From positions 3,658,001 to 3,722,000 of the forward strand of contig NZ_CP139421.1 in the NCBI RefSeq assembly GCF_034119865.1: a DNA stretch of 64,000 nucleotides, written 5' to 3'. The notes below the pieces were generated by a model. It ran no database searches. It was not told the DNA's origin and saw only the letters and a list, made by a program, of their open reading frames with translations. This DNA comes from Algoriphagus sp. NG3. GTDB taxonomy: Bacteria; Bacteroidota; Bacteroidia; Cytophagales; Cyclobacteriaceae. This document shows, piece by piece, positions 1 to 64,000 of the stretch. The position numbers and the translations under genes are program-made. Within the stretch, counting starts at the first letter, position 1, and every line of letters begins with the position of its first letter.

Positions 1-1218
1 TTTTCCGCAGGATGGAAACTTGAAGAAGAAGGATTTCTACAAGCCCAAAGCTGGCTAAATCAGCTGAAACTCCGCATAGGATATGGAACAGTGGGTAACC
101 AGTCTGTATCACCTTACAGTACTGCCGGAGGATTGGTGCAGCTACCTTATCAATTTGGTTCTGAGCCGGCTATTGGATACGTCACCAGTAATCCAAAAGG
201 TTCTTCACAGGGAGCACTACCAAATAAGAATTTGGGATGGGAAAAGACAAGCACCTTAAACATTGGATTGGACTTTGGAATCCTGAATGACAGAATAAGC
301 GGTTCCTTGGAATATTATGATGCTTCCACTTACGATCTCTTGCTAAACAAAACACCGAATTCCGTAACGGGATACAGTTCTATAACCGTGAATGCGGGAG
401 AAACACGCAACAGAGGTTTTGAGCTTAGTGTAAACTCCGTCAACATTCAGAAATCCAACTTCCAATGGTCATCCACAATAAATTTCTCGACCAATAAAAA
501 TGAGATTGTCAACTTGGCTAATGGCCCTATAGATGACATCAATAACCGCTGGTTCATCGGCCAGCCAATTTCAGTTTTCTATGATTTCAGGAAAATCGGA
601 ATCTGGCAGGAATCTGACGCAGATCTCATGGCACAATACAATGAAAACGGAGCTAGCTACAAGGCAGGAGACATCCGTGTGGAAGATGTGAACGGAGACA
701 TGAAAATTGACGCAAACAGCGACCGGGTTATATTGGGAACCAGCAATCCAAAATGGACCAGTGGTCTCGTAAACACTTTCAGGTTTCACAATTTTGAATT
801 ATCCGCATTTATTTATGCCAGATGGGGATATATGGTGCAGGGCGGAGCTGTAGAGCTTTCTGGGCAGTATGCATCCAGAAAAGTGGACTATTGGACTCCG
901 ACCAACCCAAGCACCACCTATCCGAGGGCTGATTTCAGCAATGGCGGGCAGCCGATCCACTATTCTACCATGAACTATCAGGATGGTTCATTTATAAAAA
1001 TCAGATACATCTCATTATCCTATAATTTTGGAGACAAAACCCTGAACAGGCTCAACATGAGCAATCTAAGAGTCTATACACAGGTACTCAACCCTTATTT
1101 CTATTCCAAAACTGACTTTTTGGATCCTGACAGTAGCTTCCAAATCGGAGGGGCAAATCCTAGTGCTTCTTCGATTACCACCAGAAGTTTCGTGTTAGGT
1201 CTGAATGTATCATTTTAA
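1..1218 (+). CDS. SusC/RagA-type TonB-dependent outer-membrane receptor, C-terminal part (5' end outside window)
   Basis: The frame is open from base 1, so this is the C-terminal ~405 residues of a protein whose N-terminus, plug domain and TonB box lie upstream. The start reads as 'LKLRIGYGTVGNQ', a stretch typical of SusC barrels. Alternating amphipathic strands with repeated aromatic/Gly turns follow ('LNIGLDFGILNDRISGSLEY'), and the protein ends in an aromatic beta-signal ('SFVLGLNVSF'). SusC proteins import glycans or other oligomers across the outer membrane with a SusD lid and TonB energy. The SusD gene begins 14 bp downstream, which supports the call. The first GTG in frame (base 91) is inside the barrel and is not a start. 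The substrate cannot be told from the sequence; no glycoside hydrolase is adjacent. Confidence 0.93.
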   Translation, partial: FSAGWKLEEEGFLQAQSWLNQLKLRIGYGTVGNQSVSPYSTAGGLVQLPYQFGSEPAIGYVTSNPKGSSQGALPNKNLGWEKTSTLNIGLDFGILNDRISGSLEYYDASTYDLLLNKTPNSVTGYSSITVNAGETRNRGFELSVNSVNIQKSNFQWSSTINFSTNKNEIVNLANGPIDDINNRWFIGQPISVFYDFRKIGIWQESDADLMAQYNENGASYKAGDIRVEDVNGDMKIDANSDRVILGTSNPKWTSGLVNTFRFHNFELSAFIYARWGYMVQGGAVELSGQYASRKVDYWTPTNPSTTYPRADFSNGGQPIHYSTMNYQDGSFIKIRYISLSYNFGDKTLNRLNMSNLRVYTQVLNPYFYSKTDFLDPDSSFQIGGANPSASSITTRSFVLGLNVSF

Positions 1219-1232
1219 AAACGTAACTAAAC

Positions 1233-3116
1233 ATGAAGAAGTCATTTATAAAAATAGCATTATTGGGTAGCATCATGTTTTCTTGCCAGGACTTTCTGGA
1301 AGAGGAAATGGTGGCAGTTTTGACCCAGGAGAGATACGAAACTGCTGCAGGTATAGAAGAACTAGTGAATGGGGCGTATGAAGGTCTGCGCTTCTTCCAT
1401 AACTACGAATGGGCATATACGCTCACCAATTATGGCACTGATGAATTTACAAATGGCGGAGGCACTGACCAAGTCATGTGGAACACCTACACCGGTCTTC
1501 TGGCGCCTACAGAAACCAGTAACCTGGCGCCTCTTTGGGATAACATGTATTCTCAAATCAACCTGACGAATACAGGCATAAGAAACATCCCGGTAGTATT
1601 TGGGAATGACCCTACTACGGTGCAGCTCCGAGACACCCGGCTTGGAGAAGTTCACTTCTTTCGGGGATTCAGCTATCTGAAACTGGTAGAGCAATTTGGT
1701 GATGTACCGCTTAAACTAACTCCTACTGAATCTGACGAATCAGACTTCCCAAGAGACCCGAAAAGTGAGGTAATGAAAGTAGTAATGTCAGACTTGAGAG
1801 CTGCCGCAGCACTACTTCCTGCCACAGCCTCCCAACCTGGAAGACTAACCAAAGCTGCAGCCCAGCATTTCTTGGCCAAAGCATACCTATTCAGAGCCAG
1901 TGAGCGCAATGAAGACATCACAGTCACCACAGATCTGGACAGTGCTGCCTATTTTGCAGACGAGGTGATCCTGAATTCAGGAAAAACCTTGGCGCCCAGC
2001 TTTGAAGACCTGTTCCATTACACCGCTCCTAACGGGCCAAACGAGATGTTGTCTGAGATTATTTTAGCTTCACAATTTGACGACACACAGGCACTTCTGG
2101 GACGATATGGCAATCAGACGCACATGTATTTTCTTTCCGTGTACAGGTTTTTCCCCGGCATGACTAGGGATCTTCAGAATGGACGGGAATTCCAACGTCT
2201 GCTACCTACTGACTTTGCCTTGGACAATTTTGACATGGATAATGATTCCAGATTGTTCAAAAGTTTTCAGGGAGGATACGTGGCTTCAAACTCCAATTCT
2301 GTTCCAACTTGGACAGAGTCAAATGCTCCAAGCCCTGACCTGGTCGGCGAACTCAAGTTCCAACCCGGAGATACTGCCGCAATCATGGTGATCAACAAAA
2401 AAGGAGATACTCGTTTCACTCCTGGATACAAAGACACTTTTGCCCCTTTGATAATTGCAAGGCATTCTGTCGGAGCTGACGGTTCAGAGTCCACTGATTA
2501 CGACATAAGTACTTACCCGTCTTTGCTAAAGTATTCCGATCCTTTCCGTACCAACTTTAATGATGCCAAGGGAACAAGAGACGGTATAATAGCCCGTCTG
2601 GGAGAAACTTACCTAATCGCCGCAGAAGCATATGGCAGAAAGGGAGATTATGGGAAAGCGCTTACCTATGTCAATGCAATACGGGAAAGAGCCGCTTATA
2701 AAGAAGGCGAGGATCGAGGACGCGTATATTATCTTTCTACAGGAAACAGTTATGAGGAAACGGGCAGTACAGTTGGAGAAATGATGGCTACAGAGGATGC
2801 TTTCACCCCCGGAACTATTGAATCCCAGAAAGAAATCTATCCAGCAGGAGTATCCGGTAAAAGTGAGATGTTTATACACTTTATCCTGAATGAAAAAGCA
2901 AGGGAGCTACTTGGAGAATTTCATCGCTGGGTGGATCTCTCCAGGACAAAAACCCTCGTGCAAAGAGGTGTACAATTCAATGCAGATGCCGCACCTAACT
3001 TACGGGAGTTCCATGAATTGCGACCAGTACCTCAGGGATATCTAGACGCTTTACAAAAAGACGGAACACCGCTGGACTCTGACGAAAAAACAGCCATGCA
3101 AAATCCTGGCTATTAA
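1233..3116 (+). CDS. SusD/RagB family nutrient-binding outer-membrane lipoprotein
   Basis: 627-aa lipoprotein. The N-terminus 'MKKSFIKIALLGSIMFSCQD' is a type II signal peptide with the lipid Cys at residue 18, followed by acidic residues that favour surface export in Bacteroidota. The body has SusD features: 'EVHFFRGFSYLKLVEQFGDV' near residue 145 (the R-x-x-x-Y-x-x-L TPR helix), 'AAAQHFLAKAYLF', 'GETYLIAAEAYGRKGDY', and a C-terminal 'EKARELLGEFHRWVDLSRTK'. SusD caps the SusC barrel and captures ligand at the cell surface. The 14-bp gap to SusC means co-transcription. A hairpin terminator follows about 30 bp after the stop, so the pair is probably transcriptionally separate from the phospholipase gene downstream. 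Confidence 0.94.
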   Translation: MKKSFIKIALLGSIMFSCQDFLEEEMVAVLTQERYETAAGIEELVNGAYEGLRFFHNYEWAYTLTNYGTDEFTNGGGTDQVMWNTYTGLLAPTETSNLAPLWDNMYSQINLTNTGIRNIPVVFGNDPTTVQLRDTRLGEVHFFRGFSYLKLVEQFGDVPLKLTPTESDESDFPRDPKSEVMKVVMSDLRAAAALLPATASQPGRLTKAAAQHFLAKAYLFRASERNEDITVTTDLDSAAYFADEVILNSGKTLAPSFEDLFHYTAPNGPNEMLSEIILASQFDDTQALLGRYGNQTHMYFLSVYRFFPGMTRDLQNGREFQRLLPTDFALDNFDMDNDSRLFKSFQGGYVASNSNSVPTWTESNAPSPDLVGELKFQPGDTAAIMVINKKGDTRFTPGYKDTFAPLIIARHSVGADGSESTDYDISTYPSLLKYSDPFRTNFNDAKGTRDGIIARLGETYLIAAEAYGRKGDYGKALTYVNAIRERAAYKEGEDRGRVYYLSTGNSYEETGSTVGEMMATEDAFTPGTIESQKEIYPAGVSGKSEMFIHFILNEKARELLGEFHRWVDLSRTKTLVQRGVQFNADAAPNLREFHELRPVPQGYLDALQKDGTPLDSDEKTAMQNPGY

Positions 3117-3146
3117 TCACTGATATATTTTACACCTTTCACTACC

Positions 3147-3181
3147 AAAGAGATGGCTTCAGGGTCATCTCTTTGCGTTTT
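3147..3181 (+). terminator. Rho-independent terminator after SusC/SusD
   Basis: A perfect 9-bp stem AAAGAGATG (3147-3155) / CATCTCTTT (3166-3174) with a 10-nt loop lies 30 bp past the SusD stop and is followed by GCGTTTTC. The U-tract is short, so termination may be incomplete. Confidence 0.6.
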
Positions 3182-3317
3182 CACTAGTTCTATTAACCAC
3201 GGAAACCCATACTTCATTTTAATTTTATTGCCTCTAAAACCATAACAAAAAGGAAATCACCAAAAACTCCCTTCAAATAAGAAAAGTCACTATACTTACC
3301 CCGCAATTACAGGGAAC

Positions 3318-5831
3318 ATGAACGATTCAAGAAGAGAATTTTTAAAGAAAGCAGCCTTGGTCACTGGTGGAGCAAGTATATGGAGTGCTATGCCCGCTGC
3401 AATCCAACGTGCCATGGCTATTCCTGCTACCCCAGGCACCACCTTTTATGATGCGGAGCATGTGGTCATGCTGATGCAGGAAAACAGATCCTTCGACCAT
3501 TGTTTTGGCACAATGAAAGGAGTCCGGGGCTTCAATGACCCCAGAGCCATCTCTCTTCCTGATCAAAATCCCGTCTGGCTGCAGCCGGACAAGGATGGAA
3601 ACCGCTTCGCTCCTTTTCGATTAGATATAAAGGATACCAATGCTACCTGGATGAGTGACATCCCCCATTCTTGGGAAAATCAAGTGGATGCCCGGAACGA
3701 TGGCAAGTACAATAACTGGATTGAGGCGAAAAGACCCGAAAAGGGATATAGAGACATCCCCCTTACAATGGGTTTTTACAGTCGCGAGGATCTACCGTTC
3801 TACTACGCCCTGGCAGATGCGTTCACCATATGTGACCAGCATTTTTGCGCAGCACTCACAGGCACCACCACCAACAGAAACTACTTCTGGACAGGCAAAA
3901 CCCATGGAGCAGATGGGGGAAAAGCCAAAGTCAGAAATGGGGAACTCACCTATACCAAGGAAGGAAATTGGAGGACTTTCCCCGAACTATTGGAGAACAA
4001 TGGCATTTCCTGGAAGGTCTATCAGAACGAAATCAGCATAACTACAGAACTGGAAGGTGAAGCTGAATCGCTTTTGGCAAACTTCACAGACAACAATCTC
4101 GAATGGTTTTCACAGTTCGGCGTGCGCTTTCACACCGAGCACTACCTTTTTCTCCAAAAAAGAGAAAAGGAGCTTCCATCTGAAATCGCTGCTTTAAAGG
4201 TGACTATAGCCAGCAATCCTACCAATCTCGAAGATCTACAAAAAGAACTGAAGGAGAAAGAGGATAGTCTCGCCTACCTGGAAGTTTACCTAAAAAAATG
4301 GAATGCTGAGGAATTCGAGAAACTAACTGACTATGCAAAGAATCTACACAAGAAAGCGTTCCAAACGAATACCGGCGACCCGGATTATCATCAGACAGAA
4401 AAGCTCAGCTACGAGGAAAATGGGGAACCTAGAGAGACTCTGATTCCCAAAGGAGATATACTTCACCAATTCCGTAAGGATGTCAAGGAAGGCACTTTGC
4501 CTACGGTAACCTGGCTGGTAGCTCCCCAGAAATTCTCTGATCACCCAAGTGCCCCCTGGTATGGGGCCTGGTACGTCTCGGAGGTAATGAATATTCTGAC
4601 AGAAGATCCTGAAGTATGGAAAAAGACGATTTTTATCATCAATTATGATGAAAATGACGGCTATTTCGACCATATACCTCCTTTTGTGCCACCACATCCA
4701 CAGGGATCAAACGGCAAAATGTCTGATGCCCTTTCCAGCGCAGGAGAATTTGTAACTGCGGAAGAGGAATTGAAAGCAGGCTTCAAACCTGAAGAGGCAA
4801 GAACAAGTCCTGTAGGCTTGGGCTACCGGGTTCCCTTGATTATAGCATCTCCCTGGTCACGTGGGGGTTGGGTCAATTCAGAGGTATTTGACATCACTTC
4901 CACCATCCGGTTTTTGGAAAAGTTCCTTTCTGAAAAAACAGGGAAATCTATAGAGGAAACAAATATCAGCTCATGGAGAAGAACCGTAAGCGGTGATCTT
5001 ACCTCAGCTTTCAGACCTTATAATGGTGAGAAAATCCAACATGCGGAACCCGTAAACCAAGAAGAATTTGTAAAACAGATCTACAATGCAAAGTTTAAAA
5101 ATGTACCGTCCAACTTTATAAAACTATCTGAGACAGAAGCAAAAAAACCTAATTCCTCTTCTGCCTTTCCCAAACAAGAACCCGGAACCAAGCCTTCTAA
5201 TGGATTGAAATATGACTTGCATGCGGATGGCAAACTAAGTCCTGATGGCAGAAAATTCATCATCACCTTCTCTGCCTCACAGAAGATTTTTGGCAAAGAT
5301 GCCCTAGGGTCTGCTTTCAATGTTTATGCGCCTGGAAACTACTTTAATACAAAATCAAAAGCCTTTGAACCGGTGAGAACCTGGGCTTTTGCGGTGAAAT
5401 CCGGCGACAGTATTTCTTATGAATGGCCAATTGAAGAATTTGAAAATGGCATTCTTGATCTTCGGGTATATGGACCAAATGGCTTCTATAGGGAATTTAA
5501 AAACTACACCTCTGCTACCGCCCTTGAGGTAAGTGCTAAGCCTGTTATTAAAAGTAAAAAATCCATGGGTGCTTTGGAGTTTAAAATAAAAAACAACTCC
5601 TCTTCACGCCTTCTGCTACAAGCTAAGGATGATACATACCAAGATATACTAGAGAAACTCAGCCTATCGCCTAGGTCAGAAAAAACCCTGAAAATTGACA
5701 CTCGAAGCTCCCATGGCTGGTATGAATTCCACCTATCTACAAAAGAAAACCCGGATCTGAAGATAATCTATGCAGGGAGGCTGGAAACCGGCAAAGACAG
5801 CATTTCAGACCCACAGATGGGCAAGGTCTAG
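3318..5831 (+). CDS. Phosphocholine-specific phospholipase C (phosphoesterase family, Tat-exported)
   Basis: 837 aa. The N-terminus 'NDSRREFLKKAALVTGG' is a twin-arginine signal, so the folded enzyme should be exported. The catalytic domain (about 45-600) carries 'MQENRSFDHCFGTMKGVRGF', 'ALTGTTTNRNYFWTG' and 'NYDENDGYFDH', hallmarks of the PlcC/PlcN/AcpA phosphoesterase family that hydrolyses phosphatidylcholine or sphingomyelin to phosphocholine. Residues about 230-350 form a charged helical insert. From about 630 come the two small C-terminal beta domains usual for bacterial phosphocholine PLCs. The length matches the family. Oddity: the motif I remember as D-H-T-S before 'RFLEKF' reads D-I-T-S here. 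The gene stands alone after a terminator; likely roles are lipid turnover or phosphate/choline scavenging. Confidence 0.9.
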   Translation: MNDSRREFLKKAALVTGGASIWSAMPAAIQRAMAIPATPGTTFYDAEHVVMLMQENRSFDHCFGTMKGVRGFNDPRAISLPDQNPVWLQPDKDGNRFAPFRLDIKDTNATWMSDIPHSWENQVDARNDGKYNNWIEAKRPEKGYRDIPLTMGFYSREDLPFYYALADAFTICDQHFCAALTGTTTNRNYFWTGKTHGADGGKAKVRNGELTYTKEGNWRTFPELLENNGISWKVYQNEISITTELEGEAESLLANFTDNNLEWFSQFGVRFHTEHYLFLQKREKELPSEIAALKVTIASNPTNLEDLQKELKEKEDSLAYLEVYLKKWNAEEFEKLTDYAKNLHKKAFQTNTGDPDYHQTEKLSYEENGEPRETLIPKGDILHQFRKDVKEGTLPTVTWLVAPQKFSDHPSAPWYGAWYVSEVMNILTEDPEVWKKTIFIINYDENDGYFDHIPPFVPPHPQGSNGKMSDALSSAGEFVTAEEELKAGFKPEEARTSPVGLGYRVPLIIASPWSRGGWVNSEVFDITSTIRFLEKFLSEKTGKSIEETNISSWRRTVSGDLTSAFRPYNGEKIQHAEPVNQEEFVKQIYNAKFKNVPSNFIKLSETEAKKPNSSSAFPKQEPGTKPSNGLKYDLHADGKLSPDGRKFIITFSASQKIFGKDALGSAFNVYAPGNYFNTKSKAFEPVRTWAFAVKSGDSISYEWPIEEFENGILDLRVYGPNGFYREFKNYTSATALEVSAKPVIKSKKSMGALEFKIKNNSSSRLLLQAKDDTYQDILEKLSLSPRSEKTLKIDTRSSHGWYEFHLSTKENPDLKIIYAGRLETGKDSISDPQMGKV

Positions 5832-5848
5832 ATAACTAAACCTTCAGC

Positions 5849-5968
5849 TTAGCTACACTGTCCCAAAAGCATAAAAATTATTACAAAAACGAGAATAGTA
5901 CCAAGACATCCCCCGCCAAGCTTGTAGGCTCCATAGCCAGCGATTAATCCTTTGAAAAGGTTGTTCAT
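5849..5968 (-). CDS. Small conserved-looking membrane protein (39 aa)
   Basis: A short ORF opposite and convergent to the phospholipase gene. It starts ATG at 5968 and ends TAA at 5849-5851. The protein begins 'MNNLFKGLIAGYGAYKLGGG' and continues into one hydrophobic helix ('TILVFVIIFMLLG'), ending QCS. The basic/amphipathic head, Gly-rich stretch and single membrane segment look like a real small membrane protein. I recall similar 'LFKGLIAG..KLGGGC.GTI' peptides in other Bacteroidota, but that is memory, not a search. No function can be assigned. Confidence 0.55.
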   Translation of the reverse strand: MNNLFKGLIAGYGAYKLGGGCLGTILVFVIIFMLLGQCS

Positions 5969-6200
5969 ATTGCAGAAATTTAAGTTTTATATGATTGCTA
6001 TAACTGTGATTCACAAGTTGTGCCATAGCCGTTTTTCAGTTTAGAAACACATTGCAAAACCCAAAAAATCGAACTTTCAGAAAGATTATTGGCTTTTTCA
6101 AAGCAGCCTTTGAGTAAGAAAATCCCGATTTGAGACAAGAGCCATTTCCCGATTTGGGTAGGATTGCACTAGTCTTGCAGAGCTAAGTAATAAAAACTGG

Positions 6201-6325
6201 CCTCGACTTCGCTCGGCCTCCGGAAACATGTATTTTAGTAGAAAAGGGAAGGAATGCGGCACAGCCGTATTCCTTCCCTTTTCTACACTTAATAGTTACA
6301 ATTCGGTCCCCGAGCGAAGTCGAGG
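6201..6325. repeat. Nested inverted-repeat element, copy 1 (MITE/REP-like)
   Basis: The outer 16-bp arms CCTCGACTTCGCTCGG (6201-6216) and CCGAGCGAAGTCGAGG (6310-6325) are perfect inverted repeats. Inside lies a 49-nt hairpin (6238-6286) with 23-bp arms, one G-T pair and an ACA loop (core GCGGC-aca-GCCGT). It sits 6 bp from the stop of the radical SAM gene and could also end transcription from both sides. A second copy lies on the other side of that gene. Confidence 0.8.
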
Positions 6326-6331
6326 GGTACC

Positions 6332-8506
6332 CTAAAATACCAACAATCCTTGCTCTCTCAGGATTTCCCACACTTCTGATTCCAGCATTTCCTCAAAGTC
6401 TCCTATGCAGGACTCATAACTTTCCCTGATCGGTTTTAAGCTATTCAGGTTTTGCTCATAGCCTACCAACTGTAGCATCTCAGCAACCCACTGACCTAAT
6501 TCAATCGGTAGCTCCATAGCAAAATCCTCTTTTCTCCCGGAAAAAATCAACTCTGAAAGCTCATCTTCTTCAAAAACCTGCAGCTCCGGTTGTGCTCCAA
6601 TCCATAAAATCCGGTTTCTGTCTTTATACCCGGGTGAAGGTTCATTTTTGATTTCATTGGCAATGAAATTCTTAGGAACTGTAGTCTTCGGTACTTTCGT
6701 ATCAAACCATTCTTGCAGCGGTACATCGAAGCATACACCATGCATATAGTTGAAAAGTGATTTGCGTAAGCCCTCTCCAAAAAGCTCGTGATCTGCCCCG
6801 GTAGGATCATCGTGAGGAAGATCATTGTTGGCAAAAGCCCCAGCTGTAGGCATCAAGTTCACTGCTCCAAAAGCTTTTGGATCTAATCCCACCGGACTGT
6901 GCGCAGTCATCGCAAATCGATGCCAGAAACCCGATTGGATCACTCCAGCCTGGATCAACTGCCTGACCATTTCAAGGGAATCAATCGTCTCTTGGGCGGT
7001 TTGCGTAGGAAAACCATACATCAGGTACGCATGAACCATGATTCCAGCTTGGGTAAAATGATTGGTGACCTGCGCCACTTGGGAAACAGTTACTCCCTTT
7101 TTGATCAATGCCAACAAACGGTCTGAGGCCACTTCCAGTCCACCAGAGACAGCGATACAGCCTGAGGCTCGGAAAAGCCTGCAAAGATCCGCCGTGAAAC
7201 TGCTTTCGAAACGTATGTTCGTCCACCAAACCACAGAAAGGCCACGGCGGAGAATCTCTATCGCCAAGTCCCGCATCAAAGCTGGGGGTGCTGCCTCATC
7301 CACAAAATGAAACCCGTTTTCACCCGTCTGCGCGATTATTTCTTCTATGCGGTCACAAAGGATCGAAGCGGTGATGGGTTCATATCTCCCGATATAATCC
7401 AGAGAAACGTCACAGAAAGTGCATTTCCCCCAATAGCAGCCATGCGCCAGCGTCATCTTATTCCAGCGCCCGTCCGACCATAATCTATGCATGGGGTTGG
7501 CCACCTCGATTACGGATAAATAATCCCGGATCAGCAGATCGCTGTAATCGGGCGTTCCCACTTCCCGCTGAGGTACGTCTTTGGCAGGATTGCTATTGTA
7601 AAAAACGACCTTGCCCTCAGTTCTGGTAAATGTCCTTTTTAAATCAGTAACCGGTATTTTCCCATCCAGATGATCCAGAAGAAGTCGGATTGGTGCTTCC
7701 CCATCATCCAGCACGATGAAGTCAATGTAGTCAAAAACCCGAGGCTCTTTCAGGGATCGCAATTCGGTATTTGGATAGCCCCCTCCCATCCAAAGAACCA
7801 GCTCTGGGTGATGGCTTTTCAGGTATTGGCCACACTTGAATGCACCGTAGAGATTACCGGGAAATGGCACAGAAAAAGCCACAGTGGTAGGCTTATACTC
7901 CTGGATTTTCTGCTCCAGCAATTCACAGAGCAATTCATCAATCAGGCCTGAAGGCTGATTCAATGCTTCTTGCATCTCATCAAAAGAATTGGCGGACATG
8001 CCCAATCGCTCTGCGTAGCGGCTAAACCCAAAATGCGGATCAATCTGCTCAGCGATCAAATCTCCGATATCTTCCAGATAAAGCGTGGCAAAATACCGTG
8101 CTTTGTCCCGGATTCCCAGTGTCCCAAAAGCCCACTCCAGATCATCCAACTGCTCAAATCGGCTGGCCTCAGGTAAATAGTCCCCTTCTGCAATACGATA
8201 TGCCAGTGTGGGATTTCTGTCCTGAAGAAAAGCGATGACCGGATCGATAGTCTGAAGGTAATTGGCTTTCAATCGTACAATTCTTGCTGCATTCTCCGAC
8301 AAATCTGGTTCATTTGTCTGGATTTCCTGGAAGATCTGGCTCAGTCCTGCCTTGGAAAAAAGTCTTAGAATCACCTCTATACCTAAATCCACTTGATTGG
8401 AAGCAACTCCAATCTGATTGAGGTATCCTTTCAGATATGCCGTAGCAGGATAGGGGGTATTCAACTGGGTAAACGGCGGAGTGATAAAGAGAACTTTCGA
8501 GGCCAA
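6332..8506 (-). CDS. B12-binding-domain radical SAM protein
   Basis: 724 aa. The N-terminus 'KVLFITPPFTQLNTPYP' is the first strand of a cobalamin-binding Rossmann domain as in BchE-type enzymes; 'VAFSVPFPGNLYGAFKCG' and 'LVLWMGGGYPNTE' belong to the same domain (about 200-250). The radical SAM core starts near residue 350 with 'HGCYWGKCTFCDVSLDYIG', giving C-X4-C-X2-C rather than the common C-X3-C-X2-C, followed by 'FVDEAAPP' and 'SGGLEVASDRLLALIKKGV'. Such enzymes use [4Fe-4S]/SAM radicals, often for methylation or ring chemistry. The substrate is unknown and no biosynthetic partner is adjacent. The best start is TTG at 8506, because no ATG lies near the first beta-strand. It is monocistronic and bracketed by two copies of a nested inverted repeat. 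Confidence 0.85.
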   Translation of the reverse strand: MASKVLFITPPFTQLNTPYPATAYLKGYLNQIGVASNQVDLGIEVILRLFSKAGLSQIFQEIQTNEPDLSENAARIVRLKANYLQTIDPVIAFLQDRNPTLAYRIAEGDYLPEASRFEQLDDLEWAFGTLGIRDKARYFATLYLEDIGDLIAEQIDPHFGFSRYAERLGMSANSFDEMQEALNQPSGLIDELLCELLEQKIQEYKPTTVAFSVPFPGNLYGAFKCGQYLKSHHPELVLWMGGGYPNTELRSLKEPRVFDYIDFIVLDDGEAPIRLLLDHLDGKIPVTDLKRTFTRTEGKVVFYNSNPAKDVPQREVGTPDYSDLLIRDYLSVIEVANPMHRLWSDGRWNKMTLAHGCYWGKCTFCDVSLDYIGRYEPITASILCDRIEEIIAQTGENGFHFVDEAAPPALMRDLAIEILRRGLSVVWWTNIRFESSFTADLCRLFRASGCIAVSGGLEVASDRLLALIKKGVTVSQVAQVTNHFTQAGIMVHAYLMYGFPTQTAQETIDSLEMVRQLIQAGVIQSGFWHRFAMTAHSPVGLDPKAFGAVNLMPTAGAFANNDLPHDDPTGADHELFGEGLRKSLFNYMHGVCFDVPLQEWFDTKVPKTTVPKNFIANEIKNEPSPGYKDRNRILWIGAQPELQVFEEDELSELIFSGRKEDFAMELPIELGQWVAEMLQLVGYEQNLNSLKPIRESYESCIGDFEEMLESEVWEILREQGLLVF

Positions 8507-8620
8507 GGGGGTAGTCGATGATTTGTGGTTGCAAGTTCGGAAGAAAATTGTTCTTATGTGGCCTTCGGCGTTTTCGCTACTTACAAATTGCTTTTATACT
8601 TTCATAAGATCCAAAATGGA

Positions 8621-8746
8621 CCTCGACTACGCTCGGCCACCGCATTTACTATTGTTTAGAAGGGGAGGGAAAAATGCGGCTCTGCCGCATTTTTCCCTCC
8701 CCTCTCTTCAATTTCTAGAATCAACGGTCACCGAGCTAAGCCGAGG
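8621..8746. repeat. Nested inverted-repeat element, copy 2
   Basis: The outer arms CCTCGACTACGCTCGG (8621-8636) and CCGAGCTAAGCCGAGG (8731-8746) are imperfect versions of the copy-1 arms. The inner hairpin has perfect 20-bp arms, AGGGGAGGGAAAAATGCGGC (8661-8680) and its complement (8684-8703), around TCT. Total length (126 bp) and architecture match copy 1 (125 bp), while the inner stem sequence differs outside AATGCGGC. It fills most of the 359-bp gap between the radical SAM and hydrolase genes. Confidence 0.8.
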
Positions 8747-8865
8747 TGTCAAGTGTTTATGACGTTCTACAGGTTAATAAAAAATCGAAGTTAGAAATTA
8801 CATGAACGAATTTATTTACTTCATGCAAATCTGTAAATTACAGCAAACCCTATAAAACCATAACC

Positions 8866-9756
8866 ATGAAGGAATTAAAAAAAGAAGATATCAATCAGGA
8901 GGTATTTGATCTATACGATGCGTATGCACATAACAAACTGGATCGTAGGAATTTTATAGAAAAGCTATCCGCTTATGCCGTAGGAGGCGTGACGGTCGCA
9001 GCGCTCATGAGTGCGATGATGCCTAACTATGAAGATACCCGCACAATCAAATCCGATGATCCACGCTTAACTTCGGATTACATCACCTATGACTCACCGA
9101 AAGGCGGTGGCACAATCAAAGGTCTGCTCTCCATCCCCCAAGGAACTACCGGAAAAGTCCCGGGCGTAGTAGTTGTCCATGAAAACAGAGGGCTTAACCC
9201 ATACATCGAGGATGTAGGAAGAAGAACTGCGGTAGATGGATTTATCTCTTTGGCACCGGACGCACTTACCCCACTCGGCGGATATCCAGGAAATGACGAC
9301 GAAGGACGTGCGATGCAAAGCAAGCTCGATAGAAATTCAATGCTTGAGGACTTTATTGCAGCCTATGAGTACTTGAAAAACCATCCCAACTGCACGGGAG
9401 AAGTGGGCGTGGTAGGCTTCTGCTTTGGCGGATGGATAGCCAATATGATGGCAGTGCGGATTCCAGATCTTGGCGCGGCAGTGCCTTACTATGGAGGTCA
9501 GCCTTCAGCGGAAGAAGCTGTCCAGATCAAAGCCCCTCTGATGCTGCATTTCGCAAGTTTGGATGAGCGGGTAAATGCCGGCTGGCCAGCTTATGAAGAA
9601 GTGCTACAGGAAAACGGAGTAGAATACCAAGCATTTATGTATCCGGATGTAAATCACGGTTTCCATAACAATACCACCCCCCGCTACGACGAAGCGGCTG
9701 CCGCTTTATCCTGGGAAAGGACGGTTGGGTTTTTTAAGGTGCATTTGCAGGGGTAA
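8866..9756 (+). CDS. Dienelactone hydrolase family protein, exported
   Basis: 296-aa alpha/beta hydrolase. Residues ~25-50 ('KLDRRNFIEKLSAYAVGG' then 'AALMSAMM') look like an internal Tat-type signal/anchor, so it probably acts in the periplasm. The DLH fold is clear: 'GVVVVHENRGLNPYIEDVGR' (oxyanion region), nucleophile Cys in 'VGVVGFCFGGWIANMM', an Asp in 'FASLDERVNAG' and the His in 'DVNHGFHNN', giving a Cys-Asp-His triad. The family hydrolyses dienelactones and other small esters or lactones; the real substrate is unknown. It is monocistronic, with a hairpin-rich gene-free kilobase downstream. Confidence 0.88.
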   Translation: MKELKKEDINQEVFDLYDAYAHNKLDRRNFIEKLSAYAVGGVTVAALMSAMMPNYEDTRTIKSDDPRLTSDYITYDSPKGGGTIKGLLSIPQGTTGKVPGVVVVHENRGLNPYIEDVGRRTAVDGFISLAPDALTPLGGYPGNDDEGRAMQSKLDRNSMLEDFIAAYEYLKNHPNCTGEVGVVGFCFGGWIANMMAVRIPDLGAAVPYYGGQPSAEEAVQIKAPLMLHFASLDERVNAGWPAYEEVLQENGVEYQAFMYPDVNHGFHNNTTPRYDEAAAALSWERTVGFFKVHLQG

Positions 9757-9839
9757 GCCACTAGAATAATGAGGCTGTCTGAAAAAAGGTGATACAGCCT
9801 CATTTCTAAAACAATAACCGTTTCCCACTTTGTATGTCA

Positions 9840-10320
9840 TTTGAATGATCCTGAAAGGATCAAACTTCTCAATAACCATGGGTGCAACCCATGGATAAAA
9901 GAATATCTCACGATTCCTAACGACCCCGAATGGGGTCAAACTATCGAGTAATCTTCGATCTCCCACCGCACAAGTGAGTGTCTTCACTCATTTTCTTACT
10001 GGTTGGATCGAAGCATTAATTGATTGACTTGAAGATAGTTGCGAGTGAGACACTCACAACGGCAACACCTCTTTCGCCCAACTGATTGTCTCCACTTACT
10101 TGATTAGTCGATTAATTTAAGCAGGTTGAAAAGAATTATGAGTGAGGACACTCAAAACGGCGACACATTCATCAAGTGGTCTGTGAGGACACAGACCACG
10201 GCAGTGGTAGCAGAGAAATAGTTCAACCCTTTCAGGGTTGTTATTCTCTATTCAAAGCCTCTGTTAGCCACGGGTTTCACCCGCGGTTATTGAGAAGTTA
10301 GACCACTCCGTGGTCATAAA
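9840..10320. repeat. Pair of oppositely oriented REP-like hairpin units
   Basis: Perfect 15-bp inverted repeats AACTTCTCAATAACC (9863-9877) and GGTTATTGAGAAGTT (10285-10299) mark two mirror-image units. Each contains a short hairpin followed by (A/G/T)AAC, seen as GATCCTGAAAGGATC-AAAC at ~9848 and GACCACGGAGTGGTC-TAAC on the minus strand at ~10300. Next to the 15-mer is a second hairpin, CCATGGGTgcaACCCATGG (9876-9894) or CCACGGGTttcACCCGCGG (10268-10286). Further members are GACCCCGAATGGGGTC-AAAC (~9922-9941) and, on the minus strand, AACCCTGAAAGGGTT-GAAC (~10220-10240). The pattern of stem-loop plus fixed tetranucleotide is what REP sequences look like. No transposase is present. Confidence 0.7.
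9935..10200. repeat. 266-bp direct repeat, copy 1, rich in GTGAGTG-type hairpins
   Basis: Near-identical to 10396-10660. It holds four short stem-loops: AAGTGAGTG-TCTT-CACTCA (~9972-9990), GAGTG-AGA-CACTC (~10043-10055), GAGTG-AGGA-CACTC (~10140-10153) and GTGGTCTGTG-AGGA-CACAGACCAC (10176-10199). The stems share the GAGTG/CACTC core and AGGA/TCCT-like loops. There is no ORF of note. Confidence 0.85.
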
Positions 10321-10395
10321 ATGATAATGTTAACCCTTTGCATGACTTACGACCCCGAAGCGACAGTCCCGATGAGGGCAGTGATTTCGGGAGGT

Positions 10396-10660
10396 GTCAA
10401 ACTATCGAGTAATCTTCGATCTCCCACCGCACAAGTGAGTGTCCTCACTCATTTGCTTACTGGTTGGCTCGAAGCATTAATTAAATGACTTGAAGATAGT
10501 TGTGAGTGAGACACTCACAACGGCAACACCTCTTTCGCCCAACTGAGTATCTCCACTTACTTGATTAGTCGATTAATTTAAGCAGGTTGAAAAGAATTAT
10601 GAGTGAGACACTCAAAACGGCGACACATTCATCAAGTGGTCTGTGAGGACACAGACCACG
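10396..10660. repeat. 265-bp direct repeat, copy 2
   Basis: Second copy of the block at 9935-10200, starting GTCAAACTATCGAG and ending CACAGACCACG in both. Differences are point changes and single-base indels (for example TCTT versus TCCT in the first loop, GAGGACACTC versus GAGACACTC). The copies are offset by about 460 bp and separated by the REP-like unit at 10205-10320. The NYN gene starts 117 bp downstream. Confidence 0.85.
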
Positions 10661-10776
10661 ATGGCAGAGAAACACATTCACCTTCAACATTCCTCTTAAA
10701 AAGGATTTTCTCTCTCCAATTCCCCACCTCGGCTTACTAATTGCTAACTTAAGGGCTGCAACTTTTATTTTTATAA

Positions 10777-11559
10777 ATGGAAAACAACAAATTCAACATC
10801 GCCGTCCTGATAGATGGGGACAATGCCCAGGCAAAATTGATCAAGGAAATCCTCGAAGAGGTTTCCAAATACGGCAAAGCCACTATCCGTAGAATCTACG
10901 GAGACTGGACTACGCCCCATATGAATAGCTGGAAGGAAATTATCAACTTGTATTCGTTCAGCCCCATCCAGAAGTTCTCCTACACCACCGGAAAAAACTC
11001 CACTGACAGCTCCATGATCATCGATGCGATGGACATACTGCACAGCGGCAGCGTGGATGGCTTTTGTATCGTTTCCTCGGATTCAGATTACACAGGTTTA
11101 GCCAAAAGGATCCGGGAAGAAGGCATGTTTGTGATGGGAATCGGGCGGAGAATCACCCCCAAGGCTTTTGTGCAGTCCTGCGAGATATTCACTTATGCAG
11201 AAAACCTTTTGCCTGAAGAAAAACCCAAATCCAATCCTAAGAAAGTGGAGAAATCCCAGGTCAGTACTACACGAAAAAATGTAGTGGTGACTGAGGAAAT
11301 CAAAAAAGAACTACCTGAAAAAGAAACCGCAGAACTGGATCTGAGTATTATAGACAAGGCTTTTGAGATCTCATCCGATGAGGAGGAGGAAATCCACATT
11401 GCCAAGATAGGTGCCTCACTGAGAAAGATCGACCCGAGTTTTGATCCGAGATCCTATGGCTTCCGCAATCTTACGGAGCTTTTCAGAAATCTGGACAAAT
11501 ATGTGGTAGTGAAGAATCTGGTGAATGGATTGAATTATCCGCTGGTGAAGCTGAAGTAG
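10777..11559 (+). CDS. NYN (LabA/DUF88-type PIN-fold) protein with C-terminal OST-HTH/LOTUS domain
   Basis: 260 aa. The NYN domain spans ~5-145: 'NIAVLIDGDNAQ' (first catalytic Asp pair), 'IRRIYGDWTT', 'DSSMIIDAMDIL' and 'GFCIVSSDSDYTGLAKRIRE' carry the acidic metal-binding residues of PIN-like nucleases. Residues ~150-190 are a Lys/Glu-rich linker. Residues ~190-258 ('IDKAFEISSDEEEEIHIAKI', 'FDPRSYGFRNLTELFRNL') match an OST-HTH/LOTUS RNA-binding domain. The predicted role is a cytoplasmic RNA-directed nuclease or RNA-binding regulator; the target is unknown. It is monocistronic and starts 117 bp after the hairpin island. Confidence 0.88.
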   Translation: MENNKFNIAVLIDGDNAQAKLIKEILEEVSKYGKATIRRIYGDWTTPHMNSWKEIINLYSFSPIQKFSYTTGKNSTDSSMIIDAMDILHSGSVDGFCIVSSDSDYTGLAKRIREEGMFVMGIGRRITPKAFVQSCEIFTYAENLLPEEKPKSNPKKVEKSQVSTTRKNVVVTEEIKKELPEKETAELDLSIIDKAFEISSDEEEEIHIAKIGASLRKIDPSFDPRSYGFRNLTELFRNLDKYVVVKNLVNGLNYPLVKLK

Positions 11560-11630
11560 TTATGGTGTAGGGTGACCGATGTCGGGTGTCGGGTGTAGCA
11601 TCAATTTCAGTGTTAATCAAGCATCAAAAG

Positions 11631-11656
11631 ATTGGCTAAACTCTACGATGAGGCAG
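11631..11656. repeat. 26-bp direct repeat, left copy flanking the NAD(P)-binding gene
   Basis: ATTGGCTAAACT followed by CTACGATGAGGCAG. The same sequence with two changes recurs at 12409-12434, just after the gene. Around it are GTCGG/CCGAC-rich repeats that can pair (GATGTCGGGTGTCGGGTGT near 11578 against GGGCATCCGACATCG near 11660). Confidence 0.7.
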
Positions 11657-11693
11657 CATCGGGCATCCGACATCGAACATATAATAAAAACAC

Positions 11694-12377
11694 ATGGGGC
11701 TGAAAATCATCATCACAGGGACTACAGGAATGGTTGGAGAGGGCGTGATGCAGCGTTGCCTGGAAAACCCGATGGTCGAAAAGGTCTTGTCTATCAGCCG
11801 CAAACCAAACGGGCATCAGCATCCGAAACTGGAAGAGTTAATCCATGGTGATTTCACAGATCTTAGCCCTGTGGAAGATCAGCTTACTGGTTACGATGCT
11901 TGTTTTTTCTGTGCAGGAATATCTTCACTCGGAATCAGCAAAGAGCAATACGAAAAGATCACGTATGAGTTGACTTTGAGCTTTGCCTCCACTTTAGCGA
12001 AGCTGAACCCCCAGATGACCTTCACTTATGTATCTGGACAGGGAACTGACAGTTCAGAAAAAGGGAAAAGCCACTGGGCAAGAGTGAAAGGCAAAACCGA
12101 GAATGAGCTGAAGAAGCTGCCTTTCAAGCAAGTTTATGCCTATCGCCCCGGTGCGATGAAACCATTGGAAGGAGCTAAACATGTACTTTCTTGGTATAAA
12201 TTCTTTGCCTGGATGTACCCCATTGGCAGGACACTTTTCCCAAATGGATTTAATACGCTGGCCGAGGTCGGGGATTCCATGGTATATGTAAGTTCACATC
12301 CCTACACCAAATTCATATTAGAAGGAAGGGAGATAACCGAAACTGCAAATCTTCTGAACTTAAGCAAATCTATATGA
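11694..12377 (+). CDS. NAD(P)-binding Rossmann protein (atypical SDR / epimerase-like)
   Basis: 227 aa. 'KIIITGTTGMVGEGVMQRCL' near the N-terminus is the T-G-x-x-G-x-x-G dinucleotide-binding turn of atypical SDRs. 'YDACFFCAGISSLGISKEQY' is the fourth strand and 'FTYVSGQGTDSSEKG' holds the Ser-containing strand. A usual Y-x-x-x-K is not evident; 'WARVKGKTENELKKL' carries the Lys-bearing helix. 'AYRPGAMKP' is typical of the NAD(P)H-binding family related to YbjT/complex I subunit-like proteins. Cytoplasmic, substrate unknown. It stands alone between two 26-bp direct repeats and faces the DUF4221 gene. Confidence 0.8.
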   Translation: MGLKIIITGTTGMVGEGVMQRCLENPMVEKVLSISRKPNGHQHPKLEELIHGDFTDLSPVEDQLTGYDACFFCAGISSLGISKEQYEKITYELTLSFASTLAKLNPQMTFTYVSGQGTDSSEKGKSHWARVKGKTENELKKLPFKQVYAYRPGAMKPLEGAKHVLSWYKFFAWMYPIGRTLFPNGFNTLAEVGDSMVYVSSHPYTKFILEGREITETANLLNLSKSI

Positions 12378-12408
12378 AGCTTTGATGAAGAGTAAAAACT
12401 AGTATAGG

Positions 12409-12434
12409 ATTGGCTAAACTTCACGATGAGGCAG
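12409..12434. repeat. 26-bp direct repeat, right copy flanking the NAD(P)-binding gene
   Basis: ATTGGCTAAACT followed by TCACGATGAGGCAG, matching 11631-11656 at 24 of 26 positions and in the same orientation. It is followed by CCGGCCACCGGACATCCGACA, again similar to the sequence after the left copy. Confidence 0.7.
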
Positions 12435-12474
12435 ACATCCCGCACCGGCCACCGGACATCCGACAACAAAAACC

Positions 12475-13638
12475 TCACTCCAATTCCCTTAACTTAAACA
12501 CTTCAAAGCTCACCAAATCCTCTTTGTTTTTGGGATTATCAGGATGGCTGATGGAAATATACAATCCTTCTTCTCCCACAAAGGAATTTCCGGGATAGTA
12601 GGTGTTTTCAGGCATAAGTTTTTCACCCAAAATATTCAGATCCTTGTCGAGAATCATGACGGAGAATTTTCTAGGGAATCTCCTGAGCTGGTTGATTTCC
12701 TCTTCATTTTCCACTTCTACTTTCGGGAAAACAAAGCGGTAAAACACCCCGCGGTAACTGTCATATAAAAGGCGCTCGTATCGGTCGGAAGCGAACAGGT
12801 AAGACTGCAACGCCATACGATCAGTTATATCCGGAAAACTTTGAAAAGTCTGTTCAAGGTATTGGCTCTTTGCAGGAACTACCGAAAGCACTTCCCCTTC
12901 CATATCGGACACATATAGATTATGATCAGCAACAAAGGAATATACCAACTTATCTTCCGCTCTTACCATACTAAAATCCAGTAGCTTTGCCCCTTCTGAC
13001 ACATAATTCTCAGGATACCCCATTTTTGAAAGTGTAACTTCCTCTGTGCTGAGGTCTATGGAATAGGTTAGTTTTTTGTCGGAAAGATATGCAGATGTGA
13101 CTTCAGAGGCACGCATATCTGGCCTGGTTTTTACCAATAACTTCCCCTTCGAGACAACAGGATCTGAAACAAAATAGGCATTGTGGACAAATGCAAAATC
13201 ATGACCAGCAGGAGGTTCATAGTTGATTTTGGAAATAACTTTGGCTGTAGTGTCTGATAGATGGAGTTCCCCACCTGGAAATCCAAATAAAAATATGCTA
13301 TCCATCGACTGCACGAAAAATCCCTGCACAAAACCTACACCATTTGGCCCTTCCAGATCAAAAACTATCCGTTTATGCATCCTTCCTGAATCCAGGTTAT
13401 AGAGTTGGATTTCATTGTTGCTCATATTTAGATTGAAGAGCCAAGAACCATTTTTATCCTCATAAGCAAAAAGCCCATCGCTCACATTGGAGGTCTGACT
13501 ATCGATTTGCAAGGAGAGCACCTCTCCATCAGTCACCAATTCCTGAGGAGTAGTTATATTATCTGAACCAGTTCCACAGCTTTGCAAAAAAAGCAGTCCT
13601 CCAGAAATGATCCATAAAAGAGCCCGATAGTTTTTCAT
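12475..13638 (-). CDS. DUF4221-like lipoprotein, probable beta-propeller
   Basis: 387 aa. 'MKNYRALLWIISGGLLFLQS' then Cys is a type II signal peptide, so it is membrane-anchored. The rest is all-beta with repeated aromatic/Gly strands ('GSWLFNLNMSNNEIQLYNLD', 'SMDSIFLFGFPGGELHLSD', 'YERLLYDSYRGVFYRF', 'FSVMILDKDLNILGEK'), suggestive of a propeller. Bacteroidota carry many such lipoproteins (DUF4221/6-bladed propeller type), often in multiple copies. The assignment to DUF4221 is from general resemblance. No function is known; there is no operon partner, and it is convergent with the NAD(P)-binding gene. Confidence 0.65.
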   Translation of the reverse strand: MKNYRALLWIISGGLLFLQSCGTGSDNITTPQELVTDGEVLSLQIDSQTSNVSDGLFAYEDKNGSWLFNLNMSNNEIQLYNLDSGRMHKRIVFDLEGPNGVGFVQGFFVQSMDSIFLFGFPGGELHLSDTTAKVISKINYEPPAGHDFAFVHNAYFVSDPVVSKGKLLVKTRPDMRASEVTSAYLSDKKLTYSIDLSTEEVTLSKMGYPENYVSEGAKLLDFSMVRAEDKLVYSFVADHNLYVSDMEGEVLSVVPAKSQYLEQTFQSFPDITDRMALQSYLFASDRYERLLYDSYRGVFYRFVFPKVEVENEEEINQLRRFPRKFSVMILDKDLNILGEKLMPENTYYPGNSFVGEEGLYISISHPDNPKNKEDLVSFEVFKLRELE

Positions 13639-13942
13639 TTGGTTTAAATTTGTTTTTTATCGGTCACACCTGCCTTGCCGGACAGGCTCGATTTTATCTG
13701 ATTAATTTGTGTTTTAAAGGACAAATCCTTTCCCCAACCTGTATTCTGTGCTTAATCTGTCATACAGGCAGATGATCAATAATCACTCCAATATATACCA
13801 CTTAAATCTACAATCGGTTTAACGTACTTAATTTACAAGTTTCAGCTTATAGTATATAATAAATTCATCTTCGGTTTCGAAAAAATCCGGATTCAGCAGC
13901 GCTAATACTTCTTTAGATATTAAAAACTTAGACAACTTCCAC
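13639..13942. other. Gene-free interval
   Basis: 304 bp between two minus-strand genes. It contains a palindromic GC patch near 13669-13690 (CCTGCCTTGCCGGACAGGC) of the same kind as at 14776-14796. On the minus strand, about 13835-13930, there is an open stretch without a start codon whose translation ends 'FFETEDEFIIYYKLKLVN' before a stop. It could be a decayed gene end, but support is weak. No promoter consensus was found. Confidence 0.4.
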
Positions 13943-14611
13943 CTAGAGCTCCGCCAGCACTATATTCCTGAACTCTACCTCGGCTCCTTCAGCTTGCAAT
14001 GCAATCTTACCCCGTGTGGCAGTTGCATTAAAACCGTCATTCACCAAATCACCATTCAGCCAGACCGTCACTTTATCCGCCTCACAGGTAATCTTGATAT
14101 GATTCCATTCACCAAGCGGCTTTTCAGAATCATCAGTAAGATTTTTGATCCTCCTTTCCTTCTTCCCATTTACTCCCCAGTTCTCCTTAGGGCCTCTTCT
14201 TGCCTCCATGTCCTCCACTTCTATATTTTCCTGAATGCACCAAAAATCACCGGCATTGCTATGCATAAGCTGCACTTCTATAGACCGGGGAAACATATCG
14301 TACAAAGCTCTAGGAGTAGAGGCATGTACTAAAATGCCGCAATTCCCAGGATCTCCGGCAAATCTATAGTCTAGCTCCAGCGTATAATTGTCATACTCCG
14401 CTTCAGAGATCAAATGCCCCTGAGGCGTGCCCAAACTCACCAAAAGACCATTTCGAACGATAAATGGGATTCTAAGCGAGCTGTCTGCCTCCAGGTCTGG
14501 GATATCCATGTACCATCCGGATAAACTTTTTCCATCAAAGAGGTTTTGGGTTTGGCTTTGGACAAAAAATGAAAGAGAGATAAAAAATAGTAGTAAGGAA
14601 ATATTTTTCAT
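13943..14611 (-). CDS. DUF1080 protein (3-keto-disaccharide hydrolase-like), exported
   Basis: 222 aa with a Sec signal ('MKNISLLLFFISLSFFVQSQ') and no lipobox. The mature domain is a concanavalin-like beta sandwich of the DUF1080 family: 'NLFDGKSLSGWYMD' at the start, 'LELDYRFAGDPGNCGILVHA', 'SIEVQLMHSNAGDFWCIQ', 'GEWNHIKITCEADKVTVWLN' and a C-terminal 'GKIALQAEGAEVEFRNIVL'. Characterised DUF1080 enzymes of Bacteroides hydrolyse 3-keto-glycosides made by Gfo/Idh/MocA dehydrogenases. A second family member lies at 32412-33215, next to such a dehydrogenase. Here the gene is alone. Periplasmic location expected. Confidence 0.86.
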   Translation of the reverse strand: MKNISLLLFFISLSFFVQSQTQNLFDGKSLSGWYMDIPDLEADSSLRIPFIVRNGLLVSLGTPQGHLISEAEYDNYTLELDYRFAGDPGNCGILVHASTPRALYDMFPRSIEVQLMHSNAGDFWCIQENIEVEDMEARRGPKENWGVNGKKERRIKNLTDDSEKPLGEWNHIKITCEADKVTVWLNGDLVNDGFNATATRGKIALQAEGAEVEFRNIVLAEL

Positions 14612-14726
14612 GATTTTGGGTTTGTTAACGATGCTTCAAGCTAAAAATAATCCGGCAATTCTCATGATACTTTTTCATAGTCTAGTTTCAACAGACTATT
14701 ACCAGCTACACCGTTGGCAAAGGAAG

Positions 14727-14796
14727 AGCCTTCGACTCCGCTCAGGCTGACAAAACCCTGGTTCAAGCCTCATGACCTGCCTGACCGATAGGCAGG
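14727..14796. repeat. Intergenic palindromes (REP-like)
   Basis: The 385-bp gap 14612-14996 holds AGCCT-TCGACTCCGCTC-AGGCT (14727-14748), related to the arm sequence of the elements at 6201 and 8621 (TCGACTYCGCTC), and CCTGCC-TGACCGATA-GGCAGG (14776-14796). Nothing else is recognisable in the gap. Confidence 0.5.
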
Positions 14797-14996
14797 CTTG
14801 GATCTATTATAATGAAGTCCTCAGACTTCTATTCTCTTTGATACAAATGGCAGTCTGGAGACTGTATTGATACTGGCACAAATCCGAATACTTGCTCCAA
14901 AGTGAGTCTTAACAATCCATTTACTCCCTTCTTAAACCTGAAAACAGCAATTACAAATGTAAATAAAAGCTGATCACTGAGGCTGATCACTGGCAA

Positions 14997-15392
14997 CTAC
15001 TTTTCCCTCGCTTCCCAGATCCTCATAAAAAGCATATGTGCCATCCTCCTCGCATGTTCCTTCGCATAGTCTGCCACTTCACCCTCAAAGTACCTGTCGA
15101 TGGTTCCAAACCACAACTCCAGCCAATTTCCAAAATGTGCTTGTTCTATGCTGTTGTCCACTTCGGCATCCACCTGCCGGTGTACTTTCACTGGATTAAA
15201 CTTTCCCGCACCTGGGCCAGTTTGCAGCAGGATCATTTCCCAAAAATCGCTCAGATGAATCAGATGGGTATCCCAGTCTTTAACCACTCCATTGAAAATA
15301 GGGCCCAGCGTATCGTGTTTTCTGACTTGGTCATAAAATCTCCTGACCAAAAAATCCACTTCTTTTCTAGATCTAATCTCTCCTCTATCCAT
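14997..15392 (-). CDS. Truncated haemoglobin, group III
   Basis: 131 aa, the usual length for a 2-over-2 globin. 'VRRFYDQVRKHDTLGPIF' is the A/B-helix region of group III globins. 'HLIHLSDFWEMILLQTG' follows. The probable proximal haem His is His71 in 'VKVHRQV', with 'HFGNWLELWFGTID' and the C-terminal 'HARRMAHMLFMRIWEAR' completing the fold. These cytoplasmic globins bind O2/NO, with roles proposed in nitrosative stress or O2 handling. The start is 6 bp after the stop of the phosphodiesterase gene, so the two are co-transcribed; a functional link is not obvious. Confidence 0.9.
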   Translation of the reverse strand: MDRGEIRSRKEVDFLVRRFYDQVRKHDTLGPIFNGVVKDWDTHLIHLSDFWEMILLQTGPGAGKFNPVKVHRQVDAEVDNSIEQAHFGNWLELWFGTIDRYFEGEVADYAKEHARRMAHMLFMRIWEAREK

Positions 15393-15398
15393 TTCTAT

Positions 15399-16637
15399 CT
15401 ACTTTAAAATCGGTTCCAACACCTCCAATTTACCATCAATATCCTCAGGAATCGGCAAGCCTAGAATTTTACAGATCAGGGGATAAACATGGATGTTCTG
15501 GAAGGTTTCAATCTCTAAACCTGTTTTAAATGCCGGGCCATTGGCATAGAAAATAGCATGCATGTCCTTATAGGCTGGGCTAAAACCATGCTCACCAAGA
15601 ACTTCAGTCCCCAGACTCTCCGCATTCTGTCTGATCCTGGGCAAGGCTGACCCCCAGGCAAGGTAATACCCTCTGTCAGGTATAATCAGTATGTCCCCTA
15701 TCCTATCCTTATACATCAGATCCTGATAATTTTCCTTGTGATCCACATCAGTCACATGAATGGGCATAGCCGATTTTTCCAGTGCTTTTATCACTTTCTT
15801 TTTATCCTTTTCATTCTCCAGATAGACATGAGCCAAAGCTCCATTATTGACCACTCTCCCCGGAATATTTCGTGTTAGCTCATTAAGATTCAGAAAATTA
15901 TCCACAGGTATGTCTGCCATCCCGTGATCTGATACCACGATCACATTGATAGTCATATCAATACTTTTTAACCCTTCAAATAAAGCCCCCAACTCCCGGT
16001 CTAGTCTTTCCAAAGCCGCGGATAATTGCTCCTCGTTATTAGGCCCGTAGCGATGTCCCACATCATCCATATCCGAGAAATAAAGCGTAATCATCCTGGG
16101 ACGCTCCGCTTGCGGAAGCTCCAACCATTTGAATACCTCTGTCACTCTTGTCAGATTGCTCACCCCACCATCATATGCATAATAATAACTCGGGCGGATC
16201 CCCTGCACATCTGCTTCAGATCCCACGAAGAAATAGCTGGCGGCTTTTATATTATTCTGCTCAGCCAGAACCCACAGGGGCGTGCCTCCATACCAGGTTC
16301 CATCTTGGACTAACTCCTTTTTTCCGATTCCGTAAGTCTGATCTTTCTCCGGATCATAAAATGAATTGTCCACCAAACCATGATGCTCAGGCTTCATTCC
16401 GGTGGCAATAGTATAGTGGTTAGGAAAAGTCTTGCTGGGAAAGGAGGGCATCATACTTTTTGCCGCCACACCAGTAGCTATAAATCTGCTTAAATTCTCC
16501 GGCTGGAATCGGGCCACATAATCGTACCGAAACCCATCCAGTGAGATCAATAATACTATAGGCTCAGTATTCTCCTGTGCAGAAGAAACTAGTGGAAAAA
16601 CCAAAACACTGAGGAGAAGCAGGCAAACTTTTTTCAT
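15399..16637 (-). CDS. Type I nucleotide pyrophosphatase/phosphodiesterase (ENPP-like), exported
   Basis: About 412 aa from ATG 16637, which begins 'MKKVCLLLLSVLVFPLVSSA' (Sec signal). An upstream ATG at 16655 is unlikely because it lies in the promoter -7 element. The alkaline-phosphatase-superfamily fold shows 'VLLISLDGFRYDYV' (metal Asp), 'PSFPSKTFPNHYTIATGM' with the Thr nucleophile (T70), 'TLYFSDMDDVGHRYGP' (Asp/His ligands), 'VIVVSDHGMADI' and 'GEHGFSP'. Family members cleave nucleotide or phospholipid phosphodiesters in the periplasm. It is first in a two-gene operon with the globin. Confidence 0.9.
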   Translation of the reverse strand: MKKVCLLLLSVLVFPLVSSAQENTEPIVLLISLDGFRYDYVARFQPENLSRFIATGVAAKSMMPSFPSKTFPNHYTIATGMKPEHHGLVDNSFYDPEKDQTYGIGKKELVQDGTWYGGTPLWVLAEQNNIKAASYFFVGSEADVQGIRPSYYYAYDGGVSNLTRVTEVFKWLELPQAERPRMITLYFSDMDDVGHRYGPNNEEQLSAALERLDRELGALFEGLKSIDMTINVIVVSDHGMADIPVDNFLNLNELTRNIPGRVVNNGALAHVYLENEKDKKKVIKALEKSAMPIHVTDVDHKENYQDLMYKDRIGDILIIPDRGYYLAWGSALPRIRQNAESLGTEVLGEHGFSPAYKDMHAIFYANGPAFKTGLEIETFQNIHVYPLICKILGLPIPEDIDGKLEVLEPILK

Positions 16638-16652
16638 CGGATAAACTTTCCA

Positions 16653-16683
16653 CAAAAATACCAGCTACCGGAGTGGCAAACAA
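16653..16683 (-). promoter_or_regulatory. Bacteroidota-type promoter for the phosphodiesterase-globin operon
   Basis: On the minus strand the -7 element TATTTTTG (16660-16653) matches TAnnTTTG, with TTG (16683-16681) 20 bp upstream as the -33 element. Transcription would start near 16646, only compatible with the start codon at 16637. Confidence 0.55.
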
Positions 16684-16966
16684 TCCAATCTTCAGTAATA
16701 ACAGTTTGATAAACCAGCGCGGGATTATTTATCCTACAGCTCTACAGTTATGGGAAGTTTTTCCCATGCAAACTTTCAAAAAGCCTTTTTATTCGCTCCA
16801 TTGTTAAGTTGGTACATCTATTGAATAGCACAATGCTTCACACATTCCTGAATATGAGATGGGGTGTGGCGTAAGCGCAATGCCTTGGGAAGATTATCCG
16901 TAAAACCAGATTCTTAGGAAACCATCTCCGGGCAGGCGAGTAGAACTAATCAAGACAATTATAAAG
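16684..16966. other. Gene-free interval between divergent genes
   Basis: About 300 bp separate the phosphodiesterase and OmpA genes. Apart from the minus-strand promoter at its left edge I see no ORF, repeat or clear hairpin. The promoter of the OmpA gene must lie here but no exact TAnnTTTG was found. Confidence 0.4.
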
Positions 16967-17644
16967 ATGAAAACGACCAACAAACTTTTAATGGCAACCC
17001 TAATCACCTCGACTACTCTGGGAGCTATAAGTTGTAAATCAAGCAACACAGTAAAAGGCGGAGCAATCGGTGGATCCGCAGGAGGCATACTGGGCGGTGT
17101 AATCGCCGGCAAAGGGAATACTGCAGTAGGTGTATTAATAGGATCAGCGATCGGTGGGTCAGCGGGGGCGATCATCGGCCATCAGATGGACAAGGCCGCA
17201 GATGAACTGCAGAGAGATCTGGAAGGTGCAGAAGTTGAGCGTGTAGGGGAAGGCATCAAAATCACCTTTGATTCCGGACTGATGTTCGCAGTGGACAAAT
17301 CTGAGCTGAGCGATGTCTCAAAACAAAACTTGACTGAACTAGCTGAAACATTGAAAAAGTATGAGGAGACAAATATTCTGGTGGAAGGACATACAGACAG
17401 CACTGGATCAGATGATTATAACATGGAATTATCCAGAAAAAGAGCCTATTCTGTAGAGGATTTCCTCACTGCAAACGGAATAGCCAAGAAAAGAATGGAA
17501 ATCTCAGCCTATGGTGAAATGCAACCTATAGCCACCAATGAGACAGCCGAAGGACGTCAGCAAAACAGACGTGTAGAAGTAGCAATCTATGCCAACAAAA
17601 AAATGCAGAAAATGGCTGAACGAGGGGAATTGGGAGAGGATTGA
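16967..17644 (+). CDS. OmpA-family lipoprotein with glycine-zipper domain
   Basis: 225 aa. 'LITSTTLGAISCKSSN' is a lipobox (lipid Cys23). Residues ~30-75 form a glycine zipper ('GGAIGGSAGGILGGVIAG', 'IGSAIGGSAGAIIGHQMD'). The C-terminal OmpA peptidoglycan-binding domain contains 'NILVEGHTDSTGSDDYNMEL', 'SRKRAYSVEDFL' and 'ETAEGRQQNRRVEVAI', with the Asp/Arg residues that bind diaminopimelate. It resembles YiaD-type proteins that tether outer membrane to cell wall. Monocistronic, with a strong terminator. Confidence 0.93.
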   Translation: MKTTNKLLMATLITSTTLGAISCKSSNTVKGGAIGGSAGGILGGVIAGKGNTAVGVLIGSAIGGSAGAIIGHQMDKAADELQRDLEGAEVERVGEGIKITFDSGLMFAVDKSELSDVSKQNLTELAETLKKYEETNILVEGHTDSTGSDDYNMELSRKRAYSVEDFLTANGIAKKRMEISAYGEMQPIATNETAEGRQQNRRVEVAIYANKKMQKMAERGELGED

Positions 17645-17667
17645 TCTCTCGCCCTATTTATAGATCA

Positions 17668-17695
17668 AAGACGGCCTGCTAAGCCGTCTTTTTTA
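17668..17695 (+). terminator. Rho-independent terminator after the OmpA lipoprotein
   Basis: The stem AAGACGGC (17668-17675) / GCCGTCTT (17683-17690) with a 7-nt loop is followed by TTTTA, 24 bp after the stop codon. Confidence 0.85.
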
Positions 17696-17832
17696 TTATC
17701 CACCGTTTTTCGAAGCCAACTTAAACCCAACATTTGAACTTAATACCTTTACCGCTTAGGAACACAGCCCCCCTTGCCAGCCTGCATGTAAATGGAGCCT
17801 GAATAACCTCAATGTATTTCTGACACAAAAAT

Positions 17833-20205
17833 CTATTGCACGTTCAATAAACCTTGGTAATGCTTCATCCTATCCTCATTTCCAAGAGCCTTATTGATCA
17901 GGTAGAGATTGCTCAGGACAACCTGGTTAGACCCATATTCCAGCGCTTTTTCTAATACTGACAGCGCCTCTCTCTCCTTTCTTTGAGCCAGCAATACTGA
18001 TCCCAGATTCATATAAGCATTAAAGAGATCATCTGGGTCAGCCTGTGTTGCTTCTCGGTAATAACGCTCCGAGGCAGGGAAGTTCCTATCTTTCAAAAAT
18101 TCTATAGTACCTAGATTTGTTAAAACAACAGGGTTGTTAGGATTGGCTTCATAAGCCTTCAGAAACTGTTTTTTTGCATTTATCGTGTCTTTGGTTTCCA
18201 GAAGAGCCTTCCCAAAAGCCGCATTAAAAGAGGGATATTTCTCTACGCCCCCATACAGCTGGATCTTTTCCTCGCATTTGGTATACTTTTGTACAGCATT
18301 GGCGTAATCTCCCCGTTGAAACGCAGTATTGCCTTCCATCATGGCAAACAGGAAATTAGTTTCCTCCACTGTTCTGCCAGTAGTATCATTCACTTGATAA
18401 CTCAATGCCTTCTCCAAATCACCTGAATCCGAATATAAATAGGAAAGAGTGCTCTTCACTCCCGGATCATCCTGATATTCCAAGGCTTTTTCCAACATCG
18501 CGATAGCCTTGACGCTCTCTCCCTTTTTCATGTAGGTAAGGCCGAGGTTCTTATAATTGGGAAAGAACTCGGGCTTGTCAGCATTCAAACTTTTCAGATA
18601 ATATTCCTCCGCTTGATCATAATCTCCCTCATTGTATCGAAGCATGGCCAATTTGAACCAACCGTAATATGCCTTTGGATTTTTCTTCACGCTTTTTTCC
18701 AGGACAGCTACTGCCCTACTCGTATCCCCATAAGAGAGTAGGACTTCACCCAGCGCGTTCAGATATTGAGATACACTGGCATTATCTCCGAGAATTTTAT
18801 TTGAGATATTATATTCCTTGATCGCTTCTGCGAAATACGGCCGGGCAGAGTCCGTTGAGATCTTCTCGATTTCCTTGCCCGTCAGCCTCAACTCCTCTGC
18901 GTACATTACGTGCGTTCTCCAGCTTTTTGGGGCGGTTTCCACACCCGATTTTGAAAGCGTCATATTGTTTTTCCAAACCTGATTTCTGGCTATGGTCTTA
19001 TAGGATAATCCGACCACAATGGGAAAAGTCACTATCAGCATGAGAAGAGGTAGCTTTTCAGGTTGGAATCGCTGAATCAGACTATAGAGCCCATACCCTA
19101 TCAAAAAACAAAACGCAATTGACGGAATAAAAAGAAACCGCTCCCCTAAGTTAGACCCTATAGTCAAAGAAGGGATTAGATTGGCAAAAATAGAAAAGGT
19201 CATCAGGTAAAATAAAACCCAAAAACTCCATACGCTCCTTGTTTTAAAACCTTTAAACGCAACATAAATTGCTCCTCCAAAGAAACCCAGACTCATCCAA
19301 ACCTGAATATTACTGAAAGATTGCACGTCTAGCTGCGCAAAGGAATAATCCCAGCTCAACGGATGGGGATAAACTAACAACTTAAGGTATTCCAGATAGA
19401 TAAACAAGTTGGTAGCTAACCGATCTCCGGCAGATAATCCATATAATACTGAGTTGATCTTCGAATCATAGGTACTACTGGCGCTATCCAGGACAATTGC
19501 CCGGATGACCAAGTAAATCACGGCAGGAACCACAAAAGGGATAGTCTCCCTAATAGACACGCAAATGCTCTTTTTTTGGAAATAATATGCTACCAAGGCC
19601 ACTACACCTATCAAGGGTAAGGACTCTTCTTTGGAAATCAAAGACAGGAAAAACACACTCCCTATCACTAACATTCTCAAAAATGTCATTTTGCCCTCAC
19701 TGCTCATCCAGATGAGAATAGCAGAAAATGCCAACAGTGCCGCCAACAGCGTATCCCTACTTTTCACCGAAGCCACCACCTCGGTATGGATGGGATGTGC
19801 CGCATAAAGTAATAATACGAGCAAGGGAAGGATAATAGGCAGCGCTCTTTGCGCACTCAGTTTTACAAGTATTAACCCCAGAACCACCAACAGGCACACA
19901 TACAAAAGCACATTAAACACATGACCGTTCACTGCGCTGAACTCCCCGAAAATCTGATGTTCGATGGCGAATGTCAGCAAAGTAAATGGTCTATAGATAC
20001 TGGTATTGACCGGATTGATCTGTATAAAATTCATAGAACCATACTTGAACAACTCAGTCCATTCCTGCAGACCTTTTTGAGTCACGCCATTGTAATAAGC
20101 ATAGATACCGTCATCACCCGAATAGCCGTAATTATAAGTCTGCGTATATAGTAAACCACCAAAAAAGGCAATCAGTAGAATCCAAAAAATTGGTTTTTGC
20201 TTCAT
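17833..20205 (-). CDS. GT-C type membrane protein with C-terminal TPR repeats
   Basis: 790 aa. The N-terminal half has about ten hydrophobic helices. After the first comes 'YNYGYSGDDGIYAYYNG', an acidic pair in the first periplasmic loop as expected for the catalytic site of GT-C (dolichol/polyprenol-sugar-dependent) transferases. 'AAHPIHTEVVASVKSRDTLL' is a motif shared with TMTC/DUF1736-type O-mannosyltransferases. From ~410 onward there are at least six TPRs ('AVLEKSVKKNPKAYYGWFKL', 'YDQAEEYYLKSLNADKPEFF', 'NAYMNLGSVLLAQRKEREAL'). Likely role: protein O-glycosylation or envelope glycan assembly, with TPRs for partner binding. It is monocistronic. Confidence 0.8.
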   Translation of the reverse strand: MKQKPIFWILLIAFFGGLLYTQTYNYGYSGDDGIYAYYNGVTQKGLQEWTELFKYGSMNFIQINPVNTSIYRPFTLLTFAIEHQIFGEFSAVNGHVFNVLLYVCLLVVLGLILVKLSAQRALPIILPLLVLLLYAAHPIHTEVVASVKSRDTLLAALLAFSAILIWMSSEGKMTFLRMLVIGSVFFLSLISKEESLPLIGVVALVAYYFQKKSICVSIRETIPFVVPAVIYLVIRAIVLDSASSTYDSKINSVLYGLSAGDRLATNLFIYLEYLKLLVYPHPLSWDYSFAQLDVQSFSNIQVWMSLGFFGGAIYVAFKGFKTRSVWSFWVLFYLMTFSIFANLIPSLTIGSNLGERFLFIPSIAFCFLIGYGLYSLIQRFQPEKLPLLMLIVTFPIVVGLSYKTIARNQVWKNNMTLSKSGVETAPKSWRTHVMYAEELRLTGKEIEKISTDSARPYFAEAIKEYNISNKILGDNASVSQYLNALGEVLLSYGDTSRAVAVLEKSVKKNPKAYYGWFKLAMLRYNEGDYDQAEEYYLKSLNADKPEFFPNYKNLGLTYMKKGESVKAIAMLEKALEYQDDPGVKSTLSYLYSDSGDLEKALSYQVNDTTGRTVEETNFLFAMMEGNTAFQRGDYANAVQKYTKCEEKIQLYGGVEKYPSFNAAFGKALLETKDTINAKKQFLKAYEANPNNPVVLTNLGTIEFLKDRNFPASERYYREATQADPDDLFNAYMNLGSVLLAQRKEREALSVLEKALEYGSNQVVLSNLYLINKALGNEDRMKHYQGLLNVQ

Positions 20206-20305
20206 GAAACAGCTAGGTAAATGAGTATTGAAAATAGTTATAAATTCAATAATCTACACAAGAGATAACAGAAACCCATCACAAGGGAATTTATGACTCA
20301 CCTAT

Positions 20306-20821
20306 TCAGAAATCTATCCTCATCAAAAAATCCGTCTGAATCTCATCCCCAAAAGGAAAAGGATGTGAGCTGAAAACACTCAGTCCGTGCTTCTCATAAA
20401 ACTTGATCGCACGTCTGTTTTTTTCCCACACACCTAGCCAGAGGTATTTTTTCCTGTTCAGCTTAGCAAAATTAATCGCATGGGTAAGTAGAACTTTACC
20501 CAATCCCCTTCCTATAAACTCTTCCAGAAGATATAGCCTGGCCACTTCGAGACTGGAATTGTCATGGAGGTCAGTCTGGGCAGGCACAAAATTCACTTTG
20601 GTGTACCCCGCCAGATCCCCTTCCACTTCCAGCAGAAAAAAAACAGAAGCAGGATTCTCCATTTCCTCAGCAAACTGCTCTTCCGTAAATGCCTCTTCAA
20701 GGTAGGCATTCACATTTTCGATTTTGTTTCCATCAGTGAATGCCTGAATAAATGAAAGCCTAGCCATTGCTACCAAGGTACTCAGGTCAGCAAAATTGGC
20801 CTTTCTGATCAAATAGGACAT
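20306..20821 (-). CDS. GNAT family N-acetyltransferase
   Basis: 171 aa. The GNAT core includes 'SVFFLLEVEGDLAGYTKVNF' (strands 2-4), 'LEVARLYLLEEFIGRGLGKV' (acetyl-CoA pyrophosphate loop R/Q-x-x-G-x-G/A as 'IGRGLGK') and 'YLWLGVWEKNRRAIKFYEKH' (strand 5 and the N/Y alpha-4 helix). Length and layout match small cytoplasmic acetyltransferases acting on small amines or peptides. The substrate is unknown. A -7 element lies 54 bp upstream. Confidence 0.92.
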   Translation of the reverse strand: MSYLIRKANFADLSTLVAMARLSFIQAFTDGNKIENVNAYLEEAFTEEQFAEEMENPASVFFLLEVEGDLAGYTKVNFVPAQTDLHDNSSLEVARLYLLEEFIGRGLGKVLLTHAINFAKLNRKKYLWLGVWEKNRRAIKFYEKHGLSVFSSHPFPFGDEIQTDFLMRIDF

Positions 20822-20874
20822 GTAGTAATACTATATTTTGAATCTTTACCCCTCTGAGGTTTTCCAATTTCGCC

Positions 20875-20882
20875 CAAAGTTA
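20875..20882 (-). promoter_or_regulatory. Possible -7 promoter element for the GNAT gene
   Basis: The minus strand reads TAACTTTG, an exact TAnnTTTG, 54 bp upstream of the start codon. No clear TTG -33 element is at the right distance. Confidence 0.35.
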
Positions 20883-21092
20883 AATTGATTTTCTATGTGC
20901 TGACATTTATTATGCTCTTTTCCTATCTAAAGACAGAAGAAAACTGTTCTCCCAAAAGCTGAAAACTTCCACACCATATTACATGTTCATACATTTATTA
21001 CACATACAATGAACTTTACCCTTCTGAGTTTGTTTACCTAATCATCGCTCTGTGGTGGGAGTAGAAAAGCCTGAAAACTAAACCAACTTATT

Positions 21093-21722
21093 ATGCAAGT
21101 ATTAGAAAATCTCAATTGGCGCTATGCGACCAAATCAATGAACGGAAAACCTGTACCACAGGAAAAGGTTGATTACATTTTAGAAGCTGTCAGACTATCA
21201 GCTTCATCTTCAGGGCTGCAACCTTACGAGATCCTGGTGATTACCGATCCAGAAGTAAAAGAGAGAATCAAGCCAATTGCCTGGAACCAAAGCCAAATCA
21301 CCGATGCATCTCATGTGCTGGTCTTCGCCGCATGGGACAATTACACCGCTGACCGCATCAACAGTGTATTCAAGTACAACAACGAACAGAGAGAACTCCC
21401 TGATTCTGTTACGGATGATTATCGTGAAAAACTTATAAATTCCTATACCAACAAAACTGCAGAAGAAAACTTTAACCATGCGGCTAAGCAAGCTTATATA
21501 GCGTTGGGCACTGCCTTGGTCGCAGCAGCAGAGCAAAAAGTGGACTCCACTCCTATGGAAGGTTTTGATCCCGCTGCATTGGACGAAATGCTTGATCTCA
21601 AATCAAAAGGCCTTCGAAGTACCACTATACTACCTCTTGGCTATAGAAATGAGGAAGGAGACTGGTTGGTCAACATGAAAAAAGTACGTACTCCAAAGGA
21701 AAAATTCATCACCGTGGTGTAA
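21093..21722 (+). CDS. Nitroreductase-family NAD(P)H-dependent FMN oxidoreductase
   Basis: 209 aa. 'LNWRYATKSMNGKPVPQEKV' is the N-terminal FMN-phosphate-binding R-x-x-x-K/R segment of NfsB-type enzymes. 'RLSASSSGLQPYEILVITDP' (FMN-contacting S-x-x-x-x-Q-P), 'AKQAYIALGTALVAAAEQKV' and 'GFDPAALDEMLDL' followed by 'TTILPLGYRNEEGDWL' complete the fold. Cytoplasmic homodimeric flavoprotein reducing nitroaromatics or quinones. Monocistronic with a strong terminator. Confidence 0.92.
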   Translation: MQVLENLNWRYATKSMNGKPVPQEKVDYILEAVRLSASSSGLQPYEILVITDPEVKERIKPIAWNQSQITDASHVLVFAAWDNYTADRINSVFKYNNEQRELPDSVTDDYREKLINSYTNKTAEENFNHAAKQAYIALGTALVAAAEQKVDSTPMEGFDPAALDEMLDLKSKGLRSTTILPLGYRNEEGDWLVNMKKVRTPKEKFITVV

Positions 21723-21743
21723 ACTGAAATAAATCACTCTATC

Positions 21744-21781
21744 AAAAAGCGAATTGAAACCAACTCAATTCGCTTTTTTTT
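21744..21781 (+). terminator. Strong Rho-independent terminator after the nitroreductase
   Basis: A 13-bp stem, AAAAGCGAATTGA / TCAATTCGCTTTT, with a 7-nt loop runs into T7. It is symmetrical enough to act in both directions. It also rules out an upstream start (21754) for the following gene. Confidence 0.9.
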
Positions 21782-21828
21782 ATCAGACTGAAATAGTGAT
21801 CTTAGCAATAGAACACTTCCTTTCTACT

Positions 21829-22149
21829 ATGATATCCCTGGATGAATTCACCGAGCTGGCATTATCCTTTCCAGGAACCGAATCAGCCCCACATTTTGAC
21901 CGTACCGCTTTCAAAGTAATAGGAAAAAGGACATTTGCCACACTTCATTCAAAAAGCCATTCGGCCAACCTAGTACTCTCCCTTAAAGAACAGCATAGCT
22001 TTTGCGAATTTGACCCTGACGCGATATACCCAGTGCCAAATAAATGGGGAGAGAAAGGATGGACTACTTTTGACCTCAAGAAGGTATCAAAAGAGGCACT
22101 TTTTGAGGGGTTAAGTTCTGCCTATTCTGATGTAGCTAAGAAAACCTAG
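21829..22149 (+). CDS. MmcQ/YjbR family protein (CyaY-like fold)
   Basis: 106 aa from ATG 21829 ('MISLDEFTELALSFPGTESA'). Upstream in-frame starts lie in the terminator of the preceding gene. Family marks are 'PHFDRTAFKVIGKRTFATLH', 'LSLKEQHSFCEFDPD' and 'KWGEKGWTTFDLKKV' (conserved G-x-x-G-W-x-x-x-x-L). YjbR-like proteins have a DNA-binding-like double-wing fold of uncertain role. The length is typical. Monocistronic. Confidence 0.88.
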   Translation: MISLDEFTELALSFPGTESAPHFDRTAFKVIGKRTFATLHSKSHSANLVLSLKEQHSFCEFDPDAIYPVPNKWGEKGWTTFDLKKVSKEALFEGLSSAYSDVAKKT

Positions 22150-22235
22150 TAGCTTTTGAAAGCCACCATCTGAGATAGTATAGAAAAGAGGTTTTTTATA
22201 ATTTGAAACCAGACGAGTCAGAAACACACTACTTC

Positions 22236-24542
22236 ATGTCCACATCCAGACGTAAGAAAATCCAAACCCAGAGTTCCATCAAATTCACAGGAATAGATCT
22301 GAAAACTCCCGCTACCTATGCAGCGGGTCTCATGGGAGTAAAAGTTGCTTTAGAACACACCTTCAAGGAAATGGGGGCTATCCGTGCGCTAAAAACCCTT
22401 TCCCATATGAATCAACCAGAAGGCTTTGACTGCCCGGGATGCGCATGGCCAGATCCGGAAAAAAGGTCTAAGATAGGCGAATACTGTGAAAATGGAGCTA
22501 AAGCTCTTGCTGAAGAAGCAACAAACCTGACGGTGGATAATGCCTTCTTTTCAAATTTCTCCGTGCAGGAAATTTCCAGCTGGTCTGACTATAAAATCGG
22601 GAAAAGTGGCCGACTCGTAAGTCCCATGATCCTAAAGCCTGACTCTAACCACTATGAAGAAACCACCTGGCATGAGGCATTCCGAATAATTGCCGATCAC
22701 TTGCGGGCACTTTCCAGTCCAGACGAAGCTGTTTTCTATACTTCCGGCAGGTCTAGCAACGAAGCAGCATTTCTATACGGCTTGTTTGCGAGAGCTTTTG
22801 GCACCAACAATATGCCCGACTGCTCCAATATGTGCCATGAATCGAGCGGCGTAGGACTCTCCGAAACCTTGGGCATAGGAAAAGGATCAGTAAAGCTGGA
22901 AGATTTTGACAAAGCAGAAGTAATCATGGTGATCGGCCAAAACCCCGGCACAAACCACCCGAGGATGCTTTCTGCTCTTGCAAAATGCAAAAAGAATGGT
23001 GGTAAAATCATTACAGTCAACCCACTTCAGGAAGCTGGCCTTATTCGGTTCAAAAACCCCCAGGAAGTAAGCGGAATTCTACTATCTGGTAATGAACTGA
23101 CGGATATTTTTCTCCAGGTCAAGATCAATCAGGATGTAGCCCTGCTAAAATTACTAGAGAAAAAGCTTGCCGTATTGGATAAAACTAAGGGGGATGTTTT
23201 TGATCATGAATTTATTGAGAAATACACAGAAGGCTATGAATCCCTGCTGGCTCATCTGGAAAGCCATACCAATGAAGAGCTTCTGGATCTTTGCGGAGTA
23301 GATGAAAAACACATAGACGAAGCAGTGGCACTGCTCTCCAAAAAAAGCAAAATCATCATCTGCTGGGCTATGGGTCTGACACAACACAAAAATGGCGTAG
23401 AAAACATCAAAGAATGCGTAAACTTGCTCCTGCTCAAAGGCAGTCTGGGCAAACCTGGGGCTGGCACATGCCCGGTACGGGGACATAGTAATGTGCAGGG
23501 AGATAGAAGCGTAGGGATCATGCATTATGTCTCCAAAGAACTTAATGCGGCTATCAAGAAAACCTTTGGCTTCGATCCACCCGCTCATGAAGGCCTGGAT
23601 GTGGTCAAAGCCATTCCCGCAATGCATGAAGGTAAGGCAAAGGTTTTCATAGGCTTGGGCGGGAATTTTGCATCCGCTGCCTCTGATACTGAGTATACTG
23701 CCCAAGCACTTCACAACTGTGACCTAACCGTCCAGATCAGCACCAAATTAAACCGTAGCCATCTCATTACCGGCAAAACCGCCATAATCTTGCCTACGCT
23801 TGGAAGGTCTGACAAGGATCTTAAAAACGGAGAGCAGAGACATTTTACTGTAGAAAACAGCATGGGAATAGTCCACAGATCCCAAGGTTTTCTAGATCCA
23901 ATCTCCGATAATCTCAAGAGCGAGCCAGAAATAATTGCTGGAATAGCTGCCGCATATTTCCGTGAAGATCATCCCGTAAAATGGAAGCTGCTGGGTTCCA
24001 ACTATGAACTACTGCGTGAGAAATTGGGAGAAGTAATCTCAGGCTTCAAAGATATTAATTCAAAATCGCAGGCATCTGGATATTATCTGCCGAATAATGT
24101 AAGGGATCTGGATTTCAGCAAGCTCCCAAACCAAAAAGCCCAATTCACCTGCACAAATCTTCCTGAGCATGACCTCAAGGAAAACGAATATCTACTGATG
24201 AGCATACGCTCCCATGATCAATTTAATACAACTATATATGGTCTCAATGACCGTTACAGGGGAGTATATAATGAACGCAGAGTACTATTCATGAATGAAG
24301 ATGATATGATACGGGAAAATCTCAAGAAAATGGACATAGTGAACATTATGAGCAATTATAATGGAGTAGAGCGTAAAGTACTTCAGTTTCTAGTGATTCC
24401 TTATGCTATCCCAAAAGGCAATCTTGCGGCATATTTTCCAGAGACCAACCCTCTTATCCCAATCCAAGAATATGCTGAGAAAAGCAACACCCCTATTTCT
24501 AAATCTATTCGAGTAAGTATAGAATATGCCGGGAAATTCTAG
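22236..24542 (+). CDS. FdhF/YdeP-family molybdopterin oxidoreductase (formate-dehydrogenase-like)
   Basis: About 768 aa from ATG 22236; an in-frame TTG at 22203 would add 11 residues. 'MNQPEGFDCPGCAWPDPEKR' and 'FYTSGRSSNEAAFLYGLFAR' are typical of YdeP-type proteins. 'NMCHESSGVGLSETLGIGKG' places a Cys near the Mo site, and 'GQNPGTNHPRMLSALAKCKK' and 'GKPGAGTCPVRGHSNVQGDR' bind the bis-MGD cofactor. The C-terminal dinucleotide-binding domain starts ~620 ('LLMSIRSHDQFNTTIYGLND'). There is no N-terminal [4Fe-4S] Cys cluster and no Tat signal, as in the family, so it is cytoplasmic. E. coli YdeP is linked to acid resistance; the true substrate is unclear. No moa/fdhD genes are nearby. Confidence 0.9.
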   Translation: MSTSRRKKIQTQSSIKFTGIDLKTPATYAAGLMGVKVALEHTFKEMGAIRALKTLSHMNQPEGFDCPGCAWPDPEKRSKIGEYCENGAKALAEEATNLTVDNAFFSNFSVQEISSWSDYKIGKSGRLVSPMILKPDSNHYEETTWHEAFRIIADHLRALSSPDEAVFYTSGRSSNEAAFLYGLFARAFGTNNMPDCSNMCHESSGVGLSETLGIGKGSVKLEDFDKAEVIMVIGQNPGTNHPRMLSALAKCKKNGGKIITVNPLQEAGLIRFKNPQEVSGILLSGNELTDIFLQVKINQDVALLKLLEKKLAVLDKTKGDVFDHEFIEKYTEGYESLLAHLESHTNEELLDLCGVDEKHIDEAVALLSKKSKIIICWAMGLTQHKNGVENIKECVNLLLLKGSLGKPGAGTCPVRGHSNVQGDRSVGIMHYVSKELNAAIKKTFGFDPPAHEGLDVVKAIPAMHEGKAKVFIGLGGNFASAASDTEYTAQALHNCDLTVQISTKLNRSHLITGKTAIILPTLGRSDKDLKNGEQRHFTVENSMGIVHRSQGFLDPISDNLKSEPEIIAGIAAAYFREDHPVKWKLLGSNYELLREKLGEVISGFKDINSKSQASGYYLPNNVRDLDFSKLPNQKAQFTCTNLPEHDLKENEYLLMSIRSHDQFNTTIYGLNDRYRGVYNERRVLFMNEDDMIRENLKKMDIVNIMSNYNGVERKVLQFLVIPYAIPKGNLAAYFPETNPLIPIQEYAEKSNTPISKSIRVSIEYAGKF

Positions 24543-24960
24543 AAAGTAAAATGCTAAAAACTCTCAGCAAGGGTGTAAACGTCTGCCTAGATACCTGAAA
24601 AATGTATTTAGGGTATGCTGAAAAATTGGCCGAACCAGATCACATGCTGTCATTTTGAATGAATAGCCCATTTTTCTTATGTAGGGCTTTTCAACATGTG
24701 CAAGCTTATTGAGTGGAATTGCCCTTTTTTATGCAATCCATTTCGCAAGAAAACATGGAGACTCCCTCGGTACAGGTTAGTATTAAAAGAGATAATTGCT
24801 ATTTTAAGCGCTACTTAGAAATTATTTCTAGGTAAACCCCAAATTATCCAGAATAACCTTAACCTATTCCATGAAATCGAGCATGTCATAAACGACACAG
24901 GGAGGGATTATTATCCTTAAATGCGAGATTCCATGTGACCATGACAAAAATTATAAATAC
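24543..24960. other. Regulatory/intergenic interval before the carbohydrate operon
   Basis: 418 bp without a convincing gene. Near the left end, AGCCC (24665-24669) and GGGCT (24684-24688) followed by TTTC form a weak hairpin that could end the FdhF transcript. The palindrome at 24814-24832 is listed separately. Otherwise nothing recognisable. Confidence 0.4.
24814..24832. promoter_or_regulatory. Possible operator upstream of the symporter operon
   Basis: CTTAGAAAT-T-ATTTCTAGG contains a perfect 7-bp inverted repeat (TAGAAAT/ATTTCTA) around one base, about 130 bp before the first gene of the operon. The shape fits a dimeric repressor site. No regulator gene is adjacent, so the assignment is a guess. 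Confidence 0.3.
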
Positions 24961-25173
24961 ATGAACTCCAAACTATGGAAACAACTGGTGCTTGCTGTGA
25001 TTGTATTGACAGTATGCTCATATCTTTTTCTTTTCAAAGAAGGGAAATCTGACCCCTCACTGGCAAAAGTGCCTTTTGTGTTTTGGTCTGGATTCCTGAT
25101 CACGGTGCTCGTTGTAGTCGCAACCTTCATTGGCTCAAAAGTTTTTCCATTTGAAGATCCGAAGAAGCAATGA
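24961..25173 (+). CDS. Small two-helix membrane protein, probable symporter partner
   Basis: 70 aa with two predicted membrane helices ('LVLAVIVLTVCSYLFLF' and 'FWSGFLITVLVVVATFIGSK') and an acidic/basic tail. Its stop overlaps the start of the symporter by 4 bp, so translation is coupled. Small two-helix proteins paired with solute:sodium symporters are known (for example the YhdT-PanF arrangement), and this one probably has a similar accessory role. No direct family match was recognised. Confidence 0.7.
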   Translation: MNSKLWKQLVLAVIVLTVCSYLFLFKEGKSDPSLAKVPFVFWSGFLITVLVVVATFIGSKVFPFEDPKKQ

Positions 25174-26582
25174 TTGGATGGTTAGTATTTTTCTTCACAC
25201 TATTCCTGGCTATGCTGGGATATGCTTCATATCGCTCCTACAGGAAAGACAGAACTTCTGATGACTTCATTTTTGCAGGATCCAACATAGGAACTATACT
25301 TGGTTTCCTGACCTTTTCAGCAGCATTATTCTCTGCATTTACCTTTATGGGGATGCCGGACTTCTTCCGTACCCATGGAGTTGGGGCATGGATTTTCTTG
25401 GCCTTGTCTGATGCTTTGATGGTTTTCTTCCTGATCTGGTTTGGCTATACTTTGCGCAAGCGGGCATCTATAAATGGCTATAAAGGAGTAGCGGGACTGA
25501 TGAAGTCCTGCTATCAGAATTCTTTTGCCGGCTATCTGGTTTTTGCAAGTGCCTTCCTGTTTCTGATCCCTTATGTGGCGATCCAAATCCGGGGCATCTC
25601 TATATTTCTGGATGCCGCATTCCCGGACATGTTCCCGTATTGGGTGTGGTCTGCAGTGCTGGTTTTCATCATGTTGATCTATTCAGAAATCGGTGGACTA
25701 AAAGCCATAGTATATAGTGATGCCATTCAAGGTGTGATTATGCTGACTGTCATATGGATCATCGGCGTAACCTGCCTGAAGCTGAGCGGAGGCCTGGAAG
25801 CCGGTTTGGAAAAAGTATCCCAGGTAAATCCCGACCTCTTGACTCTTCCGGGGCCAAAGGGGCTGTTTACTTCTCCATTTCTAATCGCCTCTGCTATAGC
25901 TATTGTACTGATCCCTGTATCCCAGCCCCAGTTTACCACCCGACTGGTAGTGATGAAAAACCTAAAATCTGTACATAGAATGGCTTATGCTGTAGGGATC
26001 TTTGCCATATTGGTTATCCTTCCTACTGCCTTTATCGGGCTTTACGGAGCCATACAATATCCTGAAGCTAGCACTGCTGATTTCTTGAAAAACGCCCTGT
26101 TATTTGACCAGGCTGTACCTGTGGCGGCACTTGCTGTAGTAGGCCTTTTTGCCGCATGCCTATCGACCACCAATGCGCAGATCTTTGCCCTAGGCACCGA
26201 ACTTCGCTCATTACTTTCAGGCACTGACAAGTTCAACATGAAAGTAACCAAGCTTTCTATTCTGGCATTCTCCCTGATTGTCCTGGTATTTTCCACGTAC
26301 ATGAGTAATGAACTTGTGCTCCTCGCTAGGGTCAGCTTTGCCGGCACATCTATGATTGCGCCGGTGGTTTTGGGTGCAGTCATTTTCAAAAACCCACCTA
26401 AAGTACTGCTCTGGATATCCACGATAGCACTTGCAGTTTTCTTGCTGTCACTAGCAGAAATTGTCCCTGCTTTCATAAGTGGATACCCTCTGGATTTCCT
26501 GATGTACGGCATCCTCTTTATTTTAACATTCACAGTGATGGTTCGCCATCATTTCACTCAAAAAACCACTCATGAAGCTTGA
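25170..26582 (+). CDS. Sodium:solute symporter (SSS family)
   Basis: 470 aa with about 13 membrane helices. It starts 'GWLVFFFTLFLAMLGYASYR', then 'DDFIFAGSNIGTILGFLTFS' (first core helices with the unwound TM1), 'YSEIGGLKAIVYSDAIQGVI' (the SSS signature G-G-x-x-A-V-x-x-D/T-x-x-Q) and 'AALAVVGLFAACLSTTNAQI' (TM8 Na+-binding Ser/Thr). It imports a small solute with Na+ across the inner membrane. The overlapping downstream GH88-like gene suggests the cargo is an unsaturated uronic-acid disaccharide or another acidic sugar. Confidence 0.92.
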   Translation: MIGWLVFFFTLFLAMLGYASYRSYRKDRTSDDFIFAGSNIGTILGFLTFSAALFSAFTFMGMPDFFRTHGVGAWIFLALSDALMVFFLIWFGYTLRKRASINGYKGVAGLMKSCYQNSFAGYLVFASAFLFLIPYVAIQIRGISIFLDAAFPDMFPYWVWSAVLVFIMLIYSEIGGLKAIVYSDAIQGVIMLTVIWIIGVTCLKLSGGLEAGLEKVSQVNPDLLTLPGPKGLFTSPFLIASAIAIVLIPVSQPQFTTRLVVMKNLKSVHRMAYAVGIFAILVILPTAFIGLYGAIQYPEASTADFLKNALLFDQAVPVAALAVVGLFAACLSTTNAQIFALGTELRSLLSGTDKFNMKVTKLSILAFSLIVLVFSTYMSNELVLLARVSFAGTSMIAPVVLGAVIFKNPPKVLLWISTIALAVFLLSLAEIVPAFISGYPLDFLMYGILFILTFTVMVRHHFTQKTTHEA

Positions 26583-27951
26583 TATAACTAGTTCGATAAA
26601 CAGCTTACAACAACCTCTGAAAAAATTCTGGGAACTTTCCGGAGAAAAAATCAACCTGATCGAATCCTCCTTTGACACAGCGAAGGGAGCTCCAGTTTTC
26701 ACCGAAAAAGGCAAATACGTAACCCGAGGCTGGACAGAATGGACTCAGGGGTTTCAGTATGGATCCGCTATCCTTCAGTTTGATGCCACGGGAGAAGAAG
26801 AGTTTTTGAAAATAGGACGTGATAACACCTTGAACAAAATGGCTCCTCACCTCACACACGTAGGTGTCCATGACCATGGATTTAACAATGTCAGCACTTA
26901 TGGGAACCTCCTTAGATTGATAGAAGAGGGTAAAATAGAAGGTGCGGCATGGGAGAGAAACTTCTACCAGCTTGCCTTGAAAGTAAGTGGTGCAGTGCAA
27001 GCCATGCGATGGACATCAATTCCCAGCGGCGGTTTTATTTATTCTTTTAATGGGCCGCATTCCCTGTTTGTGGACACGATCCGCTCCTGCCGGGCATTGG
27101 TAGTTTCCCATGCTCTGGGACATGTGCTCCAAGGAGAAAATGACCGTAGAACTTCCCTGATCCAGCGGGCAATACAGCATATCCTGAGCACAGTTCGCTA
27201 TTCAATATTTTACGGAAACGGAAGGGATTCTTACGACTTGTCTGGCAGAACTGCCCATGAGATCATCTTCAACACCAATGATGGGAATTATCGCTGCCCG
27301 AATTCACAGCAAGGTTATACCGGTTTCAGCACCTGGACAAGGGGGTTGGCATGGGCGATTTGCGGCCTTGGGGAAACACTCGAGATTTTAGATCAAATCG
27401 ATGAAAGCGATTACACTGAAATCATTTCGAAAGTAGACTTGATCAAAGAGCTCTCAGAAGCGGCCACTGCTACTGCGGATTTCTATCTGGCAAACACCCC
27501 TACCGATGGCATTCCCTATTGGGATACCGGAGCACCAAATTTTCATAAAATGGGAGACTATCTCAATGCGAAATCAGATCCATTCAATGCTTATGAGCCA
27601 ATAGATTCTTCCGCTGCCTGCATCGCTGCGCAGGGTTTTATCAGAATTGGCCATTGGATGGAAAAAGTAAACCATGAGCTTTCAGAAAAGTATATCCACG
27701 CAGGGATTCAGATAGCGGGCAACCTATTTTCCGAACCCTATTTATCCACTGCCTCTTCGCATCAAGGATTAATTTTGCACTCAATCTACCACCAGCCAAA
27801 TGGTTGGGATTACCGCCCAGCTCCAGATAAAGCTCCCTATGGAGAATCATGCATGTGGGGGGACTATCATGCGAGAGAACTGGCCTTGCTACTTCAGCGG
27901 ATGGCAAAAGGTGAAACTTATTATAGTTATCTTAATTGTGTAGGCTCATGA
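26572..27951 (+). CDS. Glycoside hydrolase family 88-like unsaturated glucuronyl hydrolase, cytoplasmic
   Basis: 459 aa, no signal peptide. It is an alpha/alpha barrel with 'GVHDHGFNNVSTYGNLLRL' (D101, matching the Asp of H-D-x-G-F in UGL enzymes) and 'SLFVDTIRSCRALVVSHALG' (D168, the second catalytic Asp). Other landmarks are 'QGYTGFSTWTRGLAWAICGL', 'IPYWDTGAPN' with 'DSSAACIAAQGF', and 'HQGLILHSIYHQPNGWDYRP'. Family members hydrate the 4,5-unsaturated uronate left by polysaccharide lyases, releasing a keto-sugar acid. The start overlaps the symporter by 11 bp and the end overlaps the OYE gene by 4 bp, so it is translationally coupled. The exact sugar is unknown. Confidence 0.85.
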   Translation: MKLDITSSINSLQQPLKKFWELSGEKINLIESSFDTAKGAPVFTEKGKYVTRGWTEWTQGFQYGSAILQFDATGEEEFLKIGRDNTLNKMAPHLTHVGVHDHGFNNVSTYGNLLRLIEEGKIEGAAWERNFYQLALKVSGAVQAMRWTSIPSGGFIYSFNGPHSLFVDTIRSCRALVVSHALGHVLQGENDRRTSLIQRAIQHILSTVRYSIFYGNGRDSYDLSGRTAHEIIFNTNDGNYRCPNSQQGYTGFSTWTRGLAWAICGLGETLEILDQIDESDYTEIISKVDLIKELSEAATATADFYLANTPTDGIPYWDTGAPNFHKMGDYLNAKSDPFNAYEPIDSSAACIAAQGFIRIGHWMEKVNHELSEKYIHAGIQIAGNLFSEPYLSTASSHQGLILHSIYHQPNGWDYRPAPDKAPYGESCMWGDYHARELALLLQRMAKGETYYSYLNCVGS

Positions 27952-29393
27952 GCACAGGAAAATACAAACCCCAATATCCGAGAATAGCCCAGCTGAAAAC
28001 CGCTGAAAATCTTCGTGACCATCTGGCAAAGGAAGGCATTATACTGAACTTTGATGAAGAGCTAAAAACAGGCGAGAACTCACCTTTCACCAAGGCACAT
28101 ACCACAAGGGCTGGAAACAAAATAGGAAATGCGTTTTGCATACTTCCTATGGAAGGATGGGATGGAACCACCGACGGCAAACCGACTGAACTTACCCGTA
28201 GACGCTGGAAAAACTTTGCAATCAGCGGAGCAAAATTGCTTTGGGGCTGCGAAGCCGTAGCCGTTCAGCCGGACGGAAGAGCCAATCCCAACCAACTTAT
28301 GATCAATGATAAAAATCTTCGTGATTTTGAGGCCTTGTATCAGATGGTGGAGCGTGAGCATCAGAACGCCTTTGGAAATTCTGAGGATTTGCTCACAGGG
28401 CTACAGCTCACGCATTCAGGCAGATTATGCAAGCCTGAAAGCAAAACCAAAATGGCTCCAAAGATTCTTTATTCACATCCGGTATTGAACAAAAAGTTTG
28501 GACTGGTAGAGGATTATCCGCTGATGACAGATGGAGAAATATCCGAGTTGATCGATTCTTATGTAGCAGCTGCGGTTCGTGCGCAGAAAACAGGGTACAA
28601 ATTTGTAGATATCAAACACTGCCACGGTTATTTGGGGCATGAGTTTCTGAGCGCTTACGAACGTGAGGGGCGATATGGCAAGTCTATCGAAAACAGAACC
28701 CGGTTTATCCGGGAGATCGTCTCCGGAATAAGGACTGAGGCGCCCGGACTGGAGATCGGCGTACGGATGAGTATTTTCGACTGGGTCCCTTTCAAGCAAG
28801 GTGAAGATGGCAAAGGAATTCCGGCAGCGGAAAGCCCTTACCCTTTTGCTTTTGGGGGAAATGAATCAGGAATTGGAGAGAACCTCAATGAATCCTTTGA
28901 ATTCCTGAAAGAGCTAGAGAAACTCGATATAGAGCTACTCTGCACTACTGCCGGGAGCCCTTACTACAATCCGCACATCCAGCGTCCTGCACTATTCCCT
29001 CCCTCCGATGGATATATGCCTCCGGAAGACCCACTTCATGGTGTGGCCAGACAGATTGAGGCTGTGGCAAAAGTTAAAAAAGCTTTTCCAAATTTCTACA
29101 CTGTAGGATCAGCGTATTCTTATCTGCAGGAATGGCTTCCAAGTGTGGCTCAAAACGTGTTAGAATCAGGAAAAGCTGATTCTATAGGTTTGGGCAGAAT
29201 GGTTCTCAGCTATCCGGAATTGCCTGCAGACGTGCTGGCGGGAGAGCCTATGAAGCGGGGCAAAATCTGCCGGACTTTCTCAGATTGCACAACAGCTCCC
29301 AGAAACGGCATGATTTCAGGATGCTTCCCTTTAGATCCTTTTTACAAGAAAATGGAAATCCACGAAACACTTAAAACCATCAAAGCATCATGA
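27948..29393 (+). CDS. Old Yellow Enzyme-like NADH:flavin oxidoreductase
   Basis: 481 aa from ATG 27948, which overlaps the GH88 stop (ATGA); an earlier in-frame ATG at 27936 is less likely. It is a TIM-barrel FMN enzyme: 'NAFCILPMEGWDGTTDGKPT' at the first strands, 'KLLWGCEAVAVQPDGRANPN', 'LTGLQLTHSGRLCKPESK', and 'DIKHCHGYLGHEFLSAYERE' followed by 'RYGKSIENRTRFIREIV' (the H-G-Y-L-x-x-x-F-L-S and G-S-x-E-N-R region). 'ADSIGLGRMVLSYPELPADV' is the phosphate-binding end. The usual HGAHGYL reads KHCHGYL, and C-terminal Cys residues are present ('GKICRTFSDCTTAP'), where related 2,4-dienoyl-CoA-type enzymes bind an FeS cluster. In this operon it likely reduces a sugar-derived enone. Confidence 0.86.
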   Translation: MSTGKYKPQYPRIAQLKTAENLRDHLAKEGIILNFDEELKTGENSPFTKAHTTRAGNKIGNAFCILPMEGWDGTTDGKPTELTRRRWKNFAISGAKLLWGCEAVAVQPDGRANPNQLMINDKNLRDFEALYQMVEREHQNAFGNSEDLLTGLQLTHSGRLCKPESKTKMAPKILYSHPVLNKKFGLVEDYPLMTDGEISELIDSYVAAAVRAQKTGYKFVDIKHCHGYLGHEFLSAYEREGRYGKSIENRTRFIREIVSGIRTEAPGLEIGVRMSIFDWVPFKQGEDGKGIPAAESPYPFAFGGNESGIGENLNESFEFLKELEKLDIELLCTTAGSPYYNPHIQRPALFPPSDGYMPPEDPLHGVARQIEAVAKVKKAFPNFYTVGSAYSYLQEWLPSVAQNVLESGKADSIGLGRMVLSYPELPADVLAGEPMKRGKICRTFSDCTTAPRNGMISGCFPLDPFYKKMEIHETLKTIKAS

Positions 29394-30160
29394 GTAAAGT
29401 AGCATTAGTAACAGGAGGTTCACGTGGTATTGGACTTGGAATTGCCCGTAAACTGGCTGAAGAAGGTATAGCCCTGGCGATAAATGGTGTCAGGGATGAA
29501 GAGAGCGCAAGTGCAGCTCTGGATGAGTTGAGAAGCTTAGGCGTTCGGGTAGCCTATTTGCAGGGCAATATTGCAGTAAAAGAAGACCGGGAAGCAATCC
29601 TTGAGGGGCTAAAATCCAAGTTCGGCAAAATCGATATTCTCGTAAACAACGCTGGAGTCGCTCCCAGAACGAGAAATGATCTCTTCGATATCTCAGAAGA
29701 AGATTATGATCATCTGATGGACATCAATCAGAAAGGCACTTTCTTCCTCACTCAGGGGATCGCAAAATGGATGGCGGCCCTAAAAACAGAAACACCAGAA
29801 GCCGAGCTATCTATAGTAAACATCACTTCTATTTCCGCCACTGTAGCTTCCAAGATTCGGGCTTCCTACTGTATGTCTAAAGCCTCTCTTTCTATGTTCT
29901 CCAAGGTCTTGGCGGTAAAAATGGCGGAATTTGGCATTCCCGTCTATGAAATCCAGCCAGGTGTGATAGAGACCGATATGATAGAAAAAGTAAGAGAAAC
30001 CTACCATCAAGGGGTAAAGAGTGGGATGACGCTTGAACCACGCATGGGTATGCCTGAAGACATAGGTAAAGTGGTGGCAGCCTTGGTCAGAGGAGACTTA
30101 CCCTACTCCACAGGTCAGGTGCTTACAGTGGATGGCGGGATGACTATTGCGAGGATGTAG
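29390..30160 (+). CDS. Short-chain dehydrogenase/reductase (FabG-like) of the sugar operon
   Basis: 256-aa classical SDR. 'KVALVTGGSRGIGLGIARKL' (TG-x3-GIG NAD(P) site), 'IDILVNNAGVAP' (NNAG), catalytic Ser in 'IVNITSISA' and Y-x-x-x-K in 'RASYCMSKASLSMFSK', ending 'STGQVLTVDGGM'. The start overlaps the OYE gene by 4 bp (ATGA), making it the last of five coupled genes. By context it interconverts a keto-sugar acid and its alcohol (KduD-like role), not fatty acids. Confidence 0.93.
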   Translation: MSKVALVTGGSRGIGLGIARKLAEEGIALAINGVRDEESASAALDELRSLGVRVAYLQGNIAVKEDREAILEGLKSKFGKIDILVNNAGVAPRTRNDLFDISEEDYDHLMDINQKGTFFLTQGIAKWMAALKTETPEAELSIVNITSISATVASKIRASYCMSKASLSMFSKVLAVKMAEFGIPVYEIQPGVIETDMIEKVRETYHQGVKSGMTLEPRMGMPEDIGKVVAALVRGDLPYSTGQVLTVDGGMTIARM

Positions 30161-30236
30161 ATGTGATTTTTCATTAAAATGAACATCATCAATATTATTT
30201 CGTAGATTTTCTTATCTGAGTTTACGACATTTAGCT

Positions 30237-30458
30237 ATGGAATTCATCAAGTACATCGAAATCAATCCATCCAAAAGATTTGGTCAACCATCAATCATCG
30301 GCACTAGAATTTCGGTAGCAGATGTTTTAAATTGGTTGGCAAGTGGGATGTCTAAAGAAGAAATTATTTCCGATTTCCCTGAATTATCCTTGGAAAGCAT
30401 TAATGCGTGTCTGTTTTTTGCGGCAACTAGAGAAAAGCAACTCGGAATTGCCTCATGA
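30237..30458 (+). CDS. DUF433 antitoxin
   Basis: 73 aa. 'FGQPSIIGTRISVADVLNWL' and 'MSKEEIISDFPELSLESINA' are the DUF433 signature (G-x-P-x-I-x-G-T-R-I, winged-helix-like). It is the antitoxin half of a type II-like pair: the next gene (DUF5615) overlaps it by 4 bp. Gene order antitoxin-toxin is usual. It sits 76 bp after the sugar-operon SDR. Confidence 0.9.
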   Translation: MEFIKYIEINPSKRFGQPSIIGTRISVADVLNWLASGMSKEEIISDFPELSLESINACLFFAATREKQLGIAS

Positions 30459-30793
30459 GGCTTCTGTTTGATCAGAACATATCCTACAAAATAGTCCGAA
30501 AACTCTCGGACATTTATCCAGATGCGAAACAGGTAAGAGAATTAGGTATTGAAGATTTTACGGATAAAGAAATTTGGCAATTCGCCAAACGTGAAAATTA
30601 CATTATTGTCACATTTGATGCGGATTTTTATCATTTCTCTCTTGTATGGAATCATCCGCCAAAAATCATCTGGATTCGTTCTATTCAACAAACCACAATC
30701 GTAATTGAATCTTTATTGAGACATCATTTGAAAGATATCAATCTTTTTAATATTGACAGTTCTCTATCTTGTCTAGAGTTAATTGGAAAATAA
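30455..30793 (+). CDS. DUF5615 PIN-like toxin
   Basis: 112 aa. 'MRLLFDQNISYKIVRKLSDI' with the early Asp, 'ARELGIEDFTDKEI'-like segment (here 'VRELGIEDFTDKEIWQFAKR') and 'YIIVTFDADFYHFSLVW' (Asp pair) are hallmarks of the Mut7-C/DUF5615 PIN-like family, predicted ribonucleases. Translation is coupled to the DUF433 antitoxin. The pair interrupts an otherwise carbohydrate-related block, suggesting acquisition. Confidence 0.9.
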   Translation: MRLLFDQNISYKIVRKLSDIYPDAKQVRELGIEDFTDKEIWQFAKRENYIIVTFDADFYHFSLVWNHPPKIIWIRSIQQTTIVIESLLRHHLKDINLFNIDSSLSCLELIGK

Positions 30794-30859
30794 AAAAAAA
30801 TCAGTGCATACGCTTAAATGAGTTTATTCCTATTCTCGCCTTTTTAGATTTCAAAACCC

Positions 30860-31963
30860 ATGAAAACCCAGCTTCTTTTCATTTTCTTTATTTTGATTCT
30901 TCTTAGCTCCCATACTTTTGCGCAGCAGAAGCGTACCAAAATCGGGGTGGCCGGACTGACTCACGGACATGTAGGCTGGATACTTAATGCAAAAGACCGA
31001 GCTGACTTGGAGATCGTTGGAATAGCGGAGCCGAACCGGGAATTAGCCAAAAGGCTAACCGAGCAGCATGGGTTATCTATGGAGTTGGTCTTTGATTCGG
31101 TCGAAGAAATGCTGGAAAAAACCAAACCTGAAGCCGTCACAGCTTTTGGAAATATCTATGATCACTTGGCTGTAGTAGAGGCATGTGCTCCCAGAGGCAT
31201 ACATGTGATGGTGGAAAAGCCATTGGCTGTAAGTCTCGAACACGCCATGAAAATGAAGATGCTGGCAGAACAGCACAACATCCACTTAATCACCAACTAT
31301 GAGACCACATGGTACCCCAGCACGTTCAAAGCCCGTGAAATACTTCAAAATGGTGAAGTGGGTGACCTGCGTAAAGTGGTGGTGAGAGACGGACATCGCG
31401 GTCCAAAAAAAATAGGTGTAGGCGAAGAGTTCTTGGAATGGCTGACAGATCCTAAGCTAAATGGTGGCGGGGCAATTATAGATTTTGGCTGCTATGGAGC
31501 AAACTTGGCCACTTGGCTACAATCCGGAAAACGGCCAAAATCAGTAACAGCAGTCACTCAGCAACTTCAGCCTGAAAACAATCCGAAAGTGGATGATGAA
31601 GCTACAATTATCCTAAATTATGAGGATTCGCAAGCAATCATCCAGGCTTCTTGGAACTGGCCTATAGGAAGAAAAGACATGGAAATCTACGGCTTGACCG
31701 GAGCTATCTATGCGGACAATCCCACAGATGTGCGCGTTCTCCATGCAGAAGGGTATTCCGGTTTTGAAGAAAGTGAATATAAGTTAGAATATACAAATTC
31801 TCCATTCGAAGATCCATTCACGCTTTTTTTGGATGTTATCAATGGTAATCTCGTTCTCGATGACTACGCCCTTCCTTCACTTGAGAATAATATGATCGTA
31901 GTGGAAATTTTATCCGCAGCAGTGGAAAGTGCCAAGACTGGAAAGACGGTTTACTTGAAGTAA
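30860..31963 (+). CDS. Exported Gfo/Idh/MocA-family oxidoreductase
   Basis: 367 aa. The N-terminal Sec signal 'FIFFILILLSSHTFAQQ' (cleavage after SHTFA) is followed directly by the Rossmann fold 'TKIGVAGLTHGHVGWILNAK' (dinucleotide loop G-L-T-H-G-H-V-G). The family signature 'HVMVEKPLAVSLEHAMKMK' (E-K-P) and a C-terminal domain with 'GGGAIIDFGCYGANLATWLQ' are present. Periplasmic Gfo/Idh enzymes of Bacteroidota oxidise the 3-OH of glycosides with a tightly held NAD(P). No Tat RR motif is visible, which is odd for a cofactor enzyme. The convergent DUF1080 gene downstream supports a 3-keto-glycoside role. Confidence 0.88.
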   Translation: MKTQLLFIFFILILLSSHTFAQQKRTKIGVAGLTHGHVGWILNAKDRADLEIVGIAEPNRELAKRLTEQHGLSMELVFDSVEEMLEKTKPEAVTAFGNIYDHLAVVEACAPRGIHVMVEKPLAVSLEHAMKMKMLAEQHNIHLITNYETTWYPSTFKAREILQNGEVGDLRKVVVRDGHRGPKKIGVGEEFLEWLTDPKLNGGGAIIDFGCYGANLATWLQSGKRPKSVTAVTQQLQPENNPKVDDEATIILNYEDSQAIIQASWNWPIGRKDMEIYGLTGAIYADNPTDVRVLHAEGYSGFEESEYKLEYTNSPFEDPFTLFLDVINGNLVLDDYALPSLENNMIVVEILSAAVESAKTGKTVYLK

Positions 31964-32304
31964 GTAGAAGAGGGAAGCTCGATGACTGAAGTGGTGTTGT
32001 GCTAAGCATTAACGCGTATTTCACACATAACTTCTCCAAAGGCACCAATATTTTAATGTGAAAATAGTTGTTGGCACTAAAATTTAATGTCAGATTCGTA
32101 TATTAACATTAAAATAAACAAAATTTAAGGTTAGATAATGGCATACCTGGTTAACCCGAATAGGAACCAAACCTTGGAAAAATCTTCCTGAACTACCTTC
32201 AGAACTTGCCTAACGGCAGTCAGATTCCACCTCATATGGGCACTCTTTCGCTATACGCCCACATGTTAAGAGCCGTTTGCGAAGGCACTAACGGCGGCAA
32301 TAGA
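31964..32304. other. Gene-free interval
   Basis: Left part of the 448-bp gap between the convergent Gfo/Idh and DUF1080 genes. AT-rich with no ORF, promoter or clear terminator recognised; the right part holds the inverted repeat at 32305-32388. Confidence 0.4.
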
Positions 32305-32388
32305 AGTATCAAGAGCCTAACTCATATAAACTCCGCTCTAAATTCTTGGCTCCAGCATCTTGGCTCTTGTTTCTGAAATCTTGATACT
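32305..32388. repeat. Composite inverted repeat
   Basis: AGTATCAAGAGCC (32305-32317) is matched in inverse by GGCTCTTG (32362-32369) and TCTTGATACT (32379-32388), so the segment can fold in two alternative ways. It lies just past the end of the DUF1080 gene and may serve as a terminator-like structure or be an intergenic repeat family. Confidence 0.5.
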
Positions 32389-32411
32389 TATGTCTAGCTA
32401 CTTGCAACTCC

Positions 32412-33215
32412 CTACAATTCCTTAATCTTCAAATCCTTAAAAACCACTCCCTGCCCTTCACTCTGCAAGCCTATATATCCCTGTGTAAGCGGCGTGCCAT
32501 CCACTTTGTATTTAGGGTCAAAATTAGCAGCTACTCCACCTCCGACCTGAGGTTTGCTGTATTGCAAAACTGTGTCTCCATTCACCATATGGATGACCAA
32601 TGAATCGCCATACACGATCAGATCTGCTTTCACCCATTCATCCCATTTGAAAGTCGGAGATGTAGAATTGATGCAATGCCGAGGGTCTATTTTCCCTTCG
32701 AAAAACACATCTGTTCCAGGAGAACACATATTCCCTGTAGGTCTGGGCACTCCCTCTTCCTCTTCCGCAAGCATTTGCCATTCCACAGAAATAGGCCAAT
32801 CCTGTTCTTTTAGGATTGTCTCCGGTGCTTGGGAGTGGAACATCACTCCACTGTTTCGATAGGTGTAACTTGCGGCATCTTCCAACCACTGGTCTGTGAA
32901 TCTATATTCCCACGTCATGTGGAAGGATGAAAAGGGCTTCTCATAAAATAGATGACCATATCGGTCATTAAACCCCTCATTATAATCATCATAATTTACA
33001 GCTATGACTCCATCTTCTACACGGAAGGTGTTTTGGTAGTTGTCACCTGTTTCATGATGATAAATTTTAGGGATCCATCCATCCAGGTTCTCCCCATTGA
33101 ACATATCGATCCATTCGGATTTGGAAGCTTCTACTAGTTGGACTTCTTTTTTCTCAGAATTACAGGAAATAAGAACATTCCCTAAAATGGCTGCCAGCAG
33201 TAATTTCTTATACAT
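32412..33215 (-). CDS. DUF1080 lipoprotein (3-keto-disaccharide hydrolase-like)
   Basis: 267 aa. 'KKLLLAAILGNVLISCNSEK' is a lipobox signal. The DUF1080 sandwich follows: 'WIDMFNGENLDGWIPKIYHH', 'YEKPFSSFHMTWEYRFTDQW', 'NSGVMFHSQAPETIL' and 'ISVEWQMLAEEEEGVPRPTG', ending 'QGYIGLQSEGQGVVFKDLKI'. It differs from the 222-aa copy at 13943 and is anchored to the membrane. Convergent with the exported Gfo/Idh/MocA gene. The pair would oxidise then cleave a glycoside in the periplasm, as described for Bacteroides systems. Confidence 0.87.
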   Translation of the reverse strand: MYKKLLLAAILGNVLISCNSEKKEVQLVEASKSEWIDMFNGENLDGWIPKIYHHETGDNYQNTFRVEDGVIAVNYDDYNEGFNDRYGHLFYEKPFSSFHMTWEYRFTDQWLEDAASYTYRNSGVMFHSQAPETILKEQDWPISVEWQMLAEEEEGVPRPTGNMCSPGTDVFFEGKIDPRHCINSTSPTFKWDEWVKADLIVYGDSLVIHMVNGDTVLQYSKPQVGGGVAANFDPKYKVDGTPLTQGYIGLQSEGQGVVFKDLKIKEL

Positions 33216-33295
33216 AGGGTAAAAGTTGAATAAAAAGATGAAGAGTAAGATAAGGAATTATTCACTTTCAGCCACAGGCATAAGATGGGGAGGGC

Positions 33296-34198
33296 TTAAT
33301 TAAGTGATGTTTGGCAGGCAGTAAATGACTCCCCCACAAGAAACTTGAATGCATGTTTCTCTATTTTGACAGAGACCTGGGAAGGGCTTTTCATTATTTC
33401 CCCATCAATCTGAAATTCTGCCCCTTCTAAGTTGCTGATTTCACATTTCGAAACACTCCAGGATTTTATTCCCTCCACTTCGTCCAAGTCCCCCGTCATA
33501 AATGCCAGTGTCATTTTCAGGTAATGTTCAGCAGTCTCGGGATTGATTGCAATCACTTCAAACTTACCATCATCCATTACACCTTTACAATTCACTACTG
33601 CACCTGTCCCATACCTGTCCCCATTGGCAATGACTACCATCTTAGCTGTTAAGTCAATAATCTCATTCTCTATTTTCAACTTAAATTTCATGGAATCGGT
33701 ACCGAAAATCTCCCCGAAGGAATGCTTCACGTACCCTAGCATTCCTCTGGATTCGTCCTGCTCAAACTTTTGAATCAGATTGGCATTTATACCGAAATCG
33801 GCTAAATGAAGGCAAATTTCACCATTAATGTTAATAGAATCTATGTCCTGCACTTTAAACCTTCGGATCACTTCCCAAGAATCTTCTAAGGTGCCGATCC
33901 CCATACATTTGGCAAGGCCATTTGCAGAACCAAGAGGAATGATAGCTATAGGAATTGATGGTCCCTCCATACTAGCAGCCACCAATTTCACCGTTCCATC
34001 CCCGCCAGCAGCGATAACTAAATCAGGATTGAGATTTTGGATTTGCTGCTGGATGCTCTTATGATCATCTGCTCCGGAAGTTTCATATAGGTGAACTGAA
34101 TAATCACCGAGTTTCTCCTCGATCATTTCGTCCAATTCTTCTCTGTCCAACCCGTTATCTCCAGATATAGGGTTATATACAAATAAGCAGGTCAGCAT
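33296..34198 (-). CDS. Diacylglycerol kinase-family lipid kinase
   Basis: 300 aa. 'LFVYNPISGDNGLD' (N-P-x-S-G, residues 9-13) and 'VIAAGGDGTVKLVAAS' (G-G-D-G-T, 65-69) are the nucleotide-binding motifs of DgkB/LCB5-type kinases. 'IPIAIIPLGSANGLAKCMGI' is the G-S-A-N-x-x-A-K/R loop. 'MVVIANGDRYGTGAVVNCKG' is the C-terminal beta-sandwich. Phosphorylates diacylglycerol or a related lipid at the inner membrane. It starts 5 bp after the App1-type phosphatase, which catalyses the reverse type of reaction. Confidence 0.92.
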   Translation of the reverse strand: MLTCLFVYNPISGDNGLDREELDEMIEEKLGDYSVHLYETSGADDHKSIQQQIQNLNPDLVIAAGGDGTVKLVAASMEGPSIPIAIIPLGSANGLAKCMGIGTLEDSWEVIRRFKVQDIDSININGEICLHLADFGINANLIQKFEQDESRGMLGYVKHSFGEIFGTDSMKFKLKIENEIIDLTAKMVVIANGDRYGTGAVVNCKGVMDDGKFEVIAINPETAEHYLKMTLAFMTGDLDEVEGIKSWSVSKCEISNLEGAEFQIDGEIMKSPSQVSVKIEKHAFKFLVGESFTACQTSLN

Positions 34199-34203
34199 AG
34201 GCC

Positions 34204-35166
34204 TTAAATTATCATTTCCTTAATAGCAATAGCCGTTGCTTCATCGGAAGTCTCCACAAAATGAAAACGATCCATATTTATAATAGAAGACAGTTTCTCA
34301 CGGCGTTCGGCATCCAATTCATCTACTAATCTGATAAAGACTCCTTTGATCCTATCTGGATGGTTTTCCATTACTTCAGCATAGATTTCAGGATCTTCTT
34401 GGCCGCTATCTCCTATGAGATAAAAAGACATCTGGGGATACATGTTGAATATCAACTCAATTTTCTCAAACTTATGACGGTGATCTCCACCTCCGGATTT
34501 CCACACATTTCTAAGATTGATGTGCTTGTCTTTGAGAAAAAGCGGACCATCGGGAATATGGCGATAACGCAGAAAATCTTTGATCAGATCAAACAATGAC
34601 CAGTCACTACTGGACACATAGAAAATTGGCAGACGCCAATTGTCAGTGAGCTTCTTATAAAACTCAGAAACTCCGGGCAAAGGTCTTCTGGTAAAAGCAT
34701 TTTTGGATACGGAAAGCCAAAACTTTTTCCCTATATCAGTGGAATGCGAGATAATGATCGTATCATCTATATCCGAAATCACTCCCGTGTCTCCCCTATA
34801 TCGAACCACTTCCAAATGAGCCACTGGAGACTTTTTACTAGCAGGTTCAAGGACTTGAAAGGTGACAATATCGCTACTATTTTCATTGGGTGGACACTCC
34901 CCAATATGAAGCTCAAAAACCCCATCCTCATCCGTAGATACCACATGGGTTTTATCCTGAAATGAGACCTCTACTTTAGCATTGGGAACGGAGGATCCCG
35001 AATATCTCCTGATTGCAGCAATGATGTTTTTAAGCCAATTGTTGCGTGAAGAAGGCCTTTTTTCTCTGTAGGCTCTGATTACCCTTCCTTTTAAGAAAAC
35101 AACTTCTTCATTTCCGAAGGCGAGAAAAGGTTCAACGGTAATTTTGTCTTGTTTCACTATAGCCAT
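34204..35166 (-). CDS. App1-family (DUF2183) phosphatidate phosphatase-like protein
   Basis: 320 aa. Residues ~20-120 form a beta-rich N-terminal domain. 'TGVISDIDDTIIISHSTDIG' is the HAD-like D-x-D-x-T catalytic motif (D132, D134, T136). 'PIFYVSSSDWSLFDLIKDFL', 'GDHRHKFEKIELIFNMYPQM' and 'FYLIGDSGQEDPEIYAEVME' carry the remaining App1 motifs. Yeast App1 dephosphorylates phosphatidate to diacylglycerol. No signal peptide, so cytoplasmic/peripheral. It is the first gene of an operon with the lipid kinase. Confidence 0.9.
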   Translation of the reverse strand: MAIVKQDKITVEPFLAFGNEEVVFLKGRVIRAYREKRPSSRNNWLKNIIAAIRRYSGSSVPNAKVEVSFQDKTHVVSTDEDGVFELHIGECPPNENSSDIVTFQVLEPASKKSPVAHLEVVRYRGDTGVISDIDDTIIISHSTDIGKKFWLSVSKNAFTRRPLPGVSEFYKKLTDNWRLPIFYVSSSDWSLFDLIKDFLRYRHIPDGPLFLKDKHINLRNVWKSGGGDHRHKFEKIELIFNMYPQMSFYLIGDSGQEDPEIYAEVMENHPDRIKGVFIRLVDELDAERREKLSSIINMDRFHFVETSDEATAIAIKEMII

Positions 35167-35346
35167 TAATAATTCTAACTAGTTGGTTCAGCTAACTGTT
35201 ACAAAAACCAAGCAGGACTGGCTATAAAAAAAATTCATGAAGAAGAATTCACAAACGGATATGAAAAACACTCCACTTTGTAATCCGCGCTGATCTGCGA
35301 CTTTATCTGTGTAAATCTGCGGGAACTATTTTACTCTTTCAGAAAA

Positions 35347-35378
35347 AAGCCCTCTGGACGATGTATTCCAAAGGGCTT
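35347..35378 (-). terminator. Rho-independent terminator after the M42 peptidase
   Basis: Minus-strand stem AAGCCCTTTGGA / TCCAGAGGGCTT (one mismatch) with an 8-nt loop, then TTTTC. It begins 7 bp after the stop codon. Confidence 0.85.
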
Positions 35379-35384
35379 AGTTAA

Positions 35385-36437
35385 TCAGTGTTTCCAGTCG
35401 TATTGGTCTGTCTGCTCTAGGCATGCTTTCAGCAAAGCAATCGAATCTGCAATATCCTTCTTATGCGCCATCTCTATTACCTGATGCAAGTGCCGTGTAG
35501 GGATAGAAATCGCTCCAGCGATTGCCCCTTGCTTTCCCATTCGCTGTACTCCTGCGGTGTCAGTACCTCCAGCGACTAAAATCTCAGGCTGCCAGGATAT
35601 TTCCTCCTTTTCCGCAGTCTGTTTCATAAACTCCACCATTCTATAATCGCAGATAGTCATGGCATCCATTATTTTGATAGCAGTTCCTTTTCCCAATTCT
35701 GTCACTTTTTCATGAGGCTGGGCACCGGGCACATCAAACGCAATGGTAGTATCCAAAGCAATCCCAAAATCAGGGTTGATCCCGTGTGCCGCTACATTCG
35801 CTCCCCGAAGGCCTACTTCCTCCTGTACAGTAAAGGTGGCATACACATCATATGCAGGATCCTCCAGCTGCTTTAATGTCTCTATCAAAATAAATACAGC
35901 TACTCTATTATCTATGGACTTACAATTCACACAGTCTCCCATCTCTATCAATTCCCGATCTCGAGTGACCGGATCACCTACACTGATGTATTTCTCCACC
36001 TCTTCTTTGGGCATGCCCAGATCTATAAAGAAATCTGTAGTCTTTGGAAGCTTGGTTTTTTCCTCTGGAGACATCACATGTATAGGTTTACTTCCCATCA
36101 CGCCCACCAGATCCTTTTTACCATGTACTATTACCCGCTGGGCAGTAAGGGTTTTCGGATCAAATCCACCGAGCGTATGAAATCTTAAAAAACCGCAATC
36201 ATCAATATGGGTGACGATAAATCCGATTTCATCCATGTGGGCTGCCACCATCACACGCTTTCCGTCGGGATTTCTCCTGCTTTTTTTAAGCGCAATGACA
36301 TTACCTATGTTATCTACTTTCACCTCATCCACCAGCGGAGTGACTAAGTCTATCACTAAATCACGAACTCTTTTTTCAAAGCCCGGAGCCCCTGCGATTT
36401 CACATATATCTTTTAGAAGACCAACGTTTATATCCAT
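35385..36437 (-). CDS. M42-family metallo-aminopeptidase
   Basis: 350 aa. 'VMVAAHMDEIGFIVTHIDDC' (first metal His), 'NCKSIDNRVAVFILIETL' (bridging Asp), 'TFTVQEEVGLRGANVAAHGI' (catalytic Glu pair), 'FGIALDTTIAFDVPGAQPHE' and 'IPTRHLHQVIEMAHKKDIAD' (last metal His) define M42 (FrvX/TET-like) enzymes, which trim peptides as cytosolic dodecamers with Zn/Co. Length is typical. Monocistronic with terminator. Confidence 0.95.
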   Translation of the reverse strand: MDINVGLLKDICEIAGAPGFEKRVRDLVIDLVTPLVDEVKVDNIGNVIALKKSRRNPDGKRVMVAAHMDEIGFIVTHIDDCGFLRFHTLGGFDPKTLTAQRVIVHGKKDLVGVMGSKPIHVMSPEEKTKLPKTTDFFIDLGMPKEEVEKYISVGDPVTRDRELIEMGDCVNCKSIDNRVAVFILIETLKQLEDPAYDVYATFTVQEEVGLRGANVAAHGINPDFGIALDTTIAFDVPGAQPHEKVTELGKGTAIKIMDAMTICDYRMVEFMKQTAEKEEISWQPEILVAGGTDTAGVQRMGKQGAIAGAISIPTRHLHQVIEMAHKKDIADSIALLKACLEQTDQYDWKH

Positions 36438-36483
36438 TTTATAACTTTATCTAGAAAGGTGAAATTAAAATTATTAAAAGAAA

Positions 36484-36515
36484 AAAGGCACAGAGAAGTT
36501 ATCCTTTGTGCCTTT
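36484..36515 (-). terminator. Rho-independent terminator after purF
   Basis: The 9-bp stem AAAGGCACA / TGTGCCTTT around a 14-nt loop is followed on the minus strand by a T-rich run. It lies about 50 bp after the purF stop. Confidence 0.8.
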
Positions 36516-36567
36516 AAGTTTATTTATTTGATCCTATCAGGCAGGTAAAAGCCTTTTCTTGAGATGA

Positions 36568-38451
36568 TCAGTAAGCTCTTACAGTTTTGCCTTCAATGTA
36601 ATTGACAAAAGACTTATTGACGACTCTCATTCCACCTGTGGTAGGGTAATCTCCTGTGAAGTACCAATCCCCCAAATGATCCGGACAACATTTGTGAAGA
36701 TTTTCTACTGTTTGGTAGATCACTTTTACCTCAGCTTTGATATCCTCGTTGGTGACGATCTCGGATATCTTATCAGATATCTCATCATCGGTGAAGGAGC
36801 TATAGACTCCCTTTACAAAATTCTCTGAAGAATATGGTGAGGCGACACAAGACTCGTAAACCTGATCTAAAACGTTCTCTATCTTTCTTTCCTTGATCAA
36901 TGCCAAAGCAGCTCTGAAAGCAATAAATTCCTTCATTTTAGACATATCTATGCCATAGCAATCCGGGAATCTTATCTGTGGAGCCGAGGAAACAATGATG
37001 ATGCGTTTCGGCTTCAATTTATCCAAAGTGGTCAAGATACTTTTCTCAAGAGTAGTCCCCCGCACTATACTGTCATCTATGACCACAAGAGTGTCAATAC
37101 CTGACTTGATTACTTCGTATGTAGTATCATATACATTGGCTACAATAGAATCCCGATCATCGTCATTTGTGATAAAAGTCCGAAGCTTCACATCCTTACT
37201 TACCAGTTTCTCCACCCTAGGACGGAAATTGAGTAGTTCATCCAGGTCTCCCATGTGAGGCTTACCATCCACAAAGACTTCTCTTCGCTTTGCTGCCAGA
37301 TAATCCTCCAAGCCTTCTATCATTCCGAGAAATGCCGTTTCGGCCGTATTAGGAATATAGGAAAACACGGTGTTTTTCAGGTCAAAATCAATTGCCTTCA
37401 AGATCTGGGGGATCAAAGCCCTCCCAAGATTTTTCCGTTCTTGGTAGATATTAGGATCGGTTCCTCTGGAGAAATAAATCCGCTCAAAGGAACATGACTT
37501 TTTCTCCCGTGCAGGCATTATTTCAGATTCTGCAAAAGAACCATCTTTATTGATCACCAAAGCATGACCAGGCTGGATTTCCTTGATGGAGTTAAAATCT
37601 ATATTGAAGGCAGATTTGATAGCTGGCTTCTCTGAGGCGACCACTATCACCTCTTCATCAGCATAATAATAAGCCGGCCGGATACCGGAAGGGTCTCTCA
37701 CCACGAAGGAAGAGCCATTCCCAACTATACCAGCCATTGCGTATCCACCGTCAAAATCTCTACAAGACCTTCTCAGAATCCTGGCCATATCCAATTCATC
37801 TTCGATCACCTGGGTGATCTGTTCATTGGTGTACTGGTGCTTGTATTTGTCAAAAATCCGCTGATTTTCCTCATCCAAAAAGTGACCGATTTTCTCCATT
37901 ACAGTGACGGTATCGGTCTTTTCTTTAGGATGCTGCCCCAGCTGTACCAGCTTGTCAAAAAGCTCTTCCACATTGGTCATATTGAAATTCCCCGCCATGA
38001 CCAGGTTGCGGCTTCTCCAGTTATTCTGTTTTAGAAAGGGGTGACAAGTCTCGATTGAGTTCTCTCCGTGGGTACCATACCTGAGATGCCCAAGCCAAAC
38101 TTCCCCTGTGAAAGCAATATTTTCCTTCAACCAATTCCCGTCGGAAAGTGCATCATGCCCGCCGATTTTTTTGGCTTTCTTGAGCTTACGGTTGATTTTG
38201 TCAAAGATGTAATTAACAGCAGCGGGCTCCACTGATCTATACCTACTGATATAACGGGTCCCCGGCTTGGTATCAATCTTGACATTGGCGACACCTGCGC
38301 CATCCTGTCCTCTATTGATCTGTTTTTGCATCAAGACATAGAGTCTGTTAGAGGCAAAAGCTGCTGTACCATATTTATCAATGTAATACTGGGCAGGTTT
38401 TCGCAATCTAATCATTGCTATGCCGCATTCGTGTTTGATAGCGTCACTCAT
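36568..38451 (-). CDS. purF: Amidophosphoribosyltransferase, long Bacteroidota form
   Basis: 627 aa from ATG 38451 ('MSDAIKHECGIAMIRLRK'); an ATG four codons upstream also exists. First step of purine synthesis: PRPP + glutamine to phosphoribosylamine. The class II glutaminase Cys follows an 8-residue leader (HEC-GIA), so a propeptide must be removed, as in B. subtilis PurF. 'EVWLGHLRYGTHGENSIETC' and 'NLVMAGNFNMTN' are glutaminase motifs; 'VVIDDSIVRGTTLEKSI' is the PRPP site. It is ~120 residues longer than E. coli PurF through inserts and a C-terminal extension. Cys residues in 'KSCSFERIYFSRG', 'FPDCYGIDM' and 'KCCPDHLGDW' could ligate an FeS cluster (speculative). Confidence 0.93.
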   Translation of the reverse strand: MSDAIKHECGIAMIRLRKPAQYYIDKYGTAAFASNRLYVLMQKQINRGQDGAGVANVKIDTKPGTRYISRYRSVEPAAVNYIFDKINRKLKKAKKIGGHDALSDGNWLKENIAFTGEVWLGHLRYGTHGENSIETCHPFLKQNNWRSRNLVMAGNFNMTNVEELFDKLVQLGQHPKEKTDTVTVMEKIGHFLDEENQRIFDKYKHQYTNEQITQVIEDELDMARILRRSCRDFDGGYAMAGIVGNGSSFVVRDPSGIRPAYYYADEEVIVVASEKPAIKSAFNIDFNSIKEIQPGHALVINKDGSFAESEIMPAREKKSCSFERIYFSRGTDPNIYQERKNLGRALIPQILKAIDFDLKNTVFSYIPNTAETAFLGMIEGLEDYLAAKRREVFVDGKPHMGDLDELLNFRPRVEKLVSKDVKLRTFITNDDDRDSIVANVYDTTYEVIKSGIDTLVVIDDSIVRGTTLEKSILTTLDKLKPKRIIIVSSAPQIRFPDCYGIDMSKMKEFIAFRAALALIKERKIENVLDQVYESCVASPYSSENFVKGVYSSFTDDEISDKISEIVTNEDIKAEVKVIYQTVENLHKCCPDHLGDWYFTGDYPTTGGMRVVNKSFVNYIEGKTVRAY

Positions 38452-38480
38452 AGAGTCTGGCAAATGTTATTTTGAAGAAT

Positions 38481-38488
38481 CAAAGGTA
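38481..38488 (-). promoter_or_regulatory. -7 promoter element of purF
   Basis: Minus strand TACCTTTG matches TAnnTTTG exactly, 30 bp before ATG 38451. A start of transcription near 38474 leaves a ~23-nt leader, which favours that ATG. No well-spaced TTG -33 was found and no purine riboswitch is visible. Confidence 0.45.
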
Positions 38489-39057
38489 ATTGTTTTCTGA
38501 AGATATTTTCTGCAAAATAAGTTCTCTTTGCCTCCTAATAATTTGGCTTATTCTCACTCTTTTGATCTATCGCAAATCCTTATCCAGAAGTCTGACACAT
38601 TCCCTTGGCTACATTCTGACCAAATACTCCACATTCAGAGCTCCCCACCTATCTCCAAATCAGCCCTATCTACCGCCAATCGAACTTGGCACAATACTAG
38701 CCATGAAAACTCAGCATGAACGCTTAATATTATGATGAGGAAAGCAAAACCTGCCTTCTACTTGAATATTATTATTGAGCTTAAAATTAAATTGGATCGA
38801 ATTTATGATAAAGTTTCTCTTAGAGGAATATAACACCCCTGATAAATCCGGGAAGCTCACAAAAATTCACCGACTGAAGAAATCCATGTTACCATCACTC
38901 AAAAGTGTCAACCAATCGCTAGTTTAGTTTGGGGTACTACAGGTATAAAAAAGGCTAACCAGAGGTATTTTGATAAAGAAAACCCATCTCATAAAACTCA
39001 AAAAAAGAGGAGGCCAAATCACCAAAAGAACAGTTGCTTATCCCCTAAGTGAAAAGT
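38489..39057. other. Long non-coding or decayed interval ending in a terminator
   Basis: About 570 bp between purF and the NtrC-type gene. On the plus strand a 33-codon ORF begins ATGATGAGG at 38731. After stops, the same frame stays open for ~80 codons (about 38845-39050) without a start or a recognisable product. Because a clean terminator closes the interval, a plus-strand transcript (leader or small RNA) probably runs through it. Confidence 0.4.
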
Positions 39058-39083
39058 ACCAGACAGATGTCTGGTGCTTTTTT
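39058..39083 (+). terminator. Terminator 34 bp upstream of the NtrC-type regulator gene
   Basis: Perfect 8-bp stem ACCAGACA-GA-TGTCTGGT (39058-39075), extended by neighbouring pairs, then GC and T7. No plus-strand gene lies upstream, so it ends either a small RNA or a regulated leader. Confidence 0.8.
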
Positions 39084-39116
39084 TGCTATTTTGGTCTTTT
39101 CAAAAGAAATTGATTC

Positions 39117-40523
39117 ATGAAACATATTTTATTAGTAGAGGATGATCTGACTTATTCCAGGATCGTAAAGACATTTCTAGAAAAAAATGGCTTTACAGTT
39201 CAGACTGCGGTTAAAGTAAAAGAAGCACAGCAACTTTTTGGCAATTCAAAATTCGACCTGATTATTGCCGATTTCCGCTTACCTGACGGGACTGGCATGG
39301 AGCTGCTCCAATGGTCAAAAAGCAACTTTCCCCAAACCCAAGTCATTTTGATCACCCACTACTCAGACATTAGGATAGCCATCAAGGCCATGAAGCTGGG
39401 GGCTTTCGAGTACATTACCAAGCCCATCAATCCTGATGAGCTTCTAGCAACTGTTAATGAATCGCTTTCTGCCAAAACTAGCGTACCGGCTACTATTGCA
39501 GACGCCAGCAGTATTCCTGCTTCGCCACCTAAGAAAAACTTTCATAGCGGCTATGTGGTGGGCAGCTCAGCAGAGGCTGAGAAACTTGAAAAACACATAC
39601 AACTGGTGGCTCCTACTGATCTGAGTGTGCTGGTGCTAGGGGATACCGGAACCGGTAAAGAATTCATCTCCAGAAGAATCCATGATTTTTCTACCCGAAA
39701 AGACGGGCCGTTCATCGCAATTGACTGTGGGGCTCTTCCGCGCGAACTTGCTGGCAGTGAATTGTTCGGACATGTCAAAGGGGCTTTTACAGGAGCATTG
39801 GACAATAAAACCGGACATTTTGAAATGGCCAATGGTGGGACAATCTTTCTCGATGAAATCGGCAACCTGGGATATGAAGTCCAAATACAACTCCTAAGAG
39901 CAATTCAAGAAAGAACCATAAGAAAAATAGGAGGCAACAAAGAAATCCAAATAGATGTGCGGATTATTGCAGCCACCAATGACAACTTACTCTTGCAGGC
40001 TGGAGATGGGCATTTTCGGGAAGACCTGTATCATAGATTGAATGAATTTACGCTAAGTGCTATTCCCCTGAGAAACAGAAAAGAAGATCTGGAAGATTTT
40101 GCAGGGCAATTCCTGGAAGAGAGCAATGATAGACTGGGGAAAAATATCAAAGGGTTTTCACCCGAAGTTTGGGAAACATTCCTAGCCTATGACTGGCCCG
40201 GAAATCTTCGGGAATTACGAAACATCATCAAACGGGCAGTACTGCTTTCCTCTGGATCTCATGTGGAAAAAGAATCATTGCCTGCAGACTTATACGAACC
40301 CTCTTCTTCCATAGGCTCCACTCAAAGTACACACGGATCATTTTCGCGTACGAATGAATTGCCTTCTCCAAAAGACTATAAATCCCAATGGGTAGAACAA
40401 GAGAAGGAGCTGATTCAAAAAGTACTGATGGACACTAAGTTCAACAAGTCTAAAACTGCGAGAATACTGAATATGGACCGTAAAACGCTCTACAGTAAAA
40501 TGGAGAAATACGGGTTAGACTGA
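39117..40523 (+). CDS. Sigma-54-dependent response regulator (NtrC family)
   Basis: 468 aa. Receiver domain 1-115: acidic D9/D10, phospho-acceptor D52 in 'LIIADFRLPDG', T80 and K102. AAA+ domain ~145-390: Walker A 'GDTGTGKE' (175-182), the sigma-54 contact loop GAFTGA (222-227), Walker B 'GGTIFLDEIGN', arginine fingers in 'FREDLYHRLNEF' and 'DWPGNLRELRNIIKRAV'. The C-terminal Fis-type helix-turn-helix is 'KSKTARILNMDRKTLYSKME'. It activates sigma-54 promoters when phosphorylated. Its stop is 2 bp from that of the convergent hybrid kinase, the likely partner. Confidence 0.95.
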   Translation: MKHILLVEDDLTYSRIVKTFLEKNGFTVQTAVKVKEAQQLFGNSKFDLIIADFRLPDGTGMELLQWSKSNFPQTQVILITHYSDIRIAIKAMKLGAFEYITKPINPDELLATVNESLSAKTSVPATIADASSIPASPPKKNFHSGYVVGSSAEAEKLEKHIQLVAPTDLSVLVLGDTGTGKEFISRRIHDFSTRKDGPFIAIDCGALPRELAGSELFGHVKGAFTGALDNKTGHFEMANGGTIFLDEIGNLGYEVQIQLLRAIQERTIRKIGGNKEIQIDVRIIAATNDNLLLQAGDGHFREDLYHRLNEFTLSAIPLRNRKEDLEDFAGQFLEESNDRLGKNIKGFSPEVWETFLAYDWPGNLRELRNIIKRAVLLSSGSHVEKESLPADLYEPSSSIGSTQSTHGSFSRTNELPSPKDYKSQWVEQEKELIQKVLMDTKFNKSKTARILNMDRKTLYSKMEKYGLD

Positions 40524-40525
40524 TC

Positions 40526-43036
40526 CTAAACATTCACAGTTTTGTCAATGGTCTCGGTGAGCGCTGCCAGCAGGATGCGGATCTCCTCATCTAGCTGATT
40601 AAGCAAATCTCCGAGGCCATTTTTATTTCCGATTTTCAAACTGTTCTCCACTTTTCTAGCTGTCTGTCCGGCAGAGCTTTTTATCTGCCCCAGCCTACTT
40701 CCCAGTTGGTGACAGATCTCCAGAATTTGATCAAAATCATTTTTCCTTCTGGCTTGTTGCATCATTTCCAGGTCCTTTTGGGTTTCTGCCACCAGTTCAC
40801 GCACGATATCCTGAAGCAATAATTCATCCCCCATGCAGAACCTCGCTAAGTCTTTCAATTGAAACAAGGTGCTTTCTGACTCAGAGATTTTTTTATTTAC
40901 CGGGGAATCTTTCAGCACATGATCAGGGAAGAACCTTCCTAGACACTCTATTAATACACGCTCCTGGAATGGTTTGAAAATAATTTCAGAAAATCCACTT
41001 TCCAGCATTTTATCCCGCTCTTCCACAAAGACATTAGCTGTCATAGCCAGAATAGGTATCCCCTGATACTTCTCATATGACCGTAATTTTCTCACTACGT
41101 CAAAACCCGAAAATTCAGGCATCTGTATATCCAGTATAGCCAGATCAAAATCGATCGAGACAAACTCGTCCCGGAAATTTGTACCACCAGGATACGCAAT
41201 AATAGAAGCCCCAAAGTAACTAAGGATAGTTTCCAAATACCGTATCCCCACCTTATCATCATCTACCAACAGGATTTTCAATCCAGCCAGATCCAGTGAA
41301 ACAATTTCATCAGGATTGAAAACACCCAGCTCTGATTCTGTGGTACCCATCGGCAGCTTTACCAGCATCGTAGTCCCTTCGCCTTGTTCACTTGTTGCGG
41401 TGATTTCCCCTTCCATGAGAGACACGAGTCGCTGCACTATGGCCAATCCCAGTCCAGTGCCTCCATATTTTCTGGAAATAGAAGTGTCTGCCTGGTCAAA
41501 TTCACGAAAAACTTTTTCAAGAACCTCCTTGGACATCCCGATGCCCGTGTCGCTGATCTCCACAGTTAGCACACCCTCTCCCCACTTCACATCTACACAT
41601 ATTGCCCCGTCCGAAGTAAACTTAAAAGCATTGCTCAGCAAGTTATTCAGAATCTGCTTAAGTCTAAGCTGATCACCTATAAGCCATTTATCTTCAGGAA
41701 GCTCCAGTGACCATTCAAAATCGATTTTCTTTTCAGAAGCCTGCAATTCGAAAAAGTTCTGAAGAGAAGAGAATAGTACTTCGGGGTCAAAAGGATGCGC
41801 TTCCAGCTTTAATTTACCTGCCTCCAGTTTGGAGAAATCCAGCACCTCATCCACGATCTCCATAAGCGTATCAGAAGCAAAGCCGATCATTCTTAAATGG
41901 GATTGCTGACTGGAGTCCAATTCGGATTTTTCCAGAACTGATCTGTATCCCTGGATCACATGAAGCGGATTCCGTATTTCATGGCTCATATTCGCCAAAA
42001 ACTCCTGTTTGGATCTTGCCAGCTGTTCTGATTTCTGTCTGGAGATTTCCAGATTCTCCTGATACTTTTTAGTTACTTTGATTTCTTTCAATATCGAATA
42101 CACCATCACCGCCGCGCCAATCACTGCCAAGATCACTATCATGATCAAAAAATAGGTCATGTCATAGGTCAGTTTATACGCGGAATCATTTTGTGTATCA
42201 GACTTCTCCAATGCACGCTGCTGTAAGGTACTGACCAGATTCTGGATAGTATTGATAATCTTACTTTGGCTGACAGAAATCTCTGATTCCATCTGGGCTA
42301 GTTTCTGTCTCTGAAAAGCTTCTTCCCTATTAACCCTGTTGATTACGCCGCGGATATTATAAAGCACACTATCCAAGGGCTGACCTGCAGGCAAATTGGG
42401 GTCTTTGATGTTTTGTTTCTGGAGATCCCGCAGATAGGCAAGGGATTTATCGTCATCCTTTGAAAGGATATTCTTATTTGCCATAGCTTCCTGTCGTAAG
42501 GACATTTCCTGCTCCAGTTCCTTAAAAAGGTAATCTTTCGGGTTGATTTTACCAATGGGCTGCAGCTCAAGGCTGGTGGCCCGTCTCCGTATCCCCAATT
42601 CCACTTTGTTTAATGCTTCTTGGGTAAAATTCCTATTAGCTAAGTTTGTCTTAACCTCATATAGGTTGATATAACCTATGATCAGGGTATCCAGATTTGT
42701 CTGCACACTTTGGATATAGCTATATTCAAGGGAATCTTCGGCTAAAGATGCCAATTCCCATAGCTTATCCTTCAGAGAAACCACGCTGGAATCCTGAACT
42801 CTAAAATCTTCATCTATACCAGAATGGTCAAATTGGGTGATCTGTATAATTTCCGACTGCAGTTTGTTAAGTAGATTAAGCTTCTGATTTGGCTCAGCAA
42901 GCTCCTTCATGGTTTCGAGGAGCCTATTTTGGGTATAATAAGTCAGCCCCGCCATTCCGATCAGAAAAATAGCAGCAATGAAAAAGCCAGTAACGACTTT
43001 ACCTGCAGTATTGGAGCTTGGGGTTTTCCTCTTCAT
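40526..43036 (-). CDS. Hybrid sensor histidine kinase (HisKA-HATPase-REC-Hpt)
   Basis: 836 aa from ATG 43036 ('MKRKTPSSN'); an ATG three codons earlier is possible. TM1 is near 15-37. A helical periplasmic sensor spans ~40-285, and TM2 ('YFLIMIVILAVIGAAVMVYS') follows. HisKA has 'FLANMSHEIRNPLHVIQGY'. HATPase has 'LLSNAFKFTSDG' (N box), 'VEISDTGIGM' (G1) and 'YGGTGLGLAIVQRLV' (G2). REC has 'DLAILDIQMPEFSG'. A C-terminal Hpt-like helical bundle contains 'ILEICHQLGSRLGQIKSSAG' with the phosphorelay His. The layout predicts a four-step phosphorelay ending on a separate regulator, most simply the convergent NtrC-type protein. Confidence 0.93.
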   Translation of the reverse strand: MKRKTPSSNTAGKVVTGFFIAAIFLIGMAGLTYYTQNRLLETMKELAEPNQKLNLLNKLQSEIIQITQFDHSGIDEDFRVQDSSVVSLKDKLWELASLAEDSLEYSYIQSVQTNLDTLIIGYINLYEVKTNLANRNFTQEALNKVELGIRRRATSLELQPIGKINPKDYLFKELEQEMSLRQEAMANKNILSKDDDKSLAYLRDLQKQNIKDPNLPAGQPLDSVLYNIRGVINRVNREEAFQRQKLAQMESEISVSQSKIINTIQNLVSTLQQRALEKSDTQNDSAYKLTYDMTYFLIMIVILAVIGAAVMVYSILKEIKVTKKYQENLEISRQKSEQLARSKQEFLANMSHEIRNPLHVIQGYRSVLEKSELDSSQQSHLRMIGFASDTLMEIVDEVLDFSKLEAGKLKLEAHPFDPEVLFSSLQNFFELQASEKKIDFEWSLELPEDKWLIGDQLRLKQILNNLLSNAFKFTSDGAICVDVKWGEGVLTVEISDTGIGMSKEVLEKVFREFDQADTSISRKYGGTGLGLAIVQRLVSLMEGEITATSEQGEGTTMLVKLPMGTTESELGVFNPDEIVSLDLAGLKILLVDDDKVGIRYLETILSYFGASIIAYPGGTNFRDEFVSIDFDLAILDIQMPEFSGFDVVRKLRSYEKYQGIPILAMTANVFVEERDKMLESGFSEIIFKPFQERVLIECLGRFFPDHVLKDSPVNKKISESESTLFQLKDLARFCMGDELLLQDIVRELVAETQKDLEMMQQARRKNDFDQILEICHQLGSRLGQIKSSAGQTARKVENSLKIGNKNGLGDLLNQLDEEIRILLAALTETIDKTVNV

Positions 43037-43081
43037 TAAAAACACATTAACACTAAAACCAATAATTATTCCAACTGAGGA

Positions 43082-43624
43082 TTAAAACCGCAAGAGTGTA
43101 TATCCTTTTGGAACATAGGTAGTGACGGTGGTCAGAGCCGAAAGAGCGACATTGACACCAGGATACAATTCACTAGTTTTTACCCCTCTTGCATGAAGGG
43201 ATTGACCACACACCAAAATCTCTACTCCGGCTTCTTCCAAAGCTTTATACACGGGAATGTTGGGATTATCTGTAGAAAACCGCTTTTGATATTCTTCATT
43301 TCCCAGAATTGTGAAAATGGCACTTCCATGTACCACCACCTTCACATGCATTTGCCTTTTGGAAACACCAGAAATCCCATGAAGATTCATCATTCGGGCC
43401 ATATTGTCTACCCAACGGCTGATTTCAGCATTATCTGTGGCTCCCGTGGACATATCCACAAGAATATAGTAATCCAAATCAGGGTCGGGCTTCTCTGTGG
43501 CTTCAGTCACCTGATAAATACCCCCAAAACCTTTCACCAAAGGAAACTGCGCTTCTTGAGCCAGTGAAAACTGAGTTGCTAATAGGGAAACAAAAAAGCT
43601 GAGGGAAGCGATTATTTTTATCAT
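43082..43624 (-). CDS. DsrE-like exported protein
   Basis: 180 aa with a Sec signal ('IASLSFFVSLLATQFSLAQ'). The mature part resembles DsrE/DrsE-like alpha/beta folds: 'MHVKVVVHGSAIFTILGNEE', 'NPNIPVYKALEEAGVEILVC' and 'GQSLHARGVKTSELYPGV', which holds one Cys where the sulfurtransferase family has its active site. Secreted members are common in Bacteroidota; the role in sulfur or redox chemistry is unproven. It lies 37 bp upstream of the hybrid kinase ATG on the same strand and may be co-transcribed. Confidence 0.82.
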   Translation of the reverse strand: MIKIIASLSFFVSLLATQFSLAQEAQFPLVKGFGGIYQVTEATEKPDPDLDYYILVDMSTGATDNAEISRWVDNMARMMNLHGISGVSKRQMHVKVVVHGSAIFTILGNEEYQKRFSTDNPNIPVYKALEEAGVEILVCGQSLHARGVKTSELYPGVNVALSALTTVTTYVPKGYTLLRF

Positions 43625-43917
43625 AAGTCTGGAATAAGTATGAAAATGTAAGGAAAATATCAGGGAGGAAAGTGGCCAGTGATGGAAAAATGATTGTTTT
43701 TCAATGGATCAGCTGATTTTCTGAGCCCCGATTCATATATTCATGATTCATTCACAAAAAAAAGATCGGTGTGCGCAGACACAAATCGAAGCATAACCTC
43801 ATAAGTCCAGCTACTGGACAATTTCGTGTGCTCCTGATTAAATAAATACTCAATCCGTAAATTAAATAAGCATTATTACCACAATGCGATTTAGTAAGCA
43901 AAATCGGAGAACAATAA

Positions 43918-44034
43918 CTATTTCCTTTTAAACTTCTCCAACCACTTTATCATACTCCTACGCTCGGAAGGATGGGCAATCGCCCAAATTACCCCAATAT
44001 AAAGTAGAGTGATCAAAAAATAAATTATCGCCAT
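43918..44034 (-). CDS. Possible 38-aa single-pass membrane protein
   Basis: ATG 44034 to TAG 43918-43920. The protein starts 'MAIIYFLITLLYIGVIWAIA' (one helix), then 'HPSERRSMIKWLEKFKRK', a strongly basic amphipathic tail. This topology is typical of real small membrane proteins. A perfect -7 element (TATATTTG on the minus strand, 44046-44039) lies immediately upstream, which would make a nearly leaderless mRNA. No family was recognised. Confidence 0.45.
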   Translation of the reverse strand: MAIIYFLITLLYIGVIWAIAHPSERRSMIKWLEKFKRK

Positions 44035-44200
44035 AGTTCAAATATAAAAGTAAGCACCTATTCCTGTCATTAGGATAGTCAAACACTGCCACAAATTTCG
44101 GTTGGTAAGACACAAACCGAGGCGACCCAGAAAAAACGTCGCAAATCTCAACTCTAAAATGACCTCGTAAATCGTACTTCTAAAATCATAAACAAAAAAA

Positions 44201-44226
44201 GCCTTAACCGAATAAACGATCAAGGC
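44201..44226 (-). terminator. Terminator downstream of tRNA-Leu
   Basis: Minus strand: GCCTT (44226-44222), a 16-nt loop including TTATTCGG, then AAGGC (44205-44201), followed by T7. It begins 9 nt after the tRNA 3' end. Confidence 0.65.
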
Positions 44227-44234
44227 CTTTTCTG

Positions 44235-44318
44235 TGCGCACGAGAGGATTCGAACCTCCACACTACTTAAAGCACCAGCCCCTCAAGCTGGCGTGTCTAC
44301 CAGTTTCACCACGTGCGC
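44235..44318 (-). tRNA. tRNA-Leu (anticodon GAG)
   Basis: 84 nt, long variable arm (class II). The acceptor stem GCGCACG/CGTGCGC is perfect with discriminator A. The D-arm contains TGGTGAAACTGGTAGACA. The anticodon arm CCAGC-TTGAGGG-GCTGG gives GAG, reading CUC/CUU. The T-arm GAGG-TTCGAAT-CCTC is canonical. CCA is not encoded. Confidence 0.97.
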
Positions 44319-44399
44319 AGTTAACAGTCTGCAAAAGTATCATACTTGCCGATTACAAGCAAACCCGACGCTAACCTTTTGCATTTATTTTCTTCGGGA

Positions 44400-45284
44400 C
44401 TACCCGTAAACTTTCTTTTCAGCCGACAACAGTGTGTTGTAAAGCAAAGAAGCAATAGTCATCGGCCCTACACCACCAGGCACAGGTGTGATGGCAGATG
44501 CAATTTCAGCTACTTCCTCAAACTTCACGTCGCCTACCAGCCTAAATCCTGATTTCTTGCTGGCATCTTCGATTCTATGGATTCCCACATCGATCACCAC
44601 TGCTCCTGGTTTCACCATGTCAGCCGTTACAAAATGTGGTTTGCCCAGGGCCACAATAAGAATGTCTGCAGATCTGGCTATTTCGGGGAGGTTGGCAGTA
44701 CGGCTATGAGTCAGCGTCACGGTAGCATTTCCAGGATAGCCATTTCTGGCCATCAGAATACTCATCGGACTTCCTACGATATGACTTCTACCAATTACCA
44801 CGCAATGCTTGCCTGAGGTCTCAATATTGTATCTTTTCAGAAGCTCTACGATCCCATAAGGAGTTGCTGCCACGTAAGCTGGCCAGTTGAGTGCCATACG
44901 TCCAACATTTGCCGGAGTAAACCCATCCAAGTCTTTCTCAGGCTTGATCTTATCGGTTACTTTCTCCACGGAGATATGCTTAGGCAGAGGAAGTTGTACG
45001 ATCAACCCATCTATTTCCGGGTTTTCGTTAATATCAGCAACTACCTTCAGCAGCTCTTCTTCGGAGACATCGTCATCCAGTCTTACCAAGGTGGATTCAA
45101 AACCACATTCACTGCAGGCTTTCACTTTCGCATTCACATAAGTGTGACTCGCACCGTCATTTCCTACCAAAATAGCGGCAAGATGGGGTGTTTTTCCTCC
45201 CTCCGCTTTGATTTCCGCTACACGGGCAGCAATTTCAGATTTGATTTCAGAGGATGTTTTTTTACCGTCGATGAGAATTGCCAT
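44400..45284 (-). CDS. folD: Bifunctional methylenetetrahydrofolate dehydrogenase/cyclohydrolase
   Basis: 294 aa, standard length. '[20 protein letters not shown]' contains the catalytic Y-x-x-x-K, '[18 protein letters not shown]' the folate site, '[20 protein letters not shown]' the NADP-binding G-R-S-x-x-V-G-x-P, and '[20 protein letters not shown]' the C-terminal signature. Interconverts 5,10-methylene-, methenyl- and 10-formyl-THF in one-carbon metabolism. Monocistronic between tRNA-Leu and lepA. Confidence 0.97.
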
Positions 45285-45300
45285 GTTTTTTTATTTGAGG

Positions 45301-45514
45301 ATTCAAACTTCGGTATTCAACATTCGAAGTTCGTCATTCATTATTCAATTATTGTTTTTTTCTGCAGTCCCAACACTTTTGACAAATATTGAAATCAGCT
45401 GATTGCATTCATTTTGTAGACTTACGATTCAATATTCGAACTTCATCATTCTACATTCGATATTATTTTTTTAATGATGAATGTCCAATATTGAATACTG
45501 AATATCGAAGTTCA
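45301..45514. repeat. AT-rich repeats between lepA and folD
   Basis: Three related segments occur: 45301-45350 (ATTCAAACTTCGGTATTCAA...), 45427-45462 (ATTCAATATTCGAACTTCAT...) and, inverted, 45475-45514 (ending ATACTGAATATCGAAGTTC). Units built from ATTCGA/TTCGAA allow a large stem. Only repeats are seen in this 248-bp gap. Confidence 0.5.
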
Positions 45515-45532
45515 AAACCTCGCAGTCACTTC

Positions 45533-47320
45533 TTAATCAAGCTTCAGCACCGCCATAAACGCCTCCTGCGGCACCTCGACGTTACCGACTTGCCTCATTC
45601 GCTTCTTACCTTTTTTCTGCTTTTCGAGGAGTTTTCGTTTACGGGAAATATCACCACCATAGCACTTCGCCAATACGTTTTTACGTAAGGCTTTAACGGT
45701 TTCCCGAGCGATGATTTTCTGCCCTATCGCTGCCTGTATGGCGATTTCAAACATCTGTCTCGGCACCAGTTCCTTCAGCTTTTCGCACAGTCTTCTACCC
45801 CATTCGTACGCTTTGTCTCTATGGACTACTGCTGACAAAGCATCTACCGGTTCCCCATTTAGCATCACATCCAGCCTCACCATATGTGACACTTCGTATC
45901 CTTTCAACTCATAATCCAACGAGGCATAACCTCTGGAAATGGTTTTCAGCTTATCGAAGAAGTCAAATACAATCTCTGCCAGCGGCATATCGAAAGTCAG
46001 TTCCACACGCTCTGCAGTCAGGTAAACCTGATTTTTGATCTGCCCTCGCTTGTCCATACATAGCGTAATCACTGCGCCCACATATTCGGAGGCCGTGATG
46101 ATGGACGCTTTCACATAGGGCTCCTCAATATGCTTCATACGCGTAGGATCAGGCATGTCCGACGGCGCATTGATGACTTGGTATGTATCGTTAGTCATCA
46201 GCGCCTTGAACTGCACTGAAGGCACAGTCGTGATCACTGTCATGTCAAACTCACGCTCTAAACGCTCTTGGATGATCTCCATATGGAGCATTCCCAAAAA
46301 GCCGCAACGGAAGCCAAAGCCCAAAGCCATGGAGGTTTCAGGCTCCCAAACGAGTGATGCATCATTCAGCTGAAGCTTCTCCATCGAATAGCGAAGTTCC
46401 TCGTAGTCGGTAGTCTCCACAGGGTAAATACCTGCAAATACCATCGGCTTTACGTTTTCAAAACCCTGAATAGCTTTATCACAAGGCCTTTTGATGTGAG
46501 TGATGGTATCACCCACTTTGATTTCTTTGGCAACTTTCACCCCAGAGATCAGGTAACCAACGTTACCGGCGCTCATAGTATGCTGTGGGATTTGGTTTAG
46601 TCCCAAAATCCCGATTTCATCTGCCTCGTATTCTTTTCCGGTATTGACAAATTTGATCTTGTCACCTTTACTGAAGGTACCGTTGAAAATCCTGAAGATT
46701 ACTTCTACGCCCCGGAAGGGGTTGTAAACCGAGTCAAAAATCATCGCTTGAAGCGGAGCGTCTGGATCTCCTTTGGGTGCTGGAATTCTATTCACCACAG
46801 CTTTCAGGATATCGTCTATGCCGATACCTGTTTTGCCGGAGGCCAAAATAATATCTTCTCTATCGCAACCGATCAGATCAATCACCTCATCGGCAACAGA
46901 TTCTGGGTCAGCACCAGGAAGATCAATTTTATTTAAAACAGGAATGATTTCCAGATCATGGCCAAGAGCCAGATACAAGTTGGAAATCGTCTGCGCTTCG
47001 ATTCCTTGGGAAGCATCCACGATCAGCAATGCACCTTCACAGGCTGCAATCGATCGGGAAACCTCATATGAAAAATCGACGTGGCCGGGCGTATCAATCA
47101 AGTTGAGCGTATATACCTCACCTTCATGGGTATATTTCATCTGGATCGCATGAGACTTGATCGTGATACCACGCTCTCGCTCCAAATCCATATTATCCAA
47201 CAACTGATTCTGCATATCGCGATCCGCGACAGTATCAGTTTGCTGCAGTAATCTATCCGCCAGTGTACTCTTCCCATGATCAATATGGGCGATGATACAG
47301 AAATTCCTTATTTTTTGCAT
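45533..47320 (-). CDS. lepA: Elongation factor 4 (back-translocating GTPase LepA)
   Basis: 595 aa from ATG 47320 ('[18 protein letters not shown]'); ATG 47326 is an alternative. The longer ORF start at 47362 is excluded because a -7 element lies between. G1 '[15 protein letters not shown]', G3 '[12 protein letters not shown]', G4 'NKIDLPGAD', domain II '[20 protein letters not shown]', and the LepA-specific C-terminal domain with '[20 protein letters not shown]' and '[18 protein letters not shown]'. Binds ribosomes and back-translocates or aids initiation. Confidence 0.98.
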
Positions 47321-47334
47321 ATCCATTCTGCCCG

Positions 47335-47342
47335 CAAAAGTA
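47335..47342 (-). promoter_or_regulatory. -7 promoter element of lepA
   Basis: Minus strand TACTTTTG fits TAnnTTTG. Transcription from ~47328 leaves a very short leader before ATG 47326/47320, so it decides against the upstream in-frame ATG at 47362. Confidence 0.45.
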
Positions 47343-47362
47343 GTGAAAATTAACAGGATCAT

Positions 47363-47671
47363 TTCATTTTGAAGCGTTTCTTATACAATCCACTTCAACC
47401 ACCGTCAAACTTAAAAAGTGTTAAAACTGTAGAAGCTGCGCCTCCATCCAAAAGTTATACCCTTCATTAAACGGCTGTGAAAAGCAGCTTTTAACTAGGT
47501 ATTTTGATTATTTTCTCCCCACTTTCTGTAAAAAAGCACACATTTTTTTCCTAATTTCACATGACACTCATAAGAAAATCCCCCATTTTTACTCAAACAG
47601 TGAGTTTTTTACGCATGGTATGATTATCTCTACTGAAGCTGATAATATTTTAACGGAATTAATCTCAACTG
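47363..47671. other. Gene-free interval between lepA and the efflux operon
   Basis: 309 bp between divergent genes. Contains a small hairpin ACTCA-AACAG-TGAGT followed by T6 (about 47592-47612) on the plus strand, 60 bp before the adaptor gene, which looks terminator- or attenuator-like. No ORF, no exact TAnnTTTG for the efflux operon and no regulator gene. Confidence 0.4.
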
Positions 47672-48817
47672 ATGAAATACCACTATTTATTTAGGTCAAA
47701 CAGAAAAGTCTTATTCACTATCCTATCATCACTGACACTAATGATAGGATGTAAAGAGGCAGAAGTAGAAGAAGAGGGCATTCCATTGCCTGTATTGACT
47801 CTTAAGCAAGAATCAGCAGCACTTGCCTTTAATTACCTAGGCTCAATAGAAGGTGTAGAGAATGTTCAGATCCGTCCCCAAGTGGAAGGAATTCTGGAGG
47901 CAATCTATGTAGATGAAGGTCAATATGTCAAAAAGGGCGATCCATTGTTTAAGATCAACAGTCAGCCCTACATGGAAGACTTAAAGAACGCACAGGCGAA
48001 TGTCGAACTTGAGAAAGCCCGATTAAAAAAGGCTCAGACTGAAATAGACAGGTTACGTCCTCTAATTGAGAATGAAGTGATCTCAGGCGTAAGGATGGAA
48101 ACCACTCTGGCTGACTATGAGGTGGCTCAGTCTTCCCTGGCAAAGGCAGAAGCTGCAGCGGCCAATATGCAGATCAACATGAATTTCACTACCATAAATG
48201 CTCCTGTGGACGGCTTGATAGGAAGGATCCCAAAGTCTATCGGGAATGTGGTCAAAAAATCCGACGATGCTCCTATCACCACGCTATCCAATGTAAGAGA
48301 AATTTATGTTTATTTCTCTATGAGTGAATCTGACTACCTCTACTATGAGCGGATGAAAAAAGATTCCACCTCTAAGCGAATGAATCCAGATGTAAAACTG
48401 GTATTGGCTGACGGGAGCATTTATGATAAGGTGGGTAAAATCGATGCAAATTCAGGCCAAATTAACCGATCCACAGGATCCATTACTTTACGGGCACATT
48501 TTGAAAATCCTGACACACTATTAAGGACAGGAAATACAGGTAAAATCTTAATGGAGCAGATTTACCCAAATGCTATTCTCATACCGCAGTCCGCTACCAC
48601 TACGATCCAAGACAAACGGTTCATTTTCTTGCTGAATGATGACAATACCGTGTCCCAGCATGAAATTACTATAGAGGGAAGATCCGGCACAAATTATATT
48701 GTAACCGGTAACACACTTAAACCAAATGATAGAATTGTAACTGCAGGACTTAATAAGCTGAGCGAAGGTGTTTTGGTCAAACCTTTGGCACAAGGCAAAT
48801 TACTATCTGATCTGTAA
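47672..48817 (+). CDS. RND efflux periplasmic adaptor lipoprotein
   Basis: 381 aa. 'TILSSLTLMIGCKEAEVEEE' is a lipobox (Cys27). The membrane-fusion-protein layout is clear: 'VQIRPQVEGILEAIYVDEGQ' (lipoyl half 1), a coiled-coil hairpin ~105-165 ('QANVELEKARLKKAQTEIDR'), 'TTINAPVDGLIGRIPKSIGN' (lipoyl half 2), then the beta-barrel and membrane-proximal domain ('NAILIPQSATTTIQDKRFIF'). Links the RND pump to the outer-membrane channel. First gene of a three-gene efflux operon. Confidence 0.95.
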   Translation: MKYHYLFRSNRKVLFTILSSLTLMIGCKEAEVEEEGIPLPVLTLKQESAALAFNYLGSIEGVENVQIRPQVEGILEAIYVDEGQYVKKGDPLFKINSQPYMEDLKNAQANVELEKARLKKAQTEIDRLRPLIENEVISGVRMETTLADYEVAQSSLAKAEAAAANMQINMNFTTINAPVDGLIGRIPKSIGNVVKKSDDAPITTLSNVREIYVYFSMSESDYLYYERMKKDSTSKRMNPDVKLVLADGSIYDKVGKIDANSGQINRSTGSITLRAHFENPDTLLRTGNTGKILMEQIYPNAILIPQSATTTIQDKRFIFLLNDDNTVSQHEITIEGRSGTNYIVTGNTLKPNDRIVTAGLNKLSEGVLVKPLAQGKLLSDL

Positions 48818-48827
48818 TCCCTAACAA

Positions 48828-48944
48828 GCGGTAACCCTTCATAACCCTCTCTTTAAGTTATAAAGAAGGGAGTTTAATTAAATTCATTAACATACTAATT
48901 CTCTCTGATTTAGAGAGGGGTGGCTCTCCTTGTGGGTTGTTACC
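48828..48944. repeat. Palindromic element between adaptor and permease genes
   Basis: The ends GGTAACCC (48830-48837) and GGGTTGTTACC (48934-48944) are inverted repeats. Just inside them, AACCCTCTCTTTAA (48843-48856) faces TTAGAGAGGGGTGG (48910-48923). The ~117-bp unit can fold into one long imperfect stem. It sits in the 158-bp gap of the efflux operon and explains why that gap is unusually long. Confidence 0.65.
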
Positions 48945-48975
48945 ACTTTTTGTCAAGGTTAACCCTGATGAACGC

Positions 48976-51900
48976 ATGATAAAAAACATAATTCAAAGGC
49001 CGGTCCTCGCATTGGTAATATCTATCCTCCTAGTTTTGGCAGGAGCTGCCAGTATTTCCAAACTTCCCGTTGAAAGATTTCCGGAAATCGCACCTCCCAG
49101 TGTGAGTGTCCAAGTGTATTATCCTGGTGCAAATGCAGAAACGGTTGCCAAATCTGTACTTCTCCCCCTTGAAGAAGCTATAAACGGTGCGGAGAACATG
49201 AGTTATATAAACTCCACAGCCACTAACTCCGGAAGGGGGCGATCCACGGTCTATTTTGAGCCGGGTACTGATCCAAACGTAGCCGCTGTAGAAATCCAAA
49301 ATAGAATTTCCATGGTGATGGAGCAGATTCCTTCCGAGGTAAGGGAAGCAGGAATCGTGGTGTTAAAGAGACTTAAAGGATCTCTGATGACCATCAATAT
49401 CTACAGCGAAAACGGCACTTTTGATGAAACATTTCTGAATGCATACACCCGTATGAAAATCAGAAGGGAACTCAAAAGAGTCGGAGGGATTGCAGAAGCT
49501 TCTATTCTTAGATCGAGAGATTATGCGATGAGAATCTGGCTAAACCCTGAAAAATTAGCTCTTTACGGATTGACCCCGCGGGATGTCATGGATGAAGTAA
49601 GAGACCAAAGCTTTGAGGCTGCCCCCGGGAAATTTGGAGAAAACTCTGAAGAGGTTTTTGAGATTATTTTGAAGCATGGCGGACGATTCAGTGAGCCGGA
49701 AGAGTATGAAAACCTGGTCATTAAATCAGAAGCAGACGGTTCGCAACTCCGGCTTAGAGACGTGGCAAGGCTTGAATTTGGCGCTTCTAACTACGCCAGT
49801 GAAAATAGACTGGATGGAAAAGCCGCAGTGACTATAGATATCGTGCAGCAGCAGGGAGCCAATGCGGTAGAAATAGACAAGGAGGTGCGTGCTATCATGG
49901 AAGATCAGGCAAAATCATTTCCTGACGGGATGAAATACAATATTACCTACAGCGTCAGGGATCAGATAGATGAATCCATGCACCATGTGCAGAAAACTCT
50001 TCTTGAAGCATTCGTATTGGTATTTTTGGTTGTTTTTATCTTTTTACAGGATTTCCGGGCTACCATTATCACCGCCATATCCATCCCTGTATCGCTTATC
50101 GGTACATTCTTATTCCTTCAGCTGATCGGAGCCACAATGAATGTCCTGAGCATGTTCTCCATTGTGCTGGCGATCGGTATTGTTGTGGATGATGCCATCG
50201 TGGTGATCGAGGCTATCTATGAGAAAATCCACGACCATGGAATGAAAGTGATAGATGCAGTGAATGCGGCTATGTCGGAAATTACGGGAGCGATTATTTC
50301 GATTACCATTGTAATTGCAGCTGTATTCTTGCCTGCCGGATTTCTAGATGGACCTGTGGGTGTTTTTTACAAAGAATTTGCCTTCACCATCATCTTTGCA
50401 GTGTTTATCTCCGCTGTCAACGCATTGACACTTGTACCGGTATTAAGTGCGCTGATACTGGGCAAAAAGAAAAGGGAAAAGGAAAACTCCAAAAACGGAT
50501 TTTTTGTCAGAACCGGTATTTCCGCAAAATTCAAAAAGCTCTATGCGCTGCAAGCAAAGGGACTTAAAAAGTTTGATGTGGTTTTTGATAAGTTCACCTT
50601 CCAATACATCAGGTTGGTCAAATGGTCCATTGCGCGCAAATGGTGGACTCTAGGTGGGCTGACACTGGTCACAGCACTTACCTTCTTTCTTGCATCCGGC
50701 ACTCCAAAAGGTTTTATCCCTACAGAAGATGATAACTTCCTTATCTTCTCCCTCACCATGCCTGAAGGATCTTCCCTTCACCGAACTAACCAATTACTCA
50801 GAGCGGCAGACTCAATTTTGCATAAGGAACCTGCAGTCGCGAGTGTAAATACAGTATCGGGCTACAATATTGTCGATGACTCTGAAAGTGCATCTACAGG
50901 GCTGGGCTATGTTAAATTGAAGGACATTAAAAACAGGGGAGATATTTCCAACATTAAGGAAGTGGTCAAACACCTAACCAAAAAACTAGAAGTATTAAAC
51001 GAAGCAAAAATCAACATGTATCCACGCCCAACCGTTCAGGGCTTCGGTAATTTTGATGGGGTGCAGATCGTTCTTCAGGATTATTCTGATGGGGATCTCG
51101 CAGAATTTGGAGTGCTGGTGAATGAATTTGTGGCGGAATTGTCCAGACAAAAACAAGTGGAGAGTGCATTTACTTCATACAACACGAATTTCCCTCAATT
51201 CAAACTGGATATTGATTATGAAAAAGCGAAGGGATTGGGAGTAAGTGTGAAAGACATGATGTTTACAATTCAATCCAACTTTGGTAGAACACGTGTCGGC
51301 GATTTTAACAGATTCACACGCCAATATATGGTGTACATGCAGTCTGACATCGAGTATAGAGAAACGCCAGACGCCATCAATTCCATCATGATCAAAAACA
51401 ACAAGGGCGAAATGGTACCCCTAAGTTCTTTTGTAAGACTTGTGCCATCTTATGGGCCGGAGACGGTGTTTAGATACAACCTATATAATGCAGCAAGAAT
51501 TAACATTACCCCAGCAAAAGGATACAGCACAGGTGATGTGATGGGTATGATAGATGAACTCACTGCCCAAAAATTACCTGCCAATCTAGGCTTTGAATGG
51601 ACAGGTATGAGTTTGGAAGAGAAGAAATCGGGTTCGGATACTACTATTATTTTCATCATCAGTATTATCCTTACCTACTTCATATTGGCTGCCCAATACG
51701 AAAGCTTCTGGCTACCGATGGCAGTAATCCTCTCTCTTCCCGCTGGTATATTGGGGATCTATGTTTCAATCAATCTTGTAGGAATAGACAATAACATCTA
51801 TGTACAGGTGGGAATGATTATGCTCATAGGCTTACTTGCTAAGAATGGTATTCTAATCGTGGAATTTGTAGCCCAAAAACGAAGGGCAGGCCTAGCTGTA

Positions 51901-52185
51901 CTGGAGGCTGTAATCGAAGCCTGTAAACTGAGGCTTCGCCCAATTATGATGACCTCTTTTGCATTTACTGCCGGACTGATTCCATTGATGTTTTCTGTGG
52001 GATCATCAGCAGAAGGCACCAAATCAGTGAGTATAGGTACCGCAGGAGGAATGATCTTCGGGATTTCCCTAGGGCTGATTTTCATCCCGGTACTTGCCTT
52101 TGTTTTCCAGCAGCTACAAGACCGTTTATCCCTGACCGTAAGTAAGACCGTAGAGACAACAGACACAAACAATGAATCATACTAA
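48976..52185 (+). CDS. RND (HAE1-type) multidrug efflux permease
   Basis: 1069 aa from ATG 48976 ('MIKNIIQRPVLALVISIL'); an earlier in-frame start falls in the palindromic element. Twelve membrane helices in two repeats separated by large periplasmic domains. 'GIVVDDAIVVIEAIYEKIHD' (TM4) carries the proton-relay Asp pair and 'GLLAKNGILIVEFVAQKRRA' (TM10) the Lys. 'PVSLIGTFLFLQLIGATMNV' and 'RLRPIMMTSFAFTAGLIPLM' are conserved. A proton-driven trimeric inner-membrane pump for drugs, dyes or detergents; the substrate is not predictable. Overlaps the next gene by 14 bp. Confidence 0.96.
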   Translation: MIKNIIQRPVLALVISILLVLAGAASISKLPVERFPEIAPPSVSVQVYYPGANAETVAKSVLLPLEEAINGAENMSYINSTATNSGRGRSTVYFEPGTDPNVAAVEIQNRISMVMEQIPSEVREAGIVVLKRLKGSLMTINIYSENGTFDETFLNAYTRMKIRRELKRVGGIAEASILRSRDYAMRIWLNPEKLALYGLTPRDVMDEVRDQSFEAAPGKFGENSEEVFEIILKHGGRFSEPEEYENLVIKSEADGSQLRLRDVARLEFGASNYASENRLDGKAAVTIDIVQQQGANAVEIDKEVRAIMEDQAKSFPDGMKYNITYSVRDQIDESMHHVQKTLLEAFVLVFLVVFIFLQDFRATIITAISIPVSLIGTFLFLQLIGATMNVLSMFSIVLAIGIVVDDAIVVIEAIYEKIHDHGMKVIDAVNAAMSEITGAIISITIVIAAVFLPAGFLDGPVGVFYKEFAFTIIFAVFISAVNALTLVPVLSALILGKKKREKENSKNGFFVRTGISAKFKKLYALQAKGLKKFDVVFDKFTFQYIRLVKWSIARKWWTLGGLTLVTALTFFLASGTPKGFIPTEDDNFLIFSLTMPEGSSLHRTNQLLRAADSILHKEPAVASVNTVSGYNIVDDSESASTGLGYVKLKDIKNRGDISNIKEVVKHLTKKLEVLNEAKINMYPRPTVQGFGNFDGVQIVLQDYSDGDLAEFGVLVNEFVAELSRQKQVESAFTSYNTNFPQFKLDIDYEKAKGLGVSVKDMMFTIQSNFGRTRVGDFNRFTRQYMVYMQSDIEYRETPDAINSIMIKNNKGEMVPLSSFVRLVPSYGPETVFRYNLYNAARINITPAKGYSTGDVMGMIDELTAQKLPANLGFEWTGMSLEEKKSGSDTTIIFIISIILTYFILAAQYESFWLPMAVILSLPAGILGIYVSINLVGIDNNIYVQVGMIMLIGLLAKNGILIVEFVAQKRRAGLAVLEAVIEACKLRLRPIMMTSFAFTAGLIPLMFSVGSSAEGTKSVSIGTAGGMIFGISLGLIFIPVLAFVFQQLQDRLSLTVSKTVETTDTNNESY

Positions 52186-53656
52186 GAGATTACTTCCTAT
52201 TTTCATTATGCTTCTGGCAGCGGTAAGTTGCAAAGTGGGAGAAAACTACTCCAGACCCGAGGTAGATTTGCCAGAAGAATATTATGGAGGAGAAAAGCTT
52301 CAAGACAGTGCGTTTGTAGGTGATAATGAAATCGCCACGATCGATTGGAAAGAATTCTTTAAAGATTCTACGCTCAATTCACTGATTGACATTGCTCTGG
52401 AAGACAATTTTGATATTCAAAAAATTTCCAAACAGATCGAGATTGCAAATGAGAGCTTCCTCCAATCCAAGGCCAACTTCCTCCCTAGCTTGGGGGCAAA
52501 TCCTGCTGAATTCAGAAGAGAATACTTCGGGGGTAATTTCAACAACTATGGATCGAACCGTTCTAGAAGGAACCATGGCGAAAATATCCCAAAAACACTT
52601 TACACAGAAAACCTGGTATATGCCGTTTCCCTACAGTCTAGCTGGGAACTGGATATCTGGGGCAAGCTAAGATGGCAAAAAGAGGCTGCAATGGCGGAAT
52701 ACATGCAAACCCAAGAATTTAAAAAAGCTTTGCAAACTGCCTTGGTATCTGAGATTGCCTCCACCTATTATAACATCCTCATGATCAAGTCACAGATGAC
52801 GGTGGCGAAGCGGAATTATGATCTGAGCTTAAACACCCTGAAAGTCGTAAAACTTCAGTATGAGGCAGGTGAAAACACCGCTTTGGCAATTCAACAAACC
52901 GAATCCCAGATGCTTCGGGCAAAATCCTTGATTCCACAGCTGGAAAAAGCATATACCATTCAGGAAAACAAACTCAACAATCTGCTGGGAAGATCTCCTC
53001 AAGCTATTGAATATAAAGGGGCGCTGGATAGGCTGGCGCTAGACAGCTCATATAGCACCGGAGTACCCTTGGCATTGATCCAAAACCGCCCTGATGTGGC
53101 AGCGTCAGAATACGACCTCATAGCCAGCAATGCCCGGGTAGGCATCAACAAAGCCATGAGATACCCTTCACTGACAATCAATGCAGCTACAGGCCTTAAC
53201 TCTATGAGTTTCGGAAATGTATTTGACCCGCTTGGCTCCGGATTCGCTATGGTAAATGGGGCTCTTTTCCAGCCTATTTTCCAAAACAGAAAACTCAAAA
53301 CGAGATACAGAATAGCTGTAAAAGAAAGAGAAATTGCCGAGGTTGATTTCAAAGAAAAAGTAACTGTAGCTGTCACAGAAGTATCCAATGCACTGGTGAG
53401 TATAGAAAAACTCGAAGAAGAGTATGCTATTGCACAGGAACGCATGAGAGTCACCACCAAAGGTATGACTAATGCTTTCTTATTATTTGAAAGTGGCTTT
53501 GCAAACTACCTGGAGATCATCAATGCCCAAGAAGACGCACTGCAAAACCAGCTGGAAGTAGTGCAGCTGAAGATGCAGTTGATCCTTGCCAAAGTGGAAT
53601 TGTATAGAAGTTTGGGAGGCGGATGGACTGCTGAAGAACAGGAAGCTGGGGAGTGA
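52172..53656 (+). CDS. RND efflux outer-membrane channel lipoprotein (TolC/NodT type)
   Basis: 494 aa. 'PIFIMLLAAVSCKVGENYSR' is a lipobox (Cys21) with the usual 'YSRPEVDLPEEYY' after it. Two TolC-type repeats: 'LQSSWELDIWGKLRWQKEAA' and 'LIQNRPDVAASEYDLIASNA', with 'LFQPIFQNRKLKTRYRIAVK' in repeat 2 and long coiled-coil helices ('QYEAGENTALAIQQTESQML'). Forms the trimeric outer-membrane duct of the pump. Translationally coupled to the permease by a 14-bp overlap. Confidence 0.95.
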   Translation: MNHTKRLLPIFIMLLAAVSCKVGENYSRPEVDLPEEYYGGEKLQDSAFVGDNEIATIDWKEFFKDSTLNSLIDIALEDNFDIQKISKQIEIANESFLQSKANFLPSLGANPAEFRREYFGGNFNNYGSNRSRRNHGENIPKTLYTENLVYAVSLQSSWELDIWGKLRWQKEAAMAEYMQTQEFKKALQTALVSEIASTYYNILMIKSQMTVAKRNYDLSLNTLKVVKLQYEAGENTALAIQQTESQMLRAKSLIPQLEKAYTIQENKLNNLLGRSPQAIEYKGALDRLALDSSYSTGVPLALIQNRPDVAASEYDLIASNARVGINKAMRYPSLTINAATGLNSMSFGNVFDPLGSGFAMVNGALFQPIFQNRKLKTRYRIAVKEREIAEVDFKEKVTVAVTEVSNALVSIEKLEEEYAIAQERMRVTTKGMTNAFLLFESGFANYLEIINAQEDALQNQLEVVQLKMQLILAKVELYRSLGGGWTAEEQEAGE

Positions 53657-53710
53657 TGACTTCTTAAATAAGAAAATAATCACAACTTTGTGCTTTCAAA
53701 CTCAAGTAGC

Positions 53711-54250
53711 ATGCAGTCTGTAGCCGAAAATAAAAAGTCCAATAACATAGCCGAATACATCATCTACATGTATCAAATGGAGGATCTTATCCGGTCCTAC
53801 CAAGGCGATCCAGAGGGAATCAAAACCTACGTAGTCTCCAAGTACCCTGTGTCTGAAGATGACAAAAGTAAAATTACGGCTTGGTACTTGGAGCTTTTGG
53901 ACAAAATGAAAACCCAGAATACCCTGGAAAAAGGACACCTGGAGGAATTGAACAGCTTGGTGTCTGAGCTCGCTCAGATCCACTGGAATCTTCTGAAAAC
54001 TGACCCAACCTATTTTGACGCCTATGGCAGAGCCAAACCATTTATCATCGAAGCAGTGATGCAGGCCGAGGGACAAGATCTTGGAAATGAAATCCAAATA
54101 TGTCTGAACGGAGTTTACGGTCTTTTGCTTTGTCGCCTGCTGGGCAAAAAAGTATCTGATGAACAACTAAAATCAGCCGATGCTTATGGGGATATTCTGA
54201 GCACACTGAGCTATCATTACCATGTAAGAAGTAGTATTTCAAAGAATTGA
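53711..54250 (+). CDS. DUF4924 protein
   Basis: 179 aa from ATG 53711 ('MQSVAENKKSNNIAEYII'); an in-frame GTG at 53690 overlaps a -7-like element (CAACTTTG, 53683-53690) and is unlikely. All-helical. 'AEYIIYMYQMEDLIRSYQGD', 'GHLEELNSLVSELAQIHWNL' and 'LNGVYGLLLCRLLGKKVSDE' match the Bacteroidota-specific DUF4924 as I remember it. No signal or membrane helix; cytoplasmic, role unknown. It starts 55 bp after the efflux operon but probably has its own promoter. Confidence 0.8.
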   Translation: MQSVAENKKSNNIAEYIIYMYQMEDLIRSYQGDPEGIKTYVVSKYPVSEDDKSKITAWYLELLDKMKTQNTLEKGHLEELNSLVSELAQIHWNLLKTDPTYFDAYGRAKPFIIEAVMQAEGQDLGNEIQICLNGVYGLLLCRLLGKKVSDEQLKSADAYGDILSTLSYHYHVRSSISKN

Positions 54251-54254
54251 ATCT

Positions 54255-54282
54255 TGAATTGAAAGATTGGAAAATTGAAAAA
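54255..54282. repeat. Inverted repeat, left arm flanking the EEP gene
   Basis: TTGAATTGAAAGATTGGAAA-ATTGAAAA, an AT-rich arm whose inverse recurs at 54987-55023 beyond the gene (approximate match with small indels). The TTG start codon of the EEP gene (54275) lies within it. Confidence 0.6.
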
Positions 54283-54985
54283 TTTGAAGGTTGTCACATG
54301 GAATTGTAATGGAGCGCTGAGAAAGAAATACCAATTTCTAGATCAGTTTGATGCTGACGTTTACGTGATTCAGGAATGTGAGAATCCCTTAGAATGCATT
54401 CAAAGTGATTATACTAATTGGGCAAAAAACCATTTGTGGATTGGAGATAGTAAAAACAAAGGGCTTGGGGTTTTCGCGAAAGAAAATATAAAGTTGGAAG
54501 TTCTTGATTGGCCCAACGTTTATAACGACCATTCTGTAAAGCATTTTTTGCCTTGTCTAATTAATGGGAACACTCAGTTTATTGCTGTGTGGGCTCATTC
54601 AAATAACTCTCCAACTTTTGGATATATAGGTCAGTTCTGGAAATACCTACAACTTCACAAGTCAAAATTTAACGAAATAATTATTGCGGGTGATTTTAAC
54701 AGCAATTCAAGATGGGATCGTTGGTGGAATCATTCGGATGTTATTCGAGAATTGAAGGAAATAAATATTGAGAGTTTTTATCATCTATATTTCTACGAAC
54801 GATCAGGAAAAGAGCAACAACCCACTTTTTTCCTTCAAAGAAATCTTCAAAAACCCTATCATATCGACTATGTTTTTGGCAGCTCTTTTTTCAAAAACAA
54901 ACTTAACAAAGTAGAGATCGGAAAAATTGAGGAGTGGTTACTGCTTAGTGATCACTTACCCATGTTTTGTGAATTCACGGATTGA
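54275..54985 (+). CDS. Endonuclease/exonuclease/phosphatase family protein
   Basis: 236 aa. 'LKVVTWNCNGALRKKYQFLD' (Asn site), 'DVYVIQECENP' (metal Glu), 'FIAVWAHSNNSPTFGYIG', 'NEIIIAGDFNSNSRWDRW' (G-D-F-N) and 'LLLSDHLPMFCEF' (S-D-H) define a Mg2+-dependent EEP nuclease/phosphatase. No ATG is available near the N-terminus; TTG 54275 or TTG 54284 must be used. Codon usage is visibly more AT-rich than that of the neighbours, and the gene is enclosed by inverted repeats, so it may be imported. The substrate (nucleic acid versus phosphoester) is unknown. Confidence 0.85.
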   Translation: MKNLKVVTWNCNGALRKKYQFLDQFDADVYVIQECENPLECIQSDYTNWAKNHLWIGDSKNKGLGVFAKENIKLEVLDWPNVYNDHSVKHFLPCLINGNTQFIAVWAHSNNSPTFGYIGQFWKYLQLHKSKFNEIIIAGDFNSNSRWDRWWNHSDVIRELKEINIESFYHLYFYERSGKEQQPTFFLQRNLQKPYHIDYVFGSSFFKNKLNKVEIGKIEEWLLLSDHLPMFCEFTD

Positions 54986-54986
54986 A

Positions 54987-55023
54987 TTTTTTCAATCTTC
55001 TAATTTTCTAATCTTTCAATCAA
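54987..55023. repeat. Inverted repeat, right arm flanking the EEP gene
   Basis: TTTTTTCAATCTTCTAATTT-TCTAATCTTTCAATCAA is roughly the inverse complement of the arm at 54255-54282. It covers the stop codon of the convergent helicase gene, so it was tolerated or selected at that position. Confidence 0.6.
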
Positions 55024-56951
55024 CCAAAAAACTCCCACACACTTCTATATCCCCCATTCTTCTCGACATACTGAAGTAACTGGTCAAAGAATGGATTTTG
55101 AGCCAAAGTACTACTGTCCCCGATCAACACCAATTTTCTCTTCGCTCGGGTCAAGGCTACATTCATCCTTCGCTCATCTGAAAGAAAACCTATCTCCCCT
55201 TTCTCATTGGATCTTGTCAGAGAAATCATCATCAGATCCCGCTCCTGGCCTTGGAAACCATCTACCGTATCTATCGTGAGCTGCTCCTTTACTGCCAGCA
55301 GACTTGGATAATCCTCCGAATCCAATATCAACCCTCTTAACCTGCGTACCTGTGCTCCATATGGCGCAATCAGCCCAATAGTCCAATTCTTCTGCAGAAT
55401 TAAATGTGAACCAATTTTTTCCAGCAGTTCATTTAGATGCTTTGCTGCAAAGAGTGCTTCCTCCGGATTAAACGTACTCAAACTCTCTGCTTCCTGTAGA
55501 TCAGTAAATCCTGCCCCGGCAGTATCTATCCATTCTATAGCACTCCCCTCTTCCTGCAGTACGTGCATCTTAGTACCTTCATCCGCAATCAATTTTCCAT
55601 TATAAAACTGTTCATTGGAGAATCCCATAATCACATCAGGCATCCGGTATTGTACCTGCAGCATCTGAGCAGAGGAAGGCTTTCGCTTGATCACTTTTTC
55701 AAAAAGAGTTTGTGACAAGCCATCTTTTGCCGCGTGAAAGGACTTGATGGTGGGCGGAAGTTGCCAATGATCCCCGGCAAACACCACTTTCTTGGCTTTC
55801 AAAATAGGAATCCAAGTAGCCGCTTCCAGGCCCTGCGCTGCTTCATCTATGAAAACCACGTCGAATTCCATCCCCTTGAGATTGTAAGACGAAGCCCCTA
55901 CAAGTGTACTTGCAAAAACCCTCGTGCCCTGAAAAATATCGTATTGGATATATTCTTCCAGAGACTTGGATGCCTCTCTCAGCCTGCTCACTTCTGCATA
56001 CATCAGTTTGCGCTGTGCTCTTTCCTCTGGCCCAAAGTTTCTTTTGTATTGCTTGGCAAGCTTCAGGTATTGGTCAGTCTCCTTACGCAGCTTTTTCAGA
56101 TCACGGAAGCTCCCATGAAAAGCAGTTTTGGCATCCAGCGTCTGATTCAAAATCTTCTCTTCCACCCGGGCAGGATGCCCCAGGCGTAAAGTTTCTATTC
56201 CCCTATCCACCAGTTTCTCGACCAGTAGATCTACCGCAGCATTGCTTGGAGCACATACCAAAACAGAATTCTGATTAATTACAGCATCCTGAATTGCTTC
56301 TATCAATGTGGTGGTTTTGCCTGTGCCGGGAGGCCCGTGTACTACTCCCACATCTTTGGCATTACCGATCAATTCACAGGCTTGGTTCTGGGAAAAATTA
56401 AGATTGGCTTTGGGGGAAATTCTGTTTGTGGAAAACTGAGGTGGCTTTTCTCCTAAAAGGATTTCTTTGAATTCTTCCACTCTTTTATTCTCAGTAGTGA
56501 TTACCCGCTTCAACGCAAACTCCATTTCCCTGTAGCTAGCCTCATCAAAAAGCAAATCCACGCCCAGTCGGCTGCCTTCCATCCAATCCGGGATTTCATC
56601 TGCCTGTAGCGTCACCGTCATGGTATTGTTCCGGACAAAATTGATTACACCGTTGACCCTGTTTTCTGAGCTTTGATAACTTTCCTGGGTCGTAAAAAAA
56701 GACACCGATTTACCAGACCCAAATGAAGAAGGATGACCGGCATCCGAACGTTCAATTTCTACCAAAAGCCGCTCCCCCATCCCAATTTTACTCTTTTTCA
56801 GATGAACTGGATACCAGGTTATTCCTGCTTTTTTCTTATCTGCAAGTGAGGAATTTAGAAATTTCTGCTTGTACTGGGCGAGATCTTCCTGCCATTCCAG
56901 TTTCAAAAGTTTCAGCCCTTTCTGTAATTCCTCGGTGATTTTGTCCATCAA
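55020..56951 (-). CDS. SF1 DNA/RNA helicase, Upf1/IGHMBP2-like
   Basis: 643 aa. N-terminal ~1-180 is a beta-barrel/stalk region with 'LKKSKIGMGERLLVEIERSD'. Motif I is 'VVHGPPGTGKTTTLIEAIQD', Ia 'SVLVCAPSNAAVDLLVEKLV', II 'VFIDEAAQGLEAATW', III 'VVFAGDHWQLPPTIKS', IV 'MLQVQYRMPDVIMGFSNEQF', V 'TIDTVDGFQGQERDLMMISL' and VI 'NVALTRAKRKLVLIGD'. A 5'-3' translocase of the Upf1/SMUBP-2 class; bacterial members are of unclear role. Cytoplasmic. ATG 56948 is an equally good start. Confidence 0.92.
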   Translation of the reverse strand: MMDKITEELQKGLKLLKLEWQEDLAQYKQKFLNSSLADKKKAGITWYPVHLKKSKIGMGERLLVEIERSDAGHPSSFGSGKSVSFFTTQESYQSSENRVNGVINFVRNNTMTVTLQADEIPDWMEGSRLGVDLLFDEASYREMEFALKRVITTENKRVEEFKEILLGEKPPQFSTNRISPKANLNFSQNQACELIGNAKDVGVVHGPPGTGKTTTLIEAIQDAVINQNSVLVCAPSNAAVDLLVEKLVDRGIETLRLGHPARVEEKILNQTLDAKTAFHGSFRDLKKLRKETDQYLKLAKQYKRNFGPEERAQRKLMYAEVSRLREASKSLEEYIQYDIFQGTRVFASTLVGASSYNLKGMEFDVVFIDEAAQGLEAATWIPILKAKKVVFAGDHWQLPPTIKSFHAAKDGLSQTLFEKVIKRKPSSAQMLQVQYRMPDVIMGFSNEQFYNGKLIADEGTKMHVLQEEGSAIEWIDTAGAGFTDLQEAESLSTFNPEEALFAAKHLNELLEKIGSHLILQKNWTIGLIAPYGAQVRRLRGLILDSEDYPSLLAVKEQLTIDTVDGFQGQERDLMMISLTRSNEKGEIGFLSDERRMNVALTRAKRKLVLIGDSSTLAQNPFFDQLLQYVEKNGGYRSVWEFFG

Positions 56952-57010
56952 TGTGTATTTTAGGCGAAACTAATGAAATCCTCTCGGGTTTTCCAAAACC
57001 AACTATTACT

Positions 57011-57616
57011 ATGAATTACCTTGCACACGCATATCTTTCATTTGATCAAGATGAGGTGCTTGTTGGTAATTTTATTGGGGATTTTGTAAAAGGAAAAATG
57101 CTGGACACCTTCCCCCAAGGAGTACAGAACGGGATCAAACTTCATAGGGAGATAGATTTGTTCACTGATACACATCCGCTTGTAAGGGCTGGACAGAGCT
57201 ATTTAAGGCCAAAATTCGGGCATTACTCTACAGTGATCACCGATATATATTTTGATTATTTTCTGGCTAGGAACTGGTCATTTTTTTCCACTATCCAGTT
57301 AGAAGAGTTTATCCAGCGTACCTTTTCAACTTTGCAGTCGCACCACAGCCTCTTTCCAGTACGCTTCGCTAACATGTTTCAATGGATGGTACAGGACAAT
57401 TGGCTACTGAAGTACCGGGAAATCGAAGGGATCAGGCAGACCTTCTCGGGTATGACACGGCGAACCCGCTTTGAATCAAAAATGGAAGTAGCGCACCTTT
57501 CCCTCTTGGAAAAGGAAAAGGAATTCCAGGTGATTTTCTTCGCTTTTTTCGAGGATTTAGAGACTTTTGCAAGACAGAAATTACTAGAAATCCAAGAATC
57601 CAATGCTGGTCATTAA
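57011..57616 (+). CDS. ACP phosphodiesterase (AcpH/YajB-like)
   Basis: 201 aa from ATG 57011 ('MNYLAHAYLSFDQDEVLVGN'), matching the usual AcpH start; an ATG 20 codons upstream gives a poor N-terminus. 'GNFIGDFVKGKMLDTFPQGV', 'GIKLHREIDLFTDTHPLVRA' (H-R-x-I-D-x-F-T-D) and 'HYSTVITDIYFDYFLARNW' carry the conserved metal-binding His/Asp residues. The family removes 4'-phosphopantetheine from acyl carrier protein. Overlaps the next gene by 14 bp. Confidence 0.9.
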   Translation: MNYLAHAYLSFDQDEVLVGNFIGDFVKGKMLDTFPQGVQNGIKLHREIDLFTDTHPLVRAGQSYLRPKFGHYSTVITDIYFDYFLARNWSFFSTIQLEEFIQRTFSTLQSHHSLFPVRFANMFQWMVQDNWLLKYREIEGIRQTFSGMTRRTRFESKMEVAHLSLLEKEKEFQVIFFAFFEDLETFARQKLLEIQESNAGH

Positions 57617-58058
57617 ACCAAAAGTATCCACCTATATTTCCCTTAGCCTAATCGTATTGATATTGATCGCAGGGCTGGTATATATCCTTAGGGACTTCGC
57701 TTATACAGGAAGTTTTGGTATCTGGTTCTATTTGATTGCCTGTACGCTTATCACACTGGTGTTGCTGATGCTATTGGTGAAAATGCTTTCGGGGTTTAGA
57801 TTCATCACTGCAGGTAGGGACCAGATCATTGTCAAATTACCTTTAAAAGGCTATTCCAAAACTTATCCAGTCTCACAAATTCTTGCCTGGGAAGAGGAAA
57901 TTGTGCTGGCGAATAAAAAAGAATTCCGTCAGGTGACTATAGCGTTCACAGATAGGCAATCTATCTCGGTCTCCAATCATGAACATGAGGCTTATAAAGA
58001 CCTGATTTCTTATTTGGTGAAAAAAGCGGGGAAGAGAAAGGTGAAGAGTAAGAAATGA
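57603..58058 (+). CDS. Two-helix membrane protein with cytoplasmic PH-like tail, unknown function
   Basis: 151 aa. Two N-terminal membrane helices ('ISLSLIVLILIAGLVYILRD', 'FYLIACTLITLVLLMLLVKM'), then a beta-rich domain ('KLPLKGYSKTYPVSQILAWE', 'KEFRQVTIAFTDRQSISVSN') that resembles bacterial PH/YdbT-like membrane domains, and a Lys-rich end. It overlaps the ACP phosphodiesterase by 14 bp, so it is translationally coupled. No function can be given. Confidence 0.7.
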   Translation: MLVIKPKVSTYISLSLIVLILIAGLVYILRDFAYTGSFGIWFYLIACTLITLVLLMLLVKMLSGFRFITAGRDQIIVKLPLKGYSKTYPVSQILAWEEEIVLANKKEFRQVTIAFTDRQSISVSNHEHEAYKDLISYLVKKAGKRKVKSKK

Positions 58059-58272
58059 AAGACATCAGTCGCGGTTTTCATTCAAAAAAAGCAGAACCGA
58101 GCCCCTATACACTAAGGTATTACGGCACAAATCCCTACTGCCACTTTCCGTCTATTCGAACGGCTCTATAAATAGAACTATTTGCTTAATAAAAATTTAA
58201 AGCACAGCTTCTGAGAAGCAGTACAACAAGCTTTGCGAAAACTTCATGGAGCCAGTGGTTAAAAACAAAAAA

Positions 58273-58292
58273 GCCTGAGATCATTCCCAGGC
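58273..58292 (-). terminator. Terminator after the pyrophosphatase gene
   Basis: Minus strand GCCTG (58292-58288) and CAGGC (58277-58273) around a 10-nt loop, then T6. It starts 7 bp after the stop. Confidence 0.75.
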
Positions 58293-58299
58293 CATTGCT

Positions 58300-58839
58300 T
58301 TATTTTCTAGTTCGGAAATTTTGATCATATAGATCAACACTTTCCCTGATGATCCGCATCGCATCTTCTTTGCCAAGAAAATCCTCAACTTTCACTTCCT
58401 TATTTTCCAGCTTCTTATAGTCTTCAAAGAATCTGTGGACTTCCTTCATCAAGTGCGGAGGAAGATCGTCAATATCATTGATATAATTCACAGACTGATC
58501 ACCTGCAGCTACAGCGATGATCTTATCATCTGCCTCACCGCCATCTATCATGCGCATCACCCCTATTACCTTGGCCTCAACCAGACACATAGAAGGAATA
58601 TCAATTTGTGAAATAATCAGGATGTCCAAAGGATCATGGTCTTCACAGAAAGTCTGTGGAATGAATCCATAATTTGCGGGGTAATGCACCGCAGAGAACA
58701 AAACCCGGTCCAGCATCAGCATACCCGTTTTTTTGTCCAATTCATATTTACCTTTACTGCCCTTAGGTATTTCAATTACACCTGTTACGAATTCAGGGGC
58801 ATTTTTCCCGATGTTGACGTCATGCCAGGGATTAATCAT
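58300..58839 (-). CDS. ppa: Inorganic pyrophosphatase (family I)
   Basis: 179 aa. '[20 protein letters not shown]' (E-I-P-x-G-x-x-x-K-Y-E), '[20 protein letters not shown]' (Y-P-x-N-Y-G), '[15 protein letters not shown]' (D-x-D-P-x-D), '[20 protein letters not shown]' and '[10 protein letters not shown]'-type segment (here '[20 protein letters not shown]'). Hydrolyses PPi in the cytoplasm with Mg2+, driving biosynthesis. Monocistronic with its own promoter and terminator. Confidence 0.97.
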
Positions 58840-58888
58840 ATTTTCTTAAATTAGTTAATAAAAAGTGAAGCTTTTTGCAAAGTCCGTG

Positions 58889-58896
58889 CAAAGATA
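58889..58896 (-). promoter_or_regulatory. -7 promoter element of ppa
   Basis: Minus strand TATCTTTG fits TAnnTTTG exactly, 49 bp before the ppa start codon. No clear -33 TTG. It lies between ppa and the end of the signalling operon upstream, showing that ppa is not part of that operon. Confidence 0.45.
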
Positions 58897-58928
58897 CATT
58901 TTAGCTCGAAAATGCCCAGACCCTTGAG

Positions 58929-60014
58929 TTATTTCATATTTGGCAAGCTGACTTTGAAGGTGGTACTATCTCCAAAAACAGAGTTCAATTCAATCTTACC
59001 TCCCATCTGCTCTACCGCTTCCTTTACCATATACAGGCCTAGACCCGTCCCCACATTTTTCTGTGTAGCTCGGGAAAAAAGGTTAAACACATCAGGATGA
59101 TGCTTCTCTTCAATACCTATCCCATTGTCAGACAGCAGAATTACAGCTTCTGTCTCATTGACCTCCACCGTCAAATCAATCTTTTTATCCTCAACACCGG
59201 ATTTTTGAAATTGTACGGCATTGCTAAAAAGGTTATTGAAAATAACCCTTATTTTAGAATCATCTGAGGTAAACGTACAAGGTTGATTGATGTCTATTTC
59301 TACTTGAATATGCTCAATGTTGAACTTCTTTCTGTAGGCAGTCAATTGCTGGTCGACAATTTCAGAAAACTTAATGTCAGTAAGCTTATTCTCGATTTTG
59401 GTGGATCTGTAAAAGTCCAGCATTTTATAGATAAAATCGTCCAACTTATCCGTAGCCGTATCTATCATTTCAAAATACTCCAAAGCATCCGGGTCTTTAA
59501 GTTCCATTTTGGCAAGTTTGGAAACCCCGGATATACTCATCAGTGGCCCCCGCAATTCATGAGATAAACTATAGACAAACTGATTCATCTCTGAATGGAG
59601 CTTTTGGAGCTTTTGATTTTTATCCTTCAGCTCCCGCCTCATGAAATAGATATCGGCAGCGTTTTTAATAGAATTCTTGATCTGCTCTATATTCCAGGGC
59701 TTATCTATAAATCTATAAACCTCGCCTTTGTTGATTGCGTCGATCACAGAGGCTATATCGGAATATCCTGTCAGCAGAATCCGGATTGGGTCAGGATTGA
59801 ATTTTACCAATTCCTCAAAAAACTCCGTACCGGTCATTCCCGGCATCCGTTGATCAGCAATCACTACATGAATTTCCTCTTCCCTGGCGATTTTCAATCC
59901 CTCCTCAGCATCTATTGCTGTAAGTATTTTGAAGTCCTTCCTTAAAGTGGCTCGAAATGATTTGAGATTGTTATCTTCATCATCAATATAGAGAACATGA
60001 ATTTTATCATTCAT
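58929..60014 (-). CDS. Receiver-histidine kinase hybrid (REC-HisKA-HATPase), soluble
   Basis: 361 aa, no membrane helix. Receiver domain 1-115: 'HVLYIDDEDNNLKSFRATL' (acidic pair), D54 in 'VVIADQRMPGMTG', 'RILLTGYSDIASVIDAINKG' and Lys105 in 'RFIDKPWN'; it is of the RpfG-like receiver type. A coiled-coil linker ~122-145 follows. HisKA: H152 in 'VYSLSHELRGPLMSISGV'. HATPase: 'NNLFSNAVQFQKSG', 'LLSDNGIGIEEKHHP' and 'NVGTGLGLYMVKEAV'. No DNA-binding or enzymatic output. Last gene of a four-gene overlapping operon (8-bp overlap with the 7TMR kinase); it probably receives phosphate from that kinase and passes it on. Confidence 0.92.
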   Translation of the reverse strand: MNDKIHVLYIDDEDNNLKSFRATLRKDFKILTAIDAEEGLKIAREEEIHVVIADQRMPGMTGTEFFEELVKFNPDPIRILLTGYSDIASVIDAINKGEVYRFIDKPWNIEQIKNSIKNAADIYFMRRELKDKNQKLQKLHSEMNQFVYSLSHELRGPLMSISGVSKLAKMELKDPDALEYFEMIDTATDKLDDFIYKMLDFYRSTKIENKLTDIKFSEIVDQQLTAYRKKFNIEHIQVEIDINQPCTFTSDDSKIRVIFNNLFSNAVQFQKSGVEDKKIDLTVEVNETEAVILLSDNGIGIEEKHHPDVFNLFSRATQKNVGTGLGLYMVKEAVEQMGGKIELNSVFGDSTTFKVSLPNMK

Positions 60015-62145
60015 AGCTTTGAGTGCTTTGATGTATAGGAAGGGTTATTTTAAAAGTAGTTCCTTGACCCTCTTCAGTAATCACTTCCAGTGTACCTTTA
60101 TGATTCTCAATAATAGAATAAACTATTGAAAGCCCCAAACCTGTCCCTTTCCCAACGGCCTTGGTGGTAAAGAAGGGTTCAAATATTTTTTCCTTGACAT
60201 GCCTAGGGATTCCAGGGCCATTATCACTTATCTCAATAGTAACGTACTGTTCAGCGCTTCGGGTCCGGATCTCTATTTTAGGATCGGTGACGGAATCTAA
60301 GTGATCACTGAGCGCATGGACTGCATTTGTAATGATATTCATAAACACCTGATTGAGCTTTCCGGCCAGACATTCTACCAGAGGAAGTTCCCCAAAGTCT
60401 CTAATGATTCTTATCTTACCAGGTGTAGAACTGTTCAATAAGATCAAGGTACTGTTAATTCCATCATGCAAGTCAACTTTTTTGACATCCTGCTCATCTA
60501 CCCGGGAAAAAATCCTCAACCCCTTTACTATCTCTACAGTTCTTCTGGCCCCATCATCCATTCCTTTAAGCAGCTGGTCAACTTCCTCCAATACATAATC
60601 CAATTCCAGATCCTCTTCCAGTTCTTTAGCTTCTTTTTGAGAAGCAGGTGTAAACTCGTTCAAAGCAGTTGTTCTATAGAACTGGATGATCTCCATTATA
60701 TCCTTTATGTCACGTTTTAGAGGCATGATATTGGAGCTGACAAAATTTATAGGATTGTTAATCTCATGCGCTATACCTGCCGTCAGCTGACCTAGAGAAG
60801 CCATTTTCTCCTGATTTACCAATTGGCTTTGGGTGTTTTGTAGGTTTTTTAGTGCCTGCTCTAATTCATCAGTTCTAAGTCTCACTTTCTCCTCTAGCAT
60901 ACTATTCTGCTCAATCACAAGTTTCTCGTTGGCAGCAAGAGCTTGGAGGCGCTCTATATGTTCTTTTTCCTTTTCTTTTTTAAGTATATTGATTTTATCT
61001 GCCAAAGCTAAAGACAGTAAGATAGCCTCTAGGGCAGTACCTATCAGCATGGGCAAATTTGCATAAAAACCAAGATTAAATAACCCTTGTGTTTGAAGAA
61101 TATAGAAAATGATACCTATCAAAAAAAAACTCCAAGCAATTAGAAAATAAGATGCAGATCGCATCTTTTTCCTGACTAATAAAATAGCTATTGAAAAGAA
61201 AACAATAACAACTAAAAACCCATTTATATCAGTAATTGTATAACTTATATCTATAAATCCAAGCAGCCTAAGAAAAAAAGCCAATAAGTACAACCCCCAT
61301 AAAAACATTAACAAATAATCAAAAAAGGGAAGCTTTTGTTTAGTGCTTAAAAAATTCCGAACAAAAGGTATAGCAAAAACACTGGCCAATGTAGTAAACC
61401 CAATGATACTAAACTCATAAAGAACTGGGTTTTGATAAAGAAAGTACCAATAAGAATGTCCTGAAATAGAAAGCTGCGCTAACGCTATAAACAAAACATA
61501 CATACTATAAAACAAATACAAGGTATCTAAAACAGAAAAATACAAGAACAGATTGTAAAAAAACAACGCCAGCATAATTCCAATATAAATATTGATAAAC
61601 ACCGTCCTTTTATTAAAACTAGAAAAAAAACCTTTTTCACTAGAAAGCAACCCAATGAATCTGATTGGTTCAGTTGAATTGATTTTCAACAATACAAAAG
61701 GCAAAAAATCGTCTTCACTTTCAATTTTAAAAGTGGGATTTGGATTTCCAAAATCATTAGAATTAAAAAAATCAATACCGTCTTTACCACTATATACTAA
61801 GGAACTGTCTTTTTTAACCGTAAACAACTCCACACTCCTAAATGAAGGATTATTAATTTCTAAATAATACTCCTGAACATCGCTCGACAAACTTGAACTC
61901 AAATCCAGACCTATGTAAACCGTATCCGACCGTACTCCAACATCAACACTACTATGACTAGAGTAGTCATCAAGTTTTAGCATTTCTCCCACTATACCTA
62001 CTCCATCATCAAGAATAAAATAACGGTCAATTTGACGCACCCCATCATTATCCAATACCCCTAAATACTTATATAAAGGAAGTATTATGATAAAAATTAT
62101 CATAATTACAATAAGGACATTGAATACATCAATCCGCTTCATCAT
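60007..62145 (-). CDS. 7TMR-DISM sensor histidine kinase
   Basis: 712 aa. An N-terminal helix ('[19 protein letters not shown]') is followed by an extracytoplasmic 7TMR-DISMED2-like domain (~35-175). Then come seven membrane helices (~180-385, starting '[20 protein letters not shown]') and a coiled coil ('[20 protein letters not shown]'). HisKA is '[20 protein letters not shown]' with the phospho-His. The HATPase has '[13 protein letters not shown]', '[20 protein letters not shown]' and '[20 protein letters not shown]'. 7TMR-DISM receptors sense small extracellular ligands. The start overlaps the upstream GNAT-like gene by 4 bp and the end overlaps the receiver-kinase gene by 8 bp. Confidence 0.94.
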
Positions 62146-62846
62146 TTAGTTGAATTCTTATTAACGATCAGATCAAACAAAACCATCATTTCTCCTTTGG
62201 GGCCAGACTCCAATTTTTGATTAACTACATTATCCCTAAGCTGAAATATAAATTCACGCTCAGTACTATCTGCAAATGGTAAGTTGTCAACATCATCAAT
62301 AGCTAAGACCGTGGCAATCAATCCTTCCTTAGGATATAAAAAAGTCCCATTATCTCCCAAGCTACTAATTACTTCATACCCTACTTTTTTTGATATTCGA
62401 ACAGTAGCAGGAGAACATAAAGCCATTAATTTTTTAAGTCCAAATTGAGAAGCGATAGCAACCCCGACTTTAACTAAATAAATACTCCCAATCCCATAAC
62501 CTGCTACCTCTCTACTGTTCCACAAACCGCAATACTCAGCAACTTCCAATTCACCAAATTGACTCATGTATGAAGCGATACCTGGATCAACTTCTGAAAT
62601 AGCATCTTCCAATGGAAGTGGATACCCCTTACTTTTCAGCTGAACTCGCCCACCTCCCAAAACTCTAAAGTCGTCCATGGACTCAAAAAGGATCAGATAG
62701 GTATGTGGATTATTTGTCCAAGATCTATCAGCAGAGGTCACCTTGGTAACTCCGTATGACTCAAGAACCTTTAAATGCCCTGCAATGTATTTTTCTGTAG
62801 CCTCAGTATCTTCGACAACCCTGATTACCCGAACCCTAACTTCCAT
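62142..62846 (-). CDS. GNAT-fold acyltransferase-like protein (resembles N-acyl/autoinducer synthases)
   Basis: 234 aa, no signal peptide. 'YLILFESMDDFRVLGGGRVQ' followed by 'KGYPLPLEDAISEVDPGIAS' resembles the R-x-x-x-P-L-P-x-E region of LuxI/FeeM-type synthases. 'AEYCGLWNSREVAGYGIGSI' and 'LVKVGVAIASQFGLKKLMAL' correspond to the acyl-CoA/ACP-binding strand and helix. 'CSPATVRISKKVGYEVISSL' is the typical strand-helix after it. The fold call is from pattern reading and is moderately sure; activity is unproven. It sits between an E1-like adenylating gene (11-bp overlap) and a sensor kinase gene (4-bp overlap), so a role in making or modifying a ligand is plausible. Confidence 0.6.
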   Translation of the reverse strand: MEVRVRVIRVVEDTEATEKYIAGHLKVLESYGVTKVTSADRSWTNNPHTYLILFESMDDFRVLGGGRVQLKSKGYPLPLEDAISEVDPGIASYMSQFGELEVAEYCGLWNSREVAGYGIGSIYLVKVGVAIASQFGLKKLMALCSPATVRISKKVGYEVISSLGDNGTFLYPKEGLIATVLAIDDVDNLPFADSTEREFIFQLRDNVVNQKLESGPKGEMMVLFDLIVNKNSTK

Positions 62847-63939
62847 AACTCATCTTTGATATCCGCTCCAGATCAACATAAAACCTTCCTGAATCCAGTT
62901 GATTTCCAAGAAGGATCATTCTAGAAAAATAGCCACATGCTCCTCCTCCTAGTATCACCGAAGATGCTAATTGGGGCCAAGATGATATACTCTTCCCGAT
63001 TTCCCCAATGCTTCTCTGGGCACGAGAGGATAGTTTTTCAAAACTCAATAGTGACATAAGAATATCCGTTCTTTGCTGTGGAAGTTTCCGCAAAATCTCT
63101 GATTCCTCACCAAACTTCTCCAACAGCCCATGTAATATCAATCTGTCCGGCTCTAAATCAAACCGCTCAACATCAATCATACCTCTGTCACTAGTATCCA
63201 TCAAAACAGGGACTCCTAATTCCTTGGCTTTGATCCTGCTCTTGAGTTTCACTTCCAAATTATCACATTCTTCGATCAAAAGGTCAAGCTGGCCGTCCTG
63301 GCAGAAGAATTGATCAATATTCTCATCATGAACTCCTTCGCTGAATAACACTACCTTGAGATAGGGGTCAATTTCTGCTATTTCCCTGGCCGCAATTACG
63401 GACTTTTTTACCCCCAAATTATGGACACCTGTTCTGATCCTGTTCAAATTACTCAATTCCAATGTATCGAAGTCTGCTAGCCTAAGTTCTCCACAGCCTC
63501 TTTCCAAAGCCAAAGTCAGTGCGACGCTTTGCCCAACTGAGAGCCCTATTATGCCGATTTTCTTTTTCGACAATACCCTTTGCTCCTCCTCTGTGATGAC
63601 ATACCTGTTCCTTATCGTACGGACAGTGACATAATCTTCTTCAGGAAGCAAATGGACAAGACAGTGACGCCACGGATAATAAACCCAATTCCCGAAAAGC
63701 GCAGGAGAAAGCCCCCCAAAATGATCATGAACGGCAAGGTCTAAGTCCTCAACACTAAACTTTTTTTGAGGATTCCGAAGTTTAATCAAATCTCCTACCT
63801 GAGAAGCAATTTCATCATAAATCAATAGAGTAGGATCGCTAATAAATTCCTGAAAATCACTGCTTGAGGCACTATCTATGCCACTAAATATCAACGGTTC
63901 ATACACTTCCTTATTGGAAGGATCCACTTGTATAGACAT
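62836..63939 (-). CDS. ThiF/E1-like adenylating enzyme (Rv1355c-type, stand-alone)
   Basis: 367 aa. Residues ~1-115 are an unassigned N-terminal domain. The E1/ThiF domain starts 'KKKIGIIGLSVGQSVALTLA' (ATP loop G-L-S-V-G-Q, 132-137), then 'ELRLADFDTLELSNLNRIRT' (D156, D158, N166, R167), 'LGVKKS' with the conserved Lys, and 'LDLLIEECDNLEVKLKSRI' (D226). No CxxC zinc pairs and no obvious ubiquitin-like substrate or E2/JAB gene nearby. I recall Rv1355c-like proteins joining this kind of domain to a nitroreductase domain; that part is absent here. First gene of the window-end operon; upstream sequence (63940-64000) is AT-rich with no clear promoter. Confidence 0.8.
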   Translation of the reverse strand: MSIQVDPSNKEVYEPLIFSGIDSASSSDFQEFISDPTLLIYDEIASQVGDLIKLRNPQKKFSVEDLDLAVHDHFGGLSPALFGNWVYYPWRHCLVHLLPEEDYVTVRTIRNRYVITEEEQRVLSKKKIGIIGLSVGQSVALTLALERGCGELRLADFDTLELSNLNRIRTGVHNLGVKKSVIAAREIAEIDPYLKVVLFSEGVHDENIDQFFCQDGQLDLLIEECDNLEVKLKSRIKAKELGVPVLMDTSDRGMIDVERFDLEPDRLILHGLLEKFGEESEILRKLPQQRTDILMSLLSFEKLSSRAQRSIGEIGKSISSWPQLASSVILGGGACGYFSRMILLGNQLDSGRFYVDLERISKMSYGS

Positions 63940-64000
63940 GGGGATTAACCTAAAAGGTTTAATTATGGGGTGAGTAATAATTCACTAAAATGCAATAAAT

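Follow-up and report, generated by a model that had tools for sequence, protein, structure and literature searches.

A predicted N-acyl amino acid synthase of Bacteroidota is exchanged between species together with the sensor half of an adjoining 7TMR-DISM kinase

We found that an operon of Algoriphagus sp. NG3, located in the 64,000-nucleotide stretch of DNA analysed here (the window), encodes a predicted acyltransferase whose variation tracked that of the sensor half of an adjoining 7TMR-DISM kinase, and not that of the catalytic half of the same kinase, the hybrid kinase or, for the most part, the receiver. The synthase and the sensor half behaved as one exchangeable specificity cassette, approximately bounded by positions 60946-62846 of the minus strand according to a step in the identity profile. 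Gene identities, linkage and this co-exchange supported the original prediction of a unit for signal production and perception, and are best explained by a putative system akin to quorum sensing, in which the signal would be an N-acyl amino acid of the oxazolone type. It is probable, in our judgment, that an N-acyl amino acid derivative made by the operon is the ligand of its own kinase, and there is about an even chance that this product acts between cells.

The operon comprises four minus-strand ORFs overlapping by 11, 4 and 8 bp, all present at the places originally predicted. They encode a putative ThiF-like (E1-type) carboxylate adenylase/cyclase of 367 aa (62836-63939), an N-acyl amino acid synthase-like acyltransferase of 234 aa with a predicted GNAT/FeeM/AHL-synthase fold (62142-62846), a 7TMR-DISM sensor histidine kinase of 712 aa with the phospho-acceptor H460 (60007-62145), and a receiver (D54) - HisKA (H152) - HATPase hybrid kinase of 361 aa (58929-60014), in which a Pfam domain scan detected no output domain. 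In 44 syntenic loci, the window included, all junctions were tight with the largest gap of 11 bp, and the three junctions overlapped in 36, 38 and 28 of the 44 loci, ORF starts being taken mechanically as the earliest, which may overstate the overlaps. This tight arrangement is beyond chance. A fifth gene, divergent and 376 bp upstream of the operon (L004:6317-6790, outside the window), codes for a 157-aa lone receiver paralogous to the receiver of the hybrid kinase; inspection by eye of the divergent promoter region in 9 loci settled on no shared motif.

The 234-aa protein was predicted to have the acyltransferase fold, and the corresponding activity, of N-acyl-amino-acid and acyl-homoserine-lactone synthases. 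Sequence searches alone did not place it, giving no Pfam match above the cut-off, no NCBIfam match and no convincing PDB sequence match. Its fold relatives included FeeM and the LuxI-type synthases BjaI, RpaI, MesI and LasI, with generic acyltransferases scoring near FeeM in the same comparison. Profile comparison with families on both sides related it to the TrzA family (probability 93%, E 3.2e-7), whereas its profile against one TrzA-like protein alone was not significant (probability 3.5%). By this comparison the protein is distantly homologous to TrzA-family members, and homology and fold together point to an amino acid N-acyltransferase of the FeeM/AHL-synthase fold, the type expected in an oxazolone pathway. 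The original prediction of a GNAT-like acyltransferase, which had hinged on finding such a fold, was thereby supported. The resemblance to LuxI-type synthases lies in the fold and in a plausible acyl-amide product of the signalling type. Unlike them, the window protein falls outside the LuxI AHL synthase family by sequence, the Pfam autoinducer synthase family matching neither it nor any of the 27 members scanned (E up to 1), has a membrane kinase rather than a LuxR regulator as its partner, and is accompanied by an extra enzyme predicted to work on the carboxylate. Two candidate relatives were rejected: a GNAT protein encoded next to an isolated ThiF gene on a Streptomyces plasmid (L158) had no detectable similarity, and a neighbour tried in L156 was not TrzA-like. 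No relatives of the 234-aa protein were found in plasmid records.

The 367-aa protein matched ThiF PF00899 in Pfam at 66.1 bits and NF005901 (Rv1355c family) at 439 bits, a score below the curated cut-off of 476 that covered half of the model (6-337 of 722); the same-genus relatives G082, G130 and G336 scored 734-737 bits. By sequence it is the N-terminal (ThiF cyclase) half of the TrzS/Rv1355c architecture, ending before the flavin-dependent oxidase (desaturase) half, which was found neither fused nor adjacent; a search of the genome with the oxidase half of a relative, run without a positive control, gave no match either. The ThiF-oxidase fusion was present in 39 of 101 related Bacteroidota loci, and the window locus is not classed as a full oxazolone-pathway member because this half is missing. 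An ordinary housekeeping MoeB/ThiF identity was rejected, since the genome contains two other, stronger generic ThiF matches and the window protein fits the Rv1355c family. D156, N166, R167, K179 and D226 were invariant in all 88 ThiF proteins with a length of 330 aa or more, a set that includes the window protein and leaves out L087. The EECD motif carries D226 (codon 63262-63264, minus strand), which we infer, from an alignment with actinobacterial Rv1355c-family proteins other than M. smegmatis TrzS itself, to correspond to the adenylation residue Asp217 of the M. smegmatis enzyme; the D217A result for that enzyme is reported in PMC12856293. Family, residue and alignment together mark the protein as a predicted ThiF-like ATP-dependent cyclase.

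Among the closest known counterparts is TrzA-TrzS (Rv1356c-Rv1355c), the tryptazolone pathway of mycolic-acid actinobacteria, with the biochemistry of TrzA/TrzS and TyzACB described in PMC12856293 and PMC10404671. As in TrzA-TrzS, TyzACB and OxzAB, a remote homolog of the TrzA type adjoins a putative ThiF cyclase of the same NCBIfam family, and the adenylation Asp and, in many Bacteroidota relatives, the full fusion are retained. Unlike in TrzA-TrzS, the genes are joined directly to sensor kinases, the window lacks the oxidase half, and the ThiF slot in some Bacteroidota loci holds a SAM methyltransferase, an ICMT-family methyltransferase or a FAD oxidase, enzymes for which an N-acyl amino acid could serve as substrate. 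Neither PMC12856293 nor PMC10404671, which describe TrzAS and TyzACB, uses the terms kinase, two-component or receptor in its main text.

In the proposed mechanism, the 234-aa enzyme, which probably sets product identity, would couple an acyl group to an amino acid, and the ThiF enzyme would use ATP to adenylate the carboxylate of the N-acyl amino acid and close a neutral, oxazolone-type ring. In many relatives the fused flavin oxidase would then desaturate the ring, and the product of the window operon should be the saturated ring or a derivative of it, because the oxidase half was not found in the genome. The same absence, together with the use of ThiF-type enzymes to activate carboxylates for various acceptors, favors a possible but rather doubtful variant, in which the oxidase-less ThiF turns the N-acyl amino acid into a product other than an oxazolone, such as its ester, amide or thioacid, and this product is the real signal. 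It is countered by the finding that TrzS performs the cyclisation first, the saturated ring compound building up under limited oxygen or with an impaired oxidase (PMC12856293). As a point against the proposed mechanism, a plain non-desaturated oxazolone may hydrolyse easily, oxazolones being sensitive to acid and alcohol (PMC12856293).

In the 712-aa kinase, 7TMR-DISM_7TM (PF07695, 126.9 bits) and HATPase_c (94.4 bits) were accompanied by a HisKA match of 20.3 bits, below the cut-off of 26.9 and with an intact H-box, completing the domain set of a 7TMR-DISM sensor histidine kinase; the periplasmic part gave a sub-threshold DISMED2 match (17.4 bits, cut-off 22). Among hybrid kinases, the H-box pattern used here was unmatched in 6 of 88. 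The sensor half (residues 1-400, periplasmic plus 7TM part; 60946-62145, minus strand) would recognise the product, and the catalytic half (residues 440-712; 60010-60828, minus strand) would phosphorylate the hybrid-kinase receiver, the divergent lone receiver or both, upon which an output lying outside the operon would act. A REC-PglZ (PorX-like) regulator is encoded in the neighbourhood. In CqsA/CqsS and LqsA/LqsS, too, the gene for a signal synthase is next to that for the membrane histidine kinase sensing its product; synthase family and signal chemistry are different there. The original prediction had proposed a neighbourhood comparison across Bacteroidota, with rare linkage to the kinases counting against it. 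Linkage proved to be conserved: of 101 acyltransferase-containing Bacteroidota loci, 96 had the 7TM kinase, 91 the receiver and 88 the hybrid kinase, and the linkage held in all 11 strong-ThiF genomes among 395 genomes.

Uncorrected distances of the acyltransferase across the 44 loci correlated with those of the 7TM part at 0.95 and of the periplasmic part, which was close to saturation, at 0.85, compared to 0.58 for the catalytic half. The partial correlation of the acyltransferase was 0.83 with the sensor half (p 0.001, the lowest value that 999 permutations allow), compared to -0.14 for the catalytic half, which followed species instead; ThiF and the sensor half gave 0.69, and weak partial correlations remained between acyltransferase and receiver (0.27, p 0.001) and between ThiF and hybrid kinase (0.22, p 0.001). 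Within 15 Dyadobacter loci the acyltransferase values were 0.88 for the sensor half and -0.21 for the catalytic half; in 16 other fusion loci the sensor-half value was only 0.40. Of 41 splits, the acyltransferase tree had 30 in common with the sensor tree and 20 with the tree of catalytic half+HYB+REC+PPA. In AU tests on 29 of the 44 loci, with clades named only after the trees were known, a tree in which the genus formed a single clade was rejected, its log-likelihood being lower by 343 with the acyltransferase data and by 376 with the sensor data; this clade was present in the catalytic-half and HYB+REC trees with support of 99 and 100. The cassette clade was absent from the acyltransferase tree (p-AU 0.076), and the ThiF data rejected cassette clade and genus clade alike. 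Mapped onto the acyltransferase and sensor trees, presence of the oxidase domain required one change, compared to 4 on the catalytic-half tree and the HYB+REC tree.

Among 85 closely related, mutually non-independent pairs, acyltransferase and sensor identity were both high in 70 and both low in 13, with high acyltransferase and low sensor identity in 2 (sensor identity 0.53 and 0.55) and the reverse in none. Acyltransferase identity fell to 0.39-0.62 in the 13 low pairs, one of which (L144-L146) reflected divergence within a group, not exchange. Rate variation alone was rejected as the cause, because in pairs without an exchange the conservation of the acyltransferase mostly roughly equalled or exceeded that of the kinase core (0.94 and 0.92, respectively, between the window and L035). 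Identity profiles stepped inside the kinase near residues 360-400, and in some species pairs the exchanged tract also included part of ThiF or the oxidase domain. Differing acyltransferase/sensor groups occurred within one genus. The cassette in this respect resembles the agr and com groups of Gram-positive bacteria, in which the signal-determining gene and the sensor half of the kinase exchange together and the catalytic half stays; agr and com use peptides, whereas the variable synthase here is predicted to be a small-molecule acyltransferase.

The likeness to these intercellular systems speaks against a variant of the signal-receptor reading, compatible with synthesis, cyclisation and recognition as proposed, in which the product is sensed only in or on the producing cell as feedback on its synthesis, a metabolite gauge that we regard as tenable but unlikely. 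In actinobacteria acyl-tryptophan occurs mainly in the supernatant, which also weighs against such a gauge, and tryptazolones are more abundant inside the cells, which favors it and means that export of the product is not a given (PMC12856293). A lipid dissolved in the membrane could moreover reach the 7TM sensor from either side.

In most loci the acyltransferase gene lies directly next to the region coding for the sensor half, and exchange of a stretch of DNA could bring both along with no functional fit between them. The ThiF core and the kinase core would then serve as homology arms between which DNA moves with no match of ligand and receptor, as the position of the identity steps within or beside conserved stretches would also allow. 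Such a recombination effect alone seems improbable to us: ThiF, which is equally adjacent on the other side though sometimes moving along, had more splits in common with the tree of catalytic half+HYB+REC+PPA (30 of 41) than with that of the acyltransferase (24 of 41), the 7TM part correlated better than the physically nearer, near-saturated periplasmic part, and no close pair combined low acyltransferase with high sensor identity. Linkage and co-variation together suggest a synthase and a cognate receptor encoded together and co-evolving, as in quorum sensing, with adjacency retaining some weight as a cause. We give little credence to kinases that sense an outside cue such as stress or lipid state and control an oxazolone-type lipid for defence or membrane function, for which the induction of proteobacterial oxazolones by subinhibitory antibiotics, the link of the Mtb tyz locus to the oxidative-stress response (PMC12856293 discussion) and the lack of a transporter gene among the conserved unit members can be cited, as it is hard to see why such a sensor should vary along with acyltransferase type and not with the catalytic half to which it is joined.

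Among the matches listed from open-licence papers, covered mostly at title and abstract level, none linked a 7TMR-DISM kinase with this pathway or acyltransferase. What role oxazolones play in bacterial physiology has been called a major unresolved question (PMC12856293 discussion), and a receptor whose gene adjoins the pathway and is exchanged together with the acyltransferase makes this role directly testable in environmental bacteria. We are evenly divided on whether the operon represents a Bacteroidota-specific signalling class, in which N-acyl amino acid signals are completed by enzymes that can replace one another (a ThiF cyclase alone or with an oxidase, methyltransferases, or a FAD oxidase) and each is read by a dedicated 7TMR-DISM kinase, with the sensor half traded between species along with the synthase; oxazolones would then be signals of the largest group, explaining what these compounds do. 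If the proposed signal-receptor system is correct, Bacteroidota would gain a quorum-sensing system of their own, and a ligand class would be assigned to 7TMR-DISM kinases.

The four overlapping minus-strand ORFs of the original prediction were borne out by the ORF positions (overlaps of 11, 4 and 8 bp) in the genome containing the window, a single 5.89-Mb contig. The operon encodes a 367-aa ThiF-like protein (62836–63939), a 234-aa acyltransferase (62142–62846; closest named relative from Algoriphagus sp. AGSA1, 94% identity), a 712-aa 7TMR-DISM (7TM) kinase with a sensor half (residues 1–400) and a catalytic half (440–712), and a 361-aa hybrid kinase. Past the window edge lies a divergently transcribed 157-aa lone receiver, which shares 53% identity across 146 residues with the hybrid-kinase receiver, indicating that the two are paralogs.

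In a contig scan with the acyltransferase, the best 80 of 183 confirmed loci ranged from Cyclobacteriaceae to Dyadobacter, Pedobacter and Chitinophagaceae. These, the window locus and 20 more made up 101 loci, certain of them truncated by contig ends and one or more species probably entered twice, as L112 and L134 sit on contigs of equal length (786,830). A 7TM kinase gene was found no more than 6 kb from the acyltransferase, in the same orientation, at 96/101 loci, a receiver of less than 200 aa at 91 (90 on the opposite strand) and a hybrid kinase at 88. The phospho-acceptor motifs were widely kept, with the H-box motif in 95/97 7TM kinases, the Asp motif in 91/91 receivers and the H-box pattern matched in 82/88 hybrid kinases. 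In place of the 7TM kinase, the remaining five loci (L135–L139) carried an FAD oxidase together with a different histidine-kinase gene; they form a distant cousin system, with acyltransferases of 26–33% identity, and the one kinase scanned (L135) contained PAS domains. Receiver, ThiF, acyltransferase and 7TM kinase were kept in the Mongoliibacter, Arthrospiribacter and Indibacter loci L069, L070, L071 and L076, where the hybrid kinase was absent. Among 395 genomes drawn from the phylum, 13 had the acyltransferase and 11 a strong Rv1355c-type ThiF (E < 1e-40; the next matches, at 5e-32 or weaker, fell on the oxidase half or on the generic core of ThiF). ThiF and acyltransferase were adjacent in all 11, and the slot held an ICMT-family gene in the other two acyltransferase genomes (G270, G523). 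Within the family, 36/148 genomes had the acyltransferase. From this presence and the 11/11 adjacency, the unit is scattered yet tightly linked, and the conserved linkage of ThiF-like, acyltransferase and 7TM genes proposed as a check of the operon is present.

We compared uncorrected pairwise distances at 44 loci sharing the same flanking pyrophosphatase gene, drawn from 50 with all six genes after length and distance filters removed L050, L069, L070, L071, L076 and L142. Acyltransferase distances correlated with those of the 7TM part at 0.95, the whole sensor half at 0.93 and the catalytic half at 0.58. Acyltransferase and sensor half kept a partial correlation of 0.83 (p 0.001, the minimum attainable with 999 permutations) after controlling for the catalytic half, the hybrid kinase, the receiver and the pyrophosphatase. 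When the sensor half and the rest were controlled for instead, the acyltransferase gave −0.14 with the catalytic half, −0.01 with the hybrid kinase and 0.27 with the receiver (p 0.001). ThiF is an intermediate case, since its partial correlations were 0.69 (sensor half) and 0.22 (hybrid kinase, p 0.001). Fifteen Dyadobacter loci, in which no pyrophosphatase flank of this kind was seen, repeated the pattern (sensor half 0.88, catalytic half −0.21), and 16 other fusion loci showed it more weakly (0.40, p 0.002, and −0.31). In these 15 Dyadobacter loci (L073, L078–L081, L085, L089 and L096–L103), the mean distance was 0.55 for the oxidase domain versus 0.25 for the acyltransferase.

Identity profiles located the joints of this exchange. 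Between Echinicola salinicaeni (L074) and L143, hybrid kinase, receiver and kinase core were 80–100% identical per 40-residue block, and identity dropped to 16–65% in the stretch between approximately ThiF residue 200 and kinase residue 400; the oxidase domain is present in L143 and absent in L074. A similar drop separated Litoribacter populi (L054) from L. ruber (L060), with no oxidase difference. In 85 close pairs, whose flanks averaged an identity of 0.83 or higher and which have loci in common and are not independent, acyltransferase and sensor identities (thresholds 0.68 and 0.55) were both high in 70 and both low in 13; acyltransferase alone was high in two, with sensor identities of 0.53 and 0.55, and sensor alone in none. 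Acyltransferase and sensor half are exchanged together.

The trees showed the same division. Acyltransferase and sensor trees had 30/41 splits in common, and 2/21 well-supported acyltransferase splits were contradicted, versus 20/41 in common and 9/21 contradicted for the combined tree of catalytic half, hybrid kinase, receiver and pyrophosphatase. The sensor tree shared 19/41 splits with this combined tree; the ThiF tree shared 30 of 41 with it, 24 with the acyltransferase tree and 21 with the sensor tree. The window acyltransferase and sensor half clustered with Cyclobacterium, Lunatimonas and near kin. Other Algoriphagus and same-genus genomes were instead the neighbours of its catalytic half, hybrid kinase and receiver. 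In clade tests on 29/44 loci, the genus clade was rejected by acyltransferase, sensor half and ThiF (log-likelihood lower by 343, 376 and 77, respectively) and recovered in the catalytic-half (support 99) and hybrid kinase–receiver (support 100) trees. The cassette clade was rejected by catalytic half, hybrid kinase–receiver and ThiF, and appeared in the sensor tree with support 90; the acyltransferase tree did not contain it, but the acyltransferase did not reject it either (p-AU 0.076). Because both clades were defined only once the trees had been viewed, the clade-free correlations and close pairs weigh more. A single change on either the acyltransferase or the sensor tree accounted for presence of the oxidase domain (6/44 loci), whereas the catalytic-half and hybrid kinase–receiver trees required four and the tree of ThiF residues 1–200 three.

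The slot beside the acyltransferase was filled by ThiF only at 50/101 loci (including L087, the truncated end of what is probably a fusion), a ThiF–oxidase fusion at 39, a broken or cut ThiF at two, an FAD oxidase at six, and a SAM methyltransferase and an ICMT-family methyltransferase at two each, with five of the ten non-ThiF slots (L111, L113, L130, L131, L135) covered by Pfam and five assigned by similarity. In Cyclobacterium qasimii (L050), two ORFs make up the ThiF gene in this assembly, and the order in L109, L112, L114, L129 and L132–L134 is acyltransferase, ThiF, then 7TM kinase. On a Streptomyces plasmid (L157:5128-6996), a protein region with weak, below-cut-off acetyltransferase/FeeM matches is fused to an oxidase-less ThiF domain, adjoined by a beta-ketoacyl-ACP synthase 3 gene.

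At 439 bits, below the 476-bit cut-off, the window ThiF hits NCBIfam NF005901 (Rv1355c family) over the first half of the model (positions 6–337 of 722). Passages of PMC12856293 describe TrzS and the N-acyltransferase TrzA making N-acyl tryptazolones and a Mycobacterium smegmatis D217A variant giving no cyclised product. The matching Asp is retained as D226, a correspondence drawn from the EECD motif of related actinobacterial proteins, and D156, N166, R167, K179 and D226 were invariant in 88/88 ThiF proteins 330 aa or longer, a set that includes the window protein but not L087. In contrast to the oxazolone pathway, the window ThiF lacks the oxidase half, and a search of its own genome with a relative's oxidase half, run without a positive control, found none; the window locus is therefore not a full member of that pathway. 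The biosynthetic half has already been described in actinobacteria and proteobacteria (PMC12856293, PMC10404671), PMC12479983 covers related N-acyl tyrosine clusters, and the TrzAS authors note that the products resemble signalling molecules, with cyclic di-GMP genes nearby, leaving the role open (PMC12856293). The TrzAS and TyzACB papers do not use the words 'kinase', 'two-component' or 'receptor' anywhere in their main text, and among the literature matches listed, mostly at the level of title or abstract opening, none reported a kinase joined to this pathway.

The PorX-like REC-PglZ response regulator three genes past the divergent receiver (L004:8436-10040, in the region of the window genome outside the window) is a candidate for the output of the system. 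Most simply, the system can be read as a signal with a matched receptor. The acyltransferase would set the identity of the molecule, and the enzyme in the neighbouring slot, either ThiF (alone or with oxidase) or a replacement, would complete it, with a carboxylate as the probable common target of cyclase and methyltransferases. The sensor half would bind and read the completed product, which may act from cell to cell, and the generic kinase core would pass phosphate to a relay of receivers that lack output domains. We file the system as a variant of synthase–receptor signalling, a known kind.
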